Source of the DNA: Candidatus Eisenbacteria bacterium
GTDB taxonomy: Bacteria > Orphanbacterota > Orphanbacteria > Orphanbacterales > Orphanbacteraceae
Assembly: GCA_016930695.1 (NCBI GenBank)
Contig: JAFGGD010000058.1
Span: 1-64,000, forward strand
DNA length: 64,000 nucleotides
Reading direction: 5' to 3'
Of the stretch, positions 1 to 64,000 are shown piece by piece; position 1 is the stretch's first letter; each line of letters begins with the position of its first letter. The position numbers and the translations under genes are program-made. A model generated the notes under the pieces. The model was not told where the DNA came from and searched no databases. It saw only the letters and a list, made by a program, of their open reading frames with translations.

Positions 1-463
1 CCCACCGGTCTCCCTTCGGGGCACGGTCCGGATGCTCTGCATCCTCCCTCTTCTCGCTCGCCGACCCACCTCCGCCCGCCTCGATAAATGCTCGACGGGT
101 TTTTTATCATCTCGACGGGGGCGGGCTCCGGTGGGTGCCCGGCGAGTCGAGACGGCCCCGAGAGGGAGAGCCGGCGGCGGAAGGGAGGTCGCCCACCCCT
201 TCTCCTCGAAGGATCACACCGTACGTCCGGGGAGGAAGTGGAGAGGATGGTGGGAGAGGGTTGGGTTAGGGTGAGAGTGCCTTTCCTTCCACCCCCGGCA
301 CTCCCTTCAGGGCACGGTGGGGGACCACTCCGATGAAGAGATACGATCGGGTTTCGACGCGGAAAGGCTTCCCGAGAAAGCCCGAACGGAGACGAAGGTG
401 GCGGATTTGAGATAACATGAATAAATACAACGAGATAGTGGCTTCCCTCTTTGTATTAACCGG
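1..463. other. Intergenic region, no gene seen
   Basis: No convincing coding frame is visible; the short open frames are arginine/proline-rich composition artefacts. The stretch holds a terminator-like hairpin (75-105), a G-rich low-complexity patch around 250-275, and a near-identical 18-base direct repeat at about 10-27 and 301-318 (17 of 18 matching). It is the gap between a gene outside the window and the matrixin gene at 584. Confidence 0.6.
75..105 (+). terminator. Putative intrinsic terminator of an upstream gene
   Basis: CCCG and TCGA pair with TCGA and CGGG around a 7-base loop, with a two-base bulge on the left arm, followed directly by six T. It would end a plus-strand gene lying before the window. 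The stem is short, so confidence is moderate. Confidence 0.5.
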
Positions 464-492
464 TGGACAATCTGTCCTCGAAGTTGTATAAT
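464..492 (+). promoter_or_regulatory. Sigma-70-type promoter of the matrixin gene
   Basis: A -35 element TGGACA (464-469) and a perfect TATAAT (487-492) are separated by exactly 17 bases. The start codon at 584 would follow a leader of about 85 bases, with AAGGAG at 570-575 as ribosome binding site. Confidence 0.7.
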
Positions 493-583
493 TAGATCGG
501 TAACACGTTCTCCCTAGTGGAAAAGCCGGTCTCCCCGCTTGTATACGATCCGAGGATCGCTCCCTCGATAAGGAGAAGACCTG

Positions 584-2239
584 ATGAAGTCTCGCTATGC
601 CGTTTACACAGGATGGATTCTCGCCGGCGCCTCGCTCCTTTTTCTTCCCTTTCTTTTCGCCGGTCATTTTTCGGGGAGCCCGGATCGCGTGAGTGAATCG
701 CCTCTCACGATCCAGGATCTTTTCGAGTCGAAAGACCCCTTCGATTCCATCGTGCGGAGCGTTACCGTCGCCGGTCTCGCCCAGCTGGGAGTCGAGGAGT
801 ATGAACTCCCCGGCGTAAACGTCTGTCTACATCCCGACACGCCGCGGGATCAGGCGGAAGAGATTTTGCGGAACCTTCCGACATGGATCGAGCCGGACGG
901 CACCCGCAAGGTCGATTATTACCTGAACGGTTCCCGCTGGTCGTACACGGCCACCGACGGCGCCACCGGCACCACCGGCGATCCGATCACCTTGACCTGG
1001 GGCTTCGTCCCGGACGGTACGATCGTTGACGGTTCCCCCAGCACGCTCCAGGCCGTTTTCACTGCATACATGGGCAGCACCAACTGGATGAACAAGATTC
1101 GAAACGCCTTCGAGCGGTGGGACGCCGCCATCGGCATCACCTATGTCGAGGTGAGCGACGACGGCGCGGTCTTCCCCGGTTCGCCGGGCGTGCTCGGCAC
1201 CCGTGGCGACGTGCGAATCAGCGGTCGCTCCATCGACGGTCCGGGTAATGTTCTCGCCTACGATTACTACCCGAACACCGGTGATATGCTTTTCGACACC
1301 GACGACGTCAGTTATCTTCTGAATCCTCTCGGCAACTACGGGACCCTCAAGAACGTCTGCATGCACGAGCACGGCCACGGCATGGGACTCGGCCATGTCA
1401 CCCCCGAGGACTGCACCAAGCTGATGGAAGCCTACGCTTGCGGCACCACCTTCATCGGTCCCCAAGACGATGACATCCGGGGCGGCATGCGGTACTACGG
1501 CGATCCCTACGAGAACAACGACGTGATGGCGGACGCCACCGATCTCGGAACGATCACCGACACGCTGATCACCGAGAACCTCTCCATCGATCGCGGCACC
1601 GATCTGGACTGGTTCTCCTTCCAGATGGGCGGCGCCGTGACCATCCAGATGGATCCGATCGGTTCGACCTATCTGCTCGGCTATCAGTACGGCCCCGACC
1701 CGACGCCCATCTCCACCGACTCCATCAGCGATCCGGACTTCTGCCTCTACGACAGCACCGGAGTTCTCCTGGACAGCGTTTACGCGGAGGGCATGGGAGC
1801 GACGGAAGAACTGTACCAATACAGTCTCCCCTACTCCGGCAAGTTTCTCCTGAAGACCTTCCGGAAGGGCGGATCGGGAAGCAACATCCAGCGCTATACC
1901 CTGACGATCATCCAGGACGTGGACGTGGATGTGCAGATCGCCGACGGCGATCTTCCCGCCCGGGCGGAGATGGATCTCACCGTGCGTCCCAATCCGTTCA
2001 ACCCGAGCACGACGGTGCGTTTTAACGCCGCCGCGCCCGGCCCCTACAACGTGGATGTTTACGATGTCTCCGGGCGGCTCGCCCGCCGGATCAGCGGAAC
2101 CGCCTCCTCCTCCGGAGTCGTGGAGGTTCGTTGGGACGGCCGGGATGACCGCGGGAACGAAGTCGCCAGCGGCGTCTATCTGATGCGGGCCTCCCTGGAC
2201 GGACGCAGCGAGACGACCCGGGCGATCCTGGTCCGTTAG
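584..2239 (+). CDS. Secreted matrixin-type zinc metalloprotease with FlgD-like C-terminal tail
   Basis: A 551-residue exported protease. An N-terminal hydrophobic signal sequence covers about residues 8-27. The zinc-binding motif HExxHxxGxxH starts at His261, and KLMEAY downstream supplies a plausible Met-turn, which places it in the metzincin/matrixin group. Residues of about 300-455 resemble a pre-peptidase C-terminal (PPC) domain. The last ~85 residues form an NPFNPSTT-type FlgD-like Ig tail ending in an Arg-rich end, the type used as a sorting domain in FCB bacteria. It probably cleaves extracellular protein; the substrate is unknown. The start is supported by AAGGAG nine bases upstream and by the promoter at 464-492. 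It is transcribed alone and followed by a strong terminator. Confidence 0.88.
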   Translation: MKSRYAVYTGWILAGASLLFLPFLFAGHFSGSPDRVSESPLTIQDLFESKDPFDSIVRSVTVAGLAQLGVEEYELPGVNVCLHPDTPRDQAEEILRNLPTWIEPDGTRKVDYYLNGSRWSYTATDGATGTTGDPITLTWGFVPDGTIVDGSPSTLQAVFTAYMGSTNWMNKIRNAFERWDAAIGITYVEVSDDGAVFPGSPGVLGTRGDVRISGRSIDGPGNVLAYDYYPNTGDMLFDTDDVSYLLNPLGNYGTLKNVCMHEHGHGMGLGHVTPEDCTKLMEAYACGTTFIGPQDDDIRGGMRYYGDPYENNDVMADATDLGTITDTLITENLSIDRGTDLDWFSFQMGGAVTIQMDPIGSTYLLGYQYGPDPTPISTDSISDPDFCLYDSTGVLLDSVYAEGMGATEELYQYSLPYSGKFLLKTFRKGGSGSNIQRYTLTIIQDVDVDVQIADGDLPARAEMDLTVRPNPFNPSTTVRFNAAAPGPYNVDVYDVSGRLARRISGTASSSGVVEVRWDGRDDRGNEVASGVYLMRASLDGRSETTRAILVR

Positions 2240-2265
2240 TACCGAAAAGACGGTTTAGCGAGAAA

Positions 2266-2302
2266 AAGGTCCCGGGCCGCTTGGCTCGGGACCTTCTCTT
2301 TT
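2266..2302. terminator. Strong, probably bidirectional terminator
   Basis: A 13-base-pair stem (2266-2278 with 2283-2295, one G-T wobble) with a GCTT loop is preceded by five A and followed by CTCTTTT. It lies between the plus-strand matrixin gene and the convergent sulfatase-fold gene and can serve both. Confidence 0.85.
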
Positions 2303-2340
2303 AACCCGTTGTGTTCGGTTCGTCACGGGGGAGTGGCTCA

Positions 2341-3729
2341 TTAATCGACGTATCCGAGTGCCCGGAGCTCCTCCGCCAGAACCGAATCCACCACTGCCTC
2401 CACCTCTTCCGCACCGGCCCGAAGGCTCTCGCCCCGGACCCGCTGGCGCTCCAGCATCTCCAGGAGGGTCCTTTCCATTTCCGGAATCAGATCCTGCCGT
2501 TCCCCGGCGATGTTACGGAGTTCATGGGGATCGTTCATCAGGTCGTACAGTTCGTGCCGCGCGCCCGTCCATTCCCGGTCTTCCAACCTGTGGTACTTCC
2601 AACGGTCGAATGTGAGGGTGGTCCTGTGCCGCCGTCCCTTTTTCGCGACATCCAGGCTGAGGACCGGTCCGGTTCGGCCCGAATCGCGCAAGGCGTCCTC
2701 GCCGGTCGCCTGTGCCAGGAACCGGCCGAAGAGAGGCCCCTCGTCGAGATCGAGTAGGCCGATCAACGTCGGCACCGCGTCCACCACAGAGACGAGCCCG
2801 GGTACCCGCCGCGGGGCGATGCCCGGTGCCCGCATCATCATCGGAGCGCGAACCTGTTCGTCCCAGCTCCGGCCGTGGTTGATCATGTCGTGCTGTCCCA
2901 TTCCCTCCCCGTGATCTCCGACGACGAGGATCGCCGTATCGTCCCAGTCCGGCCGGCCGCGCAGGGCGTCGATTAATCGTCCGAAGTGAAAGTCCATGTA
3001 TCGGATTTCGCCATCGTAATTGTTGTTGACGCGGGCCAGATCATAAATGCTCCCGTCGGGGTTCTCTATGGTTTTCGGGACACCCCGCTCTTCGAGATAA
3101 CGCTCCAGATTTTTCTCGGACCGGAAGTAGTCGGTGAAGGGTGCTAGCGGGGTGTAAGGTCCGTGGGGATCGAAGAAGTGGACCCAAAGAAGGAATGGGC
3201 CGGTCTCCGTCTCCCCGAGCCACTCCAACGCCCTGTCAACGGTCCGTCTCCCTTCCCTTTGCCGCGTTTCCGGCTGGTCGAACAGATCGAAGCCCACATC
3301 GATTCCGGTGTAACGTTTCAGCGAGGTTCCACTGACGAAAGCCGCGGTTTGGTATCCTTGGTCGCGGCAGAGTTCGGCGAGGGACCGCATTCTCTCCGTC
3401 GAGCGGAAGACGAAGTCCCCCTCTTTGTTGTTGGTGACGATGCCGTGCTCGACCGGATACGTCCCCGTCAGGATCGAACAGTGCGTCGGCAGGGTGTGGG
3501 ACATGGGGGAGATGGCGTTCTCGAAAAGAATGCTCTTGTCGGCGAAGGCGTCCAGGTTCGGGCTGGTGTCCCGGAAGTAGCCGTAGCAGCCGAGGTGGTC
3601 CGCCCGCGTGGTGTCCAGGGTGACGAGGACGATGTTCGGAAGAGCGGGCCGGCCGATACCGCGCGCCAGGAGAAAGACGACAAGAGCGGCTCCCGCGATC
3701 AGGCAAAGAATGATGATTCCACGACGCAC
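2341..3729 (-). CDS. Sulfatase-fold (alkaline phosphatase superfamily) enzyme with Thr nucleophile
   Basis: A 462-residue protein with an N-terminal signal anchor (about residues 5-23) and a sulfatase fold. Metal-binding elements are visible in [11 protein letters not shown] near residue 35 and VVGDHGEGMGQHD further on. At the site where sulfatases carry CxPxR (formylglycine), this protein reads T79-L-P81-T-H83. It therefore lacks the Cys or Ser converted to formylglycine and is more likely a phospho-transferase or hydrolase using Thr, as in phosphoethanolamine and phosphoglycerol transferases. The start is GTG at 3729 with AAGGAAAG upstream. It sits 15 bases after the membrane protein at 3745-5454 in one operon. 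The substrate cannot be told from sequence. Confidence 0.8.
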   Translation of the reverse strand: MRRGIIILCLIAGAALVVFLLARGIGRPALPNIVLVTLDTTRADHLGCYGYFRDTSPNLDAFADKSILFENAISPMSHTLPTHCSILTGTYPVEHGIVTNNKEGDFVFRSTERMRSLAELCRDQGYQTAAFVSGTSLKRYTGIDVGFDLFDQPETRQREGRRTVDRALEWLGETETGPFLLWVHFFDPHGPYTPLAPFTDYFRSEKNLERYLEERGVPKTIENPDGSIYDLARVNNNYDGEIRYMDFHFGRLIDALRGRPDWDDTAILVVGDHGEGMGQHDMINHGRSWDEQVRAPMMMRAPGIAPRRVPGLVSVVDAVPTLIGLLDLDEGPLFGRFLAQATGEDALRDSGRTGPVLSLDVAKKGRRHRTTLTFDRWKYHRLEDREWTGARHELYDLMNDPHELRNIAGERQDLIPEMERTLLEMLERQRVRGESLRAGAEEVEAVVDSVLAEELRALGYVD

Positions 3730-3744
3730 GGCGGTCTTTCCTTC

Positions 3745-5454
3745 TCAGAACGGTGGTTCCTCGATTCGATACACACGATGACTTTCATCGCGGAACACGG
3801 GAGCCGTCCACCTTTCTTCCAGCCATGAGCGGAGACGGGGGCGCTCGGAAAGGGTCGATTCGGACACGACGACCCAAACGATGCCGATGCTCCGCAGTTT
3901 ATCGGGTGATTGTCCTCCCAGGGCCAAATCATCTCTTCCGTTTACAACAAAACCGAGGAGCGTGTTCCCCCTGTCCGGGGGGGCGGCTCTGAATTTCGCA
4001 CGCGGGAGAGGAACGAGGGGGGATGGATGATCGTGGGTGACCTGCGCGAATCTTTGCTCGGCACGGTCCTCATAATTGAAACCGGGCAGAATCAACACCC
4101 CTTCGTCATCGCTCTCCGCGTGATTCCGGATCCATTCCATCGCGGGTTCGGGTTCCCTTTTTTCGATTATTACCGGAGTCGTCCCGAATTCCGCGAGGGG
4201 GAGAAGAAAGGCCGCCGCCGTCAGGGCCGTCAACGCGCGCCGTTTCCAGGGAAGAATCGACTCCTTACGGGCCAGCATGAGTGTGTGGATCCCTTGGGCG
4301 GCTCCCAACGCGATGATCAAAGAGACAAGGTGCAGAAAACGATGAGGGGTTCGAAAGAAAGAGAGAGGAGGCCCGAGATGGCGAAAAAGGAGAAAGGGAC
4401 CGGGGAGGGAAAAGGAATCTTCAGAGGAACCCAGACGCATCCGCGGCCCCAAAGAGAGTAACAGCGACAAGACGAGGAGGATCTTGAAAACACCGGGCAG
4501 GGACGGTCGTCTGCGCGAGAGAAGGCCGAGGATTGCCAGAAACATGGGCCCCCAACCGAGGGTGTAGCGCGCAAGATGGTCATTTTCCGATCGGCTTACC
4601 CAATCGATGACGTGGGAAGATAGGCGCTCGATGATTGCATCCGTGGGACGCGCAAAACACTCCGAGGAGAAAACTCCGGAAGGGGATAGAGCCCAAATCA
4701 GACCGCACCAAAGAGCCATGGGGATCGCGGCGATCGGCCAGGAGGCCGCCGATTTGCGCCACTCCTCGGCGGAGTTCTTCCGGAAAAGGGGAAGGGAGTC
4801 GACGATCAGGATCAAGGAGCAAAACAGAAGGAGCAACCAGGCGGTCAGAGAGGACAAGAAAGCCCCGAGTATGCAGGCGCCCATGAGAAGACCCCGCCGC
4901 ATCGGAGGGATGCTTCCGGCTACTCTCGGAAGGGCGAAAAGGAAAAACAGGGGCAGCCAATAGGTGCTGAGGAGATTGAGGCTCGACAGGGAGGATAGGC
5001 GAAGGGGGGAAAAGCCGAAAAGGGATCCTCCCAACAGGGCGGCCGGTCGTCCGATCGCGTAGCGGCGGCAGAGCAGGTAGGCGAAAGACGAGGCGAGAGG
5101 AAAAGTGAACAGCACCCAGAAATTGGCTATTCCCTGGATCAAGGCGGGGGAACGGCTGATCGCCAGCGCGGGGAGGCTCAAGAAACCGTAGAGGACGCAG
5201 GGATTGTAGAAGAGAAGGGTGATTCCGTACGGTTGCTGGAGGTAGTCGCACCAGTACGGGAAAGAATGCTGGTCGAAAACGGCTTTCGCCGTCCACCAGA
5301 TCTTCCAGGGAGTGGCGCCGGAATCGATACCCGAGGGAGTGAAGCCGGCCGGATCGAAAGCGAGTGGAACGGTCAGGACGGCGATGACGGCGGCGTAGAT
5401 GAGGAATACACCGATCCCCTGTCCGACGGCCGAGAGTTGGATATCCCTCCGCAT
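3745..5454 (-). CDS. Multi-pass membrane protein, GT-C glycosyltransferase-like
   Basis: About 569 residues with roughly ten hydrophobic segments followed by a soluble C-terminal part of about 140 residues. That layout (many helices, then an extracytoplasmic domain) is typical of GT-C lipid-linked sugar transferases. The first loop after helix 1 carries acidic residues and a conserved-looking PYGITLLFYNP stretch, as in undecaprenyl-sugar enzymes. No specific family was recognised. A longer frame runs to 5526 without a ribosome binding site; the ATG at 5454 has AAGAGGA close upstream and leads straight into helix 1, so it is preferred. It is first in an operon with the sulfatase-fold gene, which suggests joint modification of a cell-surface glycan or lipid. 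Function is inference. Confidence 0.65.
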   Translation of the reverse strand: MRRDIQLSAVGQGIGVFLIYAAVIAVLTVPLAFDPAGFTPSGIDSGATPWKIWWTAKAVFDQHSFPYWCDYLQQPYGITLLFYNPCVLYGFLSLPALAISRSPALIQGIANFWVLFTFPLASSFAYLLCRRYAIGRPAALLGGSLFGFSPLRLSSLSSLNLLSTYWLPLFFLFALPRVAGSIPPMRRGLLMGACILGAFLSSLTAWLLLLFCSLILIVDSLPLFRKNSAEEWRKSAASWPIAAIPMALWCGLIWALSPSGVFSSECFARPTDAIIERLSSHVIDWVSRSENDHLARYTLGWGPMFLAILGLLSRRRPSLPGVFKILLVLSLLLSLGPRMRLGSSEDSFSLPGPFLLFRHLGPPLSFFRTPHRFLHLVSLIIALGAAQGIHTLMLARKESILPWKRRALTALTAAAFLLPLAEFGTTPVIIEKREPEPAMEWIRNHAESDDEGVLILPGFNYEDRAEQRFAQVTHDHPSPLVPLPRAKFRAAPPDRGNTLLGFVVNGRDDLALGGQSPDKLRSIGIVWVVVSESTLSERPRLRSWLEERWTAPVFRDESHRVYRIEEPPF

Positions 5455-5683
5455 GTTCCTCTTTCCCGCGATACGGATCCCGATCGAAGCAGGAATGAAG
5501 AAAACAGCCGGGTTCGTCTTCCCCATCGGAGTCGGATCCGGATGAAGGAGAAAGAGAACCGGCGTCCCGTTCCTTCCGGCTTGTCTGCCATTTCATTCCG
5601 GGGGGAGGGCCCCTCGCGCCGATAGTAGCAGAGGGGTGGGGACGTCACAACGGGGCTCGCGGACCGTGTCGTAAGTGCCGATC

Positions 5684-5713
5684 TTGTCATTGGTTCGAGG
5701 AGAGTGATATCCT
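5684..5713 (+). promoter_or_regulatory. Likely promoter of the dikinase gene
   Basis: TTGTCA (5684-5689) and TATCCT (5708-5713) are separated by 18 bases. Transcription would begin near 5720, which leaves almost no leader for an ATG at 5726 but about 40 bases for the ATG at 5762. That supports the later start. Confidence 0.5.
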
Positions 5714-5761
5714 GCGGGGGGGAGGATGTCCCGGGAGGGTGGCTCCCGGGGGGAACGGATT

Positions 5762-8700
5762 ATGACCGATCGAAAGAGCGGAGAGCGGCCGGCCCGCGAG
5801 CCGAGCGCCCTCGAGATCAATCTAAGGCGGACCGCCTCCCGGGTGGTGATTCCGGAGACCCAAAAGGTGCTCCTCGACGCCACGCGGGAGAGCGTGGGGG
5901 TCCATGAAAAGACACGGCTCCTTCTGGAGGAGTTCAACCACCCCTTTGTGAACTGGAGCCACGTTCTGACCGAACTCCGTTCCTACGCGGTCGGCAATTT
6001 CTACTTCCACAACGCCTACGAGAGGGGCGACGAGGCGATCCGCGTTCTCGTGGAGATTTTCTTCTCCGTGGGCGAACAGTGCGTCACGCCCGATCTCCGG
6101 ATCGAAACGTACCGGGCCCTCCTTCGCTATCTGGAAAAAGTGGTGGAGGGATCGAACGGCCGTCTCGAGCGAAACCGGCCCGTCCTGGAGGCGACCTTCC
6201 GCGGGCTGCTCGATCGTTTCCACGCGATACCCGGTCTCGCGGGCGTGCTGAGCGGCAGCGTGCGCCGCGTGTTGCGGGCCGCCGGGGAAAACGATCCCGG
6301 ATGGGCGCGCCCCCTTCTCCTGGACCTGATGAAAACGGCGTTGGGCGAAACCTACCGGATCTGGCTCGAACTTCCCGATCCGGCGGATTGGGTCGACTCG
6401 GGGGCGCCGGACACGCTCCCCTCCCTGGGGCGCATCCGCCATGATGCGATCCGCGGATACCAAGAGCGCCTGAACACAATCGCCGCGGACGCCTTCGACG
6501 AGATGGTGCTGGACACCGGTTCGCTCCCCGATCAGGCGGTGATGGAGAACCTCTACCTCCATGCCGCCGATGAGATCGAGAGTCACTTCGAGGGCTGGTC
6601 CGGCTATACCAACAAGGTTCTCTTTCTGCTGAAGATCCTCGACTCCGAGCTGCTCCGACAGATACGGGATCCGGCGCTCCGGGCGATCAACCGGGCCCTC
6701 TCGCGCGCCCTCCGGATGGAGGAGCGCCCACACGCCGCCGGCTTCATCGACGCAGTGTTCGACAGTTTCGGGCGGGGCTGGCTGCTGCATGACACGACGG
6801 TGCTCGACTGCATCCACACCATCGCCGTGGACGTCCTCCGCTCCGAGGACGACCGCCTGATCCAGAAGGTGATCGACCGGATCCTCGATCACGGCTTCGA
6901 GACTCCCGAGCTTCAGGGCGTGAACGAACTCTGGCAGTTCGAGGTGAATCCGGCGCACGCGAAAAACATCCGACTCTGGCTGGAGCTGATCTCCCTGAAC
7001 CCCGGCCGCATGAAGCGCCTCCTGTCGGCCCTGATTTTCCATCTGCGGATGGGAGGGGTGTTCATCAGCGACACGGACCTTTTCCAGAAGGACGTCGCCG
7101 GTCTTCTGAACGCGGACATCCGCCCCGTTTACAACCTGGTCAAGCAGCTCGGCAAGTTCTTCCCGATTTACTTCCGCGAAATCGGGGCCGAGGGGGAGCT
7201 GCGCCGCGTCTCCACCCGGGTGGACGAGATCGGACTCCGCCGGGACTCGGTGATTCATTTCCTCCGCAAGCAATGCCACGTGGAGAGTTCGAGCCGCCTG
7301 ATCCCCTTCGCCGTGGAGGTGCTTCGCTACTGGTCCACCGGCGACGCCGAACCGCTGCGCGCCCATCTGCCCGAAGAGATTTTTCCGCGCCTGGCCGACG
7401 AGAAGGAGCACCTCGAGTACATGCGGCCCGTGATCGCACGGGTGGTCGAGCGGGTCGAGAGCTTCCCGTCCGGCTTGCTCGACCGGAAGCCGGAGGAGAT
7501 CCGGGAGTGGGTCGAGGCGGGCCCGGAGCCGACCGAGGGGGCTCGGGAAAAGGCGATCCAGATGATCCGGGTCTACCAGCTGCTGGACCGGAAATACAAC
7601 ATCGGACCCCGCGGGGCGCTGGATGGGCTGGAGGGTTCCTCCCTCGTCGAAGGGGAGGCGGTGCGCCGCCTGGCCGCCGCGATGGAGGAGGACCGGCCCC
7701 TCGATGCGGTCGCGGAGCTGGTGGACATCCTGGAGAGGTTGAAGGAGATCATCCTCGATCCGGAGCCGGCGGAGTCCCGCGAGGACATCTATCGGAAACG
7801 ACACATCGCCGCCGGCATCCCCTCCATGTACGGCCGATTCTTGAACCGGAAGGTGGAGGCGCTCGGTATCTCCTATCGTCTCGAGAAGCTGGCGGAGGTC
7901 CTCTTCGAGAGGTTGATCGAGGATGAGAATCTGCGTTACCTCACCAAACGCGGCATCGCGCGCGTGACGCAGTGGCTCGTCCTTCTGCGCCGTTCCCTCT
8001 GGGTGGACGGGATCTCCTCGCGCGGCCTCGGGTCGCGAATCGACATGCTCGAGCGCGGCCTGGATCTGGGGAATCTCACCATCGATCAGTTCATCAACAT
8101 CTTTCAGTTCACCTCCCGCACCATCCGGGAGATCACCCGCTACACCATCGCCTCGCTCAATGAATCGGACCTGGAGCGGCTCGCGCCTCTTTACGTCGAG
8201 GGGGGCCCGCCGAAGGCGGACCGGGGCAGGGTTCACATGAAGATCGAGGCTTTTCTCAGGGACCAGATCAGTTCCTGTTTCGCGCTGCAACCGTTGGACA
8301 ACCTGGTCTCCCGAGTGCTCAGCACCCTCACCTTCGAGTCGGAGGCGTTCGGCAAGTCCACGCGCAACCTGCTCATGAGCTACGACATCGACAAGTGTTT
8401 CGTGCCGATCCATACGGACGACAAGGCGTCGGGCGATCCGATCCTCCTCGGCTTCAAGGGTTCCTTCCTGCGCCGGATGGCCGGCTTCGGTTATCCCGTG
8501 CCGGCCGGTTTCATCGTAACCACCGAGGTGTATCGCACCTACGAGGCGCTCAGCGCGTTCAAGGACCTGCGCGCCCACACGCTGTCGGTGCTCCGAAACC
8601 GGCTCCGGGAGATCGAACGCCGAACCGGCCGGACCTTCGGCGACCCGCAGAATCCTCTCCTCCTCTCGGTGCGGAGCGGCGCCGCGGTCTCCATGCCGGG

Positions 8701-9922
8701 AATGATGGACACCTTTCTCGACGTGGGGATCAATCAGTCGATCGCCGAGGGCCTCGCGAGCGATCCCCGGTTCGCCTGGGCGGCCTGGGACAGCTACCGC
8801 CGCTTTCTGCAGAGTTGGGGTCTCAGCTACGGCGTCCCCCAAGAAATCTTCGACAGGATTTTCGAGGATTACAAGAACCGCTGGTCGGTGCAGAAGAAGG
8901 CGTCCTTTACGGCGGAACAGATCCGGGAGGTCGCCCTCGCCTGCCGTCGCGCCATCAGCGACCACGACGTGGAGATCGTGGACGAGCCCTTCCGGCAGCT
9001 CCGGCATTGCATCGAACGGGTTCTCTTTTCCTGGGACTCGGAGCGGGCGCGTCACTACCGGAAAGAGATGAAGATCGCCGACGACTGGGGGACGGCGGTG
9101 GTGGTGCAGGCGATGGTCTACGGCAACCTGGACGAACAGTCCGGCACGGGCGTTCTCTTCACGCAGAACCCGCGGCGCAAGAGCGGCGGCGTTTCCCTGT
9201 ACGGCGATTTCGTGCTCCGCAGCCAGGGAGAGGACGTGGTGCGCGGCCTCGTGGAGACGTATCCGCTTACCGAGGAGCAGCGGCAGACGCAGAAACGCGC
9301 CGATATCTCCCTCGAATCGGAGTTCCCGGAGGTGTACAGGGAATTGCTCCGGATCGCCGAGGATCTGGTGGTGGTTCGCGGTTTCAACCACCAGGAACTG
9401 GAGTTCACTTTCGAGAAGGACGACGCGTCCTCGCTCTACATCCTTCAGGCGCGGGATATCGTCACGCCGGAGGAGAGCGAGATACCGACCTTCGTCTCCA
9501 CGCCGGAACTGGACGAGAAATACATCACCAGCGGGATCGGCGTCGGCGGCGGCGCCCTCTCCGGACGGGTCGCCCACAACGAGAGGGACATCCGCGAACT
9601 CTGGGAGAAGGACCCGGACGGCACGATCATCCTGGTTCGCCCGAACACGGTGCCGGAGGACATTCACATGATCTTCCGGGCCGACGGGCTCCTGACTTCC
9701 CGGGGCGGGGCGACCTCCCACGCCGCCGTGGCCGCTCAGAGCATCGGCCGCACCTGCGTGGTCGGCTGCCGGGCCCTCCACGTGGACGAGCGCGCCGGAA
9801 GGACGGTCATCGGCGACAAGGTGATCCGGAGCGGCGACTTCATCAGCATCAACGGCTACAACGGGGCGGTTTATCTCGGCGAGCACGAGATCAAGCCGGT
9901 CGTCCGCTTCGACAACCTCTGA
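5762..9922 (+). CDS. Giant PPDK-like dikinase: PEP/pyruvate-binding and phosphohistidine domains
   Basis: A 1386-residue cytoplasmic protein. The first ~880 residues are helical and match nothing I recognise. Residues of about 890-1215 form the ATP-grasp nucleotide domain of pyruvate phosphate dikinase, with KGSFLRRMAGFGYPVPAGF and SVRSGAAVSMPGMMDT. The C-terminus (about 1260-1386) is the swivelling phosphohistidine domain, with TSRGGATSHAA and catalytic His1320. The PEP/pyruvate TIM barrel that ends true PPDK is missing, so the final phosphate acceptor is unknown; rifampin phosphotransferase and glucan dikinases show that such modules can serve other substrates. The start at 5762 has GGGGGGA upstream; a longer frame begins at 5726 but with GGAGG touching the ATG. 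GAPDH lies 157 bases downstream, so a central-carbon role is possible but unproven. Confidence 0.85.
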   Translation: MTDRKSGERPAREPSALEINLRRTASRVVIPETQKVLLDATRESVGVHEKTRLLLEEFNHPFVNWSHVLTELRSYAVGNFYFHNAYERGDEAIRVLVEIFFSVGEQCVTPDLRIETYRALLRYLEKVVEGSNGRLERNRPVLEATFRGLLDRFHAIPGLAGVLSGSVRRVLRAAGENDPGWARPLLLDLMKTALGETYRIWLELPDPADWVDSGAPDTLPSLGRIRHDAIRGYQERLNTIAADAFDEMVLDTGSLPDQAVMENLYLHAADEIESHFEGWSGYTNKVLFLLKILDSELLRQIRDPALRAINRALSRALRMEERPHAAGFIDAVFDSFGRGWLLHDTTVLDCIHTIAVDVLRSEDDRLIQKVIDRILDHGFETPELQGVNELWQFEVNPAHAKNIRLWLELISLNPGRMKRLLSALIFHLRMGGVFISDTDLFQKDVAGLLNADIRPVYNLVKQLGKFFPIYFREIGAEGELRRVSTRVDEIGLRRDSVIHFLRKQCHVESSSRLIPFAVEVLRYWSTGDAEPLRAHLPEEIFPRLADEKEHLEYMRPVIARVVERVESFPSGLLDRKPEEIREWVEAGPEPTEGAREKAIQMIRVYQLLDRKYNIGPRGALDGLEGSSLVEGEAVRRLAAAMEEDRPLDAVAELVDILERLKEIILDPEPAESREDIYRKRHIAAGIPSMYGRFLNRKVEALGISYRLEKLAEVLFERLIEDENLRYLTKRGIARVTQWLVLLRRSLWVDGISSRGLGSRIDMLERGLDLGNLTIDQFINIFQFTSRTIREITRYTIASLNESDLERLAPLYVEGGPPKADRGRVHMKIEAFLRDQISSCFALQPLDNLVSRVLSTLTFESEAFGKSTRNLLMSYDIDKCFVPIHTDDKASGDPILLGFKGSFLRRMAGFGYPVPAGFIVTTEVYRTYEALSAFKDLRAHTLSVLRNRLREIERRTGRTFGDPQNPLLLSVRSGAAVSMPGMMDTFLDVGINQSIAEGLASDPRFAWAAWDSYRRFLQSWGLSYGVPQEIFDRIFEDYKNRWSVQKKASFTAEQIREVALACRRAISDHDVEIVDEPFRQLRHCIERVLFSWDSERARHYRKEMKIADDWGTAVVVQAMVYGNLDEQSGTGVLFTQNPRRKSGGVSLYGDFVLRSQGEDVVRGLVETYPLTEEQRQTQKRADISLESEFPEVYRELLRIAEDLVVVRGFNHQELEFTFEKDDASSLYILQARDIVTPEESEIPTFVSTPELDEKYITSGIGVGGGALSGRVAHNERDIRELWEKDPDGTIILVRPNTVPEDIHMIFRADGLLTSRGGATSHAAVAAQSIGRTCVVGCRALHVDERAGRTVIGDKVIRSGDFISINGYNGAVYLGEHEIKPVVRFDNL

Positions 9923-10079
9923 TTTCATCCCGGGAAGTCATCCGCTCCCGGTCCGAAAATCCTCGCAATCGGTTCGACCGCCGATTTACAATCCCACCGG
10001 AAATCCGTTGAACAGCGAAGGCTTCACGTTCCGATACGCACGGGGGGCGCGCCGCGTCCCGCGGGAGGAGGCGATTCGG

Positions 10080-11333
10080 GTGGAAGGACCGAAAATCCTG
10101 GGAATCAACTCGTTGGGTCGCATCGGCAAGTTGACGCTCTGGCACCACGCGGGGCGCCGGTACTTCGACAAGATCGTGGTCAACCAGGGGAGGGATGTAG
10201 GAAAAGACCTGGAGGCGTTCTGCCAGACGATCGAGAAGGACTCGACATACGGACGGGTCCATCATTTCCTGAACGGGTGCTCCGCGGAGCCCTGCGTGCG
10301 GATCGAGGACCGGGAAAAGGACCTCCTCACGGTGAACGGGGTTCCGGTGCAGGTCCTTCGGAGGGAAAGGAATCCCAAGGAGATCCCCTGGCGGGAGCAC
10401 GGGGCGCGGATCGTGGTGGATTGTACCGGGCAGTTCAGCGATCCGACTCGGCCGGAGGAGCACGGGAAGGGGTCGCTCCGGGGGCACCTGGTCGGCGGCG
10501 CCGAGAAGGTGATGAACAGCGCCGACTTCAAACCGAAGGAACGGGGAACGAAGATGCCGGAGGACGCGGTGGTTCTGATCTTCGGCGTGAACCACGAGGA
10601 GTACGACCCGGCGCGGCACAATCTGGTGTCGGCCGCCTCCTGCACCACCACCGCCCTGGCGCACATGATGAAAACGGTGATCGACGCCTTCTCCATCGAC
10701 ACGATCCTGACGGCGAGCATGTCGACGATTCACGCCGCGACGAACACGCAGAGCGTTTTGGATAACGTGCCCAAGACGGGCGCCAAGGACCTGCGCAAGA
10801 GCCGGAGCATTCTGAACAACATCATCCTCACCTCCACCAACGCGGCGGCGGCGCTGGAGAAGGTGATCCCGGTGATCCGCGAGATCGGGTTCATGGCGGA
10901 CTCGGTGCGGATCCCGACGAGCACCGCTTCGCTGATCATCCTGAACCTGACCTTCCGGTCGCGCCTGGACGAAAACGGCGAGCCGGAACTGAATCGGGCG
11001 AAGCTGCTCGATCTGTACGAGAAAGCGGCGGAGCGCCAGCAGAAGGGGCTCCTGAAGGTCTCGCACGAGCAGAACGTGAGCACCGACATGATCGGCGAGA
11101 ACGCGGCGGTGGTGATCGAGGGATTCGAGACGCACACGAGGACCGGTTTCGTCTTTATCGACCTGGAGGGGCTGCCGGGGATGACGCCGGAGCTTCTCGC
11201 GCGTTTCCCGGAGAAGGTGGTCCGCCAGCCGGTCACGCACGCCAAGATCTTCGGCTGGTACGACAATGAGTACGGGAGCTACACCAATCGTCTGGGCGAC
11301 CTGACGGTGTATGTGGCGGACCGGATGGATTAG
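10080..11333 (+). CDS. gap: Glyceraldehyde-3-phosphate dehydrogenase
   Basis: About 417 residues. Converts glyceraldehyde-3-phosphate, NAD(P)+ and phosphate to 1,3-bisphosphoglycerate in glycolysis and gluconeogenesis. Visible family marks are the Rossmann start ILGINSLGRIGKL, the catalytic Cys188 in ASCTTTALAHM, and the C-terminal WYDNEYGSYTNR. It is longer than the usual ~335 residues, with extra sequence between the first strand and the catalytic domain, as in the long GAPDH forms of some bacteria. The open frame extends to a TTG at 10008, but GTG at 10080 has GGGAGGAGG eight bases upstream and begins just before the Rossmann fold, so it is chosen. Confidence 0.93.
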   Translation: MEGPKILGINSLGRIGKLTLWHHAGRRYFDKIVVNQGRDVGKDLEAFCQTIEKDSTYGRVHHFLNGCSAEPCVRIEDREKDLLTVNGVPVQVLRRERNPKEIPWREHGARIVVDCTGQFSDPTRPEEHGKGSLRGHLVGGAEKVMNSADFKPKERGTKMPEDAVVLIFGVNHEEYDPARHNLVSAASCTTTALAHMMKTVIDAFSIDTILTASMSTIHAATNTQSVLDNVPKTGAKDLRKSRSILNNIILTSTNAAAALEKVIPVIREIGFMADSVRIPTSTASLIILNLTFRSRLDENGEPELNRAKLLDLYEKAAERQQKGLLKVSHEQNVSTDMIGENAAVVIEGFETHTRTGFVFIDLEGLPGMTPELLARFPEKVVRQPVTHAKIFGWYDNEYGSYTNRLGDLTVYVADRMD

Positions 11334-11640
11334 GAGGAAGAAGCGTCAGTAACCGGACACCTATTTCTTTCCGCCGAAATCGCAATCGAAATCGATCCGA
11401 TGGCGATGGGGAGCCGTGTGCGTGAGCCTGAGGGCAAAACGCGGCCGGGTCCTGTCGGCCATCCGCCCGCGAAGGGCCCCTGCCATTCGCGCCTTCGCAC
11501 TCGGTGGCGGCGCCCTTCGCGGGCACCCGTGGCCGCCACCCGGCCGCAATGCCCAAGTACTCCGCGCCCCCGCGTGAGGTCGTATTCTCTTTCCGTATGT
11601 CTTGGCTCTCTTCGCGTTCTTCGCGAGAGGGTCTCTTCAA
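11334..11640. other. Convergent intergenic region with repeat-like content
   Basis: This gap separates the ends of GAPDH (plus) and the PorV-like gene (minus). No gene is seen. It begins with an AT-richer stretch around 11350-11400 full of ATCG/CGAT words and is dominated by the long palindrome at 11432-11554. The layout looks like a non-coding repeat or mobile-element relic, but no transposase or target duplication was found. Confidence 0.55.
11432..11554. repeat. Long imperfect palindrome able to form a ~120-nt hairpin
   Basis: Four paired blocks are nested in order. GGGCA (11432) pairs with TGCCC (11550). The ten-base block at 11441-11450 pairs with 11538-11547. GGCCA (11457) pairs with TGGCC (11530). 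A perfect 13-base block at 11465-11477 pairs with 11512-11524. The central 34 bases contain a further GCCA/TGGC pair. No T-run follows on either side, so it is not a standard intrinsic terminator. Confidence 0.8.
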
Positions 11641-12777
11641 TCACCACCCGAGCAGGGCGGGATCGAGGGCGACGGTGACCTCCCAGTGCTCCCGGTCTTC
11701 GTAGTCGTAGTAACGGGGGAAGGAAGCCCAATCGACGCGGACGTCGACCGGGAGAAGCCCCTCCACGCCGAAACCGAAACCGTGGGACTGCTTGATGCCG
11801 AGCCCTTCTCGATCGGTCACGCGGCCCGCACGGGCGGAGAAGAACCCCAGCATACGGATCTCAACAGCGGCGTGATGGATCACGTCTTTGTCGCCGACGA
11901 TCGATTTGTCGTACTCATAGGCGAGAAGGACGTCGGAACGGAGCAGCCGCCGCGGGTTCCAGACGCCCTCCAGAAGACCCGGATGGTAGCCGAAGCGAAT
12001 TCCCGCCCCGGCGTGGAACTGCCGGGGGAGATCCTCCTCGGCGCAGTCATCGCAGTACTGTACTTTTTGGCCGATGTGAAGGAAGGAAACGCCGATCACC
12101 GGGTTGAAGAGAAGGCCGCCGCCGTCCGCGAAGCGGCGGAAGCCGCCCTCATTCTCGTCGAGGTAGTACTTCGGAGAGATCGCCGCGCCGAAGCTGAGGG
12201 AGTGAACCGAAGCGGTCAAGCCCTCGATTCCCAGTTCCGGGATGGAAGGCAAAAGCTTGGAATCGGTGAACTCGTAGGCGATCCCCGCCCCCGCCCAATC
12301 CTTCCAGCAGACCGCCGCCGCCAGGTTGTAGAGGCGGTCGCGGGAGTGGTATTCCCTTATCAATTGCCCATGGGAATTGATCACATCGGAGTTTCCCAAA
12401 TCCAGATACGTATGTCCCGCGCCGGCGACGAAGCGTAAATCACCGAAACCGAGGCGCGGGCCGTGCACGGCGAAGGTGCGGAGTGTAATGCCGGGGTCGT
12501 TGAAATACTCGGGAAGCCCTTCGGTGAGATCCACGTAGGTCCAGTTCAGGCGGACGGCGGGATCGAAGCCGAGCATCCCCGGGTTCCACCAGAGCGCGGT
12601 CGTCCCTTCCTCCAAAATCGTCGTCATACCGCCCATGCCGGAGGAGCGGGCCGAGCCGATCATCAGCTGCTCCCGGCTCATGGGGGTGCCGTTGTTCCTC
12701 GCGGGGGAGGATTGCGGGAAAAGAAGAGAGAGAAGGAACAGGGACGCCAGGGCAAGAGGGAAAGACCGTCGATCCAC
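11641..12777 (-). CDS. Outer-membrane beta-barrel protein, PorV/PorQ-like
   Basis: A 378-residue exported protein. A signal peptide spans about residues 1-26. The mature part opens with a SARSSGMGGMTT...WNPGML stretch, the hallmark start of PorV/PorQ and FadL-like barrels, and continues with alternating amphipathic strands to a C-terminal Trp. PorV-type proteins act in type IX secretion or as lipid-type porins, and the FlgD-like tails on two other proteins here would fit a secretion role, but no direct link is visible. The start is GTG at 12777 with AAAGGGAG upstream. It follows the selenoprotein gene by 70 bases on the same strand and may share its transcript. Confidence 0.7.
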   Translation of the reverse strand: MDRRSFPLALASLFLLSLLFPQSSPARNNGTPMSREQLMIGSARSSGMGGMTTILEEGTTALWWNPGMLGFDPAVRLNWTYVDLTEGLPEYFNDPGITLRTFAVHGPRLGFGDLRFVAGAGHTYLDLGNSDVINSHGQLIREYHSRDRLYNLAAAVCWKDWAGAGIAYEFTDSKLLPSIPELGIEGLTASVHSLSFGAAISPKYYLDENEGGFRRFADGGGLLFNPVIGVSFLHIGQKVQYCDDCAEEDLPRQFHAGAGIRFGYHPGLLEGVWNPRRLLRSDVLLAYEYDKSIVGDKDVIHHAAVEIRMLGFFSARAGRVTDREGLGIKQSHGFGFGVEGLLPVDVRVDWASFPRYYDYEDREHWEVTVALDPALLGW

Positions 12778-12847
12778 GATAAACTCCCTTTCCTCGTGGT
12801 GGATCGGGCCGGGGAGCGGTTCCGCGGGGCGGAGCGCTCCGTCTCCC

Positions 12848-13075
12848 TTACCCGATCGCCTTTTTGATTTTGCGGACCACCTCTTCGTCGTCCGGGAAGA
12901 CGCCCGTTTTCGATTTGGCGTAGATCTCCGCGCCGCCGGCGTGGATGTCGAAGATCCCGCCCGCTCCGGCGATCAGCTCCGGCTCGATCCCCGTTTCCTC
13001 GCGGATCCGCGCCGCCAGACCGGCGGCTCGGGGGCTGTAGTTTCAAACGCGGCAGTATTCGATGGTGATTTTCAC
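12848..13075 (-). CDS. SelW/Rdx-family selenoprotein with in-frame UGA (selenocysteine)
   Basis: A 75-residue thioredoxin-like redox protein of the SelT/SelW/SelH (Rdx) group. The frame starts at GTG 13075, six bases after GGAGG, and reads VKITIEYCRV, then TGA at 13045-13043, then NYSPRAAGLAARI, ending at TAA. The UGA falls exactly where the family CxxU/CxxC motif needs its second redox residue (Cys8, Sec11). Downstream, GGIFDIHAGGAEIYAKSK and GVFP match the family's second half. A SECIS-like hairpin follows the UGA, and a SelD gene is present in this window. Conventional ORF calling breaks the gene at the UGA. The physiological partner is unknown; Rdx proteins are thought to act in thiol redox control. 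Confidence 0.88.
13011..13045 (-). promoter_or_regulatory. Bacterial SECIS-like element directing Sec insertion
   Basis: Counting from the UGA at 13045-13043, 15 bases are followed by a perfect six-pair stem GCCGCC/GGCGGC (13027-13022 with 13016-13011) closed by the loop GGUCU. The loop begins 21 bases after the UGA. A short apical loop with G among its first bases about 16-37 nt from the UGA matches the known bacterial SECIS model recognised by SelB. Confidence 0.78.
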
Positions 13076-13214
13076 GAGGCGCCTCCTTTTTCAAAATCCG
13101 AAACCAGTTTACACATTTGCGGTCTCTTTGCCAAGGACATCGGATGGAGATGATCCGGGGCGCGGGAAAACGCCTCTGCGTTCGGTTTCCGGCCGCGGAA
13201 AAGCGCGCGACAGC

Positions 13215-13247
13215 AAAAAGGGGAGAGACCCGAAGGCCTCTCCCCTT
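13215..13247 (-). terminator. Intrinsic terminator of the secreted glycan-binding gene
   Basis: On the minus strand a ten-pair stem (AAGGGGAGAG with CTCTCCCCTT) encloses a ten-base loop and ends in five T. A second, weaker hairpin (ATCCCGCC/GGCGGGAT, about 13252-13275) lies between it and the stop codon at 13280. Confidence 0.85.
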
Positions 13248-13279
13248 ATGGGATCCCGCCGGTGGGAGGGCGGGATGGA

Positions 13280-15313
13280 TTACCGGATCAGAACCATCTT
13301 GCGTGTCTCGTCGGCGCCGGCGGCGCGGAGACGGTAGAAGTAGACGCCGCTGGAGACGCTCCGTCCCGAATCGTCCTTCCCGTTCCAGGAAACGGCGCTC
13401 GGTCCGGCGGGCATCTCACCCTTCAGGAGCTGCCGGACCATCCGGCCGGCGACATCATAAATCGCCAACTCGACGGAAGTCGCGGCGGGAAGGCTGAAGG
13501 CGATTTCCGTGGTCGGGTTGAAGGGGTTCGGCACGTTCGGCCGGAGCTCCACGCGGGCCGGGATCGTCGGCGCGCCATCGTCCACGGCGGTTTGGCAGCA
13601 GTTCCACACATGAACCGGAAGGACGATCGGGTTCGCCTCGGAGTAAAGGGTGTCGTTCAGGAAGACGTCCCGGTTGCTCTGGTTGAAGCACTCGTAATTG
13701 TAGGTCGTGTCGGTTTCGCTCTTCCAGAGGTACTTGAAGTAGACGCTCTTCCGCGTCCCCGTCGGGAAGGTGATCCTGTAGCTGAACACCTCGTCGTCGG
13801 CGAGGGAGTCGGGAAGCGCGCCGTCGTCCAGCAGCAGGTTGGTCGGCGGCTCGGTGTCCCAGTTGAGCGGGCTCTCGCTCCCGTTGATGGCGAGCGAGTC
13901 CACGACGCGATCCCACTCCATGTCCTTGTTCGGGCGGAGGAAGAAGATCACGTCGATCGGCTTGTCGGTGAAGTCCACGGGCGCCTCGTCGTTCCACCAG
14001 ATGTTCAGCGTGTCCTGCGCCTTCTCGCCGTTCAGGGTGTAGACGTGGTTGCTGGAGCTCTCCCAGTTCACGCACTGATGGGTGAACTTGTACTCCATCG
14101 TGGTCGTGTCGGTCACGCCTGCGGTGCAGGTGTTCTGGAAGACGAAGGTGCCGGTGAAGACCGAGTCGCCGTCCGGGCCGGTGAGCAGGTCGTCGCACAG
14201 AGGATTCCAGGTGAGGGGCGCCACGCCGCCCTCGATGGCTACCGTGTCCGGGTCGGGCGCCGCGGAGTTGTTCCGCAGATAGAGCCGCATCTGGGCGCGG
14301 AAGGTGAGTTCGGTCAGGTAGAAGTCGTAAACGTTGGTGGTCCCGTTCTCCACGATCGGGTTGCCCGCCACGTCCTCCACGTTCGTCGCTTCCACGGCGA
14401 TGCAGGAACCGAGGCCCATGTCGGCGTCGAGGGTGAGGAGCACTTTGGAGGAGTCGGTCTGAAGCGCCGCGCCGGTCACGTTCACGCCGGTCACGTCGTA
14501 GTTCCCCGCCGTCTCCGCGGTGGTCGGGTCGAGGGGCTCGCTGAAGGAGACCAGAAGCTCGGCCCTCTCGCTCTCGACGATCGTGGCGCTTTCCACAGTC
14601 GGCGGCGTGGTGTCGCCGCCGGTCGCGACGACGACCATGGTCGAGACGTCCAGGTCCGCCTGGCTGGACCAGTCGACGGCGTCCCAGTCGCCCGCCGGAT
14701 CGTTGGAGGTGTCCTGGGCGTTGTCGCCGTCGGTACCGCCGGTCGACCAAACCTCCACCCAGATCGTGTCGGGATCGCCGATCCGGCTCCGGGCGATCTT
14801 CCACTCGATTCCGGATACGGTCGACGCGTTCAGCGCCGCGCCGTCCAGCGAGCCGTACTGGGTCCACGCTTCCGTTCCCTGGTCCCAAGCCCAGAACTGG
14901 GTGTCTTCGGGCCCGTAGGGGGCGTTATCGACCCAGGTGGCGAGGCCGTACTCCGGCTTGTGCGTGTCGTTCACAACGACGTTCCGGGGCCAATGGTCGG
15001 AGGTGGCGCCGGCGGTGTCGTTGGTGGTGTCGATGTAGAGGCGGTACTTCCCCCAGTTCGTCGAGGAGATGTTGGCGTTGATGGAGAAGTAGAAGTACCA
15101 GAAGTTGTTATCGTTGCAGACGTGCAGATCGATCAGGTCCATGTTGGCGTTGCCGTTGCCGTCCCCGGTGGGATCGCTCGCCTCGGCGGCGCCGTAGACC
15201 CCGTCGAGCTGGCCGTCCATGGTGGGCGAGCCGAACCCTTCGGCCGACGCGATGCCGCACCACAAACCGGTCAGCAGGAGAACCACCGCGAGAGAAGTGA
15301 ACAGATGGCGCAT
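13280..15313 (-). CDS. Secreted multidomain glycan-binding protein with FlgD-like sorting tail
   Basis: A 677-residue secreted protein. A signal peptide ends near residue 24 (IASA-E). Residues of about 25-215 look like a CBM9/DOMON-type beta-sandwich. Residues of about 220-325 resemble a bacterial Ig-like (SbsA/Big_5) domain with the PTVESATIVESERAELLVSFSEPLD pattern split around position 245. Two related modules follow (about 325-450 and 450-575), each with the MxxFFLR/MRLYLRNN...Y.YKF/F.YLW arrangement of starch-binding CBM20-like domains. The last ~85 residues carry the NPFNPTTEI FlgD-like tail. No catalytic motif was found. It is divergent from the sugar ABC importer and probably captures oligosaccharide at the cell surface. 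Domain assignments are by eye. Confidence 0.65.
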   Translation of the reverse strand: MRHLFTSLAVVLLLTGLWCGIASAEGFGSPTMDGQLDGVYGAAEASDPTGDGNGNANMDLIDLHVCNDNNFWYFYFSINANISSTNWGKYRLYIDTTNDTAGATSDHWPRNVVVNDTHKPEYGLATWVDNAPYGPEDTQFWAWDQGTEAWTQYGSLDGAALNASTVSGIEWKIARSRIGDPDTIWVEVWSTGGTDGDNAQDTSNDPAGDWDAVDWSSQADLDVSTMVVVATGGDTTPPTVESATIVESERAELLVSFSEPLDPTTAETAGNYDVTGVNVTGAALQTDSSKVLLTLDADMGLGSCIAVEATNVEDVAGNPIVENGTTNVYDFYLTELTFRAQMRLYLRNNSAAPDPDTVAIEGGVAPLTWNPLCDDLLTGPDGDSVFTGTFVFQNTCTAGVTDTTTMEYKFTHQCVNWESSSNHVYTLNGEKAQDTLNIWWNDEAPVDFTDKPIDVIFFLRPNKDMEWDRVVDSLAINGSESPLNWDTEPPTNLLLDDGALPDSLADDEVFSYRITFPTGTRKSVYFKYLWKSETDTTYNYECFNQSNRDVFLNDTLYSEANPIVLPVHVWNCCQTAVDDGAPTIPARVELRPNVPNPFNPTTEIAFSLPAATSVELAIYDVAGRMVRQLLKGEMPAGPSAVSWNGKDDSGRSVSSGVYFYRLRAAGADETRKMVLIR

Positions 15314-15441
15314 CGAGAAACCCTCCTCGTCGATCGGATCAGTGAATTACCATTCGAATTAAGTGAAAACCGGCATAGAGTCATCAAAATCATATCATAG
15401 GAGCCTTTTTTTTTCCACTGATTCCCCATCGCTCGAAACGG

Positions 15442-15470
15442 TTGACCCGCTCTTTCTAGACGCCTAAAAT
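15442..15470 (+). promoter_or_regulatory. Sigma-70-type promoter of the sugar ABC importer operon
   Basis: TTGACC (15442-15447), a 17-base spacer and TAAAAT (15465-15470) make a near-consensus promoter. The start codon at 15559 follows a leader of about 80 bases with AAGGAG before the ATG. Confidence 0.78.
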
Positions 15471-15558
15471 CCAATCGATTAGAAGCCCGAACCGTCGCCG
15501 CCCCCGGGGGCGGGCGCTGGGGAGACGATTTCCGAAGCCTTCCGGAAGGAGTGCGCTC

Positions 15559-18012
15559 ATGGCCGGCGTCGTCCTGCGAAATCTGGTGAAAAGCTACGGT
15601 AAGGGGAAGCCGGTCCTCAAGAACGTGAATCTGGAGATCGGGGACCGGGAGTTCATGGTCCTCGTCGGTCCATCGGGCTGTGGGAAATCGACGGTTCTCC
15701 GGGTGATTTCCGGGCTTGAGGATGTGGACGGGGGAGAGGTGCGGATCGACGATCGCCTGGTGAACGGCGTCCCCCCCAGAGAGAGGGACGTGGCGATGGT
15801 CTTCCAGAACTACGCCCTCTACCCGCACATGACCGTGTACGAGAACATCGCCTTCGGCCTCCGGGTCCGCGGCTTCGGCCGCGACGAGATCGACAAACTC
15901 GTTCGGGAGGCGGCGGAGGTCCTGAACCTGTCGCCCTTCCTGGCGAAGCTCCCCAAGCAGCTCTCCGGCGGCGAGCGCCAACGGGTCGCCCTCGGCCGGG
16001 CGATCGTCCGCAAGCCGAAGGTCTTCCTCTTCGACGAGCCCCTTTCCAACCTGGACGCCAAGCTGCGCGTGCAGATGCGCGCCGAGATCAGCGCGCTCCA
16101 CAGGCGCCTCCGGATCACCACCGTCTACGTGACCCACGACCAGGTGGAGGCGATGACGATGGGGGAGAGGATCACGGTGATTCGCTCCGGCGAGATCCAG
16201 CAGGTTGCGCGCCCCCTCGATCTCTACCGGCAACCGGCGAACCGTTTCGTCGCCGAGTTCATCGGGTCCCCGCCGATGAACATCCTTCCCGTCCTTTGGG
16301 ACGGGGAATCGATGACGGTGGCCGGAGTGAAAATCGATCTTCGCGGGGAGCGTCTCGGCCTGCCGGAGGAACTCCGGGGAAAGGGTGTCCTCCTCGGCGT
16401 GCGACCGGAGAAGGTCGAGGTTTTCGCCGGAGGGGGCGGCGTGCCGGCGCAGATCGATCTGGTGGAGCCGATGGGGGGGGAATCGAACATCTACCTGCGC
16501 GTGGAGGGGAAGCGCGTGATCGCCCGCATCGAGGGGGACACGCCGCTCCGCGCCGGCGAGGAGGCCTCGATCCGGTTCCCCGTTTCGGAGGCGCACTTTT
16601 TCCACGGCGAGACCGGTGTCCGTATCGGCCGCTCCGGCGAAAGCGAGACGATCGCCGCGCCCGCCGCGCCGCCCCCGCCGCCCGAGGAAGAGACGCGCCG
16701 CCGCGCGCCGGCCGCTCCCTCCGAGGGGCCGCCCCGGCGGAAGAGGGTCGCGTTGTGGTGGGCCATCGGCGTCACGGCGGTTCTGGCGGTGCTCCTCGGT
16801 TTCTACTTCGGCGGCCGGAGTGGTGGGGGAAGATCCGCCGCCGGCCCGGGCGAAGCGGTGGAGATCACGATCTGGCAGATGATGGATCCGCCCGAGAAGG
16901 CGCTTTTCGAGGAACTGGTGTACGAGTTCACCCGCGCCCATCCGAACTGGACCATCTCTCAAACCCATTTCGCGCCGGATAACCTCCGCACCCAGTTCCT
17001 CACCTCGGCGCTCGGCGGCGGCGGCCCGGAGATCATCTACGGTCCCTCCGACCAGGTGGGTCCCCTCTCCACGGCGGAGACGATCCTCCCCATCGACGAG
17101 GTTTTCTCCGACGAGTTTCTCGGCCAGTTCATCCCCCTCGCCTTCGACACGTTGAACGGGCACGTCTGGCAGTTGCCGGCCCGGGTCGGGAACCACCTGA
17201 CCCTCCTCTACAACCGGGAGATGCTCGCCGAGCCGCCGGCGACCCTGAGAGATCTGGTTCGCGTCGCCCGGGAGCTGACGATCGACACCAACGGCGACGG
17301 CGCGCCGGATCGCTACGGCCTTGTCTTCAACATCAAAGAGCCCTTCTGGCTCGTCCCCTTTCTCGGCGCGTGGGGGGGATGGGTGATGGACCGGGAATAC
17401 CGTCCCACCCTGGACACGCCCGCCATGGTCGGCGCCCTCCGTTTCCTCCAGGAGATGCGGCGGGGGAAGAAGATCATGCCCGAGGACTGCAACTATGAAG
17501 TCGCCCACACACTCTTCCAGGAGAAGAAGGCGGCGATGCTGATCAACGGCCCCTGGTCCTGGCGCGGCTACGAGGAGGCGGGAGTCGATTTCGGCCTCGC
17601 GCCGATTCCGAAGAACGACGAGACCGGATACTGGCCGTCGCCCATGATCTCCAGCGTCGGTTACAGCGTGAACGCCAACGTGAAACCGGAGAAGCTGGAG
17701 CGGGTGAAGGAACTCCTCGACTATCTCACCTCTCCGGAGGTGCAGATCCGTTACGTCGAGCGGCTCTGGACCATCCCGACCCGGAAGGCGGCGCTGGAGG
17801 ACCCGAAGGTGCAATCCCACCCGAGGGTCGCCGATTCCTGGGAGCAGTACCGCCACGGCCGTCGTATGCCGGTCGTGACGGAGATGCGGGCGATCTGGGA
17901 CGCCATGCGCCCCGCCTATCAGAACGTGTTGAACGGCGAGGCGACGCCGGTGGAGGCGGCGCGGAAGATGCAGTCGGACGCGATCAAGAAGATCAAGGAA
18001 ATGAACGAGTAA
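15559..18012 (+). CDS. Fused ABC sugar importer ATPase and solute-binding protein (MalK-TM-MalE)
   Basis: An 817-residue single chain holding two proteins that are normally separate. Residues 1-~365 are a MalK/MsmX-type ATPase: Walker A GPSGCGKST (about 37-45), signature LSGGERQRVALGRA, Walker B VFLFDEP (155-161), H-loop TYVTHDQ-like near 190, and a C-terminal OB-type regulatory domain. After a Pro/Arg-rich linker a single hydrophobic helix spans about 397-419. Residues of about 434-817 are a family-1 extracellular solute-binding protein. With the ATPase inside, one helix would place the binding domain outside, which is the correct topology for import. The permease genes follow (57 bases to the first). 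There is no frameshift or internal stop, so the fusion is real in this sequence. The sugar is probably maltose-like, by homology. Confidence 0.92.
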   Translation: MAGVVLRNLVKSYGKGKPVLKNVNLEIGDREFMVLVGPSGCGKSTVLRVISGLEDVDGGEVRIDDRLVNGVPPRERDVAMVFQNYALYPHMTVYENIAFGLRVRGFGRDEIDKLVREAAEVLNLSPFLAKLPKQLSGGERQRVALGRAIVRKPKVFLFDEPLSNLDAKLRVQMRAEISALHRRLRITTVYVTHDQVEAMTMGERITVIRSGEIQQVARPLDLYRQPANRFVAEFIGSPPMNILPVLWDGESMTVAGVKIDLRGERLGLPEELRGKGVLLGVRPEKVEVFAGGGGVPAQIDLVEPMGGESNIYLRVEGKRVIARIEGDTPLRAGEEASIRFPVSEAHFFHGETGVRIGRSGESETIAAPAAPPPPPEEETRRRAPAAPSEGPPRRKRVALWWAIGVTAVLAVLLGFYFGGRSGGGRSAAGPGEAVEITIWQMMDPPEKALFEELVYEFTRAHPNWTISQTHFAPDNLRTQFLTSALGGGGPEIIYGPSDQVGPLSTAETILPIDEVFSDEFLGQFIPLAFDTLNGHVWQLPARVGNHLTLLYNREMLAEPPATLRDLVRVARELTIDTNGDGAPDRYGLVFNIKEPFWLVPFLGAWGGWVMDREYRPTLDTPAMVGALRFLQEMRRGKKIMPEDCNYEVAHTLFQEKKAAMLINGPWSWRGYEEAGVDFGLAPIPKNDETGYWPSPMISSVGYSVNANVKPEKLERVKELLDYLTSPEVQIRYVERLWTIPTRKAALEDPKVQSHPRVADSWEQYRHGRRMPVVTEMRAIWDAMRPAYQNVLNGEATPVEAARKMQSDAIKKIKEMNE

Positions 18013-18036
18013 CAAGAGCGATTCGACTCGCGGCCG

Positions 18037-18054
18037 GGAGGAATCCTTTCCTCC
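18037..18054 (+). other. Hairpin over a GGAGGA sequence between fused importer gene and first permease
   Basis: GGAGGAA (18037-18043) pairs perfectly with TTCCTCC (18048-18054) over a four-base loop. It lies 15 bases before the GTG of the permease gene, which uses a different GAGGG. It could tune relative expression of the two genes; this is inference. Confidence 0.4.
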
Positions 18055-18069
18055 AACCGAGGGCTGACC

Positions 18070-18951
18070 GTGGGTTTCTGGAAGAAATACAATCTCCCCT
18101 ATCTCCTTCTGGGACCGGCGCTGATCGTGATGCTGCTGGTGGTGCTCTATCCCTTCCTGTACAACGTCGTCATCGCCTTCTCGAACATGAGCCTCGGCCA
18201 TCTGCGGGATGCGAGCTTTATCGGGTTCGATCACTTCCGGACCATCTTCACCGAACCGGAGATCCTCCGGATCTTCCTGAAGACGGTGGTGTGGACCGGT
18301 GTGAACGTGATCGCCCACCTTACACTCGGCATCGGGCTCGCGATCCTGCTGAACCAGGAGATCCGCGGGCGCGCCTGGTTCCGGGCGCTGCTGATCCTCC
18401 CCTGGGCGATGCCCCAGTACATCACCGCGCTGACCTGGAAGGGGATGTTCAACTACGAGTTCGGCGCCGTGAACCTGATTCTGCGGAACCTCCACCTCCC
18501 GCCGGTCCCCTGGCTCTCGAACGCCTACTGGGCTTTCGCGGCGCCGATCATCGCCAATATCTGGCTCGGTTTCCCCTTCATGATGGTGATCGCCCTCGGC
18601 GGGCTCCAGTCGATCCCGCGTGAGCTGTACGAGGCGGCGGACATCGACGGCGCCGGATGGTGGTTCCGGCTCCGGCGCATCACCCTGCCGCTGCTGAAAC
18701 CGGTGCTCGTGCCGGCGGCGGTGCTCGGGACGATTTGGACCTTCAACAACCTGAACGTGATCTGGCTGGTGACCAACCAGGGCGAGCCGGCGGACAAGAC
18801 GCACATCCTGGTCACCTATGTCTACAAGGCGGCGTTCCACTACTACCGCTACGGCTACGCCGCCGCCTTCTCGCTGGTGATCTTCCTCATTCTTCTCGCC
18901 TTCGTGGTGTATTTCCTGCGCGTCACGAGGGAGAAGGAGGGGGCGGCATGA
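18070..18951 (+). CDS. Sugar ABC transporter permease, MalF/UgpA type
   Basis: A 293-residue inner-membrane permease with six predicted helices. The cytoplasmic EAA loop that docks on the ATPase is visible as ELYEAADIDGAGWWFRLRRI followed by TLPLLKP. It lacks the large periplasmic loop of enterobacterial MalF, as is usual for the UgpA/MsmF group. The start is GTG at 18070 with GAGGG six bases upstream. The stop overlaps the next gene's start (ATGA), so the two permeases are translationally coupled and should form the heterodimer served by the fused ATPase/binding protein. Confidence 0.9.
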   Translation: MGFWKKYNLPYLLLGPALIVMLLVVLYPFLYNVVIAFSNMSLGHLRDASFIGFDHFRTIFTEPEILRIFLKTVVWTGVNVIAHLTLGIGLAILLNQEIRGRAWFRALLILPWAMPQYITALTWKGMFNYEFGAVNLILRNLHLPPVPWLSNAYWAFAAPIIANIWLGFPFMMVIALGGLQSIPRELYEAADIDGAGWWFRLRRITLPLLKPVLVPAAVLGTIWTFNNLNVIWLVTNQGEPADKTHILVTYVYKAAFHYYRYGYAAAFSLVIFLILLAFVVYFLRVTREKEGAA

Positions 18952-19778
18952 ACGCGCGCGCCTTCCGATCCACCGTGCTTCACCTGCTTCTGATCGCCGT
19001 CACCCTCGCCACGATCTATCCGATCCTTCAGGTGGTCACCATCTCCCTCCGGCCGGGAGATCGGCTTTACTCGACATCCCTCGCGATCATTCCCGAAGGG
19101 GCGACGCTGGACGCCTATCGGATCATTCTCTTCGAGAAGCCGTTCCTTCTGTGGATGCGCAACTCCCTCTTGGTGACGATCGCGGTGACCGTGCTCGGCG
19201 TGACCCTCGCCTCGACGGCGGGGTACGCCTTTTCCCGGTTCCGTTTCCCCGGGCGGGGTGTGGGGATGCTCTCCTTCCTGGTGACGCAGATGTTCCCCGC
19301 CACCATGCTTCTCCTCCCTCTCTACATCCTGCTCGGGCGGATCGGTCTCGTCGACACCCTGTCCGGCCTGGTGGTCGCCTACGTGGCGACGGCGCTCCCC
19401 TTCTGCGTATGGACCATGAAGGGATACTACGACTCGATCCCCGTGGAGCTGGAGGAGGCGGCGATGGTGGACGGCACGTCCCGGGTGGGCGCTTTCGTCA
19501 AGGTCACCCTCCCCCTCTCCGCCCCGGCTCTCATGATCACCGCGCTCTTCAGCTTCATCTCCGCCTGGTCCGAGTTCATGGTCGCGCGCGTCATCATCCA
19601 GTCCCACGAACTCAACACGCTCCCCCTCGGCCTGGAATCGCTGGCGGGGACCTTCCAAACCGAGTGGGCCAACTATTCCGCCGGGGCGATCCTGGTCTGC
19701 GTCCCCGTGGTGGCGCTCTTCCTCGCCCTGAACCGGTATCTGGTGTCGGGGCTCACCCTGGGTGGCGTGAAGGGTTAA
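18948..19778 (+). CDS. Sugar ABC transporter permease, MalG/UgpE type
   Basis: A 276-residue partner permease with six hydrophobic segments. The EAA loop reads ELEEAAMVDGTSRVGAFVKV followed by TLPLSAPAL. The ATG at 18948 overlaps the TGA of the preceding permease by four bases and has GGAGGGGG just upstream. It completes an importer made of two permeases and the ATPase-binding-protein fusion. No sugar-specific enzyme follows, so the transported sugar cannot be fixed from context beyond the divergent CBM20-like protein. Confidence 0.92.
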   Translation: MNARAFRSTVLHLLLIAVTLATIYPILQVVTISLRPGDRLYSTSLAIIPEGATLDAYRIILFEKPFLLWMRNSLLVTIAVTVLGVTLASTAGYAFSRFRFPGRGVGMLSFLVTQMFPATMLLLPLYILLGRIGLVDTLSGLVVAYVATALPFCVWTMKGYYDSIPVELEEAAMVDGTSRVGAFVKVTLPLSAPALMITALFSFISAWSEFMVARVIIQSHELNTLPLGLESLAGTFQTEWANYSAGAILVCVPVVALFLALNRYLVSGLTLGGVKG

Positions 19779-19902
19779 ACCTTTATCCGCCCGTCCGTTC
19801 CGTCTCCGGTCGCGCACGCTTCCGAACCGATACGCGGAAAATACCTTGGAATCGAATCATCCGGGTCTTACTCTATTCGGGAGCGCGGACCGGAGGTGGA
19901 CT

Positions 19903-21726
19903 ATGCGTGCGAGACCGGTGCTGCTTGCGGCGATCCCGCTCTTTCTCGCGGCCGTGGAGGTTTCCGCGGCTCTTCCGAGAAGGGGTGAGGAATGGTACGA
20001 GGTTCGTTCGGCGGATTACACCCTCTTCAGCAACGCGCCCAGGAGCGTGACGCGGGAGACCGTCCGCAATCTGGACATGCTCCGAGCCGTCTTGGGCGTT
20101 CTCTTCCACACCATGGAGCCGCGCTCCCCCGACCCCACCTACCTATACCTGCTCCGCGACGAAGACCACTTTTCCCGCTACGTGAAGATCAAGGGATGGG
20201 ACGAGACGCCGGCGGGCGTCTTCTTCCGCCGAGCGGACGGAAACTACATGGTCGTGAACGCGGGCTCCTGCAAGGACCGCATGCGGATCGTCTACCACGA
20301 GTACTTTCATCACTTCGTCCATAACAACGTGAGGGTGGATCTTCCCCCCTGTTTCGACGAGGGAATGGCGGAGTACTACAGCACGTTCCATGTGCGCGGC
20401 GACCGGGAGGTGGAGGTGGGAATCCCCATCGAGTATCACGTCCACAACCTCCGCCGCATGCCGGCGATCCCGATGATGGACCTCTTCTCCGCCAATCGCG
20501 GTGACCGGGAATTCGAAAGGCGCGAAGAACGTACGATTTTCTACGGTCAGTCTTGGGCGCTCATGCATTACCTCCTCTCCCGCCCGGATCGGGAGGAGAG
20601 GATCGAGGCTTTTCTGCACAATCTGGAAGAGGGGAAAAAGGTCAGTGACGCGGTGCGGCTCGCCTTCGACGTTTCGATCACCGACCTGGAAAAGGATTTG
20701 AGCGCGTATGTGTGGGAGGGTCGCTTTCCCTACCAGGTGTACACCTTCAATCGATTGGAGCAATCCCCGGACCCGGTGCTCCGCCGCATGGAATACGTCG
20801 AAGTGCTCGCCCGTCTCGGGAGTCTGATGGCGCGTATGGAGGACTCCCCGCCCAAAGACGTTATCGCCCTACTCGAAGGAGCGCTCAAAAGAGACACGGA
20901 AAACCGGATCGCCCTGACGGGCATGGGCTTGTTCCATATGGCCGCCGACCGGCATGGGGAGGCGGCGGCCTATCTGCGAAGGGCGGCGGCGGAATGCAGG
21001 GACTACGACGCTCATCTATATTATGGCATCAACTGTTTGGAGCGGGCGCGCGCGTCGCGGGCGGAACGGGCCGATTCCTCCGCGAACTCGACCGGCGCGC
21101 TTCTCGACAGCGCCCGCGCGTCCTTCCGGATCTGCATGGAAGAGGCGCCCGGGCGGACCGCCGGATACGGCGGACTGGGGGAGACCTATCTGGAGGGAGA
21201 CGATTCCGTCGTCCCCGGGATCCAGGCCCTCCTCGCGGCGCTTCGGATCGCGCCGAACGACGACTCGATCGCCCTCAGGCTCCTCCTCCTCTTCCTCCGA
21301 TACGGCGCCCGGGAGGACGCGGAAGCCTTGGAGAGGACCCGCCTCCGCTATTCGCGGGATCCGGAGATCGCGCGGACGGCGCGGCTGGCGATGGTGGAGG
21401 ACCGGATCGCCCGCGCCCTCGCGCGCGAGGCGGAGGGTTTCCCCGACGAGGCGATTCAGGAGCTGGAGGAGGAGAGGGGTGAAACGAGAGATCCCGGCCT
21501 GGATGCGCGCCTGCAAGAGGCGTTGGCGGAGATCCGGGGGCGCTCGCCGCTCGATCCGAACGAGGTCCTCCTCCGGCGCGCCCAGAGGTTTATTCGGGAA
21601 GGTAATCCGTCCGGCGCTCGGGAACTTCTCTTGCGGGTCATCGAAACGGCGGAAAGCGACGAGCTGCGGGCGCGGGCGCATGCGATCCGGGACAGGATCG
21701 ATCAAGCGGCCGGGGAGGGCGGGTAA
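19903..21726 (+). CDS. Exported gluzincin (peptidase MA-like) with TPR repeats
   Basis: About 607 residues. The ATG at 19903 has GGAGGTGG directly upstream and opens a clear signal peptide; a longer frame starts at 19846 without support. Residues of about 125-160 contain HEYFH with a downstream acidic residue in PCFDEGMAEYYS, the HExxH plus E arrangement of gluzincins of the peptidase MA group. The C-terminal ~350 residues are alpha-helical with TPR-like repeats, suited to protein binding. Proteins of this build are common in high-GC environmental bacteria and poorly characterised; activity and substrate are unknown. It lies 124 bases after the importer operon and is probably transcribed separately. 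Confidence 0.75.
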   Translation: MRARPVLLAAIPLFLAAVEVSAALPRRGEEWYEVRSADYTLFSNAPRSVTRETVRNLDMLRAVLGVLFHTMEPRSPDPTYLYLLRDEDHFSRYVKIKGWDETPAGVFFRRADGNYMVVNAGSCKDRMRIVYHEYFHHFVHNNVRVDLPPCFDEGMAEYYSTFHVRGDREVEVGIPIEYHVHNLRRMPAIPMMDLFSANRGDREFERREERTIFYGQSWALMHYLLSRPDREERIEAFLHNLEEGKKVSDAVRLAFDVSITDLEKDLSAYVWEGRFPYQVYTFNRLEQSPDPVLRRMEYVEVLARLGSLMARMEDSPPKDVIALLEGALKRDTENRIALTGMGLFHMAADRHGEAAAYLRRAAAECRDYDAHLYYGINCLERARASRAERADSSANSTGALLDSARASFRICMEEAPGRTAGYGGLGETYLEGDDSVVPGIQALLAALRIAPNDDSIALRLLLLFLRYGAREDAEALERTRLRYSRDPEIARTARLAMVEDRIARALAREAEGFPDEAIQELEEERGETRDPGLDARLQEALAEIRGRSPLDPNEVLLRRAQRFIREGNPSGARELLLRVIETAESDELRARAHAIRDRIDQAAGEGG

Positions 21727-21768
21727 GACCCCGATGCCGGCGCGGTCGCCGGCGCCCGGTCGTGTCGG

Positions 21769-23451
21769 TCAGCGTGCGGAGAAGCCGTCGAGGAAGAGCC
21801 GCCACGCCTCTCCCGGATCCTCCTCGGGGCGAATGCGGCGGAAATAGAGAAGGGCGGTCGGGGGAGCGCCTCTCTCTTGTGTGAGGGGAATCGACGCCGC
21901 CACGTAATCCCGTCCGTAGGGGCCGCCGCGCCAGCGGCGGATCATCGACAGAGCCACGTTGCTCGTCATGGGGGTGACGTGGAGCAGGTAGGTCGGTTTT
22001 TCATCCATGAAAAATGTGAGAGGGACGTGCTTGTCGTGTCCCGGCGAGCGCGCCTCCGCCGCCGATTCCCCCTTCGCGACGGCGGGCGTCACCAGCCCGT
22101 TCGTGTCGTATACGTATAAACCGGAGTAGTAGCCGATCGCCCCGATGGCTCCGCAGGCGCAGCTCTCGCCCGGCGCGGCGATCTCTTTCAGCTGTTTCCC
22201 GAAGAATTTCCAGATCGATTTGGTGAGGACCATCTGTTCCCATTGCTCTCTCTCGGTGCGGAAAGCGCTGGCGTGGTAGCGGAAGTCCAGCTTCGCCAGG
22301 AAGGATCGTGGGAACGCGTGGATGTTGAAAGCGGGGAGGACGCCCATGGCGACGATCGCCCCGCCGAGGAGAGCCGCGGCGGCGCTTCGCCGGGCGCCCC
22401 CTCCGTCGCGGACCGCGTCGAGCAGAAAGGCGATCAGAATCGCCCCGGGCACGATAAGCGCGGGGAGCAGAATCCGCCCCATCGCCATCCAATCCCCGCC
22501 CACGGCGACCGCGTAGGCGATGTTCGCCGCCGCGAGAGCGGCCAATGCGAGGGCGGTTTTCCCTCCCGCCCGCCGCCGCGCCGCGAAAAAGCCGGGGACG
22601 ATGAAGAAGGGGACGAGAAAAGCGAGGAAATAGGAGGCGACATAACGGGCCCCGCGGAGAAACACGGCGCCGCCGAGCCCCGCTTTCACGTAGGCCGTGT
22701 TGGCGAGGGGCTCTCCGTAATAGGCGTAGCGCGCGGCGAAGTAGACCGCGTATCCCGCGAGCACCACCGCGAAGTAACGGAGGGCGGCCCGCCGGTTCAT
22801 GCGTCCCTCGCCCCCGCCGAGCATCCAGGCGAGGACGCCGATTCCGGCCGCCCAAAAGATCCCCTCGGTACGCATCAGCGCCGCGGCGAGCCCGGGAATC
22901 GCCCCGGCGAGAGGCGCCGACCCGGTGCGGCGGAGGAGCATCCTCTCGGCGGCGAGGAAGAGGAGGAGCGCGAAGGGGATCGTCTCCAATCCGCCGGTGG
23001 ACCAGAGCGCGAAGGAGGGGGCGGCGGCGAGGGAGAGGGCGCCGAGGAAAGCGGGGAGCGGATGCATGCGGAAGCGGAAGAGCAGGAGCCGGAAAACCAG
23101 GAAAAGGAGAAGGGCGCCGCAGGCCGCCGACAGGATAAGGGGCGCGGTTTCGATGTCGAGGCGCAGGCGCTCGAAAAGCGAGCAGAGGATCACCCAGAGA
23201 AAGTCGCTGTAACCCTCAACCGGCGGGTGTTCGCCCGGGTTGTAGCGAAGGCCAAGGCCGGAGGCGAGATTGCGCGCGTAGCGGAAGGAGATATAGGCGT
23301 CGTCGGTGACGAACCAGAACCGGCGGACCAGCCATGCCCAGGGTAGAAGGAGGGCGAGCCAGCCGAGGAGGAGGATGGCGGGCGTTTTGCCGGGCGGATC
23401 TCCCTCCGGAGCCGGTCGCGGGGAGGCGCCGGGATTCTCAATCGCCCACAT
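21769..23451 (-). CDS. Membrane glycosyltransferase, GT-C fold with [10 protein letters not shown] motif
   Basis: A 560-residue integral membrane protein with about ten helices. Directly after helix 1 it carries [19 protein letters not shown], followed by [16 protein letters not shown]. This acidic first-loop motif and the EGY-S/T-x-FLW block are typical of GT-C transferases such as the arabinosyl/mannosyl group that use polyprenyl-phosphate sugars. The C-terminus (about 400-560) is an extracytoplasmic soluble part. The start overlaps the end of the sulfatase-fold gene by 14 bases, implying translational coupling. It probably adds a sugar to a surface polymer or protein outside the inner membrane; acceptor unknown. 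Confidence 0.75.
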
Positions 23452-24838
23452 AGCCGAGGGCCTTCAGGCGCTCCAACGTCTCCGGGTCGGCGGCCTCGCC
23501 CAACGAGTCGCGGACGTATCCGTTGAAACGGTCCAGCGCCTCGCGGAGGCGGGTCGCCCGATCCGGCTCCTCCTCGACGAGGTTCGTCTCCTCGCGCGGA
23601 TCCGACGAGAGGCGGTACAGCTCGTCCTTCCCCTCGAGGAGGGGACGGTGGATCAGCTTCCAATCGCCGTCGATCAACGAGTGGAGCAGGCTGTCGTCCG
23701 GGCGGAGCCGCACCATGCCGGCGTTGAGGTCGTACAGGTTGATCGCGTCCGCGTAGGCGGTGCGCGGCTCCTCCTCCTCGCCGAGCACCACGGGCGTCAT
23801 GTCCCGGCCGTCCAGTCCGGGCGGGGGCGCCACGCCGGCCGCGGCGAGCAGCGTGGGCATCGTGTCGGCGGACCGCACCGCGGCGGCGATCTCCTCTCCC
23901 GCCGGCCATCCGGGAATCTTGGCGATCAGGGGAACGCGGATCTGTTCCTGGTAGAGAATCCTGTGGTTCCACCAGCCGTGGTCGCCGAGTCCCTCGCCGT
24001 GATCCGCCACCACCACGATCGCCGTGTTGTCGTATTCGCCGCTCTCCTTCAACCGCCGGATCAGCCGCCCGAACTGGGAATCCATGTAATGGATCTCGCC
24101 GGCGTACTGCAGCCGTTTCCTCTCGTAGATGTCTTTCGTGTCCGTCTCGAAGAGCCGCTGGTTTTCCTCGGGGGGAAGGAGCCTTTCGTCGTGCGGGTCC
24201 CAGTAGTGCACCCAAAGACAGAAGGGGCGTTTCGCTCCCTCCAGCCAGCGGATCGCCTCGTCGGTGGTCGCGTCGGAGCGGCGCTGGTTCTTCTCCACCT
24301 CCCAGCCCCAGAGCCCGTTCCCCTTCGGCCGGAAGGCCGCTTCCGGATCGTCCGATATCCCGCTGTCGAAATAGCGGAATCCGCGGTCGAAGCCGTAGAA
24401 CTCGGAGACGGTGAAGGAGCTGAGCACGGCGCCCGTGTCCCATCCCTTTTCACCGAGGATCGACGCGAGCGTCGCCACCGAGTCGGCGAGGAAGTAGCCT
24501 TCCTCGGCGTAGATCACGCGAACGCCGTGGCGGTAGGGGTAGACGCCGGTGAGGATCGTGGCGTGGGAGACGGGCGTGGCGGCCGACGCGGAGATCGCCC
24601 TGTCGAAGCGGACGCCGTCGGCGGCGAGGGAATCGAGGTTCGGGGTGGCCCGGACCGGTCCTTGATAGCCATAGCAACTCAGATAGTCCGCCCGGGTGGT
24701 GTCGAGAGTGACGAGCAGGATGTTGGTCCCCGCGGCGTCCTTGGATCCGGCGCAACCGCCGGAAGCGACGAGAGCGGCTACCGCGAACGAAAGGGCCGTT
24801 TTTCGGGCGGCGGCGCGAAAGGCAAACACGATACCCAT
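23438..24838 (-). CDS. Second sulfatase-fold enzyme with Thr nucleophile
   Basis: About 466 residues from the ATG at 24838, which opens an N-terminal hydrophobic segment ending in SGGC, a possible but atypical lipobox. A longer frame reaches 24928 but begins with an arginine-rich, poorly coded stretch. Sulfatase marks are [17 protein letters not shown] and [14 protein letters not shown]. At the CxPxR site it reads T-P-V-S-H (Thr88 in this numbering), so no formylglycine can form and Thr is the likely nucleophile. The C-terminal [18 protein letters not shown] is also typical of the family. It forms an operon with the overlapping GT-C gene, repeating the arrangement at 2341-5454. Confidence 0.8.
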
Positions 24839-24983
24839 CCCCCTGACGGACCGGCGCCTCCCCCGATCGCGTCCCGATCGTCGCCGGGACGGAGAGAAGG
24901 GACGGACCGGTTCCGGATGTTGTCCCACGGGGCCATTATAGCCGCGTCACCCTCCCCGGTCACGTCCGCTTTTCCTTGTCCCG

Positions 24984-26393
24984 TCACCCCTCTCCGTCGC
25001 AAGGCGTCTCGGCGGCCCGCGTCGCCGCCTCGACGATCGCGTTCCGGGCGGGGTAGAAGGTCTGCCAGGGTTGCGCGCAGTAGCTGAACCGGGAGAGATC
25101 CCGCGCCACGAGGCGGTGTTGGACGGCGAGGGTGAGGAGATCGGTTCGCTCCGCCACCGCTTCGTCGCCGATCACCTGCCCCCCCAGAATGCGCCGGGAT
25201 TCCCGATCGAAGACCAGTTTCACCCGGACCTTGCCCGCGCCCGGCATCATCGGGAAGCGGGTGGCGGTTTCTCCGAAGGTCGAGAGAGTGCGGAAACCGC
25301 GCGATCGCGCCGTCGCCTCGGTGAAGCCGGTGCCGCCGACGCGGAGATTCCCCGCCACCGTGACCGCGCCGTTGAAAAAGCCGGGGTAATGGGTCTCCAG
25401 GCCGAGCATGTCCATGGCCGCCGTCTTTCCCATCGGCACGGCGTTGGTGGCCAGCTTCCCGCCGATGGGCCGACCGTCCACCCCCGACTTGAAAGCGACG
25501 CAGTCGCCCGCGGCCCAGATGTTCGGCACCCGGGTCCGCATCCGGTCGTCCACGACGATCCCGTCCCGGTCGATGTCGAGGCCGATCCCTTCGGCGCATC
25601 GCAAATCCGGCCGCATGCCCACGGCGAGGACCGCGAAGTCCCGTCCCGGTCGCAGATCGATCTTCTCCCCGTTCGACAGGACGACGCCCGCCAGATGCTT
25701 CTCGCCCAGGAATCTCTCCACGGCGGCGCCGAGATGAAGGCGGACGCCCAGTCTCTCCATCTCGCGGATCACGTCGCCGGCCATGTCGGCGTCGATCAGA
25801 TTCGGCAGCGGGTGCGGCGCCATCTCCACCAGATCGACCTCCACGTCGTGGGCGCGGTAGGCGGCGGCTTGCTCCAGGCCGATCGCACCGGCGCCGATCA
25901 CCACCGCCCGGATCGGATCGCCGTCTCTCTTCGGCGGGCGGAGAGGATCGCACTCGACGCCTCCCTGCAGCCGGCGCATGATCGCCAGAGCGTCCTCCGC
26001 CGTCTTGACGGTGAAGATGTTCTCCAGGTCCGCCCCCGGAAGATTCGGCTTCAGGGGAAGAGCGCCTGTGGCGATGAAGAGCTTCTCGTAACGAACCGCG
26101 CCGCCGTCGTCCAGGGTCACCGTTCGCGTGTCCGGATCGACGCGAACCGCCTTTTGCCGGATCATCTCGACGCCGACGCCCGTGACCAAATCGTCGCTCT
26201 TGAAGGTGCTCGCGAGCGGGAAGAGTCCCTCGATCGCATAGGGGATCGCGCAGTACACGAGGGAGTGGCTTTCCGGGCGAAGCATGGTCACCGTCGTCTC
26301 CGGGCTCTTTTCCTTGATGAGGCGGGCCGCCTGGGTGCCCGCCGGTCCGCCGCCGATGATCAGCACGTCCGTTTTTCGCTCGCTCTTTTCCAT
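24984..26393 (-). CDS. FAD-dependent pyridine nucleotide-disulfide oxidoreductase, CoA-disulfide reductase/NADH oxidase-like
   Basis: A 469-residue flavoprotein. The FAD-binding VLIIGGGPAGTQAA lies at residues 9-22. A single redox Cys appears in HSLVYCAIPY (about residue 48), the position of the active Cys of NADH oxidase, NADH peroxidase and CoA-disulfide reductase. The NAD site follows as VVIGAGAIGLEQAAAYRAHDVEVDLVE, here split around residue 165, and the second FAD site as PNIWAAGDCVA. The C-terminal dimerisation domain is present. It likely reduces CoA disulfide, persulfide or oxygen; residues alone do not decide. It is monocistronic, upstream of a sulfatase-fold gene, and downstream on the strand of two MsrB-type genes, in a redox neighbourhood. 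Confidence 0.85.
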   Translation of the reverse strand: MEKSERKTDVLIIGGGPAGTQAARLIKEKSPETTVTMLRPESHSLVYCAIPYAIEGLFPLASTFKSDDLVTGVGVEMIRQKAVRVDPDTRTVTLDDGGAVRYEKLFIATGALPLKPNLPGADLENIFTVKTAEDALAIMRRLQGGVECDPLRPPKRDGDPIRAVVIGAGAIGLEQAAAYRAHDVEVDLVEMAPHPLPNLIDADMAGDVIREMERLGVRLHLGAAVERFLGEKHLAGVVLSNGEKIDLRPGRDFAVLAVGMRPDLRCAEGIGLDIDRDGIVVDDRMRTRVPNIWAAGDCVAFKSGVDGRPIGGKLATNAVPMGKTAAMDMLGLETHYPGFFNGAVTVAGNLRVGGTGFTEATARSRGFRTLSTFGETATRFPMMPGAGKVRVKLVFDRESRRILGGQVIGDEAVAERTDLLTLAVQHRLVARDLSRFSYCAQPWQTFYPARNAIVEAATRAAETPCDGEG

Positions 26394-26618
26394 GACGCAA
26401 TGCCTTTCCGCCGCCGTGCCGCCCCTGACGCAAAGCGCGCCGATCCGGCGGGGCGAATGCCGAACCGGTGTCCCCGCTCCCCTCTTCCGGCCGGGCGGGG
26501 TGGATCCTCATCCCTAGATGTAGTACAACGGGCGCGAGAGGGCATGGGGTAGCGCAACAGATTGTTATGTAATGGGTTGTGTTGTCGAATGGCGGGGCCG
26601 CGCCTTGCCGGACCGTCG

Positions 26619-27167
26619 TTACGGCCGTTCTGCTTCCGCCGCCTTCTCGAAGCGAAGGGCCGCCGAGTTGATGCAGTAACGGAGTCCTTCCGGCGGAGGC
26701 CCGTCGTCGAAGACGTGTCCCATGTGGGCGCCGCACCGGGCGCAGACGACCTCGGTCCGCCGCATGCCGAGAGACGGATCCGAAATCTCCTTCAGGTTGT
26801 TTTCGCCGAGCGGCCGCCGGAAGCTGGGCCAGCCGCTTCCGGAGTCATATTTTACATCAGAAGAGAATGCGGGCTGACCGCAGGCGGCGCAAAAATAGGT
26901 TCCCTTTTCCTTGTTGTGCAGAAGGGCGCCGCTCCAAGGAGGCTCGGTCCCCTTGAGGCGCGTGACCGTGTACTGCTCCGGCGTCAGTTCCCGTTTCCAT
27001 TCCTCGTCGGTTTTACGGATGTCGTATGTCATGTTCGTCTCCCCCGGCGAGGTCCACGCGCCCGCGGCGCAGGAACCCGCCGTCGCCGCGCGCCGCTCCG
27101 CCTCGCAACCGATGTCGATCGAAAGCAGGAGAAAAAGCGCGCCGGCCGTAATGCCCACCCTTCTCAT
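26619..27167 (-). CDS. msrB: Peptide methionine-R-sulfoxide reductase MsrB, exported lipoprotein form
   Basis: About 182 residues from ATG 27167, which has GAGGAG upstream and opens a signal sequence ending in DIGC, a probable lipobox. A longer frame to 27296 lacks support. It reduces methionine-R-sulfoxide in proteins. Zinc is bound by two CxxC pairs (CAAC and CARC); SGSGWPSF is the substrate loop; the catalytic Cys lies in [11 protein letters not shown] (about residue 165). The usual resolving Cys in the GCGWP loop is Ser. Export suggests repair of oxidised envelope proteins. It follows a catalytically altered paralogue on the same strand. Confidence 0.92.
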
Positions 27168-27327
27168 CCCGTTTCTCCTCTTTTCACGCGCTCTGTAAAC
27201 ACCGAACAAACCGGTCGGGGGGTGGGGGGGAGTGATCCGGGGGCGTTTCCGCCGTTGCTCTCTCTTAAAGATGATTCGTTTTCCCGCGCGGCGCAAGCGG
27301 AGGCGGGGCGGCGGCGGCGAAAGCGCG

Positions 27328-27345
27328 AAAAGCCCGCCGGGCTTT
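27328..27345 (-). terminator. Short terminator-like hairpin after the MsrB paralogue
   Basis: On the minus strand AAAGCCC and GGGCTTT pair over a three-base loop, and the descending arm ends in four T. A wider inverted repeat GCCCGCCGG/CCGGCGGGC overlaps it. It lies about 90 bases beyond the paralogue's stop codon and before the msrB start. Confidence 0.5.
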
Positions 27346-27437
27346 CGGACGAATCCGTCGGCGCCGGCGGGCGGGGGAGGGAGGGGTGGCCGGGACGCCT
27401 TGTGGTGCGCAAGGGTAGGGTCCCGGCCAGGTCGGGT

Positions 27438-28166
27438 TTATCGCCCGATCCGCGTCACGTCCTCCTCGATCGCGTTTCCGTAGAGGTGCGAAAAACCGTA
27501 ACGGCGGGAGTAACTATGTCCCACGCCCCAGTTTTCCGATGGGATCGGCGTTCCGCCGCCGCCGGTCCCGCAGAGCGACGTTTTCGAGGTATCCGTCGCC
27601 CCGGGATCGAAGACGAGGGCGTCTCCGCTGATCCGGTAACGGACCTCGGTGGGACTCGTCTCGTCGGGGAAGAGGTATCCCACATGGGAGCCGCAGCGCC
27701 CGCAGACTACCTCGCTCCACATGCTTCCGAGACGGCTGTTTTGAGCCGAGGGTGTCCCATCGTCGCCGATGCATCGCTCGAAGCTGAGCCAACCGGTTCC
27801 GGAGGTGGACTTCGCGTTGGAATGGAAAAGGGGCTGGCCGCAGCAAACGCAGCGAAAGACCCCCTCGGCATCGTTGTCGTTGTGGTCGCCGGCGCCGTCC
27901 GTGACGTCCTCTCCGAGACGGGTGACGCGATCGATTGCCGGCGTCAACCGGCGTTGACGGGTGGAATCGTCGAGGGAGATCCGGAGCCAGGGGGCGGCGG
28001 GGCCGATCTCTTTGACCGGAAGGGATGAGTCGGCCGGAGAGAAGGTATTCTCCCACGCCGCCGCCGAGCCCCGATCCCGCCCGCCGTCGCTCCAGGCGAT
28101 GATCACCGCAAGCGCGGCGAAGAAGATCCCGATTTCCCACTGCACGGGTTTGTTTCGCATCTTCAT
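27438..28166 (-). CDS. MsrB-like protein lacking the catalytic cysteine
   Basis: A 242-residue protein with an N-terminal membrane anchor (about residues 10-25) and an MsrB-like zinc domain. Both zinc CxxC pairs are kept (CVCC and CGRC), and SGTGWLSFERC replaces SGSGWPSF. At the catalytic position the motif reads VRYRISGDALVF: Arg, encoded by CGG, stands where MsrB has Cys or Sec. The protein should therefore be unable to reduce methionine sulfoxide. The C-terminal ~45 residues are extra relative to MsrB. It lies just upstream of the active msrB on the same strand, so a duplicated and repurposed copy is likely, perhaps as a binding or sensor protein; that role is inference. Confidence 0.8.
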   Translation of the reverse strand: MKMRNKPVQWEIGIFFAALAVIIAWSDGGRDRGSAAAWENTFSPADSSLPVKEIGPAAPWLRISLDDSTRQRRLTPAIDRVTRLGEDVTDGAGDHNDNDAEGVFRCVCCGQPLFHSNAKSTSGTGWLSFERCIGDDGTPSAQNSRLGSMWSEVVCGRCGSHVGYLFPDETSPTEVRYRISGDALVFDPGATDTSKTSLCGTGGGGTPIPSENWGVGHSYSRRYGFSHLYGNAIEEDVTRIGR

Positions 28167-28388
28167 CCGGAGTGTGAACCTCGTTCACGGTTCGTGGAGA
28201 CTCTGTCGTTCGGTTCGTCCGCCGCGCCTTTCCGTCGGCCGGGGTGGGCGGGAGGCCGGCGTGGGGAGAGGGGATGCGCGTCGGGTTACATAGAGATAGA
28301 CGCGGGAGGACGCGAAAAGGTTCATGAAAAAAGAGAAGAGCGTGTTTTTCTTCGCGCGCCGCCGGCGGCGGAGATGGGGCCGCGCGCT

Positions 28389-30611
28389 TTAGCGCGCGAC
28401 TCGGATCCTTCCCGTCCCCTTTGCGGTGAAGCGGCCGATGAGGGCGGCTTCGCGCACGCCGCGCTTGCGAAGGTCTTCCAGGAGCGCGCCGGCTTTCTTT
28501 TCCGGTAGGGCGATGAGGAGCCCGCCGGAGGTCTGGGCGTCGGCGAGGAGGACGCGCTCTCCCTCGGGGACATCGGCGTCGAAGTCGACGTGGGGGAGGA
28601 CGAATTCCAGGTTGTTTTCCGTCCCGCCGGGGACGACCCCCGCGGCGATCCAACGGAGCGCCTCTTCGAGGCGCGGCACGGCCGAGGCGCGGATCTCCGC
28701 GTCGACGCCGCTCCCGGCGGTCATTTCGTGCAGATGGCCGAGGAGGCCGAAGCCGGTGACGTCGGTGCAGGCGCTCGCACCGATCGCTTCCATCGCCTCC
28801 GCCGCCGCCCGGTTCAACTCCGCCATCAGGTCCGCGATTTTCTCCGCCGTTCCCTCTTCGGCGAGGCCGCGCTTCACCGCCGTGGCGAGCACGCCGACGC
28901 CGATCGGCTTGGTGAGGACGAGCGCGTCGCCGGCACGCGCGCCGTCGTTCCGCACGAGACGGTCCGGATGGACGAAGCCTGTGACGGCGAGCCCGAACTT
29001 CGGTTCCGTGTCGTCCACGGTGTGGCCGCCGGCGATGATCACCCCCGCCTCGCGCGCCTTGTCGAACGCCCCTTCGAGGATCCTCTCCAACACGCGGAGG
29101 GGAAGTCGCCCCGCGGGGAAACCGACCACGTTCAGCGCGAAGACCGGGCGGGCGCCCATGGCGTAGACGTCGCTCAGCGAGTTGGCCGCCGAGGCGGCGC
29201 CGAAGCGGTAGGGATCGTCCACGACGGGCGTGAAGAAATCGACGGTTTGCACGATCGCCAGCTCGTCGGAGACGCGGTAGACCGCTGCGTCGTCCGACTT
29301 GTCGGCGCCGACGAGGAGGTTGGGATCCTCGGGACGCGGAAGGTTGCGGAGCACCTTCTCCAAATCCTGGGGGCGGAGCTTGCAGGCGCAGCCGAGGCCG
29401 TGAGTGTATTGGGTGAGGCGGACGTCGGCGTTCTCGCCGGAAGCGGCGGAGACGGGGGCGCCCTCCCCCTCCGGAAGGAGACGCCTCACCGCCTCGCCGA
29501 TGATCTTCGCCGCGCGGTCCACGTCGTCGTCGGTCGTGCCCCGCCCCGTGGTGAGGCGGACCGTCCCCATCGCCCACTCCACCGGCACCCCCATCGCCTG
29601 CAGCACGGGGGAGATGTCCACCTCCTCGGTATGACACGCCGCCCCCGCCGACGCGGCGACGCGATCGCCGATCTCGGTGAGCAGCGTGTCCGCTTCGACG
29701 CCGCGGAAGGAGAGGCTGAGCGTGTTCGGGAGGCGGTGGACCGGGTGGCCGTTCATGCGGACGTTTTTCTCGCCCACTTCGCGGAGAATCGCCTCGTGCA
29801 GGCGGTCCCGCGCGCGGATCATGGCGCTCATGTGTTCCTCGAGCCGTTCCCCCGCGACGCGGCAGGCGGCGCCGAGGCCGACGATCTCCGGCACGTTCTC
29901 CGTCCCCGGGCGAAGGCCGCGCTCGTGATCGGCGCCGTGAAGGATCTTCTCGATTCGCGCGCCGGAGCGGATGTAGAGCGCGCCCACCCCTTTCGGCGCG
30001 TAGAGCTTGTGCCCCGCCACGGAGAGGAGGTCCACGCCGAGATCGTCCACGCGGACCGGAATCTTCCCCATCGCCTGCGCCGCGTCGGTGTGGACGAGTG
30101 CGCCGCGCTCGTGCGCGATCTCCGCCAGCTCGCGCACCGGCAGGATCGTCCCCACTTCGTTGTTGGCGAGCATGAAGGTGACAAGGATGGTGTCGTCGTC
30201 GATCGCCTCGCGCAGGCGGTCCGGATGGAGGAACCCTCTCTCGTCCACCGCGAGGCGGGTGACGCGGAAGCCGCGCTTCTCCAGCTCGGCGCACACCTCG
30301 GTCACCGCGGGATGCTCGATGGTGGAAGTGATGACGTGACGGCCGCGGTCGCGCCGGGCGAGCGCTCCGCCGAGCAGGGCGAGGTTGTTGCTCTCCGTTC
30401 CGCCGCCCGTGAAGACGATTTCTCCCGGATCCGCGCCGAGAAGCGCCGCCACATCCGCCCGCGCCTGCTCGACCGCCCGCTTGGCGAGCGCGCCGAAGGG
30501 ATGGCCGCTGGAGGGATTCCCGAAATGCTCGCGGATGTAGGGGATCATCGCGTCCGCCGCTTCCGGCGCGATCGGCGTGGTCGCGTTGTAATCGAGGTAG
30601 ATCGGCTTCAT
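28389..30611 (-). CDS. selD: Cysteine desulfurase (NifS-like)-selenophosphate synthetase (SelD) fusion
   Basis: A 740-residue bifunctional protein. Residues 1-~390 are a NifS/IscS-type PLP enzyme: start IYLDYNATTPIAPE, PLP lysine in SVAGHKLYAPKG (about residue 204) and catalytic Cys326 in SAGAACHTEE. From about residue 396 SelD follows, with QYTHGLGCACK giving catalytic Cys408 (E. coli Cys17 equivalent), then DDAAVYRV, TVDFFTPVVDDPY and DVTGFGLLGH. The desulfurase half can release selenium from selenocysteine or cysteine-bound selenide directly to SelD, which makes selenophosphate from ATP. Its presence supports Sec decoding of the UGA gene at 12848-13075. SelA, SelB and tRNA-Sec are not in the window. 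Confidence 0.93.
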   Translation of the reverse strand: MKPIYLDYNATTPIAPEAADAMIPYIREHFGNPSSGHPFGALAKRAVEQARADVAALLGADPGEIVFTGGGTESNNLALLGGALARRDRGRHVITSTIEHPAVTEVCAELEKRGFRVTRLAVDERGFLHPDRLREAIDDDTILVTFMLANNEVGTILPVRELAEIAHERGALVHTDAAQAMGKIPVRVDDLGVDLLSVAGHKLYAPKGVGALYIRSGARIEKILHGADHERGLRPGTENVPEIVGLGAACRVAGERLEEHMSAMIRARDRLHEAILREVGEKNVRMNGHPVHRLPNTLSLSFRGVEADTLLTEIGDRVAASAGAACHTEEVDISPVLQAMGVPVEWAMGTVRLTTGRGTTDDDVDRAAKIIGEAVRRLLPEGEGAPVSAASGENADVRLTQYTHGLGCACKLRPQDLEKVLRNLPRPEDPNLLVGADKSDDAAVYRVSDELAIVQTVDFFTPVVDDPYRFGAASAANSLSDVYAMGARPVFALNVVGFPAGRLPLRVLERILEGAFDKAREAGVIIAGGHTVDDTEPKFGLAVTGFVHPDRLVRNDGARAGDALVLTKPIGVGVLATAVKRGLAEEGTAEKIADLMAELNRAAAEAMEAIGASACTDVTGFGLLGHLHEMTAGSGVDAEIRASAVPRLEEALRWIAAGVVPGGTENNLEFVLPHVDFDADVPEGERVLLADAQTSGGLLIALPEKKAGALLEDLRKRGVREAALIGRFTAKGTGRIRVAR

Positions 30612-30723
30612 GTCTCGCGTCTCTCGCTTCCCGGGCGCCGCACCCCGGCGCCGGCGTTCACTCTTCCATGAATCATAGGCGTTCCGGCCGGTTCCGCAGT
30701 AGGAACTTCGTGCATGGTCCGGG

Positions 30724-32136
30724 CTAAAGGGTCGCGACGCGGATCCAGTTCGTGGTTCCCGGCTCGTAGAGCGGCATCCCGGCGGTGATCACCACCGCCT
30801 GCCCCGGTTTGGCGAATCCCGCGTTCCGGACCTGCTCGAGCGTGCTCGCCACCAGATCCGATTCCGTGTTCCCGCCGTCGACGCGTTTCGGGATCACCCC
30901 CCAGACCAGGGCGAGGCGGCGCCAAGTGCTCTCGTCCGGCGTCAGCGCCAGAATCGGATGACGCGGCCGGTAGCGCGCCACGAGCCGCGTGGTGCTCCCC
31001 GAAACGGTGTGCGTCACGATCGCGCAGGCGCGCACCTTTTCCGCCATCTGGCAGGCGCCGATCGCCACCGCTTCCTCGGGGGTCATCGTCCCGCGACGGT
31101 CGAAGCGGAGCATCCATTCCTTGTGTGGAAACATCCGCTCCGTTTCGACGGCGATCCGTTTCATCATGCGAACCGCCTCCACCGGATAACGACCCACGGC
31201 GGTCTCCTCGGAGAGCATCACCGCGTCGGTGCCGTCGAGGATGGCGTTCGCCACGTCGGTCACCTCCGCCCGCGTGGGGCGGGGGTTCTCGACCATGGAG
31301 CGGAGCATCTGCGTGGCGGTGATCACCGGCGCACCCGCGCGGTTGCTCCGCCCGATCAACCGCTTCTGCACTTCCGGCACGCGCTCGATGGGGATCTCCA
31401 CGCCCAGGTCGCCTCGGGCGATCATCACGCCGTTCACGACGGGGAGGATCTCGTCGAAACGGTCCACCGCCTCGTGCTTTTCGATCTTGGCGATGAGCGG
31501 AATCGACGCGCCCGTCTTCCGCAGGGCGGCGCGGGCGATCTCCACGTCTTCCCGGTTCCGAACGAAGGAGAGCGCCACGTAATCCACGTTCCGCTCGGCG
31601 CCGAAGGCGAGATCCTCCAGGTCCTTCGCCGTGAGGATCGGCGCCTGGATGGTGCGGGTCGGGAGGTTGATCCCTTTTCGGCTGGTGAGGGGGCCGCCGA
31701 CCACGACGCGACAGAGGATCTCGTCGCCGTCGACGCGAAGCACCGCCAGTTCGATCGCGCCGTCGGCGAGAAGCAGCGGGTCGCCGACGCGCACGTCCCC
31801 CGGTAGTCCGCGATAGCTGACCGAGACGCGCTCGGCGTTCCCCACCACCACCCGCGCGGTGAGCGTGAAGGTGGCGCCGGTCTCCAAGAGCACGGGGCCT
31901 TCCTCGATCGGACCGATCCGGATCTTGGGGCCCGCCAGGTCTTGCAGGATCGCCACGGGGCGCCCCGCCCGCGCCGCGGCTTCGCGGATGATTTCGATGG
32001 TGCGCCCGTGGTCCTCGAGGCTCCCGTGGGAGAAATTGAGCCGCGCCACGTCCATCCCCGCCTCGATCAGGCCTTCGATCCGCTCCGGCGAACTCGACGC
32101 CGGGCCTATGGTGCAGACGATTTTGGTGCGCGTCAT
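30724..32136 (-). CDS. pyk: Pyruvate kinase
   Basis: A 470-residue glycolytic enzyme transferring phosphate from PEP to ADP. It starts MTRTKIVCTIGPASSS. The barrel residues appear in ARLNFSHG and LQDLAGPKIRIG, the PEP/metal site in IPLIAKIEKHEAVDRFDEIL and VMIARGDLGVEIP, and the C-terminal regulatory domain in IVTHTVSGSTTRLVARYRP. Length is normal for the bacterial type. GGGGAG precedes the ATG. It stands between the NifS-SelD fusion and an outer-membrane gene on the same strand without tight spacing. Confidence 0.96.
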   Translation of the reverse strand: MTRTKIVCTIGPASSSPERIEGLIEAGMDVARLNFSHGSLEDHGRTIEIIREAAARAGRPVAILQDLAGPKIRIGPIEEGPVLLETGATFTLTARVVVGNAERVSVSYRGLPGDVRVGDPLLLADGAIELAVLRVDGDEILCRVVVGGPLTSRKGINLPTRTIQAPILTAKDLEDLAFGAERNVDYVALSFVRNREDVEIARAALRKTGASIPLIAKIEKHEAVDRFDEILPVVNGVMIARGDLGVEIPIERVPEVQKRLIGRSNRAGAPVITATQMLRSMVENPRPTRAEVTDVANAILDGTDAVMLSEETAVGRYPVEAVRMMKRIAVETERMFPHKEWMLRFDRRGTMTPEEAVAIGACQMAEKVRACAIVTHTVSGSTTRLVARYRPRHPILALTPDESTWRRLALVWGVIPKRVDGGNTESDLVASTLEQVRNAGFAKPGQAVVITAGMPLYEPGTTNWIRVATL

Positions 32137-32284
32137 GGTCGTGCTCCCCGCGCGGCGGTCGCCGCGTTCTCGAAAGGCGACTTCAACGGGGCGATTCTAC
32201 GGCCCGCCTCGGAGGGGATCCAGGGAAAAGGGGAATCGGCGGCCGCGCCGCGCGCCCCGGGCCGAGCGGCGAGACGCGCCGGCG

Positions 32285-32971
32285 TCAGCTTTTCCGGAAC
32301 GCGTCGAAGGAGACGCCGACGCCGGCGTAGACCTGGAAATACTCCGGATGGATCTTCTCCGCCTTGTCGCCGAGCTGTTGGGGGACGCCGAAACTCTTCA
32401 TGTAGCGGACGCCGATCTCGACGGGGACTTTGTTCGAGAAGTTGAGGTCCAAGCCGATCGTCACGTCCCAGCCGAAGGCGTTCTCCCACTCCGACTCCAG
32501 GTCCTGCCGGATCTCGTTCTCCCGGGCCGAGTCGTCCGGAATCACCACGTCCGTGTCGATCCAATAGAAGGTCCAGGCGATGTTGGTTCCTACGTGGGGA
32601 CGGAAGAAACCGCCGCCGTGCGGGCCGATCTCGGCGCCCACGTAAAGACGGCCGTAATTCTGACTCGTCTGCTGTTCCGTACGAAGACCGGTGACCGAGT
32701 CTCGGAACTTTTTGGTCTCGGTCATGAGGTTCACGAATTCGAGGCCCGCCGTTCCCGCGAGGAGCTGGTTCACATCGGGGATGGGGGCGACGACGTGCGC
32801 GCCTCCGCCCCAACCGGGACGGCTGTATTCCTCGGCGTCGGCGCCGTAGGGCTCCATCCGGATGAGATAAAGGCCCGCCTTCCCGGCGGCGCGCGCGGAG
32901 GAGAGAGGGAAGATCGTCGCGAAAAGGAAGAGCAACAGCAAAACAATTCGCGCGGAGGGCCTGCCATTCAT
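32285..32971 (-). CDS. Predicted outer-membrane beta-barrel protein
   Basis: A 228-residue exported protein with a signal peptide of about 28 residues (cleavage after ARA) and alternating hydrophobic/polar strands with aromatic ends, such as GRLYVGAEIG, FRPHVGTNIAWTFYW and WDVTIGLDLNF. That pattern fits an eight- to ten-stranded outer-membrane barrel. No specific family was recognised and there is no catalytic motif. AAGGGAGCG lies just before the ATG. Its function is unknown. Confidence 0.6.
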   Translation of the reverse strand: MNGRPSARIVLLLLFLFATIFPLSSARAAGKAGLYLIRMEPYGADAEEYSRPGWGGGAHVVAPIPDVNQLLAGTAGLEFVNLMTETKKFRDSVTGLRTEQQTSQNYGRLYVGAEIGPHGGGFFRPHVGTNIAWTFYWIDTDVVIPDDSARENEIRQDLESEWENAFGWDVTIGLDLNFSNKVPVEIGVRYMKSFGVPQQLGDKAEKIHPEYFQVYAGVGVSFDAFRKS

Positions 32972-33075
32972 GACGTCGCTCCCTTTCGTAGTCGAGGTTT
33001 CGCGTGGCGTTCCGATCGTTCGCCCCCCATTATAAACAATCCGCCGCCCCGTCCTTCCACCGAGAAATCGACCGG

Positions 33076-33113
33076 GAAGAGAAACGGCCCGGCGCGCGCT
33101 GCGCCGGGCCTTC
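33076..33113 (-). terminator. Intrinsic terminator after the POT transporter gene
   Basis: A perfect ten-pair stem (33086-33095 with 33101-33110) with a five-base loop is followed on the minus strand by GTTTCTCTT. It lies about 30 bases beyond the stop codon at 33140. Confidence 0.8.
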
Positions 33114-33139
33114 TCGTGATCGATGATCGCGCGTCCGCC

Positions 33140-35155
33140 CTAGCCGGTCAAGGAGTCCGGCCGGGACCTCGGCAGCGCGAAGCGGTTGTAAGCCACGAAG
33201 ATCAGAGCCGTAAACAGCATGACGCCGCCGAAGCAGAGCCACATCAGGTCCGGGCGCTGCATGTCCCGCGCCAGCGTTCCGTAGAACTGGCCCGAGAGGA
33301 TCCCGCCGAAGAGGTTGCCGAGCGCGGTCGCCACGAAGTAGTAGCCCATGTAGAGCGCCTTCTTGTTCGCCGGGGCGATGCGGCCCACGTACTCCTGGCT
33401 CGTCGGGCTCGCCATCATTTCGCCGAAGGAGAACGTCAGAATGCCCGCCGCCACGATCCAGACGAGGCCGCCGGCGCCGATCATCCCCTCCGTGCCAGCG
33501 AGCGCCGAGAAGCCGATTCCCACCGCGGCGATCAACATGCCGACGATCATGGTGGTGAAGCGGTGGAACCGCCCCATCAGGAAGGAGACCAGCACCTGGA
33601 AGAGGACGATCCCGAGGGCGTTGATGTTGACGATGTACTCCGGGTTCATCTGCCTGCCGGCGACGATGATCCGGTTCGTCGCCCGATCCACGTTCGGTTC
33701 GGTCTCGACGATTTTGCGGAGGCGGTCCGGCGCCAAGCGTACCTTGCTGTAGAGAAGAGTGCGGGAGGTTTGCTCCAGCGATTCCCTCTCGAGGTCGGCG
33801 CGCCATCCGGTCCCGAGAGATTTGCGCGCGCTCTCGACGAGTCCCAGGATCTGCGACGGGTCGGCGACGCGCAGTCTCTCCGCCAACTCCTCACGATCGA
33901 GTGCCGGCGGAAAGGCATTGCGCACCGCCGCGTCGGCGCCCTCCGCGAGCGCGTCGAAACGCGCCCTCGGCAGGGTGAGGAACAGCTCGGACCGGGGCGT
34001 TTCGCCCGGCGCGAGGGCGTCCTTCAGCTCCTGGACGACCCGCACGATCTCTTGCCTTTCCGCGTCGTTGATGGTCGCCATGTTGCTCGCCACCCCGCGG
34101 GTCGGATCGTCGGGATCGCTCTTGCCGAAAATCCGCTCGGCGGCGTGGATCATCGGACGCGTCTCGGTGAAGTCCCGGATGTATTCGGGCATGGTGTAGA
34201 AGATCTGGTTGAAGCTCGTCCAGAAGCCGGACATGATCAGCAGGAAGAGGGCGAAGCGCCAGTTGCTGCAGCGCATCCGCCTCGCCAGCGGATTCCGTTT
34301 CGGTCCCGCCTCCGCCTGTTCGCCCTCTTTCGGAAGGGCCAGGTCGATGAGCAGGTTCGCCGCGATCCAGAGCGCCAGGACGACGCCGGCCCACCCCCAG
34401 GAGAACCAGGACACCTCCAGGCTGTTGAAGACGCTGGCGAGCACCAGGCCGACAAGGACGATCCCCACGGTGATGAAGAAGCGGAGGTTGCCGAGCACTT
34501 CCACCAGGCCGTCCAGCACCTTGCTCAGTTTCCGCACGTCCGCCGATTCGCGCGCCGGCTCCTTGTAGAAGATCAGAACGAGCAGCATGTTGAGCACCGC
34601 CCAGCCGCTGCAGGCGACGAAGACCCACTCCCATCCCCAGCCGCGAATCCGGCCGGCGATGATCGGCCCCAGGAAGCCGCCCACGTTCACCATCATGTAG
34701 AAGATGCCGAAGCCGGTCGACGAGTTCGCGTCGTTGGTGACGCGCGCCACCGTGCCGACCACCACCGGCTTGAAGATCGCCGCGCCGATCGCCACCAGCG
34801 TGAAGGCGAAGACGAAGCCGGGAAGCGAGGTGAACTGGCCGAGCAGGTAATAGGAGACGATCATGATCGCGTAGGCGATGATGAACATTCTCTTGAAACC
34901 ATAACGATCCGCCAGGGCCCCGGTCAGCACCGGCAGCAGGTAGAGGAAGAAGGGGATGATCGCCTGCAGCGTCCCGCGAAGCTCGGTGGAGAAGCCGAGG
35001 CCGCCGGTGGCCACGCTCCCGGTGACGTAAACCGCCATCACCGTGAACCACCCGTACCAGGACATCCGCTCGAAGATCTCCATCGTGTTGGCGACCCAGA
35101 AGGCCTTGGGGAAGCTTTTGATCTGTGCGACGAATCCCGTTTTTTGTTCGGCCAC
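33140..35155 (-). CDS. POT-family peptide transporter with large extracytoplasmic insertion
   Basis: About 671 residues of the proton-dependent oligopeptide transporter (PTR2) branch of the major facilitator superfamily. The proton-coupling ExxER motif of helix 1 is present as MEIFERMSWYGWF. Helices 1-7 and 8-12 resemble the family, but about 160 hydrophilic, charged residues (around 315-475) interrupt the loop between helix 7 (FWTSFNQIFYTMPEYI) and helix 8 (NPEYIVNINALGIVLFQV). That loop faces outside the inner membrane. Typical POT proteins are 450-500 residues. GTG at 35155 has AAGGAG nine bases upstream; an earlier GTG at 35164 touches that sequence. It is the second gene after another POT transporter and probably shares its transcript. 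Confidence 0.85.
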   Translation of the reverse strand: MAEQKTGFVAQIKSFPKAFWVANTMEIFERMSWYGWFTVMAVYVTGSVATGGLGFSTELRGTLQAIIPFFLYLLPVLTGALADRYGFKRMFIIAYAIMIVSYYLLGQFTSLPGFVFAFTLVAIGAAIFKPVVVGTVARVTNDANSSTGFGIFYMMVNVGGFLGPIIAGRIRGWGWEWVFVACSGWAVLNMLLVLIFYKEPARESADVRKLSKVLDGLVEVLGNLRFFITVGIVLVGLVLASVFNSLEVSWFSWGWAGVVLALWIAANLLIDLALPKEGEQAEAGPKRNPLARRMRCSNWRFALFLLIMSGFWTSFNQIFYTMPEYIRDFTETRPMIHAAERIFGKSDPDDPTRGVASNMATINDAERQEIVRVVQELKDALAPGETPRSELFLTLPRARFDALAEGADAAVRNAFPPALDREELAERLRVADPSQILGLVESARKSLGTGWRADLERESLEQTSRTLLYSKVRLAPDRLRKIVETEPNVDRATNRIIVAGRQMNPEYIVNINALGIVLFQVLVSFLMGRFHRFTTMIVGMLIAAVGIGFSALAGTEGMIGAGGLVWIVAAGILTFSFGEMMASPTSQEYVGRIAPANKKALYMGYYFVATALGNLFGGILSGQFYGTLARDMQRPDLMWLCFGGVMLFTALIFVAYNRFALPRSRPDSLTG

Positions 35156-35254
35156 GATCCGCACTCCTTTTTCATCGATCCGCCCGGCGCGACCGCGGGG
35201 AAACCTCGGCCCGCCGGGCCGCCTCTCCCGCCCGCGCCCCGGGGGACGCCTTTG

Positions 35255-36730
35255 TTATTCCGCTCCGTGCTCCAGTCGTTTGATCAGCGGCGAGAGAAGG
35301 AGCAGGAGGAGCCCCGCGCCGCCGGCGAAGAACACGATCATCTGGAAGACGCGCTCATACCCCGCCTCGGCGCCGGTGAGCGCCGCGATTTGACCGGAAA
35401 GCACGCCCGCGAAGGCGTTGCTGAGGAACCAGACCCCCATCATCAGGCCGACCAGTCGTACCGGCGAGAGCTTGGTCACCGTCGAAAGCCCGACCGGTGA
35501 GAGACAGAGCTCGCCGGTGGTGTGGAGCAGGTAGGCGATCATCACCCAAATCATCCCCGCCTTGTCCCCGTTCCCGATCGTCTTGGCGGCGATCACCAGC
35601 GCCACGAAACCGGCGGCGAGCTGCAGAAGCCCGAAGCCGAACTTGACCGGCGCCGCCGGGTTCCTTCCGGCGCGCCCGAGCCGGATCCAGAGCGCCGAGA
35701 AGGGGATCGCCAGCAGAATGATGAACGCCGGGTTCACCGATTGGAACCAGGAGGCGGGGATCTCCCAGCCGAAAACGTGCCGGTCCACGTGCCGGTCCGT
35801 GAAGAGGTTGATCGAGCTGCCCGCCTGTTCGAAACAGGCCCAGAAGGTGATGGAGAAGAGAATCAGCACCAGGATGGCGAAGAGCCGCCCCCGCTCCGCC
35901 GCGGGGCTCCGTATCGCCTCGTAAACGATGTAGGCGACGAAGAGGGGACCGATGATGTACACCCCGCTTTGCACCCAGGCGGGGCGGGTGAGCATGTAGG
36001 CGGCGAAGGGGACGAAGGCGGCGATGCCGATGTAGAGCGCCCAGATTTTCCGGAAGCCGGACCAGCTCTCGCGGAACACCTCCGGCCGCGGCGGGAGCCC
36101 GTGTCCACCCAGGTAGCGCCCGCCGGCCGCGAACACGGCGAGGCCGACCAGCATGCCGACGCCGGCGAGGGTGAATCCCCAGTGCCAACCGATCCGTTCG
36201 CCCAGGTAGCCGCAGAGGAGGGGCGATAGGCCCGCGCCGATGTTGATTCCCATGTAAAAGATGGTGAAGGCGCCGTCCCGGCGCGGGTCGTCTCGGTCGT
36301 AGAGGCGGCCGACGAGGGTGGAGATGTTCGGCTTGAAGAAGCCGTTCCCGGCGATGATGAGCGCCATGGCGCCGAAGAAGAAGACCGGGTGCTCGATCGC
36401 CATGGCGAAATGGCCGAAGGACATCAGAATCCCGCCGATCAGGATCGCCCGGCGGTAGCCGAGGAACCGGTCGGCGAGCATCCCGCCGATCAGCGGTGTG
36501 GCGTAGACGAAGCCGATGTAGGCGCCGTAGGTGCCGTTCGCCAGCTCGTCGGCGTAGAGGAGCGCCTTGGTCATGTAGAGCACCAGGAGCGCCCGCATCC
36601 CGTAAAAGCTGAACCGTTCCCAGAGTTCGGCGAAGAAGAGAACGAAGAGGCCCCTCGGATGGCCGAAGAGTTCGCCCGTGGATCGGTCGGCCGGGCCGGA
36701 CGCGGAGGCGGTCGGATGCTCGGGCGCCAA
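35255..36730 (-). CDS. POT-family proton-dependent peptide transporter
   Basis: About 491 residues, the normal POT length, with twelve or more helices. Helix 1 carries the ExxERF motif in FAELWERFSFYGMRALLVLYM, and the helix 7-8 region reads FWACFEQAGSSINLF then SVNPAFIILLAIP. It imports di- and tripeptides with protons. The long open frame reaches 36958 but its first ~76 codons are arginine/proline-rich and lie across a terminator-proximal region; TTG at 36730 has GAGGGGG seven bases upstream and precedes the first conserved residues, so it is chosen. The divergent-sequence POT gene follows 99 bases downstream. Confidence 0.85.
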   Translation of the reverse strand: MAPEHPTASASGPADRSTGELFGHPRGLFVLFFAELWERFSFYGMRALLVLYMTKALLYADELANGTYGAYIGFVYATPLIGGMLADRFLGYRRAILIGGILMSFGHFAMAIEHPVFFFGAMALIIAGNGFFKPNISTLVGRLYDRDDPRRDGAFTIFYMGINIGAGLSPLLCGYLGERIGWHWGFTLAGVGMLVGLAVFAAGGRYLGGHGLPPRPEVFRESWSGFRKIWALYIGIAAFVPFAAYMLTRPAWVQSGVYIIGPLFVAYIVYEAIRSPAAERGRLFAILVLILFSITFWACFEQAGSSINLFTDRHVDRHVFGWEIPASWFQSVNPAFIILLAIPFSALWIRLGRAGRNPAAPVKFGFGLLQLAAGFVALVIAAKTIGNGDKAGMIWVMIAYLLHTTGELCLSPVGLSTVTKLSPVRLVGLMMGVWFLSNAFAGVLSGQIAALTGAEAGYERVFQMIVFFAGGAGLLLLLLSPLIKRLEHGAE

Positions 36731-36917
36731 ATCGAATCCCCCTCTTGTGCGCGCGTTCGCGGTGTGTCGTTTCCGCCCGTTCCCCGGTGGGGGAGGGCCG
36801 GGCGCGCGGGACGGCGCTCGCCGCCGCCGGCCGCCCGGCCAGCATAGCGGAAAGCGCGGGCGGGGACCAGGGAGAAGGAAAGAGGAAGGGGCGGGCGCTC
36901 GCACCCCATACGCCGAC

Positions 36918-36946
36918 AAAAAAGGGGGGCGCCCGGCGGCGCCCCC
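36918..36946 (-). terminator. Strong intrinsic terminator after the DUF362 gene
   Basis: A nine-pair stem (36925-36933 with 36938-36946) with a CGGC loop is followed on the minus strand by six T. It isolates the TPR-DUF362 operon from the downstream peptide transporter genes. Confidence 0.88.
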
Positions 36947-36974
36947 GCGTCGATCCATCGATTTTCCTCGCGCT

Positions 36975-37889
36975 CTACGCGGCGAACTCGTCGATCTTGA
37001 GGCGATCCAGGTTCATCTCGCCGACCCCCAGCTCCCAGGCGTGGCGGATGTGACCGACCGACTCGGGGCGCACGTCGAGATAACGGCAGGCCCAGGCGTC
37101 CACGGCGACGGGATCGACGCCGGCGATCACAGTCTGGGGGCGCGACACCCGCCCGGGACCGCTCGGACCGTTCGTAAGGAGGGCGTGGTTCGCGTCCATA
37201 ATGATCAGGTCGTGGCGCACCGCCGTCGCCAGCTCGGCGATGGTCGCCTGCAGGTCGAGACGGTGCAGGATGATCCTGTCCCAGTTCGCCCCCATCAGAT
37301 TCTTCATGGCGAAGGTGACCCGCGCGCCGGCGTGGTGCTTGGCGATCGGCATGTTGATGAAGACGTCCGCCTCGGCGATGTCGCGGGCGATCTCCACCGA
37401 ATGGAGGAGCCGCGCCCGCGGCAGCGGTATCTCCACGTAATCCGCCCGGTCGTTGATCGGTTTCACGATCCCGCCCGCCCGGCGCACCGCCTCGGCGGTT
37501 CCGTTCCCCTCGAACCAGTCCGGCGAGTCGTGGGAGAGGACGATCACCCGGGCGGCGCCGGCGCCGAGGCACCCTTTCACCACCGCGCCGATCATCTCCG
37601 GATGAGTGTTGATCGCCTGCTCGGGGGGCGAGGCGCCGATCGGGTTCGGCTTCAGCGCCACCTTGTCCCCGGGCCGTACGAACTTGCCGAAACCGCCCAG
37701 CTTCTCCACCGCCGCCAACGTGTTCTTCACCGGTGAAGCACCCGAGGCGACCGCGAGGTCGATGGCGGGCTTGTAAGGCTCCCGCACGCCCGCGAGGGCG
37801 CGGAGGGGGAGCCCGGTCGACACGGCGGCGCCGGCGGCGAAGGCCGCGCTCCGCTTCAGGAATTCCCTTCGCGTCCAGTCCTGTTGCAT
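36975..37889 (-). CDS. Tat-exported DUF362 protein
   Basis: About 304 residues of the DUF362 family. The N-terminus has a twin-arginine signal, TRREFLKRSAAFAAG, followed by a hydrophobic stretch ending near LRALA, so it is probably folded before export, which often means a cofactor. No Cys cluster for an iron-sulfur centre is visible. Conserved-looking blocks are KPNPIGASPPEQAINTHPE and MPIAKHHAGARVTFAMKNLMG. The ATG at 37889 has GAGGAGG at good distance; an in-frame ATG at 37910 overlaps the previous stop codon and is an alternative. It follows the TPR protein in an operon. Function is unknown. Confidence 0.8.
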   Translation of the reverse strand: MQQDWTRREFLKRSAAFAAGAAVSTGLPLRALAGVREPYKPAIDLAVASGASPVKNTLAAVEKLGGFGKFVRPGDKVALKPNPIGASPPEQAINTHPEMIGAVVKGCLGAGAARVIVLSHDSPDWFEGNGTAEAVRRAGGIVKPINDRADYVEIPLPRARLLHSVEIARDIAEADVFINMPIAKHHAGARVTFAMKNLMGANWDRIILHRLDLQATIAELATAVRHDLIIMDANHALLTNGPSGPGRVSRPQTVIAGVDPVAVDAWACRYLDVRPESVGHIRHAWELGVGEMNLDRLKIDEFAA

Positions 37890-37906
37890 CGTTTCGCTCC
37901 TCCTCG

Positions 37907-39481
37907 TCATTTCGCCCGCATCTCCCGGATCGCCTCCCGCGCTTCGTCCGCCTGGGGGCCGTTCGGGCTCTGCTCCAGGAAAGTCTCGTACGCCTCGATC
38001 GCCTTTTGGTCGCGGCCCATCTCACGGTTCACCCGGCCGAGCATGAACCAGGAGTTGGAGAAGTTGGGGTCCAGCTCCACCGCCCGCTCGTACTGGGCGA
38101 GCGCCTCCTCGGCGCGTCCGGAGAGGAGTAGCCCCTCGCCGTAGCTGTCGTGGGAGTTCGCCTCCTCGGGCGCCGCCTCGGCGTAGCGCCGGAAATAGGT
38201 GACCGACTCCTCGGGCCGGCCCATGCCGATGTAGGTGTAGCCGATCTGGTTCAGGGCGCCCGTGTCGTTGGGGTGCGCGTCCAGGTAGACGGAGAAGGAT
38301 GCGAGCGCCTCTTCCGGCCGGCCCATGCCGGCGAGGGCGTAGCCGCGCTGTAGATGGAGGCCCTCGTCGTCCGGCGCGAGGGCGATCGCGCGCTCGAGGG
38401 TCTCCGCCGCCCTCTCCCACTGCCGCGCCCGGATGTAGAGCGCGCCGAGCCTGCCGACCGTCTCCGGATCGTCCGGGTTCGCCTTCGCCTGCTCTTCCCA
38501 GTCGGCGATCGGAGTCCAGTGGGCGTCCAGGATCAAACGCCCCCTCTCGGACTGCAGCCCGTTCGGCCATCGGTCGAGGTACTCACGGAGCTTGCGGCAT
38601 CCCTCGGAGTAGTCGGCGGACCGCATGGTCTCGGCGAAGATCTTTCCGTACTCGGCGCACTGGACGTACGCTTCGTTTTTCGTCGAGCCGAGCACTTTCT
38701 CGCAGCAGAGGATCGACGCGTCGAAGTCGGTCCCCGCGGCGTCCCGCGCTTCGAGGAGCAGCTCCACCGGCGCCCAATCCACCTCGCGGTGCCGCTCGAT
38801 CAGCCCCCGTTTTTCCAAGGCCGTCTGGAAGCCGCCGGTGCTCGGATAATTTTCGATCACCCGGGCGTACTGTTCCGCCGCGCGGATCTCGTCCCCCTCC
38901 TCCTCGTACGCTTCGCCCAGATGAAAATACGCGGACGAGGCGACTTCCGGCGGCGGCGACGCCTCGATCACCTTTTCGTAGGTGTCGATCACCTTCGCCC
39001 GGTCGCCGGCGCGCTCGAAACAGTCCGCGGCCGAGAGGGTGACCTCGTTCAACCAGTCGTCGCTCTGGCGGGCGCGCCGGTTCGATCCGAGCTCCGCGGC
39101 GAGACGGAAGGACTCGCCAGCCGCCGTCCACTCCCCACGCGTCCTCGCGCATGCCCCCTTCTCACGTGCCGCTTCCGGCGCGAATGGAGTGGCGCGATAA
39201 TCGTCCAGGATCCTGTCGAGCGCGGCTTCCGCCGCCGCCGTGTCCGCTCGGACCCGTAGTTGGAGATTGGCGATCGCCATCGCCGCGACCGGCGCGTGGC
39301 GGCTTTCCGGTTCCTTCTCGAGGTAGCCCTCGTATCGCGCGAGCGCGGCCTCCGCGTCCCCTCTCAGAATGAGCGCCGCCGCCTCGTCGAAGGCGGGGAC
39401 TCCCGAGCCGGCGGCGGGCGCCGCCCAAAGCGGAACGAGGAGGATCGCCGTCGCGCGCAGAACCATCTTTGCACGGTTCAT
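37907..39481 (-). CDS. Exported TPR-repeat protein
   Basis: About 524 residues. The ATG at 39481 has GGGAGGCGG upstream and opens a signal peptide (MNRAKMVLRATAILL... to about residue 25); the longer frame to 39745 is not supported. The whole mature protein is helical with tetratricopeptide repeats, best seen in the C-terminal third (PNDTGALNQIGYTYIGMGRP, EEANSHDSYGEGLLLSGRAE, PNFSNSWFMLGRVNREMGRD). The N-terminal half holds YbgF/BamD-like TPRs such as YFHLGEAYEEEGDEIRAAEQY. It is likely a periplasmic scaffold. Its stop lies next to the DUF362 start, so the two are co-expressed and may interact. Confidence 0.82.
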   Translation of the reverse strand: MNRAKMVLRATAILLVPLWAAPAAGSGVPAFDEAAALILRGDAEAALARYEGYLEKEPESRHAPVAAMAIANLQLRVRADTAAAEAALDRILDDYRATPFAPEAAREKGACARTRGEWTAAGESFRLAAELGSNRRARQSDDWLNEVTLSAADCFERAGDRAKVIDTYEKVIEASPPPEVASSAYFHLGEAYEEEGDEIRAAEQYARVIENYPSTGGFQTALEKRGLIERHREVDWAPVELLLEARDAAGTDFDASILCCEKVLGSTKNEAYVQCAEYGKIFAETMRSADYSEGCRKLREYLDRWPNGLQSERGRLILDAHWTPIADWEEQAKANPDDPETVGRLGALYIRARQWERAAETLERAIALAPDDEGLHLQRGYALAGMGRPEEALASFSVYLDAHPNDTGALNQIGYTYIGMGRPEESVTYFRRYAEAAPEEANSHDSYGEGLLLSGRAEEALAQYERAVELDPNFSNSWFMLGRVNREMGRDQKAIEAYETFLEQSPNGPQADEAREAIREMRAK

Positions 39482-39716
39482 TGTCCGCCTCCCGTGAATC
39501 GGGGGACGCATCACGGACGGTTCGGCCGGAGTGCGTCCCCGTTTTCGATTGTGACGAGCGTCGAAGGTGGGCGGGGTCCGGACGGACCCCGACGAGGCTC
39601 CCGGTTCTCTCTTCATAAGACGGAGGACGGGTCCGTTCGGTTCAAAGTCCGGCGTTCTCCGTCTCTTACACAGTAGCATGGGCGGGCCCGCGCGCGTGCC
39701 CTTCTCCCGGCCGCCG

Positions 39717-40412
39717 TCAACCATCCGCCAGATTCCGGAGCGCATCGAGGTCGAGCACCCGGAACCGCCGGCCCTCCACTTCGAGGAGACCCGCCCGAGT
39801 GAAGTCCTGCAACGTGCGGGAGAGGGTTTCCGGCGCGGTGCCGATCATGCCCGCCAAATCCGCTCGGGGGACCGGAACGGTGAACTGCGGCGGACCCGCC
39901 CCCTCGGGCCGGGAGTCGAGGAACCAGAGAATGAGTCGTGCGGCGCGGCGCGGGACCGGCTCCAGGGTTCGGATCAGCAGCTCCTCCTCGGAGACGCGGA
40001 GCTCCCGGGCCAGCTCCTCCAGAATGCGGAGGGCGAGGTCGGGGAATCCCCGGATCAAGCCGATGAACCGTTGCGCCGCGATGGAACAGACCAGGGAAGG
40101 CTCCACCGCTTCCGCCGTCGCCGCGTAAGGCTCGCCGGCGAGCAGGGGGCGGTAGCCGATGATCGCACCCGGACCGAGAAGGCGGAGCATCACCTCCTCT
40201 CCGTGAAGGCCGCTCTTGGAGATCTTGATCCGCCCCTCGCGCAGGAAGAAAACTTCCCGCGGCTCGTTCCCCTCGTTAAAGAGGATCTCTCCGGCGTGAT
40301 AGAGATGGGAGACCTTGATTCGGTCGAGGTTCTTCCTCTCCTTCGCCGGGAGGGCGCCGAAGACGCCCAGGGCGAAGGCGGGGCATTCCGCGCAGCGGGG
40401 CTCACTCTTCAT
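39717..40412 (-). CDS. Crp/Fnr-family transcriptional regulator
   Basis: About 231 residues. An N-terminal Cys pair (RCAECPAF, residues 7-10) precedes a cyclic-nucleotide-type beta-barrel (about 20-130), with GEILFNEGNEPREVFFLREG and GPGAIIGYRPLL. A dimer helix follows, and the C-terminal winged helix reads PRADLAGMIGTAPETLSRTLQDF and GLLEVEGRR. The two Cys alone are fewer than the four of E. coli Fnr, so oxygen or redox sensing is possible but not shown. The frame runs on to 40880, but conserved sequence starts at the ATG at 40412; the ribosome binding site there is weak. The targets are unknown. Confidence 0.85.
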   Translation of the reverse strand: MKSEPRCAECPAFALGVFGALPAKERKNLDRIKVSHLYHAGEILFNEGNEPREVFFLREGRIKISKSGLHGEEVMLRLLGPGAIIGYRPLLAGEPYAATAEAVEPSLVCSIAAQRFIGLIRGFPDLALRILEELARELRVSEEELLIRTLEPVPRRAARLILWFLDSRPEGAGPPQFTVPVPRADLAGMIGTAPETLSRTLQDFTRAGLLEVEGRRFRVLDLDALRNLADG

Positions 40413-40578
40413 CTTCGTCCCACAGGCGATCCCACGGAAGCCTGCGAGCCAATCGGCCGCCGGCCGCCGGATGGGGCTCTCAAGGGCCTTTAAAATATAC
40501 TCGGAACTCAGGATAGCATCGAACGAGGAGAGTGGTCGACAACATCCGGATATGGAGGAGGACTGGGGCGGCGAGAAA

Positions 40579-41055
40579 TCAGACGGAATCTCTCTTGCCG
40601 GCTTCGGTCTTGTCGGAGCGGTCTTCCTCGTACGGGCGGCTATTGTCGAGCCAGGCGATCGCCTCTTCCTCGTCGGAGAAGGACTTCCACGGATATCCCG
40701 CGTTCCGCGCGACGGTCCGCAGAAAATCATAGGTTTGATCTCCTGGCGAGGCGAGGAGCGCCATTCGGGAGTCCCAGCGATAACCGAGGGGAGCCAGCTT
40801 GGAATAGGCGATTTCGTATGCCGCCCAGGAACCCATCGCGCAGGGGACCCCTCGGACGTCGAAGAGGAACGACTTAACATTGTTCTTGTCGGCGGTCGCG
40901 GATGCGGCGCGCAGGAACTCGAGGGCGAGATCCTCGGAGACGCTCGTGTAAACTCTTACGCGGACAAAAGTTTCACCTTCGGAGATGGAGAGCGCGTATT
41001 TCATCGGATCTGCTCCCTTGCTGTCGTTCCATGCCCGTGCAGTCTGCGATTTCAT
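40579..41055 (-). CDS. STAS/SpoIIAA-like small protein behind a sigma-54 promoter
   Basis: About 158 residues from the ATG at 41055, six bases after TTGGAGGA; an internal ATG at 41004 (141 residues) is also possible and coincides with the start of the domain. The core (MKYALSISEGETFVRVRVYT to about residue 135) has the alternating strand/helix pattern of STAS or SpoIIAA-like domains, as in anti-sigma-factor antagonists and DUF-type relatives: LEFLRAASATADKNNVKSFLFDVRGV, shown here in pieces, then RMALLASPGDQTYDFLRTVA. No phosphorylatable Ser was assigned. A canonical -24/-12 element sits just upstream, and the PAS sigma-54 activator is the next gene upstream on the strand. It is probably that activator's target. 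Confidence 0.7.
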   Translation of the reverse strand: MKSQTARAWNDSKGADPMKYALSISEGETFVRVRVYTSVSEDLALEFLRAASATADKNNVKSFLFDVRGVPCAMGSWAAYEIAYSKLAPLGYRWDSRMALLASPGDQTYDFLRTVARNAGYPWKSFSDEEEAIAWLDNSRPYEEDRSDKTEAGKRDSV

Positions 41056-41079
41056 TTGAATCCTCCAAGGTATGTAGAG

Positions 41080-41096
41080 AAGCACAGGCCGTGCCA
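41080..41096 (-). promoter_or_regulatory. Sigma-54 (-24/-12) promoter of the STAS-like gene
   Basis: On the minus strand the sequence is TGGCACG-GCCT-GTGCT. The -24 block matches consensus exactly, and the GC of the -12 block is at the canonical distance. Transcription would begin near 41072, about 17 bases before the ATG at 41055, enough for the GGAGG. Confidence 0.72.
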
Positions 41097-41239
41097 TGGG
41101 GCGGTCTTGGAGAGAAAGTGGGTTAACTTCTTCTAATCAAGAGGATAGAGCGAGGAAGCGAGTCGGTCCGTCGCCAGATTTGTTTTGTGGGCTACGATAT
41201 TTTGGATTGCACCCATTATTTTGGAGGAGAATTCCCCTT

Positions 41240-44200
41240 TCACTCCTTCTCCGGCCTTCGGATTCCCAACTTTTTCATCCGCGCCTCCAGCGTGGTCGGC
41301 TTGAGTCCGAGAGAATCGGCGGCGCCCCCTTTCCCGCGCACACGCCAGTTGGAGAGCTCCAACGCCTCGATGATGTGCTCCTTCTCACGATCGGCGAGGG
41401 TGAACGCACCCATCTCTTTCGTCCTCGGCTGCTCCGGTATATCGACGTGCAAGGTCTTCCCCCGCGCCAGGATGACCGCACGCTCGATTATGTTGCGCAG
41501 CTCGCGGATGTTCCCCGGCCATGAGTGGTTCCGAAGGGTGTCGAGGTTCTTCCGGGAGATGCTCTCGATTCGCTTTCCCATTTTCTCCCCGAATTCCCCC
41601 ACGAAAGCCCACACGAGCGTCTCGATGTCCTCGCGCCTTTCGCGAAGGGGAGGGACGACGATGGGGAACACGTTCAGCCGGTAGAAAAGATCTTCCCGGA
41701 AGGAGCCGCTCTTCACGTTCTTTTCCAGGTCATGGTGGGTAGCGGCGATGACGCGCACGTCCACTCGGATCGTTTTGTCGCTGCCGACCTTCTCGAAGCG
41801 TCCCTCCTGCAGCACCCGCAGGAGTTTCGCCTGGGTCTCGGCCGGGAGGTCGCCCACCTCGTCCAGGAAGAGGGTGCTCCCGTCGGCGACCTCGAGGCGA
41901 CCCACACGACCCGCGACCGCTCCGGTGAACGCCCCTTTCTCGTGGCCGAACAGCTCGCTCTCCACGAGCGAGTCGGGGATGGCCGCGCAGTTGACGATGA
42001 CCATCGGGCGGTCGCGCCGGGGGCTCATGCTGTGGATCGCGCGGGCAAGCAGCTCTTTCCCCGTCCCCGTCTCGCCCAGAATCAGCACGGTGGAATCGGT
42101 CGGGGCGACCTGTTCCGCCTGGACGAGGACGGACCGGATGCCCTCGCTTTGGCCGATGATTTCGCCTTGGAGGTGCGCCTGCTTGATCTCCTCGCGCAGG
42201 ATGATGTTTTCCGCCTCCACCATTTCCTTCAAACTGCGGATCTCCTCGAGGGCGTTCCGGATCGTCTCTTCGGCCCGCTTTCTCTCGGTAATATCGCGGA
42301 CCAGACCGAGAAAGCCGACCGCTTCGCCCGACGCGTTCCGTACCGGCGTCCCCACGACCTCGGCGGGGAAGACCTCGCCGCTCTTCCTCTTGTGGTCGAT
42401 TTCATACGGTTCGTACATTTTTCCGGCGTCGACGTTATAGCGCTTGTCCCCCTGTTTCCCGAAATCCCCTTTTTCCGAATAGAGGATCTCGGTCTTTTGA
42501 CCGATCACTTCCTCCGGTCGGAAGCCGAAGATGTGTTCGAAGGCGGGATTCACTCGGCGGATGCGCCGCTCGATGTCGGCGTAAACGAGCGCTTCGGGGA
42601 TCGCACGCAGGATCTCCTCCAGTTCCGCCCGGCGGTCTTCGATCTCCCTCTCCGCCCGCTTTCGTTCGGAGATATCCCGATGGACGGCGAAGAGGCGTTT
42701 CTTGCCGCCGTATTCGATGACTTGGGCGTTGACCTCGGTGGGGATCGGCGTGCCGTCCCTGTGCCGGAAAACCGTTTCGAAGAAGACGCGGCCCTTCTCC
42801 TCGAGCTCCACGAGCTGTTCGGGGGTGAAGGGGGCGTTCTCCTCCGCATCCAGTCCCACGAGGGCCATGTCGCGCAGTTCCCGTCTCGCGTAGCCGTAGC
42901 GCCGGACCGCTTCGTCGTTCGGGGCGAGGACGGCGCCGGTTTCGAGATCGCGGATGATCATGGCGTCCGCCGCGTTCTCGAAGACCGTTCGGAAGCGCCT
43001 CTCGCTCTCCGAAAGCGCCCTCTCCGCGGCGAGACGCTCCGTGATGTCCACCACCGTCCCCATGAGGGCGGCGCCCCCTTCGTACTCGATCGGGGTGCCG
43101 GAGATGTCCAGATCGATGATCGATCCGTCTTTGCGGACCCCCTTGAGGATGACGTTCCCTCTTTCCGCCTTGCCGCCCATTCTCAGGCGGATTTCCCGCG
43201 CCGCGAAATCGAGGTCGTCCGGGTGGATCACATCCGCCACTCCCAACCCGGCGGTCATCTCCTCCGGCCGATAGCCGAAAGAGGCGGCCAGGCTGGGATT
43301 CACATAAACGAGCTTTCCCTCCCGGACAACATAAACGCCGACCGTCGAGCGTTTCGTGATGGTGCGGAACTTCTCCTCGCTCCTCCGGAGAGCGTCCTCG
43401 GCGGCTTTCTTCTCCGTGATGTCCTGGAACACGCCGCGCATCTTCACGCAGCGGCCCTCGTGGAACACCGGTTCGCCGAACACGCGGCACCAAATCGGTT
43501 TCCCCTTCGCGGTGTGAACGAGCAGTTCCAAGTCGACGGGGACGCCGTCCCGCACCGCCCTCTCGTACGCCTCGGCGAGAATCTTTCGCTGTTCCCGGGG
43601 GTAGTATTTCAGATGCTCGTCCGGCCCGGGCGGGCGCTCGGCGGGATCGATCTCGATGATGTCGTAGAGCGATCGCGTCCAGACCGCCTCGCGGGTGACG
43701 AGATCGTGTTCCCAGCCGCCGATCTTGGCGATGCGGCCGGTGTCGTCCAGTAGTTTCTCGCTCCGGCGGATCGCCTCCTCGTTCTTTTTTCTCTCGACGA
43801 TGCTTTGTACAAAGATAAAGAGAATCGTCTCGTCCGTGAACTCGGCGTTGAAGGAATGCACCTCCATCGGGAAGAGAGAACCGTCCTTCCGGCGCCCCGT
43901 CATTTCGATCGTGAAGGGTTTCGGCGCGCCGCCCCGGGCGATCAGCTCGGTGATGAAGGCGCGGCCGGCTTCATCGCTCAGGTCGGCCGCGTGGACTCCG
44001 TTCCATTCCCCGGGATCGTATCCGAAGAGAGCCGAGGCCGCGGGGTTGGCCGCTTCGATCCGCCCGTCCGGATGCTCGATGAGGATGGCGAGGGTGGATT
44101 CCTCGAAGAGCGTGCGAAACCGCTTTTCACTCTCCCGGAGCGCCCTCTCCGCTTCCAGCTTTTCGGTGATGTCCTCACCGGAACCGAGGGTGCCGATGAT

Positions 44201-45043
44201 CGATCCGGCGGCGTCTCGCAGGAGCGTGTTTCGCCAGGCGATGATCCGTTCTTCCCCGTCCAGGCGGATGATCGGGTTTTCGTATCGCAGAACCGGTTCC
44301 AGGTTCCCCGACATAATCTGTTCATAAACGGTCTTCACCTCTTCCCGGCGGTCGGGCGGCAGGAATCGATCGAACCAATTCTCCCCCAGGATCTTCTCCT
44401 TGGAGCCTCCCAGGATCTCGCACCCCTTCCGGTTGATGAGCGTGACCCTCTGTTCCTTGTCGAGGGCGATCAACATCACGTCGGCGAGTTCCAGATAGGT
44501 TTCCGCGCGCTCCTTTTCCCGCAGCATCGCGTCATGCTCACGTTTCCTTTGCGTGATTTCCGTCGCCAGGACGACGACCGCCTCGACCCGCCGGTTCTCG
44601 TCGAAAACCGGATAGAGGCGGTTGGAGAGGATGATCTTCCCCCGGGCGTCGTCGAAAAAGACCGGTTCTCCGGTCCGAACGACATGGTCGATCCATTGTT
44701 TGCGTGACGCGGCGATCTGGTGGGAAAAAAAGTCGTCCACCAGACGGCCGGCCAGCTCCTCCGGGGTCGATCCCAGGCGGCGGGCTCCCGCTTCATTGAT
44801 GTGGAGAATGCGGCGGTCCGGCGTCAGGATGGAGATGGTGTCGAGGGGGGCGTTCAGCATGACGTGGAAGAGGGACTTCGCGCCGGAGAGGCGCGTGTCC
44901 GGTCCGTGCTCCGCGCCGCCGCCGCGCGGGCGTCCCGGATCCTCGCACGCCGCGCGAGCCGCCTGTTCCGCGTCCTTCAGACGTTTTCGAAGGGAATCGA
45001 TCTCGGCGAGCAGTTCTTCCCGATTCGCTTCCGCCGCGGCCAT
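41240..45043 (-). CDS. Seven-PAS sigma-54-dependent transcriptional activator
   Basis: A 1267-residue cytoplasmic sensor-regulator. A short coiled coil (about 5-40) is followed by seven PAS domains in tandem, each ended by the usual ITERKR/ITEKK linker (for example [73 protein letters not shown]). The AAA+ domain (about 935-1165) has Walker A GETGTGKE, the sigma-54-contacting GAFTGA loop and [10 protein letters not shown] Fis-type helix-turn-helix ends it. No receiver domain is present, so PAS ligands or partners drive it. The ATG at 45043 has AGGAGGTGG upstream; a GTG at 45052 lacks spacing. The sigma-54 promoter of the downstream STAS-like gene lies about 145 bases beyond its stop. Confidence 0.93.
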
Positions 45044-45355
45044 GGCGTCCACCTCCTACGGCATGGCGTCGACATTCGTTCGCGGAGAGGCACTCATCTC
45101 CCGCGCGCGTCGTCCGGATCAACGATTTGTTCACGAAGCTGGCCCGTCCCCGGCCATCCTACACCTTGGGAAGGGCGTTTCGAATCGAAATCCGCGCAGG
45201 TCCATCGCGCGCCTCCTCGGTGCCGTAAGCGGGAGGGGCCATCCCCCTCCCCTTGCGGGATCCGCCGGTCCTCGCCTATACTCCGCGATTCCGGAGGGCG
45301 CGAACGAAGGCGCGCCGGCGCGGAGGAGAAGTCGAAGAACGACGCGGGGTAAAAG
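45044..45355. other. Divergent intergenic region between PAS regulator and yceH
   Basis: No gene is seen in this ~310-base gap. It carries the plus-strand promoter at 45253-45282 and, on the minus strand, a weak candidate for the regulator (TTCGAA, 17 bases, TAGGAT at about 45160-45185). No -24/-12 element was found here. Confidence 0.55.
45253..45282 (+). promoter_or_regulatory. Promoter of the yceH-like gene
   Basis: TTGCGG (45253-45258), an 18-base spacer and TATACT (45277-45282) give a plausible sigma-70-type promoter with a leader of about 65 bases to the ATG at 45356. Confidence 0.55.
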
Positions 45356-46015
45356 ATGGACGAACGAGAAGAGAAGCTGAGCGAGAGAGAGCTGCGGGTC
45401 GTCGGGTGCCTGATCGAAAAGGAGAGGACCACGCCGGAGTACTATCCGCTCACCGTGAACGCGCTGGTGAACGCGTGCAATCAAAAGTCGAACCGGGATC
45501 CCGTGGTCGCCTACGGACGGGACGCGGTCCGGGAGGCGTTGGACGCGCTTCGCTGGAGCGGCTGGGTGACCGAGGTGGACGAAGCGGGGAGCCGGGCGAC
45601 GAAGTACAAGCACCGTTTCATCGAGAAGACCGGGCTGGACGCGGCGCGCACGGCGATTCTCGCCGAGCTGATGTTGCGCGGTCCGCAGACCGCCGGCGAG
45701 GTCCACGGGCGGGCGAAGAGGATGTTCCCCTTCACCGGCCTGGAGGAGGTCCGCCTGGCGCTCGAAGAGATGGCCGCCGGCGAGGAGCCCCGCGTGGTTC
45801 TTCTCCCCCGTCAGCCCGGACGGAAGGAGCGCCGCTATCGCCACCTCCTCTCCGGCCCGCCGTCGCCGGAGGAGCTGGAATCGGCGGAGGAGGCGCCTCG
45901 CGCCGCCGCCGCGCCCCCCGCTCCCGGCCGCGCCTCGGAGGAGCTGGAGTCTCTTCGCGGTCGAGTGGAAGCTCTGGAGAAGGCTTTCGACGAGTTCCGC
46001 CGCCAGTTCGAATAA
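45356..46015 (+). CDS. yceH: YceH-family (DUF480) winged-helix protein
   Basis: A 219-residue protein. The N-terminal half is the DUF480 double winged helix, with LSERELRVVGCLIEKERTTPE and YYPLTVNALVNACNQKSNRDP, which is nearly invariant in this family. Residues of about 95-165 are the second winged helix (LMLRGPQTAGEVHGRAKRM). An Ala/Pro-rich linker then leads to a C-terminal coiled coil (ELESLRGRVEALEKAFDEF). The molecular role of YceH is not established. It is transcribed alone. Confidence 0.9.
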   Translation: MDEREEKLSERELRVVGCLIEKERTTPEYYPLTVNALVNACNQKSNRDPVVAYGRDAVREALDALRWSGWVTEVDEAGSRATKYKHRFIEKTGLDAARTAILAELMLRGPQTAGEVHGRAKRMFPFTGLEEVRLALEEMAAGEEPRVVLLPRQPGRKERRYRHLLSGPPSPEELESAEEAPRAAAAPPAPGRASEELESLRGRVEALEKAFDEFRRQFE

Positions 46016-46100
46016 ACGGCCGGGAGCCCGCCGGGGCGCCGGATTCCCGGCGTTTCCTCCCGCGCCTTTTCCCCGCGCGTCCCGCGCCGCACCGGCGCGG

Positions 46101-46129
46101 TTGCGGCGCGCCTTGCCCTTCCTTACAAT
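46101..46129 (+). promoter_or_regulatory. Promoter of the exported oligopeptidase gene
   Basis: TTGCGG (46101-46106) and TACAAT (46124-46129) are exactly 17 bases apart. The start codon at 46245 follows a leader of about 110 bases, with GAGGAGAG just before the ATG. Confidence 0.6.
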
Positions 46130-46244
46130 ACAAGAACACGAATGAGACCGCGGGGGCGATCCCACCCGTCCCCGCCTTCGCACGGCGGTCCCACGCTCCC
46201 GGCGGGGCGCCGCCGCGCCTACCCGCACCGCGAGGAGAGAAACG

Positions 46245-48137
46245 ATGATCCGCCTCCGTAGCAGCATCGCCGCATGTTTGCTCCTTCTGCTCGCCGCCGG
46301 CCCGCTTGCCGCCGCCGGCGACGAAGGAATCGTCTACTACGAGTCCCGTAGCGAGATCCCTCTGAAGTACCAATGGAGCATCACCGACATCTTCCCGTCG
46401 GTGGAGGCGTTCAATGACGCCTTCGGCGAACTGGAGGCGAGAGTCCCGGGGATGGAAACGTACAAGGGACGGCTCGGCGAGTCGCCGGAGACGCTCGCCG
46501 CGGGATTGGGATACGCCTTCGACCTGATCGAGCGTCTGATGGAGCTTCAGGTGTACAGCGGCCAGTACCGGGACATGGACACGGACAACGCCGAGGCGAA
46601 CGAACTGAACCGCCGTTTCGACGTGCTCGCCGCCCGGGTGATGCAGGCGGTTTCCTTCCTGGAGGCGGAGATCGCGATGATCCCCTCGGGCGACCTCGAT
46701 CGCTTCCGCGCCGATGCGCGCGTGAAGACGTACGATCACTACATCGACAACATCGCCCGCAAGAAGGCGCACTACCGCTCCGCCGAAGTGGAGGAGGTGC
46801 TCGCCTCGGCCAGCCTTCTCGCAGGCGCCCCCTACGACGCCTACGCGGGATTGGTCTACACGGATATCGAGTGGCCGGTCGTGACCGACGAGAACGGCGA
46901 GGAGATGACCGTCTCGCCCGCCCTCTACTATAGCTTCGTCTCCAAGCAGGACCGCCGGGTCCGCCGGGACGCGGCGCTCGCACTTTTCGGCGCCTACTCC
47001 TCCTTCGCCAACACCTTCGCGTCCACATTCAACGGCCAGGTGCAGCGCAACCTCTTTTACGCGCGCAACCGCGGCTTCGAACGCGCCATCGACCAGCGCA
47101 TGTTCGAGGACAACATCCCCTACGAAGTGATCGAGACGCTGGTCGGGACCGTGCACGACAACTACCCGGCGATTCACCGCTACGCCGCACTCCGGAAGGA
47201 GATTCTCGGCGTCGACGAGTTCCACGTGTACGATTTATACGTGAGCCTCGTGCCGGACGCGGAGAGGACCATCGGTTTCGACGAGGCCTACGACATGGCC
47301 CTCGATTTCTGGAAAAAGACCTATGGCGACGAGTATTACCGCGTGGCGAAGAAGGCGCGGGACGAGCGCTGGATCGACGTCTACGCCGCCAAGGGGAAGC
47401 GCGGCGGCGCCTACTCCTGGGGGAGCTACAACTCCCATCCGTACCTTCTCCTGAACTGGGGCGGCACGCTCGAGGACGTGTTCACCCTGGTCCACGAGAT
47501 GGGGCATTCGATCCACACCTATCTCACCAACGAGAACCAGCCCTTCCACGATTCGGAGTACTCCAGCTTCGTCGCCGAGGTGGCGGCCGTGGCGAGCGAG
47601 GCGCTTTTCCTCGACTACATGTTGGAGAAGACCGACGACGACGCGGAGCGCCTCTACCTTCTCAACATGTACATGGGGAATATCACAGGCACGTTCCTCC
47701 GGCAGATCTTCTTCCACGAGTTCGAGGAGAGGGCCCACGCGATGGCCGAGCGGGGGGAGGCGCTCACCGAGGAATCTCTGGGGAACCTGTACGCCGACCT
47801 CTGGAAGGACTATTACGGCCCCGGGTTGGTGCTGGACGACGAGTTCCGCGCCGGCTGGGCTCGGATTCCGCATTTCTACCGCACCTTTTACGTGTGGAAC
47901 TACGCCACCAGCTTCGCCGCCGGAGAGGCGATCGCGGGGCGCGTGCGCGCCGGCGACCGGGGCGCCGTGGACGACTACATCGCCATGCTGAAGCTGGGCG
48001 GAAGCGTCTACCCGATGGACGCGCTGCGGCGGGGCGGTGTGGAGATGACCGACCCGAAGGTGATCCAGACCGTGATGATCCGCTATGAGGAGACACTGGA
48101 CAAGATGACCGAGCTTCTCCGCAAGCGGAAGGGTTAG
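46245..48137 (+). CDS. pepF: Exported oligoendopeptidase F-like M3 metallopeptidase
   Basis: A 630-residue zinc endopeptidase of family M3. The active site HEMGHSIHTYL starts at His417, and the downstream Glu ligand is in SSFVAEVAAVASEALFLDYML. The C-terminal FQ-like segment NYATSFAAGEAI also fits PepF. Unusually for PepF, which is generally cytosolic, the protein begins with a clear signal peptide (MIRLRSSIAACLLLLLAAGPLAAAG). It should therefore cut short peptides in the periplasm or outside, feeding peptide carriers such as the two POT proteins in this window. It is monocistronic, with its own promoter and terminator. Confidence 0.92.
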   Translation: MIRLRSSIAACLLLLLAAGPLAAAGDEGIVYYESRSEIPLKYQWSITDIFPSVEAFNDAFGELEARVPGMETYKGRLGESPETLAAGLGYAFDLIERLMELQVYSGQYRDMDTDNAEANELNRRFDVLAARVMQAVSFLEAEIAMIPSGDLDRFRADARVKTYDHYIDNIARKKAHYRSAEVEEVLASASLLAGAPYDAYAGLVYTDIEWPVVTDENGEEMTVSPALYYSFVSKQDRRVRRDAALALFGAYSSFANTFASTFNGQVQRNLFYARNRGFERAIDQRMFEDNIPYEVIETLVGTVHDNYPAIHRYAALRKEILGVDEFHVYDLYVSLVPDAERTIGFDEAYDMALDFWKKTYGDEYYRVAKKARDERWIDVYAAKGKRGGAYSWGSYNSHPYLLLNWGGTLEDVFTLVHEMGHSIHTYLTNENQPFHDSEYSSFVAEVAAVASEALFLDYMLEKTDDDAERLYLLNMYMGNITGTFLRQIFFHEFEERAHAMAERGEALTEESLGNLYADLWKDYYGPGLVLDDEFRAGWARIPHFYRTFYVWNYATSFAAGEAIAGRVRAGDRGAVDDYIAMLKLGGSVYPMDALRRGGVEMTDPKVIQTVMIRYEETLDKMTELLRKRKG

Positions 48138-48167
48138 CGGTCGGGTTTGAAACGAAGCGCACGACGA

Positions 48168-48202
48168 GAGGCCCGGGCGCCATGCCCGGGCCTCGTTTCG
48201 TT
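48168..48202 (+). terminator. Intrinsic terminator after the oligopeptidase gene
   Basis: An eleven-pair stem (48168-48178 with 48184-48194) with a five-base loop is followed by GTTTCGTT. Flanking GAAACGA/TCGTTTC can extend the pairing. Confidence 0.75.
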
Positions 48203-48434
48203 CCCGATCGAAAGGGGGGCCGTGGAGACGCTCCTTCCGGCGGGACGGTTGATTTTCCGGCGATTCGGCCGATAGGTGGACCGGGGGCGCGAAAGCGCCG
48301 GTTCGTTCCCACGCTCGGAACGACCCCCGACCGGCGGATCGCCGCCGGCTCCCCCCTCGGTGAACGTGGTAGGCGGATTCTCCCGCGCCGGCGGTCCGGC
48401 GGCGGGAGGGGATTCTCGCGGAGGAGGTCCGAAA

Positions 48435-48935
48435 ATGCGGGGATGGATCGTTTTCCCCCTCTTGATCGCGACGGTTTGGACCCTCACGGGCTGTTCCACC
48501 CATACGGCCCGGATCGATTACGAGGGGATCGAGGAATTTCAGCTGCAAACCGCCCCCATCTACGGCGCGAAAGAGCTGGGGGAGGTGAAGGGGAAACACC
48601 GCGGGCCGATCTGGGACGGCGGCGACTACGCGGCGCACACGGCGGTCTGGAAGATGATCCGCAAGGCGCGCGAGCTGAACGCCAACGCCATCGGCGACAT
48701 CTACTGGCGGGACGGCAAGAGCCCGGAGCCGCGCTGCAAGAAACGCTGGCTCTACACGCTGATCTTTCCGCCGGTGCTTCTGACCCCCTTCTTCATGGAC
48801 GCGGAGGTGCACGGTATCGCCTATCAGGTGGAGATGGAGGAGGCGGGCCTCTACCGTCTTCCCGAAGATCCTGCGGAGGAATCGGTTCTGGCGAAGAGGA
48901 TCGTGGAGGAGACGCGCCGGTCCGGCCGGGGGTAG
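48435..48935 (+). CDS. Small lipoprotein of unknown function
   Basis: About 166 residues from the ATG at 48435, which has GAGGAGG seven bases upstream. A signal peptide ends in the lipobox LTGC at about residue 19. The mature part has a YGAKELGEVKGKHRGPIW segment, then AAHTAVWKMIRKARELNANAI, a pattern of a short alpha/beta domain that sorts metals or heme in some YbjQ-like lipoproteins; this likeness is weak. A second hydrophobic stretch (LYTLIFPPVLLTPFFM) lies at about 116-131. No family was firmly recognised. It stands alone before a strong terminator. Confidence 0.65.
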   Translation: MRGWIVFPLLIATVWTLTGCSTHTARIDYEGIEEFQLQTAPIYGAKELGEVKGKHRGPIWDGGDYAAHTAVWKMIRKARELNANAIGDIYWRDGKSPEPRCKKRWLYTLIFPPVLLTPFFMDAEVHGIAYQVEMEEAGLYRLPEDPAEESVLAKRIVEETRRSGRG

Positions 48936-48972
48936 GCGGTCCGTAGCGTCATCCGATCGACGAAAATTTCGA

Positions 48973-49000
48973 GGGCCCGGACCGATCGTCCGGGCCCTTT
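48973..49000 (+). terminator. Intrinsic terminator after the lipoprotein gene
   Basis: A perfect ten-pair stem (48973-48982 with 48988-48997) with a CGATC loop is followed by TTT. Confidence 0.75.
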
Positions 49001-49107
49001 ACGCGTCCGCTTCGGATGGAAAGGCGGGGGCCCGAGCGAAATCCGGCCGCCGGAGGAGTGAGTTCGCCGATTCGGACCGGACCGAAAGCCGCGGGCCCCG
49101 CGCTTTT

Positions 49108-49992
49108 CTATTTCACCACCTTCACCGTCCAGCCGGCGCGGCAGGCGGAGCCGAAGACGCCGATCCCGCCGTCGATCCCGCCGCTCCTCTCCGGGTGCTC
49201 CCGGTAGAGGTAGTTGTAATAGTTGTCGTCGATGGAATAGATGTTCACGTCGTAACGGCCGTAGAAGACCATCATGTCGCCGTACCAGCCGATTTCGTAG
49301 AGATCGCCGTTCTTCCCTTCCAGGTCCTCGATCCGAAAGAAGGGGGCGATGTGGCGCGGCTCGCCGGCGTCGCCGCCGTACTCGTCGTAGTCGTTTGGGT
49401 AGTCGTCGGTCCCGAAGGCTTCGACATACTCCGCGTCTTCCCAGTGCTCGAGGCAGTACACATCCACCAGGAAGATCTGCCGCGGATCGCCGCAGGTGAA
49501 GGTGATCGGGTATTTGTCCCCCACCTCGTCGTGCTTCATCTCATCGGGGAAAACGAGCGGTCCGTCCACCACCTCGAAGGGGGCGGGGGTGACGGTGGCC
49601 GCCGTGATCGTCGCCCGGCCGGGGATCTCGACCCGCAATTGATACCGGGTGAGGGGTTTCACGATCACGCCCGGCGCGTTGTAGCGCCCCGGCGAGACCT
49701 GCCAAAGCGTGTCCGCCTCCGCCGCGCCCTCTTCGAGAAGGAGGACCGTCGCGTCCGGAACGGCCGCTTCCCCGTCGTCGTAAACATCGAGCAAGTCCTG
49801 ATTCCGGCCGACGTAGACCGCGTTGCTGTCCGCCACCGCCTCGTTCACGTAGAGGTAGGCGAAGACCACGATCTCCTCCGCCGTGTCCGGCTCGGCCAGA
49901 TCGTCGCCGCCGCACCCCGCGGCGAGCAGGAAGGGGAGCGCCGCCGCGATCCCTCCCCGCCGGAGAATCTTTCCGAGGTATTTCGCGTTCAT
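49108..49992 (-). CDS. DUF4249-type lipoprotein partner of TonB-dependent receptor
   Basis: A 294-residue predicted lipoprotein. The ATG at 49992 has GGGAGGTGG upstream and opens a signal peptide with the lipobox AAGC near residue 23. The mature protein has the DUF4249 layout: a beta-rich N-terminal domain with EIVVFAYLYVNEA and DATVLLLEEG, then RYQLRVEIPG, and a C-terminal part rich in Tyr/Asp. In Bacteroidota such proteins are encoded right after TonB receptors and are thought to be surface-exposed accessory binders. Here it follows the receptor by 14 bases, so the two are one operon. The ligand is unknown. Confidence 0.8.
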   Translation of the reverse strand: MNAKYLGKILRRGGIAAALPFLLAAGCGGDDLAEPDTAEEIVVFAYLYVNEAVADSNAVYVGRNQDLLDVYDDGEAAVPDATVLLLEEGAAEADTLWQVSPGRYNAPGVIVKPLTRYQLRVEIPGRATITAATVTPAPFEVVDGPLVFPDEMKHDEVGDKYPITFTCGDPRQIFLVDVYCLEHWEDAEYVEAFGTDDYPNDYDEYGGDAGEPRHIAPFFRIEDLEGKNGDLYEIGWYGDMMVFYGRYDVNIYSIDDNYYNYLYREHPERSGGIDGGIGVFGSACRAGWTVKVVK

Positions 49993-50006
49993 GGTTCCCA
50001 CCTCCC

Positions 50007-52229
50007 TCAGAAGGAAACCCGGACGCCGACCATGGGGAGCAGCGGCAGCATGCTCACGTCCTCGATCTTCACCGGGTTCTCGCTGGTGTCGTAAATCCGG
50101 AAGAACACGTTGTCGTGGTTCAGCACGTTGATGACTTGAATGTTCGGCTCGATGATCATCCCGCGCCACTTCGTCGTCCGGTAGAGGCCGACGTCGAGGC
50201 GCTGATAGTCGGGAAGCCGGTAGGCGTTCATCTCGCCGTCCAAGGTGACGTCGTACTCGCGGCCGTTGATGTCCCGCACGGTGTAGCGCCCGGCGGGGAG
50301 GGTGGCCGGTTGGCCGCTTCCGTACTTGAAGGCGACGCCGAGACGCCACTTCTCGCCCAGGGGGCGCTCCTGCATCAGCACGAAGTTGTGGCGCCGGTCG
50401 TAGTCCGTGTAGAACTCCTTGCCGTAGTTGTAGCCGTCGATCTCCCGCTTGGTCCATCCGAGGGAGTAACCGAGCCATCCCTCGAAGCCGGCGTACCTGT
50501 TCCGGAGATAGAAGTCGCAGCCGTAGGCTTCCCCGTCGCCGCTGTCGAAGAGATCGCCCATCTTGGCGTCGCTCTCGACGAGCGAATTGCCGTACTCCTC
50601 GCTGAACTGCACCATGTTCCGGTACGGCTTGTAGTAGCCCTCCACCGAGAGGTCGAAGGTGGAATAGGGTCCCAGCTCGAAACCGAGGATGTAGTGGTCC
50701 GCGTTTCCGGGATCGAGGGTTTCGTCCACCGGGAACCACATGTCGGCGAATCCGGCGCCGTCCTCGGAGACGAGGTTGAGGTATTGGTGATAGCGGCCGT
50801 AGGTGGCGTGCACCGCCAGCGCCTCGGTGAGGCGCCGCCGCACCGAAAGGCGCGGACCGGCGTTGAAGTAGCCGCCGTCGTTGTAGTAGTCGAGCCGGAG
50901 CCCCGCCTCCACGTCGACCAGCGGGCTCACCCGCCAGGTGTCCTGCACGTAAAGCGCCGAATAGTAGCCGTCGTAGTGGACGTTCAGATCCTCGTTCTCG
51001 TAGCCCCGCCGGAAGCGGAAGTCGAGCGCCTTCACTTCGCCGCCGAACTCGACCACGTGATTCGCCGAAGGGGTCCATGCGGCGTTCCCCTTGACGCAGA
51101 CGTCGTCGATCTCGTTCTTCATCTCGAACTCGAGGTCCCGGAAGGCCATCGCCGCGGTGGAGCGGAAGCGGCTGTAGCCGATCATCAGGTTCGTGTAGAG
51201 CCGGCTCCCGAAGAGGTGTGTCCAGCGGAGGCTCGCCGCGGTGTTTCCCCACTCCATGAGCATGTCGAGCCCGGTCCGGTCCCAGTCGAGTTGGTCCAGC
51301 CCGTTGTAAAGGCTGAGCGAGGCGCGGTCGTTCTCGTCGATGTCCCAGTTCAGCTTGCCGTGGAGGTCGTAGAACTTGTAAGGGAGGTCGATGTCCATCG
51401 CTTTCGCGAGCTGCTCGATGTAGGTGTGGCGCGCCGAAACCATCCAGGAGCCCTTCGCCCACGGCCCCTCCACGGTCGCCGCCGAGGCGATGACGCTCGT
51501 CCGGATCGTCCCCTCCACTTCCTTCCGGTTGCCGTCCCGGTTGTGCACGTCCAGGAGCGACGAGAGCCGGCCGCCGTAGCGCGCCGGGAAGCCCGCCTTC
51601 TGCAGGTCCACCGTGCGGACCGCGTCGGTGTTGAATGTGCTGAAGAAGCCGAAGAGGTGGCTCGGGTTGTAGACGTCCGCGTCGTCCAGGAGGATCAGGT
51701 TCTGGTCCGGGCTGCCGCCGCGCACGTAAAGGCCGGCGGAGAAATCGGAGAGGGAGGCGACGCCGGGGAGCATCTGCACCGATCGGAGGAGGTCCGTCTC
51801 GATGATCGCCGGGATCCGGTTCAGCTCCTTCGTGGAGAGGGAGAGGCGCCGGTGGCGGACGCCGAGCACTTCCTCCTCGGCGGTCACTTCGATCGCCTCC
51901 ACCTCGTTTTCCCGCGGCGGGAGTTCCACGGTGAGGAGGATCTCGTCCTCCTCGGCGAGTTTCATCTCCCGCGTGACCGGCTCGTAGCCGACGTGCTGGA
52001 AGACGAGGACGTAGGTCCCCGCCGGGATGCCGGCGAGTGCGTAGTGTCCTTTCGTGTCGGCGATGCGCGCGTGCATCGTGCCGCGGAGAAAGACCTCCGC
52101 GTAGGCGAGCGGCTCGCCGTCGTCGGCCCCGTGTATGAAGCCGCTCACGGTGGCGGCCCGCCCCGCGTGAGGGGCGAGCAGGAGGAGCGCCGCCGCGATC
52201 AGCCGGTTCCGTTTTCCTTTCCCTGTCAT
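50007..52229 (-). CDS. TonB-dependent outer-membrane receptor with carboxypeptidase-D-like N-terminal domain
   Basis: About 740 residues. The signal peptide is followed by a CarboxypepD_reg-like domain (about 25-105; TVSGFIHGADDGEPLAYAEV, GHYALAGIPAGTYVLVFQHVGY), a plug domain (LPGVASLSDFSAGLYVRGGS, NLILLDDADVYNPSH) and a beta-barrel ending VRVSF. It imports an unknown substrate with TonB energy. It is not a SusC homologue by layout: the partner is DUF4249, not SusD. ATG at 52229 is used, with GGAGG 12 bases upstream; ATG at 52241 is also possible. A -24/-12 element lies about 120 bases upstream, so sigma-54 control is likely. Confidence 0.9.
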   Translation of the reverse strand: MTGKGKRNRLIAAALLLLAPHAGRAATVSGFIHGADDGEPLAYAEVFLRGTMHARIADTKGHYALAGIPAGTYVLVFQHVGYEPVTREMKLAEEDEILLTVELPPRENEVEAIEVTAEEEVLGVRHRRLSLSTKELNRIPAIIETDLLRSVQMLPGVASLSDFSAGLYVRGGSPDQNLILLDDADVYNPSHLFGFFSTFNTDAVRTVDLQKAGFPARYGGRLSSLLDVHNRDGNRKEVEGTIRTSVIASAATVEGPWAKGSWMVSARHTYIEQLAKAMDIDLPYKFYDLHGKLNWDIDENDRASLSLYNGLDQLDWDRTGLDMLMEWGNTAASLRWTHLFGSRLYTNLMIGYSRFRSTAAMAFRDLEFEMKNEIDDVCVKGNAAWTPSANHVVEFGGEVKALDFRFRRGYENEDLNVHYDGYYSALYVQDTWRVSPLVDVEAGLRLDYYNDGGYFNAGPRLSVRRRLTEALAVHATYGRYHQYLNLVSEDGAGFADMWFPVDETLDPGNADHYILGFELGPYSTFDLSVEGYYKPYRNMVQFSEEYGNSLVESDAKMGDLFDSGDGEAYGCDFYLRNRYAGFEGWLGYSLGWTKREIDGYNYGKEFYTDYDRRHNFVLMQERPLGEKWRLGVAFKYGSGQPATLPAGRYTVRDINGREYDVTLDGEMNAYRLPDYQRLDVGLYRTTKWRGMIIEPNIQVINVLNHDNVFFRIYDTSENPVKIEDVSMLPLLPMVGVRVSF

Positions 52230-52661
52230 CGGGGGGTCCATCCTCCGTTCCGTCTTCCGTGCGTCGTCGATGCCGGAAGATCCGTCCTTCGGCCCGTCCA
52301 TTTCTCGCCGGTGGGGGCGGCGGCCATCGTCGTCACCTTCACACGACAGCAGGGATCGTGCCATACGAACGGCTCCGCCGCGAGTCCCTTAGGGCTTGAA
52401 TAGACGCGGGGAACGGCGATCTCGCCGCCGCCGCGCGGCCGGCTGTCGTGATTCGGCGACACGCACCCCGGGAGGAATCGCCACAGGTGGGGCGCCGCCG
52501 CACCGTATGCGCGTTCCGCTTTTTTTTAGTCGAGAGCCGGTGATATTGGTAATGTGCGGGCGAAGGACATTCTTCCGGATCGATCGGGGGCGTCGCTTGG
52601 AGCGATCCCCGGGTCCGTGCCGGAAGGGTGGGAGTCCTATCCACGATGAGGAGGTGGTTCC
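52230..52661. other. Divergent intergenic region
   Basis: This 432-base gap lies between the TonB receptor (minus) and the vWA gene (plus). It holds the sigma-54 element at 52348-52363. An AT-richer patch at about 52520-52555, with eight T in a row, probably contains the promoter of the vWA gene, though no clear hexamer pair was found. No gene is seen. Confidence 0.55.
52348..52363 (-). promoter_or_regulatory. Sigma-54 (-24/-12) promoter of the TonB receptor operon
   Basis: On the minus strand the sequence is TGGCACG-ATCC-CTGCT: a perfect -24 block and the -12 GC at canonical spacing. Transcription would start near 52337, about 108 bases before the ATG at 52229. Confidence 0.7.
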
Positions 52662-54098
52662 ATGCGCGCTTTCCGGCCCGGATTTCTTGCCGTTTTGGTC
52701 TTCTTCCTCGTTGCGGCATCCGTCGCAGCGGAGGAGTTCCCCGAGGTCTTCTTCATTCTCGACGCGTCCGGAAGCATGTGGGGAGAAGCGGGTGAGGGGA
52801 CCAAGATCGAGGCGGCGCGGGAGGTGCTCGGCCGGCTCGTGCCGGAGCTGCCCGCCGAGGTCCGGGTCGGGTTCGCCGCCTACGGACACCGGGAGAAGAA
52901 GGACTGCGGCGACGTGGAGATCCTCATGCCTCCGGGGAGCGACGACCGGACGGGGCTGGTCACGGCCGTTCAAGCGATCCACCCTCTCGGGATGACCCCG
53001 ATCGCCGGTTCGCTGCGGATCGTTGCGTCGTCGATCGAAGGGCGCGCCGCGGAGACCACCATCGTTCTCGTGAGCGACGGGAAGGAGACGTGCGACGCCG
53101 ACCCCTGCGCCGTGGCGGCGGATCTGAAGAAGGCGGGGGCGCGCTTCGTTCTGCACGTGGTCGGTTTCGACGTGACCGATGAGGAGAAAGGACAACTCCT
53201 CTGCATCGCCGAGGCGGGGGGCGGGCGCTACTTCGCCGCCGGCGACGCGGAGGAGCTTCTCGCCGCGCTCCGGGAGGTGGGGGAGGAAGTCGCCGGCAAG
53301 GTGGAGGAGGTGAAGAGCACCCGCGTGAAAGCGTCCACCGGCCTCGGCAAGCTGCGCCTCCTTCTTCCCGAGGCTTCGGCGATTTCCCTGGGCGGGATCC
53401 GGATCTTGAAATCCGCCGACGGCGCGAAGGTGAAGGAGGCGGAGGTGGGCCCCGAGAGTCTCCACCCGCTCCTCGCCGGCGACTACCGTCTCGTTCTCCT
53501 CTTCGGCAACCCGAACTACAAGCCGCCGACGGAGGTCGAGATCGATCCCTTCACCGTCGCCGGCGGTGGGACGACGGAGGTCGTTCTCGGTTCGATCGGT
53601 TTCCGCGTCGACGAGGAACTGCCGGACCTGAACCTGGACGGCATCCTCCTCCGGAGGAGCGGCGAGGAGGATCTCCTCCTCGACCTCAACGTGGACGGCA
53701 ACGACTACTACCTCTGGAAGGCGAAGCCGATCCCGGCGGGGCGTTACGATGTGCTTCTCCGGTATTACCGGTCCCCCGAACCGATGGTCCTCTTCGAGGG
53801 GGTGGAGGTCCGGGCGGGGGAGGAGACTCCTCTCGTCGTGAACACCGGCTTCGTGCTGACCCCCCCCGCCTCGGGCGGAGTGACCGGATGGGATCTGGTC
53901 CCCGCCGGGGGATCGGAACCGATCATTCAGGTGCGCCGCGGCTGGGACAACCAGGAACCTCTCTGGCGGCGTTTCGTCGTCCCTCCCGGAACGTACGACC
54001 TGATGCTCCATCTGGACGGGATGGAGGAGCCCCTTCCGGCGGGCCAAGGGATCCGTATCGAAGCGGGTGAGACGATGGAGTTCGATTCCGGGCTCTGA
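52662..54098 (+). CDS. Exported von Willebrand factor A-domain protein
   Basis: A 478-residue secreted or periplasmic protein. A signal peptide ends near residue 22 (VAAEE). The vWA domain covers about 25-205; its metal-ion-dependent adhesion site is seen in FILDASGSMWG, with the Thr in GMTPIAGS and the Asp in LVSDGKETCDADPC. The C-terminal ~260 residues are beta-rich with three or more repeated strands ending in pro-collagen-like beta-sandwich modules (GDYRLVLLFGNPNYKPPTEVE and PAGRYDVLLRYYRSPEPM). It probably binds a protein partner at the envelope. GAGGAGG lies just before the ATG. It is followed by the choice-of-anchor-A gene. Confidence 0.88.
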   Translation: MRAFRPGFLAVLVFFLVAASVAAEEFPEVFFILDASGSMWGEAGEGTKIEAAREVLGRLVPELPAEVRVGFAAYGHREKKDCGDVEILMPPGSDDRTGLVTAVQAIHPLGMTPIAGSLRIVASSIEGRAAETTIVLVSDGKETCDADPCAVAADLKKAGARFVLHVVGFDVTDEEKGQLLCIAEAGGGRYFAAGDAEELLAALREVGEEVAGKVEEVKSTRVKASTGLGKLRLLLPEASAISLGGIRILKSADGAKVKEAEVGPESLHPLLAGDYRLVLLFGNPNYKPPTEVEIDPFTVAGGGTTEVVLGSIGFRVDEELPDLNLDGILLRRSGEEDLLLDLNVDGNDYYLWKAKPIPAGRYDVLLRYYRSPEPMVLFEGVEVRAGEETPLVVNTGFVLTPPASGGVTGWDLVPAGGSEPIIQVRRGWDNQEPLWRRFVVPPGTYDLMLHLDGMEEPLPAGQGIRIEAGETMEFDSGL

Positions 54099-54157
54099 TC
54101 CGTTGAAGGGGGAGATTCCTCTACACCGGCGTCGTCCCGGGCGCCGCCCGCGGGACC

Positions 54158-54187
54158 GGGCGCTCCGATCTCCCCGCCGGAGCGCCC
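54158..54187 (+). terminator. Possible terminator hairpin between vWA and choice-of-anchor-A genes
   Basis: GGGCGCTCC and GGAGCGCCC pair perfectly over a 12-base loop, and a second hairpin (GTCCCG/CGGGAC) lies just before. The tail is C-rich with few T, so termination would be weak or partial. Confidence 0.35.
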
Positions 54188-54283
54188 CCCGCCTTCTTCC
54201 ACGAAGCCCTCAAGATCCGCGGCGCTCCTGCCGATCCATGGGACAGACGCGATAAACCATCCCTGTCTTGGAGGATCTTCGCG

Positions 54284-55267
54284 ATGTTCCGTGGTTTTTC
54301 GATCGCCCTCGTTCTCACGGCCGTCCTTCTGCCCGGCGCCGCCGCGGCCGGGTCCGGCGTCGACCCCTTTCTCTTCTTCAATGTTTTCAGCCTGGGCGAC
54401 ATCGGGAGCGCCGCCTCTCCTTATCACAGCGACTATCAGGGGATCGGCGGCTGCGCCGGCTCCGCGTGGTTCAGCGGGATGTCCCTGAACGACGTCGGGC
54501 CCGTTCCCGGCGACTTCGCTTTCTTCGCGGGGGAAACATTTACGTTTACGGGAGCGGTGAACAACGGCGGCGTCGAGGCGGGGGGAGACGTTTTCCTCAC
54601 GGGAGTGAGCGTGCAGGGGGACGTGGTTTCCGGCGGGGACGTGACCGGCTCGGGAGGAAGCGTGAACGGCGATCTGACCGCGGCGGGAACGGCGACGCTC
54701 ACCGCCCTCACCGTTTCGGGAGCTGTTTCCGAAGGGATCCCCTTCACGCCCACGGTCGACCCGGACGCCGTCTCCTCTTTCCTGCTCGCCCGCTCGACCT
54801 ACTACGGAGCGCTGCCGGCGACCGGCTCCCCCTTCGTCGGCGGCCAGGTGGCTTTCAACGGCGCAGCCGGAACGAACGTGTTCGACGTGGACGCCTCGGC
54901 GATCGACGCCGCATGGGGGGTCGCCGTCGTCGCGCCCGCCGAGGCCACGGTCATCGTGAACGTCCGCGGCACCGCCGGTGCGATCACCAACATGGACTGG
55001 CAGGTGAGCGGCGGCATTCCGCTCGACCACCTGCTGATTCACTTCCCCGAGGCGGACTCTCTCCGCATCACCGGCGTCGCGGTGCGCGGCAACATCCTCG
55101 CGCCTCACGCCATCTGCGATTTCCCCTCCGGGCTCGTGACCGGCGGGCTTTGGGTCGGCGAACTCCGGGGAGGCGGCCAGGTGAACCACGGCTTCTTCAC
55201 CGAACCGCAGCCGCCCACGTCGGTGCGGAGCGCCTCCTGGGGATCGGTGAAACGGATGTTCCGTTGA
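54284..55267 (+). CDS. Choice-of-anchor-A family secreted protein
   Basis: A 327-residue exported protein with a signal peptide of about 21 residues (AAAAG). The opening FLFFNVFSLGDIGSAASPYHSDYQ is replaced here by its key pieces: NVFSLGDI, then SDYQGIGGCAG. Together with beta-helical Gly/Asn repeats (GGVEAGGDVFLTGVSVQGD, GGSVNGDLTAAGTATLT) and the C-terminal LIHFPEADSLRITGVAVRG followed by NILAPHA, this matches the choice-of-anchor-A domain, an adhesion-type repeat fold. The tail PPTSVRSASWGSVKRMFR is short and basic and may be an anchoring signal. It is convergent with, and two bases from, the next gene. Confidence 0.8.
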   Translation: MFRGFSIALVLTAVLLPGAAAAGSGVDPFLFFNVFSLGDIGSAASPYHSDYQGIGGCAGSAWFSGMSLNDVGPVPGDFAFFAGETFTFTGAVNNGGVEAGGDVFLTGVSVQGDVVSGGDVTGSGGSVNGDLTAAGTATLTALTVSGAVSEGIPFTPTVDPDAVSSFLLARSTYYGALPATGSPFVGGQVAFNGAAGTNVFDVDASAIDAAWGVAVVAPAEATVIVNVRGTAGAITNMDWQVSGGIPLDHLLIHFPEADSLRITGVAVRGNILAPHAICDFPSGLVTGGLWVGELRGGGQVNHGFFTEPQPPTSVRSASWGSVKRMFR

Positions 55268-55269
55268 TC

Positions 55270-55986
55270 CTAAAGGGCGCCGAGCCGCCTCAGCATTTCC
55301 CGGCCGTTCTCGTTTTCGGGATTCCTCGCGATCGATTCCCGGTAGTGCCGAACCGCCGCTTCCCGGTCGCCGCGGGTCATGTACGCCTCGGCGAGGCTAT
55401 CGTGTGCGTTCCACGATTCGGGAAATTTCTCCACGTTGATCCGGAGGACGGCGATCGCCTCCTCCGCGCGCCCCTCCCCGAGAAGGCGGTAGCCCAGAAC
55501 GTTCAGCGCGTATTCGGAGAAGATGTACCGGTTTCCCGGATTTCGGCGGATTTCGTCGAGCATCCCTTTCGAATCCTCGATGGATGAACCGTCGAGGGCC
55601 GCCGCGATCGCGTTCGCCCCGTCCTCGTGGTGCGCCCGCCAGAAAGCGGGGAACATGCGCCCCTCGTGGTCTTCCGCGACCCAGTCCCGGCCGTTTTCCC
55701 GGTACGGTTCCCAATCCTTGACGTAAGAGAAAGAGCTGTCGATGGAGAGACGGCCGAGCGCCGTCTCATAGTCCCATCCCTCCGCCGCCGTCCTCTCGAT
55801 CGCACTCCAAAGATCCCGGATGTAACGCCGCCTCTGCTCGATCTCCGTGCGGGGCGTGGGACCGTCCCAGCCGCCGCACAGCACCCACGGGTGATCCACG
55901 TCACCGTCCAGCAGGTCCTCCATCACCGACGTCCAACGGGGGACGTCCGGAGCGATGCCCGACCCGGGGATGGGGGCGAGGTGCAA
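55270..55986 (-). CDS. TPR protein, probably the C-terminal remnant of an MBL-fold hydrolase
   Basis: About 238 residues from a TTG at 55986. The C-terminal ~100 residues hold two TPR motifs (NRYIFSEYALNVLGYRLLGE, ESWNAHDSLAEAYMTRGDRE). The N-terminal 90 residues look like the tail of a metallo-beta-lactamase-fold enzyme: the W-x-x-VMEDLL...PWVLCGGWDGPTPRTEIEQ layout and RRRYIRDLWSAIE resemble the GHG-containing end of such proteins, with the zinc-binding GHG read as GGW. The catalytic HxHxDH half is absent. The same frame continues only ~17 codons upstream to a TAG. I read it as a truncated or decayed gene still able to make a TPR protein. No ribosome binding site is clear. Confidence 0.6.
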   Translation of the reverse strand: MHLAPIPGSGIAPDVPRWTSVMEDLLDGDVDHPWVLCGGWDGPTPRTEIEQRRRYIRDLWSAIERTAAEGWDYETALGRLSIDSSFSYVKDWEPYRENGRDWVAEDHEGRMFPAFWRAHHEDGANAIAAALDGSSIEDSKGMLDEIRRNPGNRYIFSEYALNVLGYRLLGEGRAEEAIAVLRINVEKFPESWNAHDSLAEAYMTRGDREAAVRHYRESIARNPENENGREMLRRLGAL

Positions 55987-56327
55987 GGCGTTGAAGGGGA
56001 GAAACGAAACGGGCTTTGTTCCGCGACGCTATTCTCCGGCGCCGAGACCGGAGAGAGTCGCGAGTCTCGTTGCGGGACGGATCGTGCATTCTTGTTCTCC
56101 TGGTTGCGGGATCGAGACTCTCCACGGGGGCGCTCATCGATCCTCTCTCCGTTGCGCGAATCCGCCGCGGGCGCCGCCGGATCTCCTTCCCTATCGGACG
56201 CCGGATTCGTATAGTGGCCCATGAGCGTAGGCTGGCGGATCGAACGGTCCTCCCGGCCCCGGCCCCGCCTTCCGGCTCCCACCCGAGGAATCGGGCCGAT
56301 CATCAACGATTCACGGAGGTATACCTC
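55987..56327. other. Intergenic region, possible relic
   Basis: This 341-base gap between the MBL-TPR remnant (minus) and a lipoprotein gene (plus) shows no gene. The missing N-terminal half of the MBL-type protein is not found in any minus-strand frame here. A weak plus-strand promoter (TTCCCT at 56187-56192, 17 bases, TATAGT at 56210-56215) could drive the lipoprotein gene. Confidence 0.5.
56187..56215 (+). promoter_or_regulatory. Possible promoter of the lipoprotein gene
   Basis: TTCCCT and TATAGT are 17 bases apart. Only the -10 is close to consensus. The start at 56328 would have a leader of about 105 bases. Confidence 0.4.
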
Positions 56328-57074
56328 ATGGCGTGTCGTTGGAATGGGAGCGTGGCCGCCGCCTGGATCGCCACGGCGGCCGCCTGGATCGCGCTGTACA
56401 GCCTCCCCGGCTGCGGCGTGGAGGAGACGCCCGCCGGGTCGAGCAACCGGAATCCGGTGATCGATTCCGTCACCGTCCACCCCGACACGGTTCTCAAAGG
56501 GGAGCGGGACACGGTGGAGGTGGTGGTTTACGCCTACGACCCCGACGGCGATTCTCTTACCTACAGCTTCTCCAGTGGTGGTGGACCGATCTACCTGACC
56601 GGGACGCGATCGCGGATCTTCTGGTTGCCTCCGGACACGCTCGGGCCCTGGACGATGCTCGCCTCCGCGATGGACGGCCGGGACGGCGTCGCCTCCCGCG
56701 CGGCCACGGTGATCGTCACGGAGTTGCCGACCGGCCTCTCCGGCACGGTGCAGCTCGCCGTCGGCGCGCCGGGAACGATGATCGGCGCCCGCCTCTATCT
56801 CTTCGACAGTCTCGACGACTTCGAACATCGGCGGGACTTCATGAAGATCTGGATCCCCGAGACCTCCCCCGCCACGTACAACTTCACGATCGCCAACCTG
56901 CGTCCCGGCGCGTATTACCTCGACGTCTGGAAGGATCTCGACGAGGACCAGGAGTTGGGCCCGGACGATCTGTACGGCCTCTACGGCACGGGTCGTCCCC
57001 CCAACGCCCAACCGCAGGCCGCCCAGGTGATCCAGAACCGCATCACCCGTCTCGGGATCCTTACCGTGGAATAG
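56328..57074 (+). CDS. Lipoprotein with Ig-like domain, function unknown
   Basis: About 248 residues from the ATG at 56328, which has GGAGGT eight bases upstream; the frame open to 56016 is not coding in style. The signal peptide ends in the lipobox LPGC (about residue 29). The mature protein has an Ig/PKD-like fold (NPVIDSVTVHPDTVLKGERD, VYAYDPDGDSLTYSFSS) followed by a second beta-rich domain with NFTIANLRPGAYYLDVWKDL and an acidic DEDQELGPDDLYG loop like those that bind calcium. It is 131 bases before the sigma-factor operon and probably separate from it. Confidence 0.7.
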   Translation: MACRWNGSVAAAWIATAAAWIALYSLPGCGVEETPAGSSNRNPVIDSVTVHPDTVLKGERDTVEVVVYAYDPDGDSLTYSFSSGGGPIYLTGTRSRIFWLPPDTLGPWTMLASAMDGRDGVASRAATVIVTELPTGLSGTVQLAVGAPGTMIGARLYLFDSLDDFEHRRDFMKIWIPETSPATYNFTIANLRPGAYYLDVWKDLDEDQELGPDDLYGLYGTGRPPNAQPQAAQVIQNRITRLGILTVE

Positions 57075-57205
57075 GGCCGCCATTCTCTTTCGGGAATCTC
57101 CACGACGCCGGCGCGTTCCCGGACGGGCGTGTTTTTTCGCGTGCCCCGCAACCCTTTCGTCGCGTCCGGCGACTCAGGGGTGAAGGGAACGGTGAAGGAC
57201 CTCAC

Positions 57206-57736
57206 ATGCGCGAAGACAGGAAGCTGGTCGAAGCGGTCCGCTTCGGCGGGGACGAGGACGCGTTCCGCCGGCTGTACCGCCGGCACACGCCGCGGTTGTA
57301 CGCCTTCTCGTCCCGCTTTCTCGGCGGCGAGGGGCCGGAGGCGGAGGACGCGGTTCAGGAGACGTGGATCCGCGCCTGCCGGGGGCTGGACCGTTTCCGC
57401 TGGGAGGCCGCCTTCCCGACGTGGCTCACGGGGATCGCGATCCGCGTCTGTCGGGACCGGATCCGAAAGCGGGCCCGGGAGAGGACGGAGCCGCTCGAAA
57501 ACGCACCCGAAGGATCCGCCGCCGGAAACCCGCTCGTGCGGATCGACCTGGAAAGGGCGGTCGCGTCGCTTTCCGGCGCGGACCGCGAGGTGCTCCTCCT
57601 GCATGATCTGGAAGGATGGAAGCACCGCGAGATCGCCGCGTGCCTCGGAATCTCCGAGGGGACTTCGAAGAGCCGTCTCAGTCGGTCGCGCGCCCGGATT
57701 CGATCCCTTCTGCGAGAAGAGGGAGAAGAACGATGA
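57206..57736 (+). CDS. ECF-type RNA polymerase sigma factor
   Basis: A 176-residue sigma-70-family extracytoplasmic-function factor. Region 2 reads DEDAFRRLYRRHTPRLYAFS and EAEDAVQETWIRACRGLDRF; the -10-recognition FPTWLTGIAIRVCRDRIRK follows. Region 4 is EVLLLHDLEGWKHREIAACL and GISEGTSKSRLSRSRARI. The ATG at 57206 (GAAGGA upstream) starts where homology begins; a much longer frame upstream is not real. It overlaps the following gene by four bases (ATGA), typical of sigma/anti-sigma pairs. It probably reports an envelope or redox signal; the regulon is unknown. Confidence 0.92.
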   Translation: MREDRKLVEAVRFGGDEDAFRRLYRRHTPRLYAFSSRFLGGEGPEAEDAVQETWIRACRGLDRFRWEAAFPTWLTGIAIRVCRDRIRKRARERTEPLENAPEGSAAGNPLVRIDLERAVASLSGADREVLLLHDLEGWKHREIAACLGISEGTSKSRLSRSRARIRSLLREEGEER

Positions 57737-58281
57737 ACCGAAACGACGAAATCGGGGACGAGGGGAATCCCCTCGATCGGCTCCCGCGGGAGATGGATCC
57801 CGGTCCTCACCTGGAGGAGCGGGTCGTTCGCGCCCTCCGCGCCGAGGGCATTCTCCGCCGGAAGAGTGGCGGGCGGCCCCTCCGGGTTCCGCTTCTGGCG
57901 GCCGCGGCGGCGGCCGCGGCGGTCGCGATCGCCTGGGGTGGTTTCACGGCCGGTTACCGGACCGGCGCCCGGCAGGCGATGAATCTGGCGCGGGAGATGC
58001 GGGAAGAGGACGGCCGGCGCGTCGCGGAGCAGGTCCAAAGAGCGGGATCGGCCTATCTGGCCGCGCTGGCGGTGCTGGCGCGAACCGGTTCGGGTGATCC
58101 CGCCGCGCGGGATCAGGGGCGGGAGGCGGCCGTGGCCGTTCTCTACGCCGCCGCGCATCGCGTGGCGGACCTCGCCCCGGAGGATCCGGCCCTTCAAAGC
58201 ATCGCCTTGCTCCTTTCCGGGGGGGCGGAGAACGATTCGTCCGGCACGGGACCGGAGGGGGACGGTTTGGTTTGGTTCTAA
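57733..58281 (+). CDS. Probable anti-sigma factor, single-pass membrane protein
   Basis: About 182 residues. The N-terminal ~50 residues are cytoplasmic and carry PHLEERVVRALRAEGIL, a short pattern often seen at the start of anti-sigma-type proteins, but no zinc HxxxCxxC is present. A single hydrophobic helix follows (about 55-75, LLAAAAAAAAVAIAWGGF), and the rest is outside and alpha-helical. Overlap with the sigma gene by four bases (ATGA) makes an anti-sigma role the best guess. The Ala-rich outer domain resembles nothing I can name, so signal sensing is inference. Confidence 0.65.
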   Translation: MNRNDEIGDEGNPLDRLPREMDPGPHLEERVVRALRAEGILRRKSGGRPLRVPLLAAAAAAAAVAIAWGGFTAGYRTGARQAMNLAREMREEDGRRVAEQVQRAGSAYLAALAVLARTGSGDPAARDQGREAAVAVLYAAAHRVADLAPEDPALQSIALLLSGGAENDSSGTGPEGDGLVWF

Positions 58282-58315
58282 ACTCATTCGGCCTTGAAGG
58301 CTTTGGAGCCGGGAG

Positions 58316-59368
58316 ATGAACGGAAAGAGAAGGGGAAGAGGAGCGCCGGCGGTCGTCCTGATCCTGTCGGTTTGGACGGCGGCCGTTGCGACCGGCGCGG
58401 TCGTGACACCCGCCGCCGAACCGGAAACGGGGGAGATCGTTCCTCCGAGCGCCGGCTGTCTCGGGATCGTCGATTGGGAAGGGAACTTCTCCCTGGTGCA
58501 CGAGGAGGCGGGTCCCGGTTATTTCCGATTCTGGGAAGAACCGCGGATTCTCCGGATCGATCCGAAGGGTCCGGCGGCGGGGAAAATCCTTCCCGGGGAT
58601 CGGGTGGTCTCGGCGAACGGTCATCTGATCACCACCGAGAAGGGGAGCCGTTTCTTCTCCGTTCCCGATCCGGGCGAGGAAGTGGAGCTTCTCCTCCGGC
58701 GCCGCGACGAGGAGATCACGGTGCGGATCATCGCCGTGCACGGCCATCCGGAGTCGCGAGGATCTCTTCCCAACGTCCCCGCGCTTCCCTGTGCGCCTTT
58801 GCCACCGGCGGCGCTCGCCGCGGGAGAGCTTCTCCCCGCGCCCAATCTCCCACATTCCTTCCGGCCGAGACACGATTCTCTTCCGCATACCTGGCTCGGC
58901 ATGGGGCTCACCTGCGAGATCGAAGGGCGTTGGGGTGAGGAAGATCTCCGGTTCGTCGAGCCGCCCACGGTGTTCCGTGTCGTTTCCGGGAGCGCCGCGG
59001 AGAAAGCCCGGTTCCGCAAAGGAGATGTGATCACCGCCATCGACGGAACGCCGATCGACACCCGGGAAGGGACGGCCTGTTTCGCGGCGATCCGCGCCGG
59101 CGAACGGGTGGAGTGGACCGTCCGGAGGGAGGGGGAGGAGGTCCGGCTCTCCATGACGGCGGCCCCTTCTTCGGACGGGCCTCGGCCGACACGTTTCGCG
59201 CCGCCCGTGAAAGATATACTTTATGCGGGAACAGTCGGTTCCGCCGCCGTCGAGGTTCGCGGTTCCTCGAGCATCTCCGTAGAGGAGGACCGCGAAAAGG
59301 GAGAGATCCTGATCCGGACGGCGGAGGGGACGATCCGCGTCTGGATTCCCGATCATCCGGCGGAATGA
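58316..59368 (+). CDS. Exported protein with two PDZ domains
   Basis: A 350-residue exported protein with an N-terminal hydrophobic signal (about 11-30). Two PDZ-like domains are visible: the first at about 70-140 (ILRIDPKGPAAGKILPGDRV then VSANGHLITTEKG), the second at about 215-285 (FRVVSGSAAEKARFRKGDVI then TAIDGTPIDTREG). There is no protease catalytic triad, so it is a scaffold or regulatory partner, perhaps presenting substrates to the S41 protease encoded next. It lies 34 bases after the anti-sigma gene and 52 bases before the protease, consistent with one stress-response operon. Confidence 0.85.
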   Translation: MNGKRRGRGAPAVVLILSVWTAAVATGAVVTPAAEPETGEIVPPSAGCLGIVDWEGNFSLVHEEAGPGYFRFWEEPRILRIDPKGPAAGKILPGDRVVSANGHLITTEKGSRFFSVPDPGEEVELLLRRRDEEITVRIIAVHGHPESRGSLPNVPALPCAPLPPAALAAGELLPAPNLPHSFRPRHDSLPHTWLGMGLTCEIEGRWGEEDLRFVEPPTVFRVVSGSAAEKARFRKGDVITAIDGTPIDTREGTACFAAIRAGERVEWTVRREGEEVRLSMTAAPSSDGPRPTRFAPPVKDILYAGTVGSAAVEVRGSSSISVEEDREKGEILIRTAEGTIRVWIPDHPAE

Positions 59369-59420
59369 CCGAGGAGGTAGGCGGGATCGGCCGCTCCGCC
59401 TCGAACGGAAGGAGGGAGGA

Positions 59421-60563
59421 ATGATCCGGAGGACGATGGGAAAAGCCGCGGCGCGGATCGCGCTGGCCGCCGCGATCGCGATCGCCCGCGCCGGTCCGGC
59501 CGCCCCTCAAGCCGGAGACGCCGCGGACCCGCGGGACCGCGCCGTCGGCGAGGCGACGCGCTCGGCGGTCGTGGAGAGCGTGGCGGTCGCCCTGACCGGA
59601 TACTACGTCTTCCCCGACGCGGGCGAACGGATGGCGGAAACGATCCGGCGCCGGAACCGGGACGGGGCGTACGCGGAGTGCCTCACCCTCTTCGCCCTCG
59701 CGCAGAGTCTCACCGAGGATCTCCGGTCGGAGAGCGGCGACGGCCACCTTCGGATCATGGTTCGTCCCGACGCGTACTTCGAGCCGGCGGCGGACGACAC
59801 GAGCACCGATGAGGAGGCCGCCCGCGTCGCGGAGGAGGAGGCGTACGAGAATTTCGGGTTCCTCGAGGTGAAAAGACTTCGGGGAAACGTCGGTTATCTG
59901 CGGATGAACGGCTTCTACGACGCGGGCCGCGCCGGACCGACGGCGGCGGCGGCGATGGCCTTCCTGGCCCACTCGGACGCCGTACTCATCGACCTCCGTC
60001 TCACCCTCGGCGGGTCGCCGACCATGGATCAACTCCTCGCGAGCTGGTTTTTCGACAGGCCGACGCGGTTGTCGAGCTTTCACCGCCGCATGGGGGATTC
60101 GACGGATGTGAAGCAGCACTGGACGCAGCCCTTCGCGCCCGGAGCGGACCTTTCGAAGGCGGATCTTTTCATCCTGACCAGCGAACAGACTCCCTCGGCG
60201 GCCGAGGCATTCGCTTATGACATGAAACATTTGGGCCGGGCGACGATCGTCGGCGATACGACCGCCGGAGCCGCCCACCCCTGCATGGAGCATGTGTTCC
60301 CGGACCTCAATCTGTCCTTCGACGTTCCCTTCGCGCGTGCGGTCCATCCCGTCACCGGAACGGATTGGGAAGGGACCGGCGTGATTCCGGACATCGCCGT
60401 TCCCGAGGAGGAGGCGCTCGCCGCCGCCCATCTCGCCGCGCTGGAGAGAATCCGGGACCGGACGATCGACGACCGCCGCCGCGCCGGGACCGAGTGGGCT
60501 CTCGATTGGGTGCGCGGGACGGCCGAACCGGCCCGTCTCTCCGAGAGGGAGATGGAGGAATAG
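59421..60563 (+). CDS. Exported S41-family peptidase, ends at an in-frame TAG
   Basis: 380 residues to the TAG at 60561-60563. A signal peptide covers about residues 1-25. The N-terminal helical domain (VALTGYYVFPDAGERMAE) and the S41 core (DAVLIDLRLTLGGSPTMDQL; nucleophile Ser259 in TSEQTPSAAEAFAYDMKH; DTTAGAAHP) match the IRBP-like branch of C-terminal processing-type peptidases. AAGGAGG precedes the ATG. After the TAG the same frame runs on for 75 codons and encodes the conserved C-terminal domain usually attached to such peptidases (see 60564-60791). The TAG occupies a Tyr-like position and could have arisen from TAC by one base change. The peptidase core is intact, so activity may survive. 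Confidence 0.85.
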   Translation: MIRRTMGKAAARIALAAAIAIARAGPAAPQAGDAADPRDRAVGEATRSAVVESVAVALTGYYVFPDAGERMAETIRRRNRDGAYAECLTLFALAQSLTEDLRSESGDGHLRIMVRPDAYFEPAADDTSTDEEAARVAEEEAYENFGFLEVKRLRGNVGYLRMNGFYDAGRAGPTAAAAMAFLAHSDAVLIDLRLTLGGSPTMDQLLASWFFDRPTRLSSFHRRMGDSTDVKQHWTQPFAPGADLSKADLFILTSEQTPSAAEAFAYDMKHLGRATIVGDTTAGAAHPCMEHVFPDLNLSFDVPFARAVHPVTGTDWEGTGVIPDIAVPEEEALAAAHLAALERIRDRTIDDRRRAGTEWALDWVRGTAEPARLSEREMEE

Positions 60564-60791
60564 GCCGGCGTTTACGGCCCGCGCCGTTTCCGCGTCGACG
60601 GCGACCGTCTCGCCTACGGCCGGGGGGGCGGGGAGGAACGCCCCCTCATCCCGATCGGCGGCGACGTCTTCCTCCTGCCGGAGGTCTACTATGTCCGGTT
60701 CCTCTTCGAAAGGGACGGCCGGGGTGACGTGACGGCGGTGGTGAGTCTCACCGAGGAAGGACCGTCGAGCCGCTACGAGAAGGAGCGTTAG
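60564..60791 (+). pseudogene. Separated C-terminal domain of the S41 peptidase, in frame after TAG
   Basis: Seventy-five codons in the same frame as the preceding peptidase, ending at TAG 60789-60791. It reads AGVYGPRRFRVDGDRLAYGR near the start and RPLIPIGGDVFLLPEVYYVR further on, the pattern of the small beta-domain (YAGTYGPR-type, DUF3471-like) that closes many S41 and beta-lactamase-type enzymes. There is no start codon or ribosome binding site of its own. Either the TAG is a nonsense mutation or assembly error, or it is read through at some rate. Confidence 0.75.
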
Positions 60792-60823
60792 CCCGCTTTT
60801 TCCCCGTCGTCGCCCGAAGGAGC

Positions 60824-62212
60824 TTAGCTCCTCCCGTTCTCCCCTCTCCGCCGCGCCGCCCGCCAGAGCAGGTAGAGCGGGAAGCCGGCCGCCACGGAGA
60901 TCATCGCGGCCGTCGATTCCACGGGGCGGTTGATCCAGGCGGCGAAGAGAAGCGCGAGCGATGCGGTGAGGTAGAAGAGCGTCGTCACCGGGTGGCCGGG
61001 CGTCCGAACCGCCGTCCCTTCGCCGATCCCTCGTCTGCGGGCGACGAAAATCCCCGCCACCGCGAGCCAGGGAAAGACGCCGAGGGCGAATCCCAGATAG
61101 ACGAGCAGTTGTTCGAAGGAGCCGACCATCACCATGATCGCCGCCAGGCATCCCTGGAGGACGACGGAGCGGCTCGGCACGCCGAAACGGGGATGGACGC
61201 GGGAGGCGAAACGAAAGAAGAGCCCCGCCCGGGCCATGGCGAAGTAGACGCGCGGTCCGATCATCAGGAAAGCGCTGAGCGACGAGAGGAGCCCGAAGCC
61301 GACGAGAGTCCCGAGGCCGCGCCCCATCCAGGGTCCGAAGACGCGCGCCGCGGCCGATTCGACCGGCGTGATCGTTCCGCGCAGCTCGTCGAAGGGAACG
61401 GCCCGGAAGACGAAGAGGTTGATCAGGAGGTAGAGGACGATAACGATGCACGTGCCCGCGACGAGCGAGAGAGGAAGCGTCCGCCGCGGGCGCCGCACCT
61501 CGCCGGCGATGTAGGCGCTCGCGTTCCACCCGCTGTAGGCGAAGCCGACGAGCATCATCGCCGTGCCGATCGCGAGATTCCCCCCGTCCGGGAACTCCCG
61601 GGGGAATGCGATCGGTTCCCCTCCCCGGCCCGCGCCGCCGGCGAGAACGAGCCCCGCGCCGGCGAGCACCAGCACGAGCAGGATCTTCATGGCCGTGAGC
61701 GTGTTCTGAACCGAAGCCCCGGGGCGGACGCCGGTGGAGTGGAGCACCGTGAACAGCGCGATCAGGAGGAGCGCGATGCCGCGGATCGTCGCATCGGATG
61801 GGGCCGCCCCGCCGAGCATCGGCCCGATTCCCGAGGAGAGATAGGAGGCGGCGCCGATCGCCGAGGCGGCCACGGGAACGGAGAAACCGGCGATCAGGCT
61901 GGTCCATCCGGTGAGGAAGCCGAGAGCGGGGTGGAAGAGCCGGCGCAGGTAGACCACCTCGCCCCCCTCCTCCGGCATCCGGGTCGCCAGCTCCGCGTAG
62001 GCGAGCGCTCCCGAGAGGGCGATCAGCCCGCCGAAGACCCAAGCGAGCAGCACCCACCCGGAGCCGGGAAGCCGCCCCGCCAGGATTCCCGACGTGGTGA
62101 AGACGCCGGCGCCCACCATGTTGGCGATCACGACGCCGGTCGCCGTCACGGCGCCGATTCGCCGGGCGATCGGTCCGTTCCCCGCCCTTTCCGGATCCTT
62201 TCGTCTAACCAT
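60824..62212 (-). CDS. APC-superfamily amino-acid permease
   Basis: A 462-residue inner-membrane carrier with about 12 helices. Helix 1 holds the substrate-binding motif in VIANMVGAGVFTTSGILAG, and helix 3 to 6 the LSGALAYAELATRMPEEGGE and FAYSGWNASAYIAGEVRRP signatures of the amino acid-polyamine-organocation (LAT/YfnA-like) group. It imports or exchanges amino acids; specificity is not readable. The ATG at 62212 begins MVRRKDPERAG. It stands alone, convergent with the S41 operon. Confidence 0.9.
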   Translation of the reverse strand: MVRRKDPERAGNGPIARRIGAVTATGVVIANMVGAGVFTTSGILAGRLPGSGWVLLAWVFGGLIALSGALAYAELATRMPEEGGEVVYLRRLFHPALGFLTGWTSLIAGFSVPVAASAIGAASYLSSGIGPMLGGAAPSDATIRGIALLLIALFTVLHSTGVRPGASVQNTLTAMKILLVLVLAGAGLVLAGGAGRGGEPIAFPREFPDGGNLAIGTAMMLVGFAYSGWNASAYIAGEVRRPRRTLPLSLVAGTCIVIVLYLLINLFVFRAVPFDELRGTITPVESAAARVFGPWMGRGLGTLVGFGLLSSLSAFLMIGPRVYFAMARAGLFFRFASRVHPRFGVPSRSVVLQGCLAAIMVMVGSFEQLLVYLGFALGVFPWLAVAGIFVARRRGIGEGTAVRTPGHPVTTLFYLTASLALLFAAWINRPVESTAAMISVAAGFPLYLLWRAARRRGENGRS

Positions 62213-62636
62213 GCCGCCTGTCCGATCGGGCGGGCGCCCCCGGTTCGGTGGAGTTTCGGGATGAAGGGTCCGGCGTTACGCCGGTTCTTCTCAGGAGTGG
62301 GCCGAACAATGAATCGGACGACCGAACCTCCCGTTTTGTTCAAACGCAAGGGCGTCCCTCGATCGCCGCTCCCCCTCTCCGGACCGGCGGCGGAACGCCC
62401 CGTAAACGCCGTTTCGCCTTGACACGAGGCACTTCTGTCCCTAACTTTTACTCCAAACTACGAAATCTTGCCTGCCGAATCGAATCGCTCCATCGCCCCT
62501 GAGGACTCGAGGATCGGCCAGTCAGAGATTTCGAGTTGGCGCGGAACCGGTTTCCGCACGCGATAGTCGCCGGCCCTCCGGGCTTCCCGATGGGACCGGA
62601 AAGAGTGAATCGGGGCGAGTGGAGTACGGAGCGCAG
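62213..62636. other. Promoter and long leader of the RRM gene
   Basis: No gene is seen in this 424-base gap. It carries the promoter at 62419-62447 and then about 180 bases of leader with several possible hairpins, for example GCGGAA/TTCCGC at about 62551-62568. Such a long structured leader is reminiscent of cold-shock RNAs. Confidence 0.5.
62419..62447 (+). promoter_or_regulatory. Promoter of the RRM RNA-binding protein gene
   Basis: A perfect TTGACA (62419-62424) lies 17 bases before TAACTT (62442-62447). Transcription would begin near 62454 and leave a leader of about 183 bases. Confidence 0.65.
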
Positions 62637-62930
62637 ATGAAACTGTACGTCGGCAACCTTTCTTTCCAGGCCACCCAGGAAGAGATCGAGCAGCTCTTTT
62701 CCCAGCACGGCACGGTCCACGAGGTCACTCTGGTCACCGACCGTCAGACCGGCCAGCCGCGCGGGTTCGGCTTCGTCGAGATGGATGATGACGGCGCCAC
62801 GGCCGCCATTCAGGCCCTCGACGGCACCGAATTGGGCGGGCGCACCATCCGGGTGAGCCAGGCCCGTCCCCGTGAGGACAACCGGAGAGGCGGCGGCGGA
62901 GGTGGCGGCGGTCGCCGAAACCGCTGGTAA
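62637..62930 (+). CDS. Single-RRM RNA-binding protein with Gly/Arg-rich tail
   Basis: A 97-residue cytoplasmic RNA-binding protein. One RNA recognition motif fills residues 1-80, with RNP2 as LYVGNL (3-8) and RNP1 as RGFGFVEM (about 42-49), aromatic residues intact. The tail is Gly-rich with Arg ([17 protein letters not shown]), as in cyanobacterial Rbp and other bacterial cold-inducible RRM proteins. It probably binds single-stranded RNA as a chaperone at low temperature. The ribosome binding site is weak, so the long leader may control translation. A very good terminator follows. Confidence 0.93.
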
Positions 62931-62956
62931 CACCGAAAAGCGATTGTCTGGCGAAG

Positions 62957-62985
62957 CGCGGGGGTTTCGGCCCCCGCGTTTTTTT
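62957..62985 (+). terminator. Intrinsic terminator after the RRM gene
   Basis: A perfect eight-pair stem CGCGGGGG/CCCCCGCG with a six-base loop is followed by seven T. Confidence 0.93.
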
Positions 62986-63025
62986 AGCCCCGGAATCCCG
63001 GCCGACCCTCTTCGCATCCCCGCCT

Positions 63026-64000
63026 CTAGCGCAGAAACAGGTAACCGAGCGGAATGATGTGCAGGAGGATGTAGACCACGAAGACCAGGACCAGGTTCCC
63101 GCGCGAGCGGGCGGCGATCCGGCCGAGCCGGAGGGCGAGGGCGATCGGGAGGGCGCGGGCCGGATAGAAGACGGCGATCCCCATCAGGTTGAACACCATG
63201 TGGGTGATGGCGACGGTCACCGCCAACGGGTTGCCGGTGGCGAAGGAGGCGAGCAGCGCGGTGATGGTGGTCCCCAGGTTCGCCCCGAGCGTATAGGTGA
63301 AGATCTCCCGAATCGAGAGGACGCCGGTCCCGACCAGGGGGACCACCAGCGATGTCGTCACCGAACTGCTCTGCACCACGGCCGTCAGGATCCAGCCGAC
63401 CAGAAACCCGGAGAGATCGTTCCGGAAGAGCACCCGGTTGAAGAACTTTTCCGCCCGGTCGACGATGGTCCTCCGCATGATCTTCACCATCCGGGAGAGG
63501 GAGAGGAAGAGGACCACCAGGGCGACGACGGCGAGCGGAATGGTGTGGGGGAGAAGGTGGGTCGCCCCGTGCACCGCCGGCCCGATCACCTGTTTCAGCG
63601 GGCTCATCAACTGCAGCCCCCCGACCCCCTCGAAGTACCTCTCCAGAACGACCGCCGCCCTTTCGATCGGATGAAACGCCATTTCCAGAGGGAAGAGCAC
63701 GAGCACCGCGAGGATGTTGAAGAAATCGTGGACCGTCGAGGCGGCGAAGGCTTTTTCGAATTCCCGGAGCCGTCCGGCGTGGCCCAGGGAAACGATGGTG
63801 TTCGTCACGGTGGTGCCGATGTTCGCCCCCATGACGATCGGGACGGCGAGGCGGAGGTCGAGCGCTCCCGCCGCGACCAGGCCGACGGTGATGGACGTGG
63901 TGGAGGATGAACTCTGCACGACGCTGGTCGCCACGATCCCCATGAGAAGGCCCGCGACCGGGTTCGACGCCATCCGGATGAGTTGCTCGGCGAATCCTTT
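63026..64000 (-). CDS. Na/Pi cotransporter (PNaS family), partial at window edge
   Basis: The last ~324 residues of a sodium-phosphate cotransporter; the frame is open to 64000, so the N-terminus lies beyond the window. Two inverted repeats each carry the QSSSSTTS/QSSSVTTS motif (SVVQSSSSTTSITVGLVAAG and AVVQSSSVTTSLVVPLVGTG) and a GANIGTTVT / GANLGTTIT partner, the substrate and sodium sites of the family. It imports phosphate or a related anion with sodium. The cytoplasmic PhoU-like domain often found in bacterial forms is not at this C-terminus. Confidence 0.93.
   Translation of the reverse strand, partial: KGFAEQLIRMASNPVAGLLMGIVATSVVQSSSSTTSITVGLVAAGALDLRLAVPIVMGANIGTTVTNTIVSLGHAGRLREFEKAFAASTVHDFFNILAVLVLFPLEMAFHPIERAAVVLERYFEGVGGLQLMSPLKQVIGPAVHGATHLLPHTIPLAVVALVVLFLSLSRMVKIMRRTIVDRAEKFFNRVLFRNDLSGFLVGWILTAVVQSSSVTTSLVVPLVGTGVLSIREIFTYTLGANLGTTITALLASFATGNPLAVTVAITHMVFNLMGIAVFYPARALPIALALRLGRIAARSRGNLVLVFVVYILLHIIPLGYLFLR

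Follow-up and report, generated by a model that had tools for sequence, protein, structure and literature searches.

In the window, that is, the whole stretch of 64,000 nucleotides of DNA analysed here, the minus strand between positions 12848 and 13075 harbors a SelW-like (SELENOW-like) gene of the Rdx family that has been overlooked by annotation. The frame opens with a GTG start codon (13075-13073) located 6 nucleotides after a Shine-Dalgarno sequence, GGAGG (13086-13082), runs for 75 codons, closes with TAA (12850-12848) and contains exactly one in-frame TGA, namely, codon 11 (13045-13043), which occupies the second redox position of the C8-x-x-U11 motif; the first redox residue, Cys8 (TGC, 13052..13054), is invariant in the alignment. 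When the TGA is translated as selenocysteine (Sec, U), the product is VKITIEYCRVUNYSPRAAGLAARIREETGIEPELIAGAGGIFDIHAGGAEIYAKSKTGVFPDDEEVVRKIKKAIG. The preliminary description of this locus had reported an intact 75-codon frame with a single TGA at the second position of CxxU and a start preceded by GGAGG, and both points hold for the minus strand, which that description did not specify; translation of the plus strand in the region 12848-13075 yields no SelW frame. The gene upstream of selW ends in a terminator-like hairpin (13247-13218), for which a terminator scan gives weak evidence, and a promoter scan points to a weak, putative promoter-like site, TTGGCA-17-TAAACT, on the minus strand (13134-13106), so selW probably possesses a promoter of its own.

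The membership of the product in the Rdx family, as originally proposed, is substantiated by a profile search of the frame, in which the Pfam Rdx profile (PF10262) matches the entire length of the protein with a score of 58.1 bits (E = 1.1e-15; cut-off 22.6), a level of similarity that rules out a chance origin of the readthrough frame. The SelW/T/H profile TIGR02174 is matched with 47.4 bits (cut-off 34.2), and the top NCBIfam score, 73.2 bits, was obtained with NF041051 (SelTWH_Campy); as the curated threshold of this equivalog is 88 bits, the protein is not assigned to it. An AlphaFold model built from 20 aligned sequences has a pLDDT of 94.6, and its best matches in the PDB are bacterial SelW-related structures (2fa8, 2ojl, 2p0g, 2obk, 2oka and 3dex), with mouse SelW scoring lower. 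The fold is closely similar to those of 2fa8, 2ojl and 2p0g (TM 0.83-0.91), whereas the sequence identity is only about 30%.

The gene is present in all seven genomes of the phylum that were sampled (five genera of one family), with exactly one in-frame TGA in each. Altogether, the TGA is found in the same alignment column in 20 sequences, namely, those from the seven phylum members, from four further genomes and from nine loci of named metagenome-assembled genomes that belong to Krumholzibacteriia, Gemmatimonadota, Desulfobulbaceae, Planctomycetota and others. The protein is conserved on both sides of the TGA, the invariant residues including Cys8, U11, P15, A17, L20, L34, G40, F60 and P61. 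More broadly, Rdx genes were detected in 62 of the 290 sampled genomes, and most of these genes contain the TGA. In comparisons of the seven phylum members, the part of the gene past the TGA has dN values of 0.05-0.38, and dS mostly falls between 0.5 and 1.3; with dN well below dS downstream and the TGA itself conserved, the possibility that selW is a relic frame is ruled out. Relatives with a normal stop and no conservation past the TGA, which had been named as evidence that would count against readthrough, were sought in this comparison, and what was found instead is that the relatives keep both the TGA and the downstream conservation.

The genome (3.78 Mb in 60 contigs, 96% complete) encodes tRNA-Sec, SelA, SelB and SelD, the set of components that constitutes the Sec-decoding trait. 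The tRNA-Sec, with a UCA anticodon, is located on contig C45 and scores 71.6 bits with the covariance model (gathering threshold 47), selA on contig C57 and selB on contig C27 match their profiles with 531 and 368 bits, respectively, and selD is in the window itself (28494-29420; 397 bits), all three profile scores being above the curated cut-offs. Thus, the SelD gene that had been noticed in the window is indeed there, as part of a fusion protein, and the three components whose absence would have spoken against selenocysteine, tRNA-Sec, selA and selB, were searched for across the genome and are all present. The attribution of these genes to the organism represented by the window rests on an assembly of 60 contigs that is 96% complete; an origin of the tRNA-Sec, selA and selB contigs from another organism is unlikely because all seven genomes of the phylum contain the TGA gene.

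Downstream of the TGA, a predicted bacterial SECIS hairpin (13011..13027, minus strand) consists of six GC pairs and one G-U pair that closes a 3-nucleotide GUC loop; when the G-U pair is not counted, the hairpin reads GCCGCC-GGUCU-GGCGGC, with a 5-nucleotide GGUCU loop. The six-pair stem and the GGUCU loop agree with the preliminary description, whereas the spacing of 21 bases given there for the stem applies to the apical loop, the stem itself starting 15 nucleotides after the UGA. The SECIS hairpin of the E. coli fdhF type, likewise located past the UGA, also has a short GC stem capped by the apical loop GGUCU; the sequence of the stem is different. Published rules for bacterial SECIS elements call for a loop of 3-9 nucleotides, a stem of 4-16 base pairs, a G in loop position 1 or 2, a distance of 16-37 nucleotides between the UGA and the loop and a minimum free energy of no more than -7.5 kcal/mol (PMC13188914); the selW hairpin, with a loop of 3 or 5 nucleotides that starts with G, 6-7 base pairs, a distance of 21-22 nucleotides and a minimum free energy of -18.9 kcal/mol, conforms to all of them. 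Considered as a single sequence, this hairpin is unremarkable for a stretch with 65% GC and is not significant alone: its z-score against shuffled sequences is -2.0, and an equally long stem appears in 1458 of 5000 (29%) random synonymous recodings, so we rejected the single-sequence fold as independent evidence.

The significance of the hairpin comes, accordingly, from its conservation across relatives and not from its own fold, and it is this comparison that bears out the SECIS-like interpretation. Codons 17, 19, 20 and 21 (GCC, GGT, CTG and GCG) are identical in all seven phylum members even though GGT and CTG account for only 11% of the glycine codons and 33% of the leucine codons of the window, respectively, and dS over the hairpin codons 16-22 is 0-0.36, i.e. 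there is almost no synonymous change. For 33 distinct Sec-containing sequences, 82.7% of the cells preserve the pairing of the 7-pair helix, compared to 77.5 +/- 1.0% after shuffling and 27-54% in slid versions. The covariation score of 0.208 exceeds those of all 500 shuffles (0.122 +/- 0.015), a control that ignores relatedness, and also those of all slid versions, so that the assignment to the SECIS elements is supported by conservation through covariation. In particular, the pair at columns 21/33 appears as CG, GC, UG, AU and UA, and the pair at 22/32 as GC and UA. Moreover, an invariant G opens the apical loop (35/35), beneath which 33 of the 35 sequences have an A-U or G-U pair. A point against the hairpin is that every other phylum member has one or two disrupted pairs in the stem. 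Twelve Cys-containing Rdx genes that were subject to the same treatment show no such hairpin (39% of the cells pair, and 11 of the 12 are unpaired next to the loop), although the control is an imperfect one, as the majority are members of another subfamily, in which Trp occupies this place.

Frames interrupted in this way usually point to a pseudogene, and the TGA could be a nonsense codon that replaced a Cys (TGC or TGT) or other codon through mutation or sequencing error and left a relic frame behind it; the recurrence of the same TGA in all seven phylum genomes and in many distant ones, the purifying selection past this codon and the Sec machinery in the genome render this extremely improbable. 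Even less credence, to the point of being negligible, can be given to the possibility that the true gene is the overlapping plus-strand open reading frame (12635-13153, 172 aa), with the minus frame as its shadow: that frame is uninterrupted, but long shadow frames are common in DNA with 65% GC, and it is the minus frame that matches Pfam and has conserved relatives.

The meaning of the UGA codon itself could be questioned in two ways. A genome-wide reassignment of UGA, e.g. to Trp, without involvement of Sec would account for a tRNA with a UCA anticodon, but the covariance model identifies this tRNA as tRNA-Sec, the selW TGA sits at a Cys/Sec redox position, and UGA terminates ordinary genes in the window, such as the 1398-aa PPDK-like gene, the relatives of which align to the last codon; we regard the chances of this explanation as minimal, on a par with those of a pseudogene. 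Slightly less remote, and still highly improbable, is a real and conserved gene in which the UGA is read by a near-cognate tRNA, with insertion of Trp or Cys. This scenario draws on the fact that Sec insertion in selW is predicted from the sequence; however, it is at odds with the conserved, covarying SECIS, with its invariant loop G, that is missing in the Cys-containing relatives, and with the complete Sec machinery.

Taken together, the family, the fold, the conserved TGA, the conserved and covarying hairpin and the complete Sec machinery, all of which were computed here, support the original notion of a SelW-like gene read through UGA: the UGA is almost certainly read as selenocysteine and not as stop, and we are highly confident that the gene encodes a selenoprotein of 75 residues in which this codon is decoded via SelB and SECIS. 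Under the proposed mechanism, ribosomes would start at the GTG at 13075, the UGA at codon 11 would be decoded by Sec-tRNA-Sec brought by SelB bound to the predicted hairpin, the loop of which starts about 21 nucleotides past the UGA, and translation would run on to the TAA at 12848. The product is predicted to adopt a thioredoxin/Rdx-like fold, in which the redox loop that links strand 1 to helix 1 of the model bears Cys8 and Sec11, and probably is a thiol/selenol oxidoreductase that would act via a selenenylsulfide. Sec insertion, expression and redox activity are what one would expect of such a gene. Bacterial SELENOW/SelW-like selenoproteins share with this protein the family (PF10262), the size, the position of CxxU, the UGA codon and the SECIS directly after it, and differ in the host alone, which here belongs to a poorly sampled phylum (seven genomes examined) (PMC1088965, PMC1794560, PMC2398784, PMC13188914). 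SelW-like proteins are the most abundant selenoprotein family in the Sargasso Sea and GOS data (PMC1088965, PMC1794560, PMC2398784), and SELENOW-like is a high-confidence predicted family of prokaryotic selenoproteins (PMC13188914). The gene described here is an additional member of a family known since the early studies of prokaryotic selenoproteomes (PMC1088965, PMC1794560); it extends this family and leaves the biological picture unchanged.

Sampling the selenoproteome of this genome family by family, which gives a lower bound on the number of Sec genes, revealed at least three further redox genes with an in-frame TGA, namely, two peroxiredoxins and one thioredoxin-like lipoprotein (TxxU twice and UxxC once). 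Both peroxiredoxin genes (C11:5964-6359 and C29:28741-29127) carry the TGA at the peroxidatic position, in TFVU, and are each followed by a hairpin with a GGUC loop. The lipoprotein gene (C11:2127-2366; locus L094 1281-2510, minus strand), the TGA of which takes the place of the first redox residue in STUGPC, lies about 3.6 kb from the peroxiredoxin gene on the same contig. The genome's matches to formate dehydrogenase alpha and AhpD/CMD contain no Sec codon, nor do the other thioredoxin matches. Given several redox proteins with an in-frame TGA, the Sec trait appears to serve several redox proteins in this genome. The literature on selenoproteins in candidate phyla yielded nothing tied to this lineage; the present analysis records, for a poorly sampled phylum, the Sec-decoding trait and no fewer than four candidate selenoprotein genes, and illustrates how reading of the raw sequence finds selenoprotein genes that are cut or dropped by standard ORF calling.

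The SelD encoded in the window is the C-terminal half of a 740-aa protein (28389..30611, minus strand), the N-terminal half of which is a class-V aminotransferase/NifS-like cysteine desulfurase, and is a Cys form (GLGCACK). The fusion protein would make selenophosphate for the Sec pathway. In four relatives from the phylum, SelD has a TGA at the place of this Cys (AGUAAK, or CGUAAK in one of them), and the NifS-like matches are elsewhere; in this genome, SelD thus seems to have both exchanged Sec for Cys and become fused. NifS-SelD fusions are reported to be rare, with two prokaryotic instances in a 2015 survey, one of them with Sec, Geobacter FRC-32 (PMC4561486, PMC2398784). This protein, the most unusual of the neighbours of selW, is a less ordinary part of the window than selW, yet of a known type. 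Directly downstream of the fusion gene, on the same strand, is a gene with a SelR/MsrB domain (27438-28166), which contains no in-frame TGA.

A PPDK-like gene and a distant GAPDH-like gene adjoin each other on the plus strand (5726-11333), as they do in all seven phylum members, and the GAPDH-like gene, with the PPDK-like gene before it, faces selW in each of the six relatives that were examined; the window differs in that a 378-codon gene (11641-12777) separates the GAPDH-like gene from selW. Conceivably, this neighbourhood could hint that SelW is devoted, as a selenol reductant, to reducing the catalytic Cys of the GAPDH-like dehydrogenase, a conjecture that we consider very unlikely. Elsewhere in the window, a single 817-aa frame (15559-18012, plus strand) encodes a fusion of a MalK-type ABC ATPase with a solute-binding protein domain.
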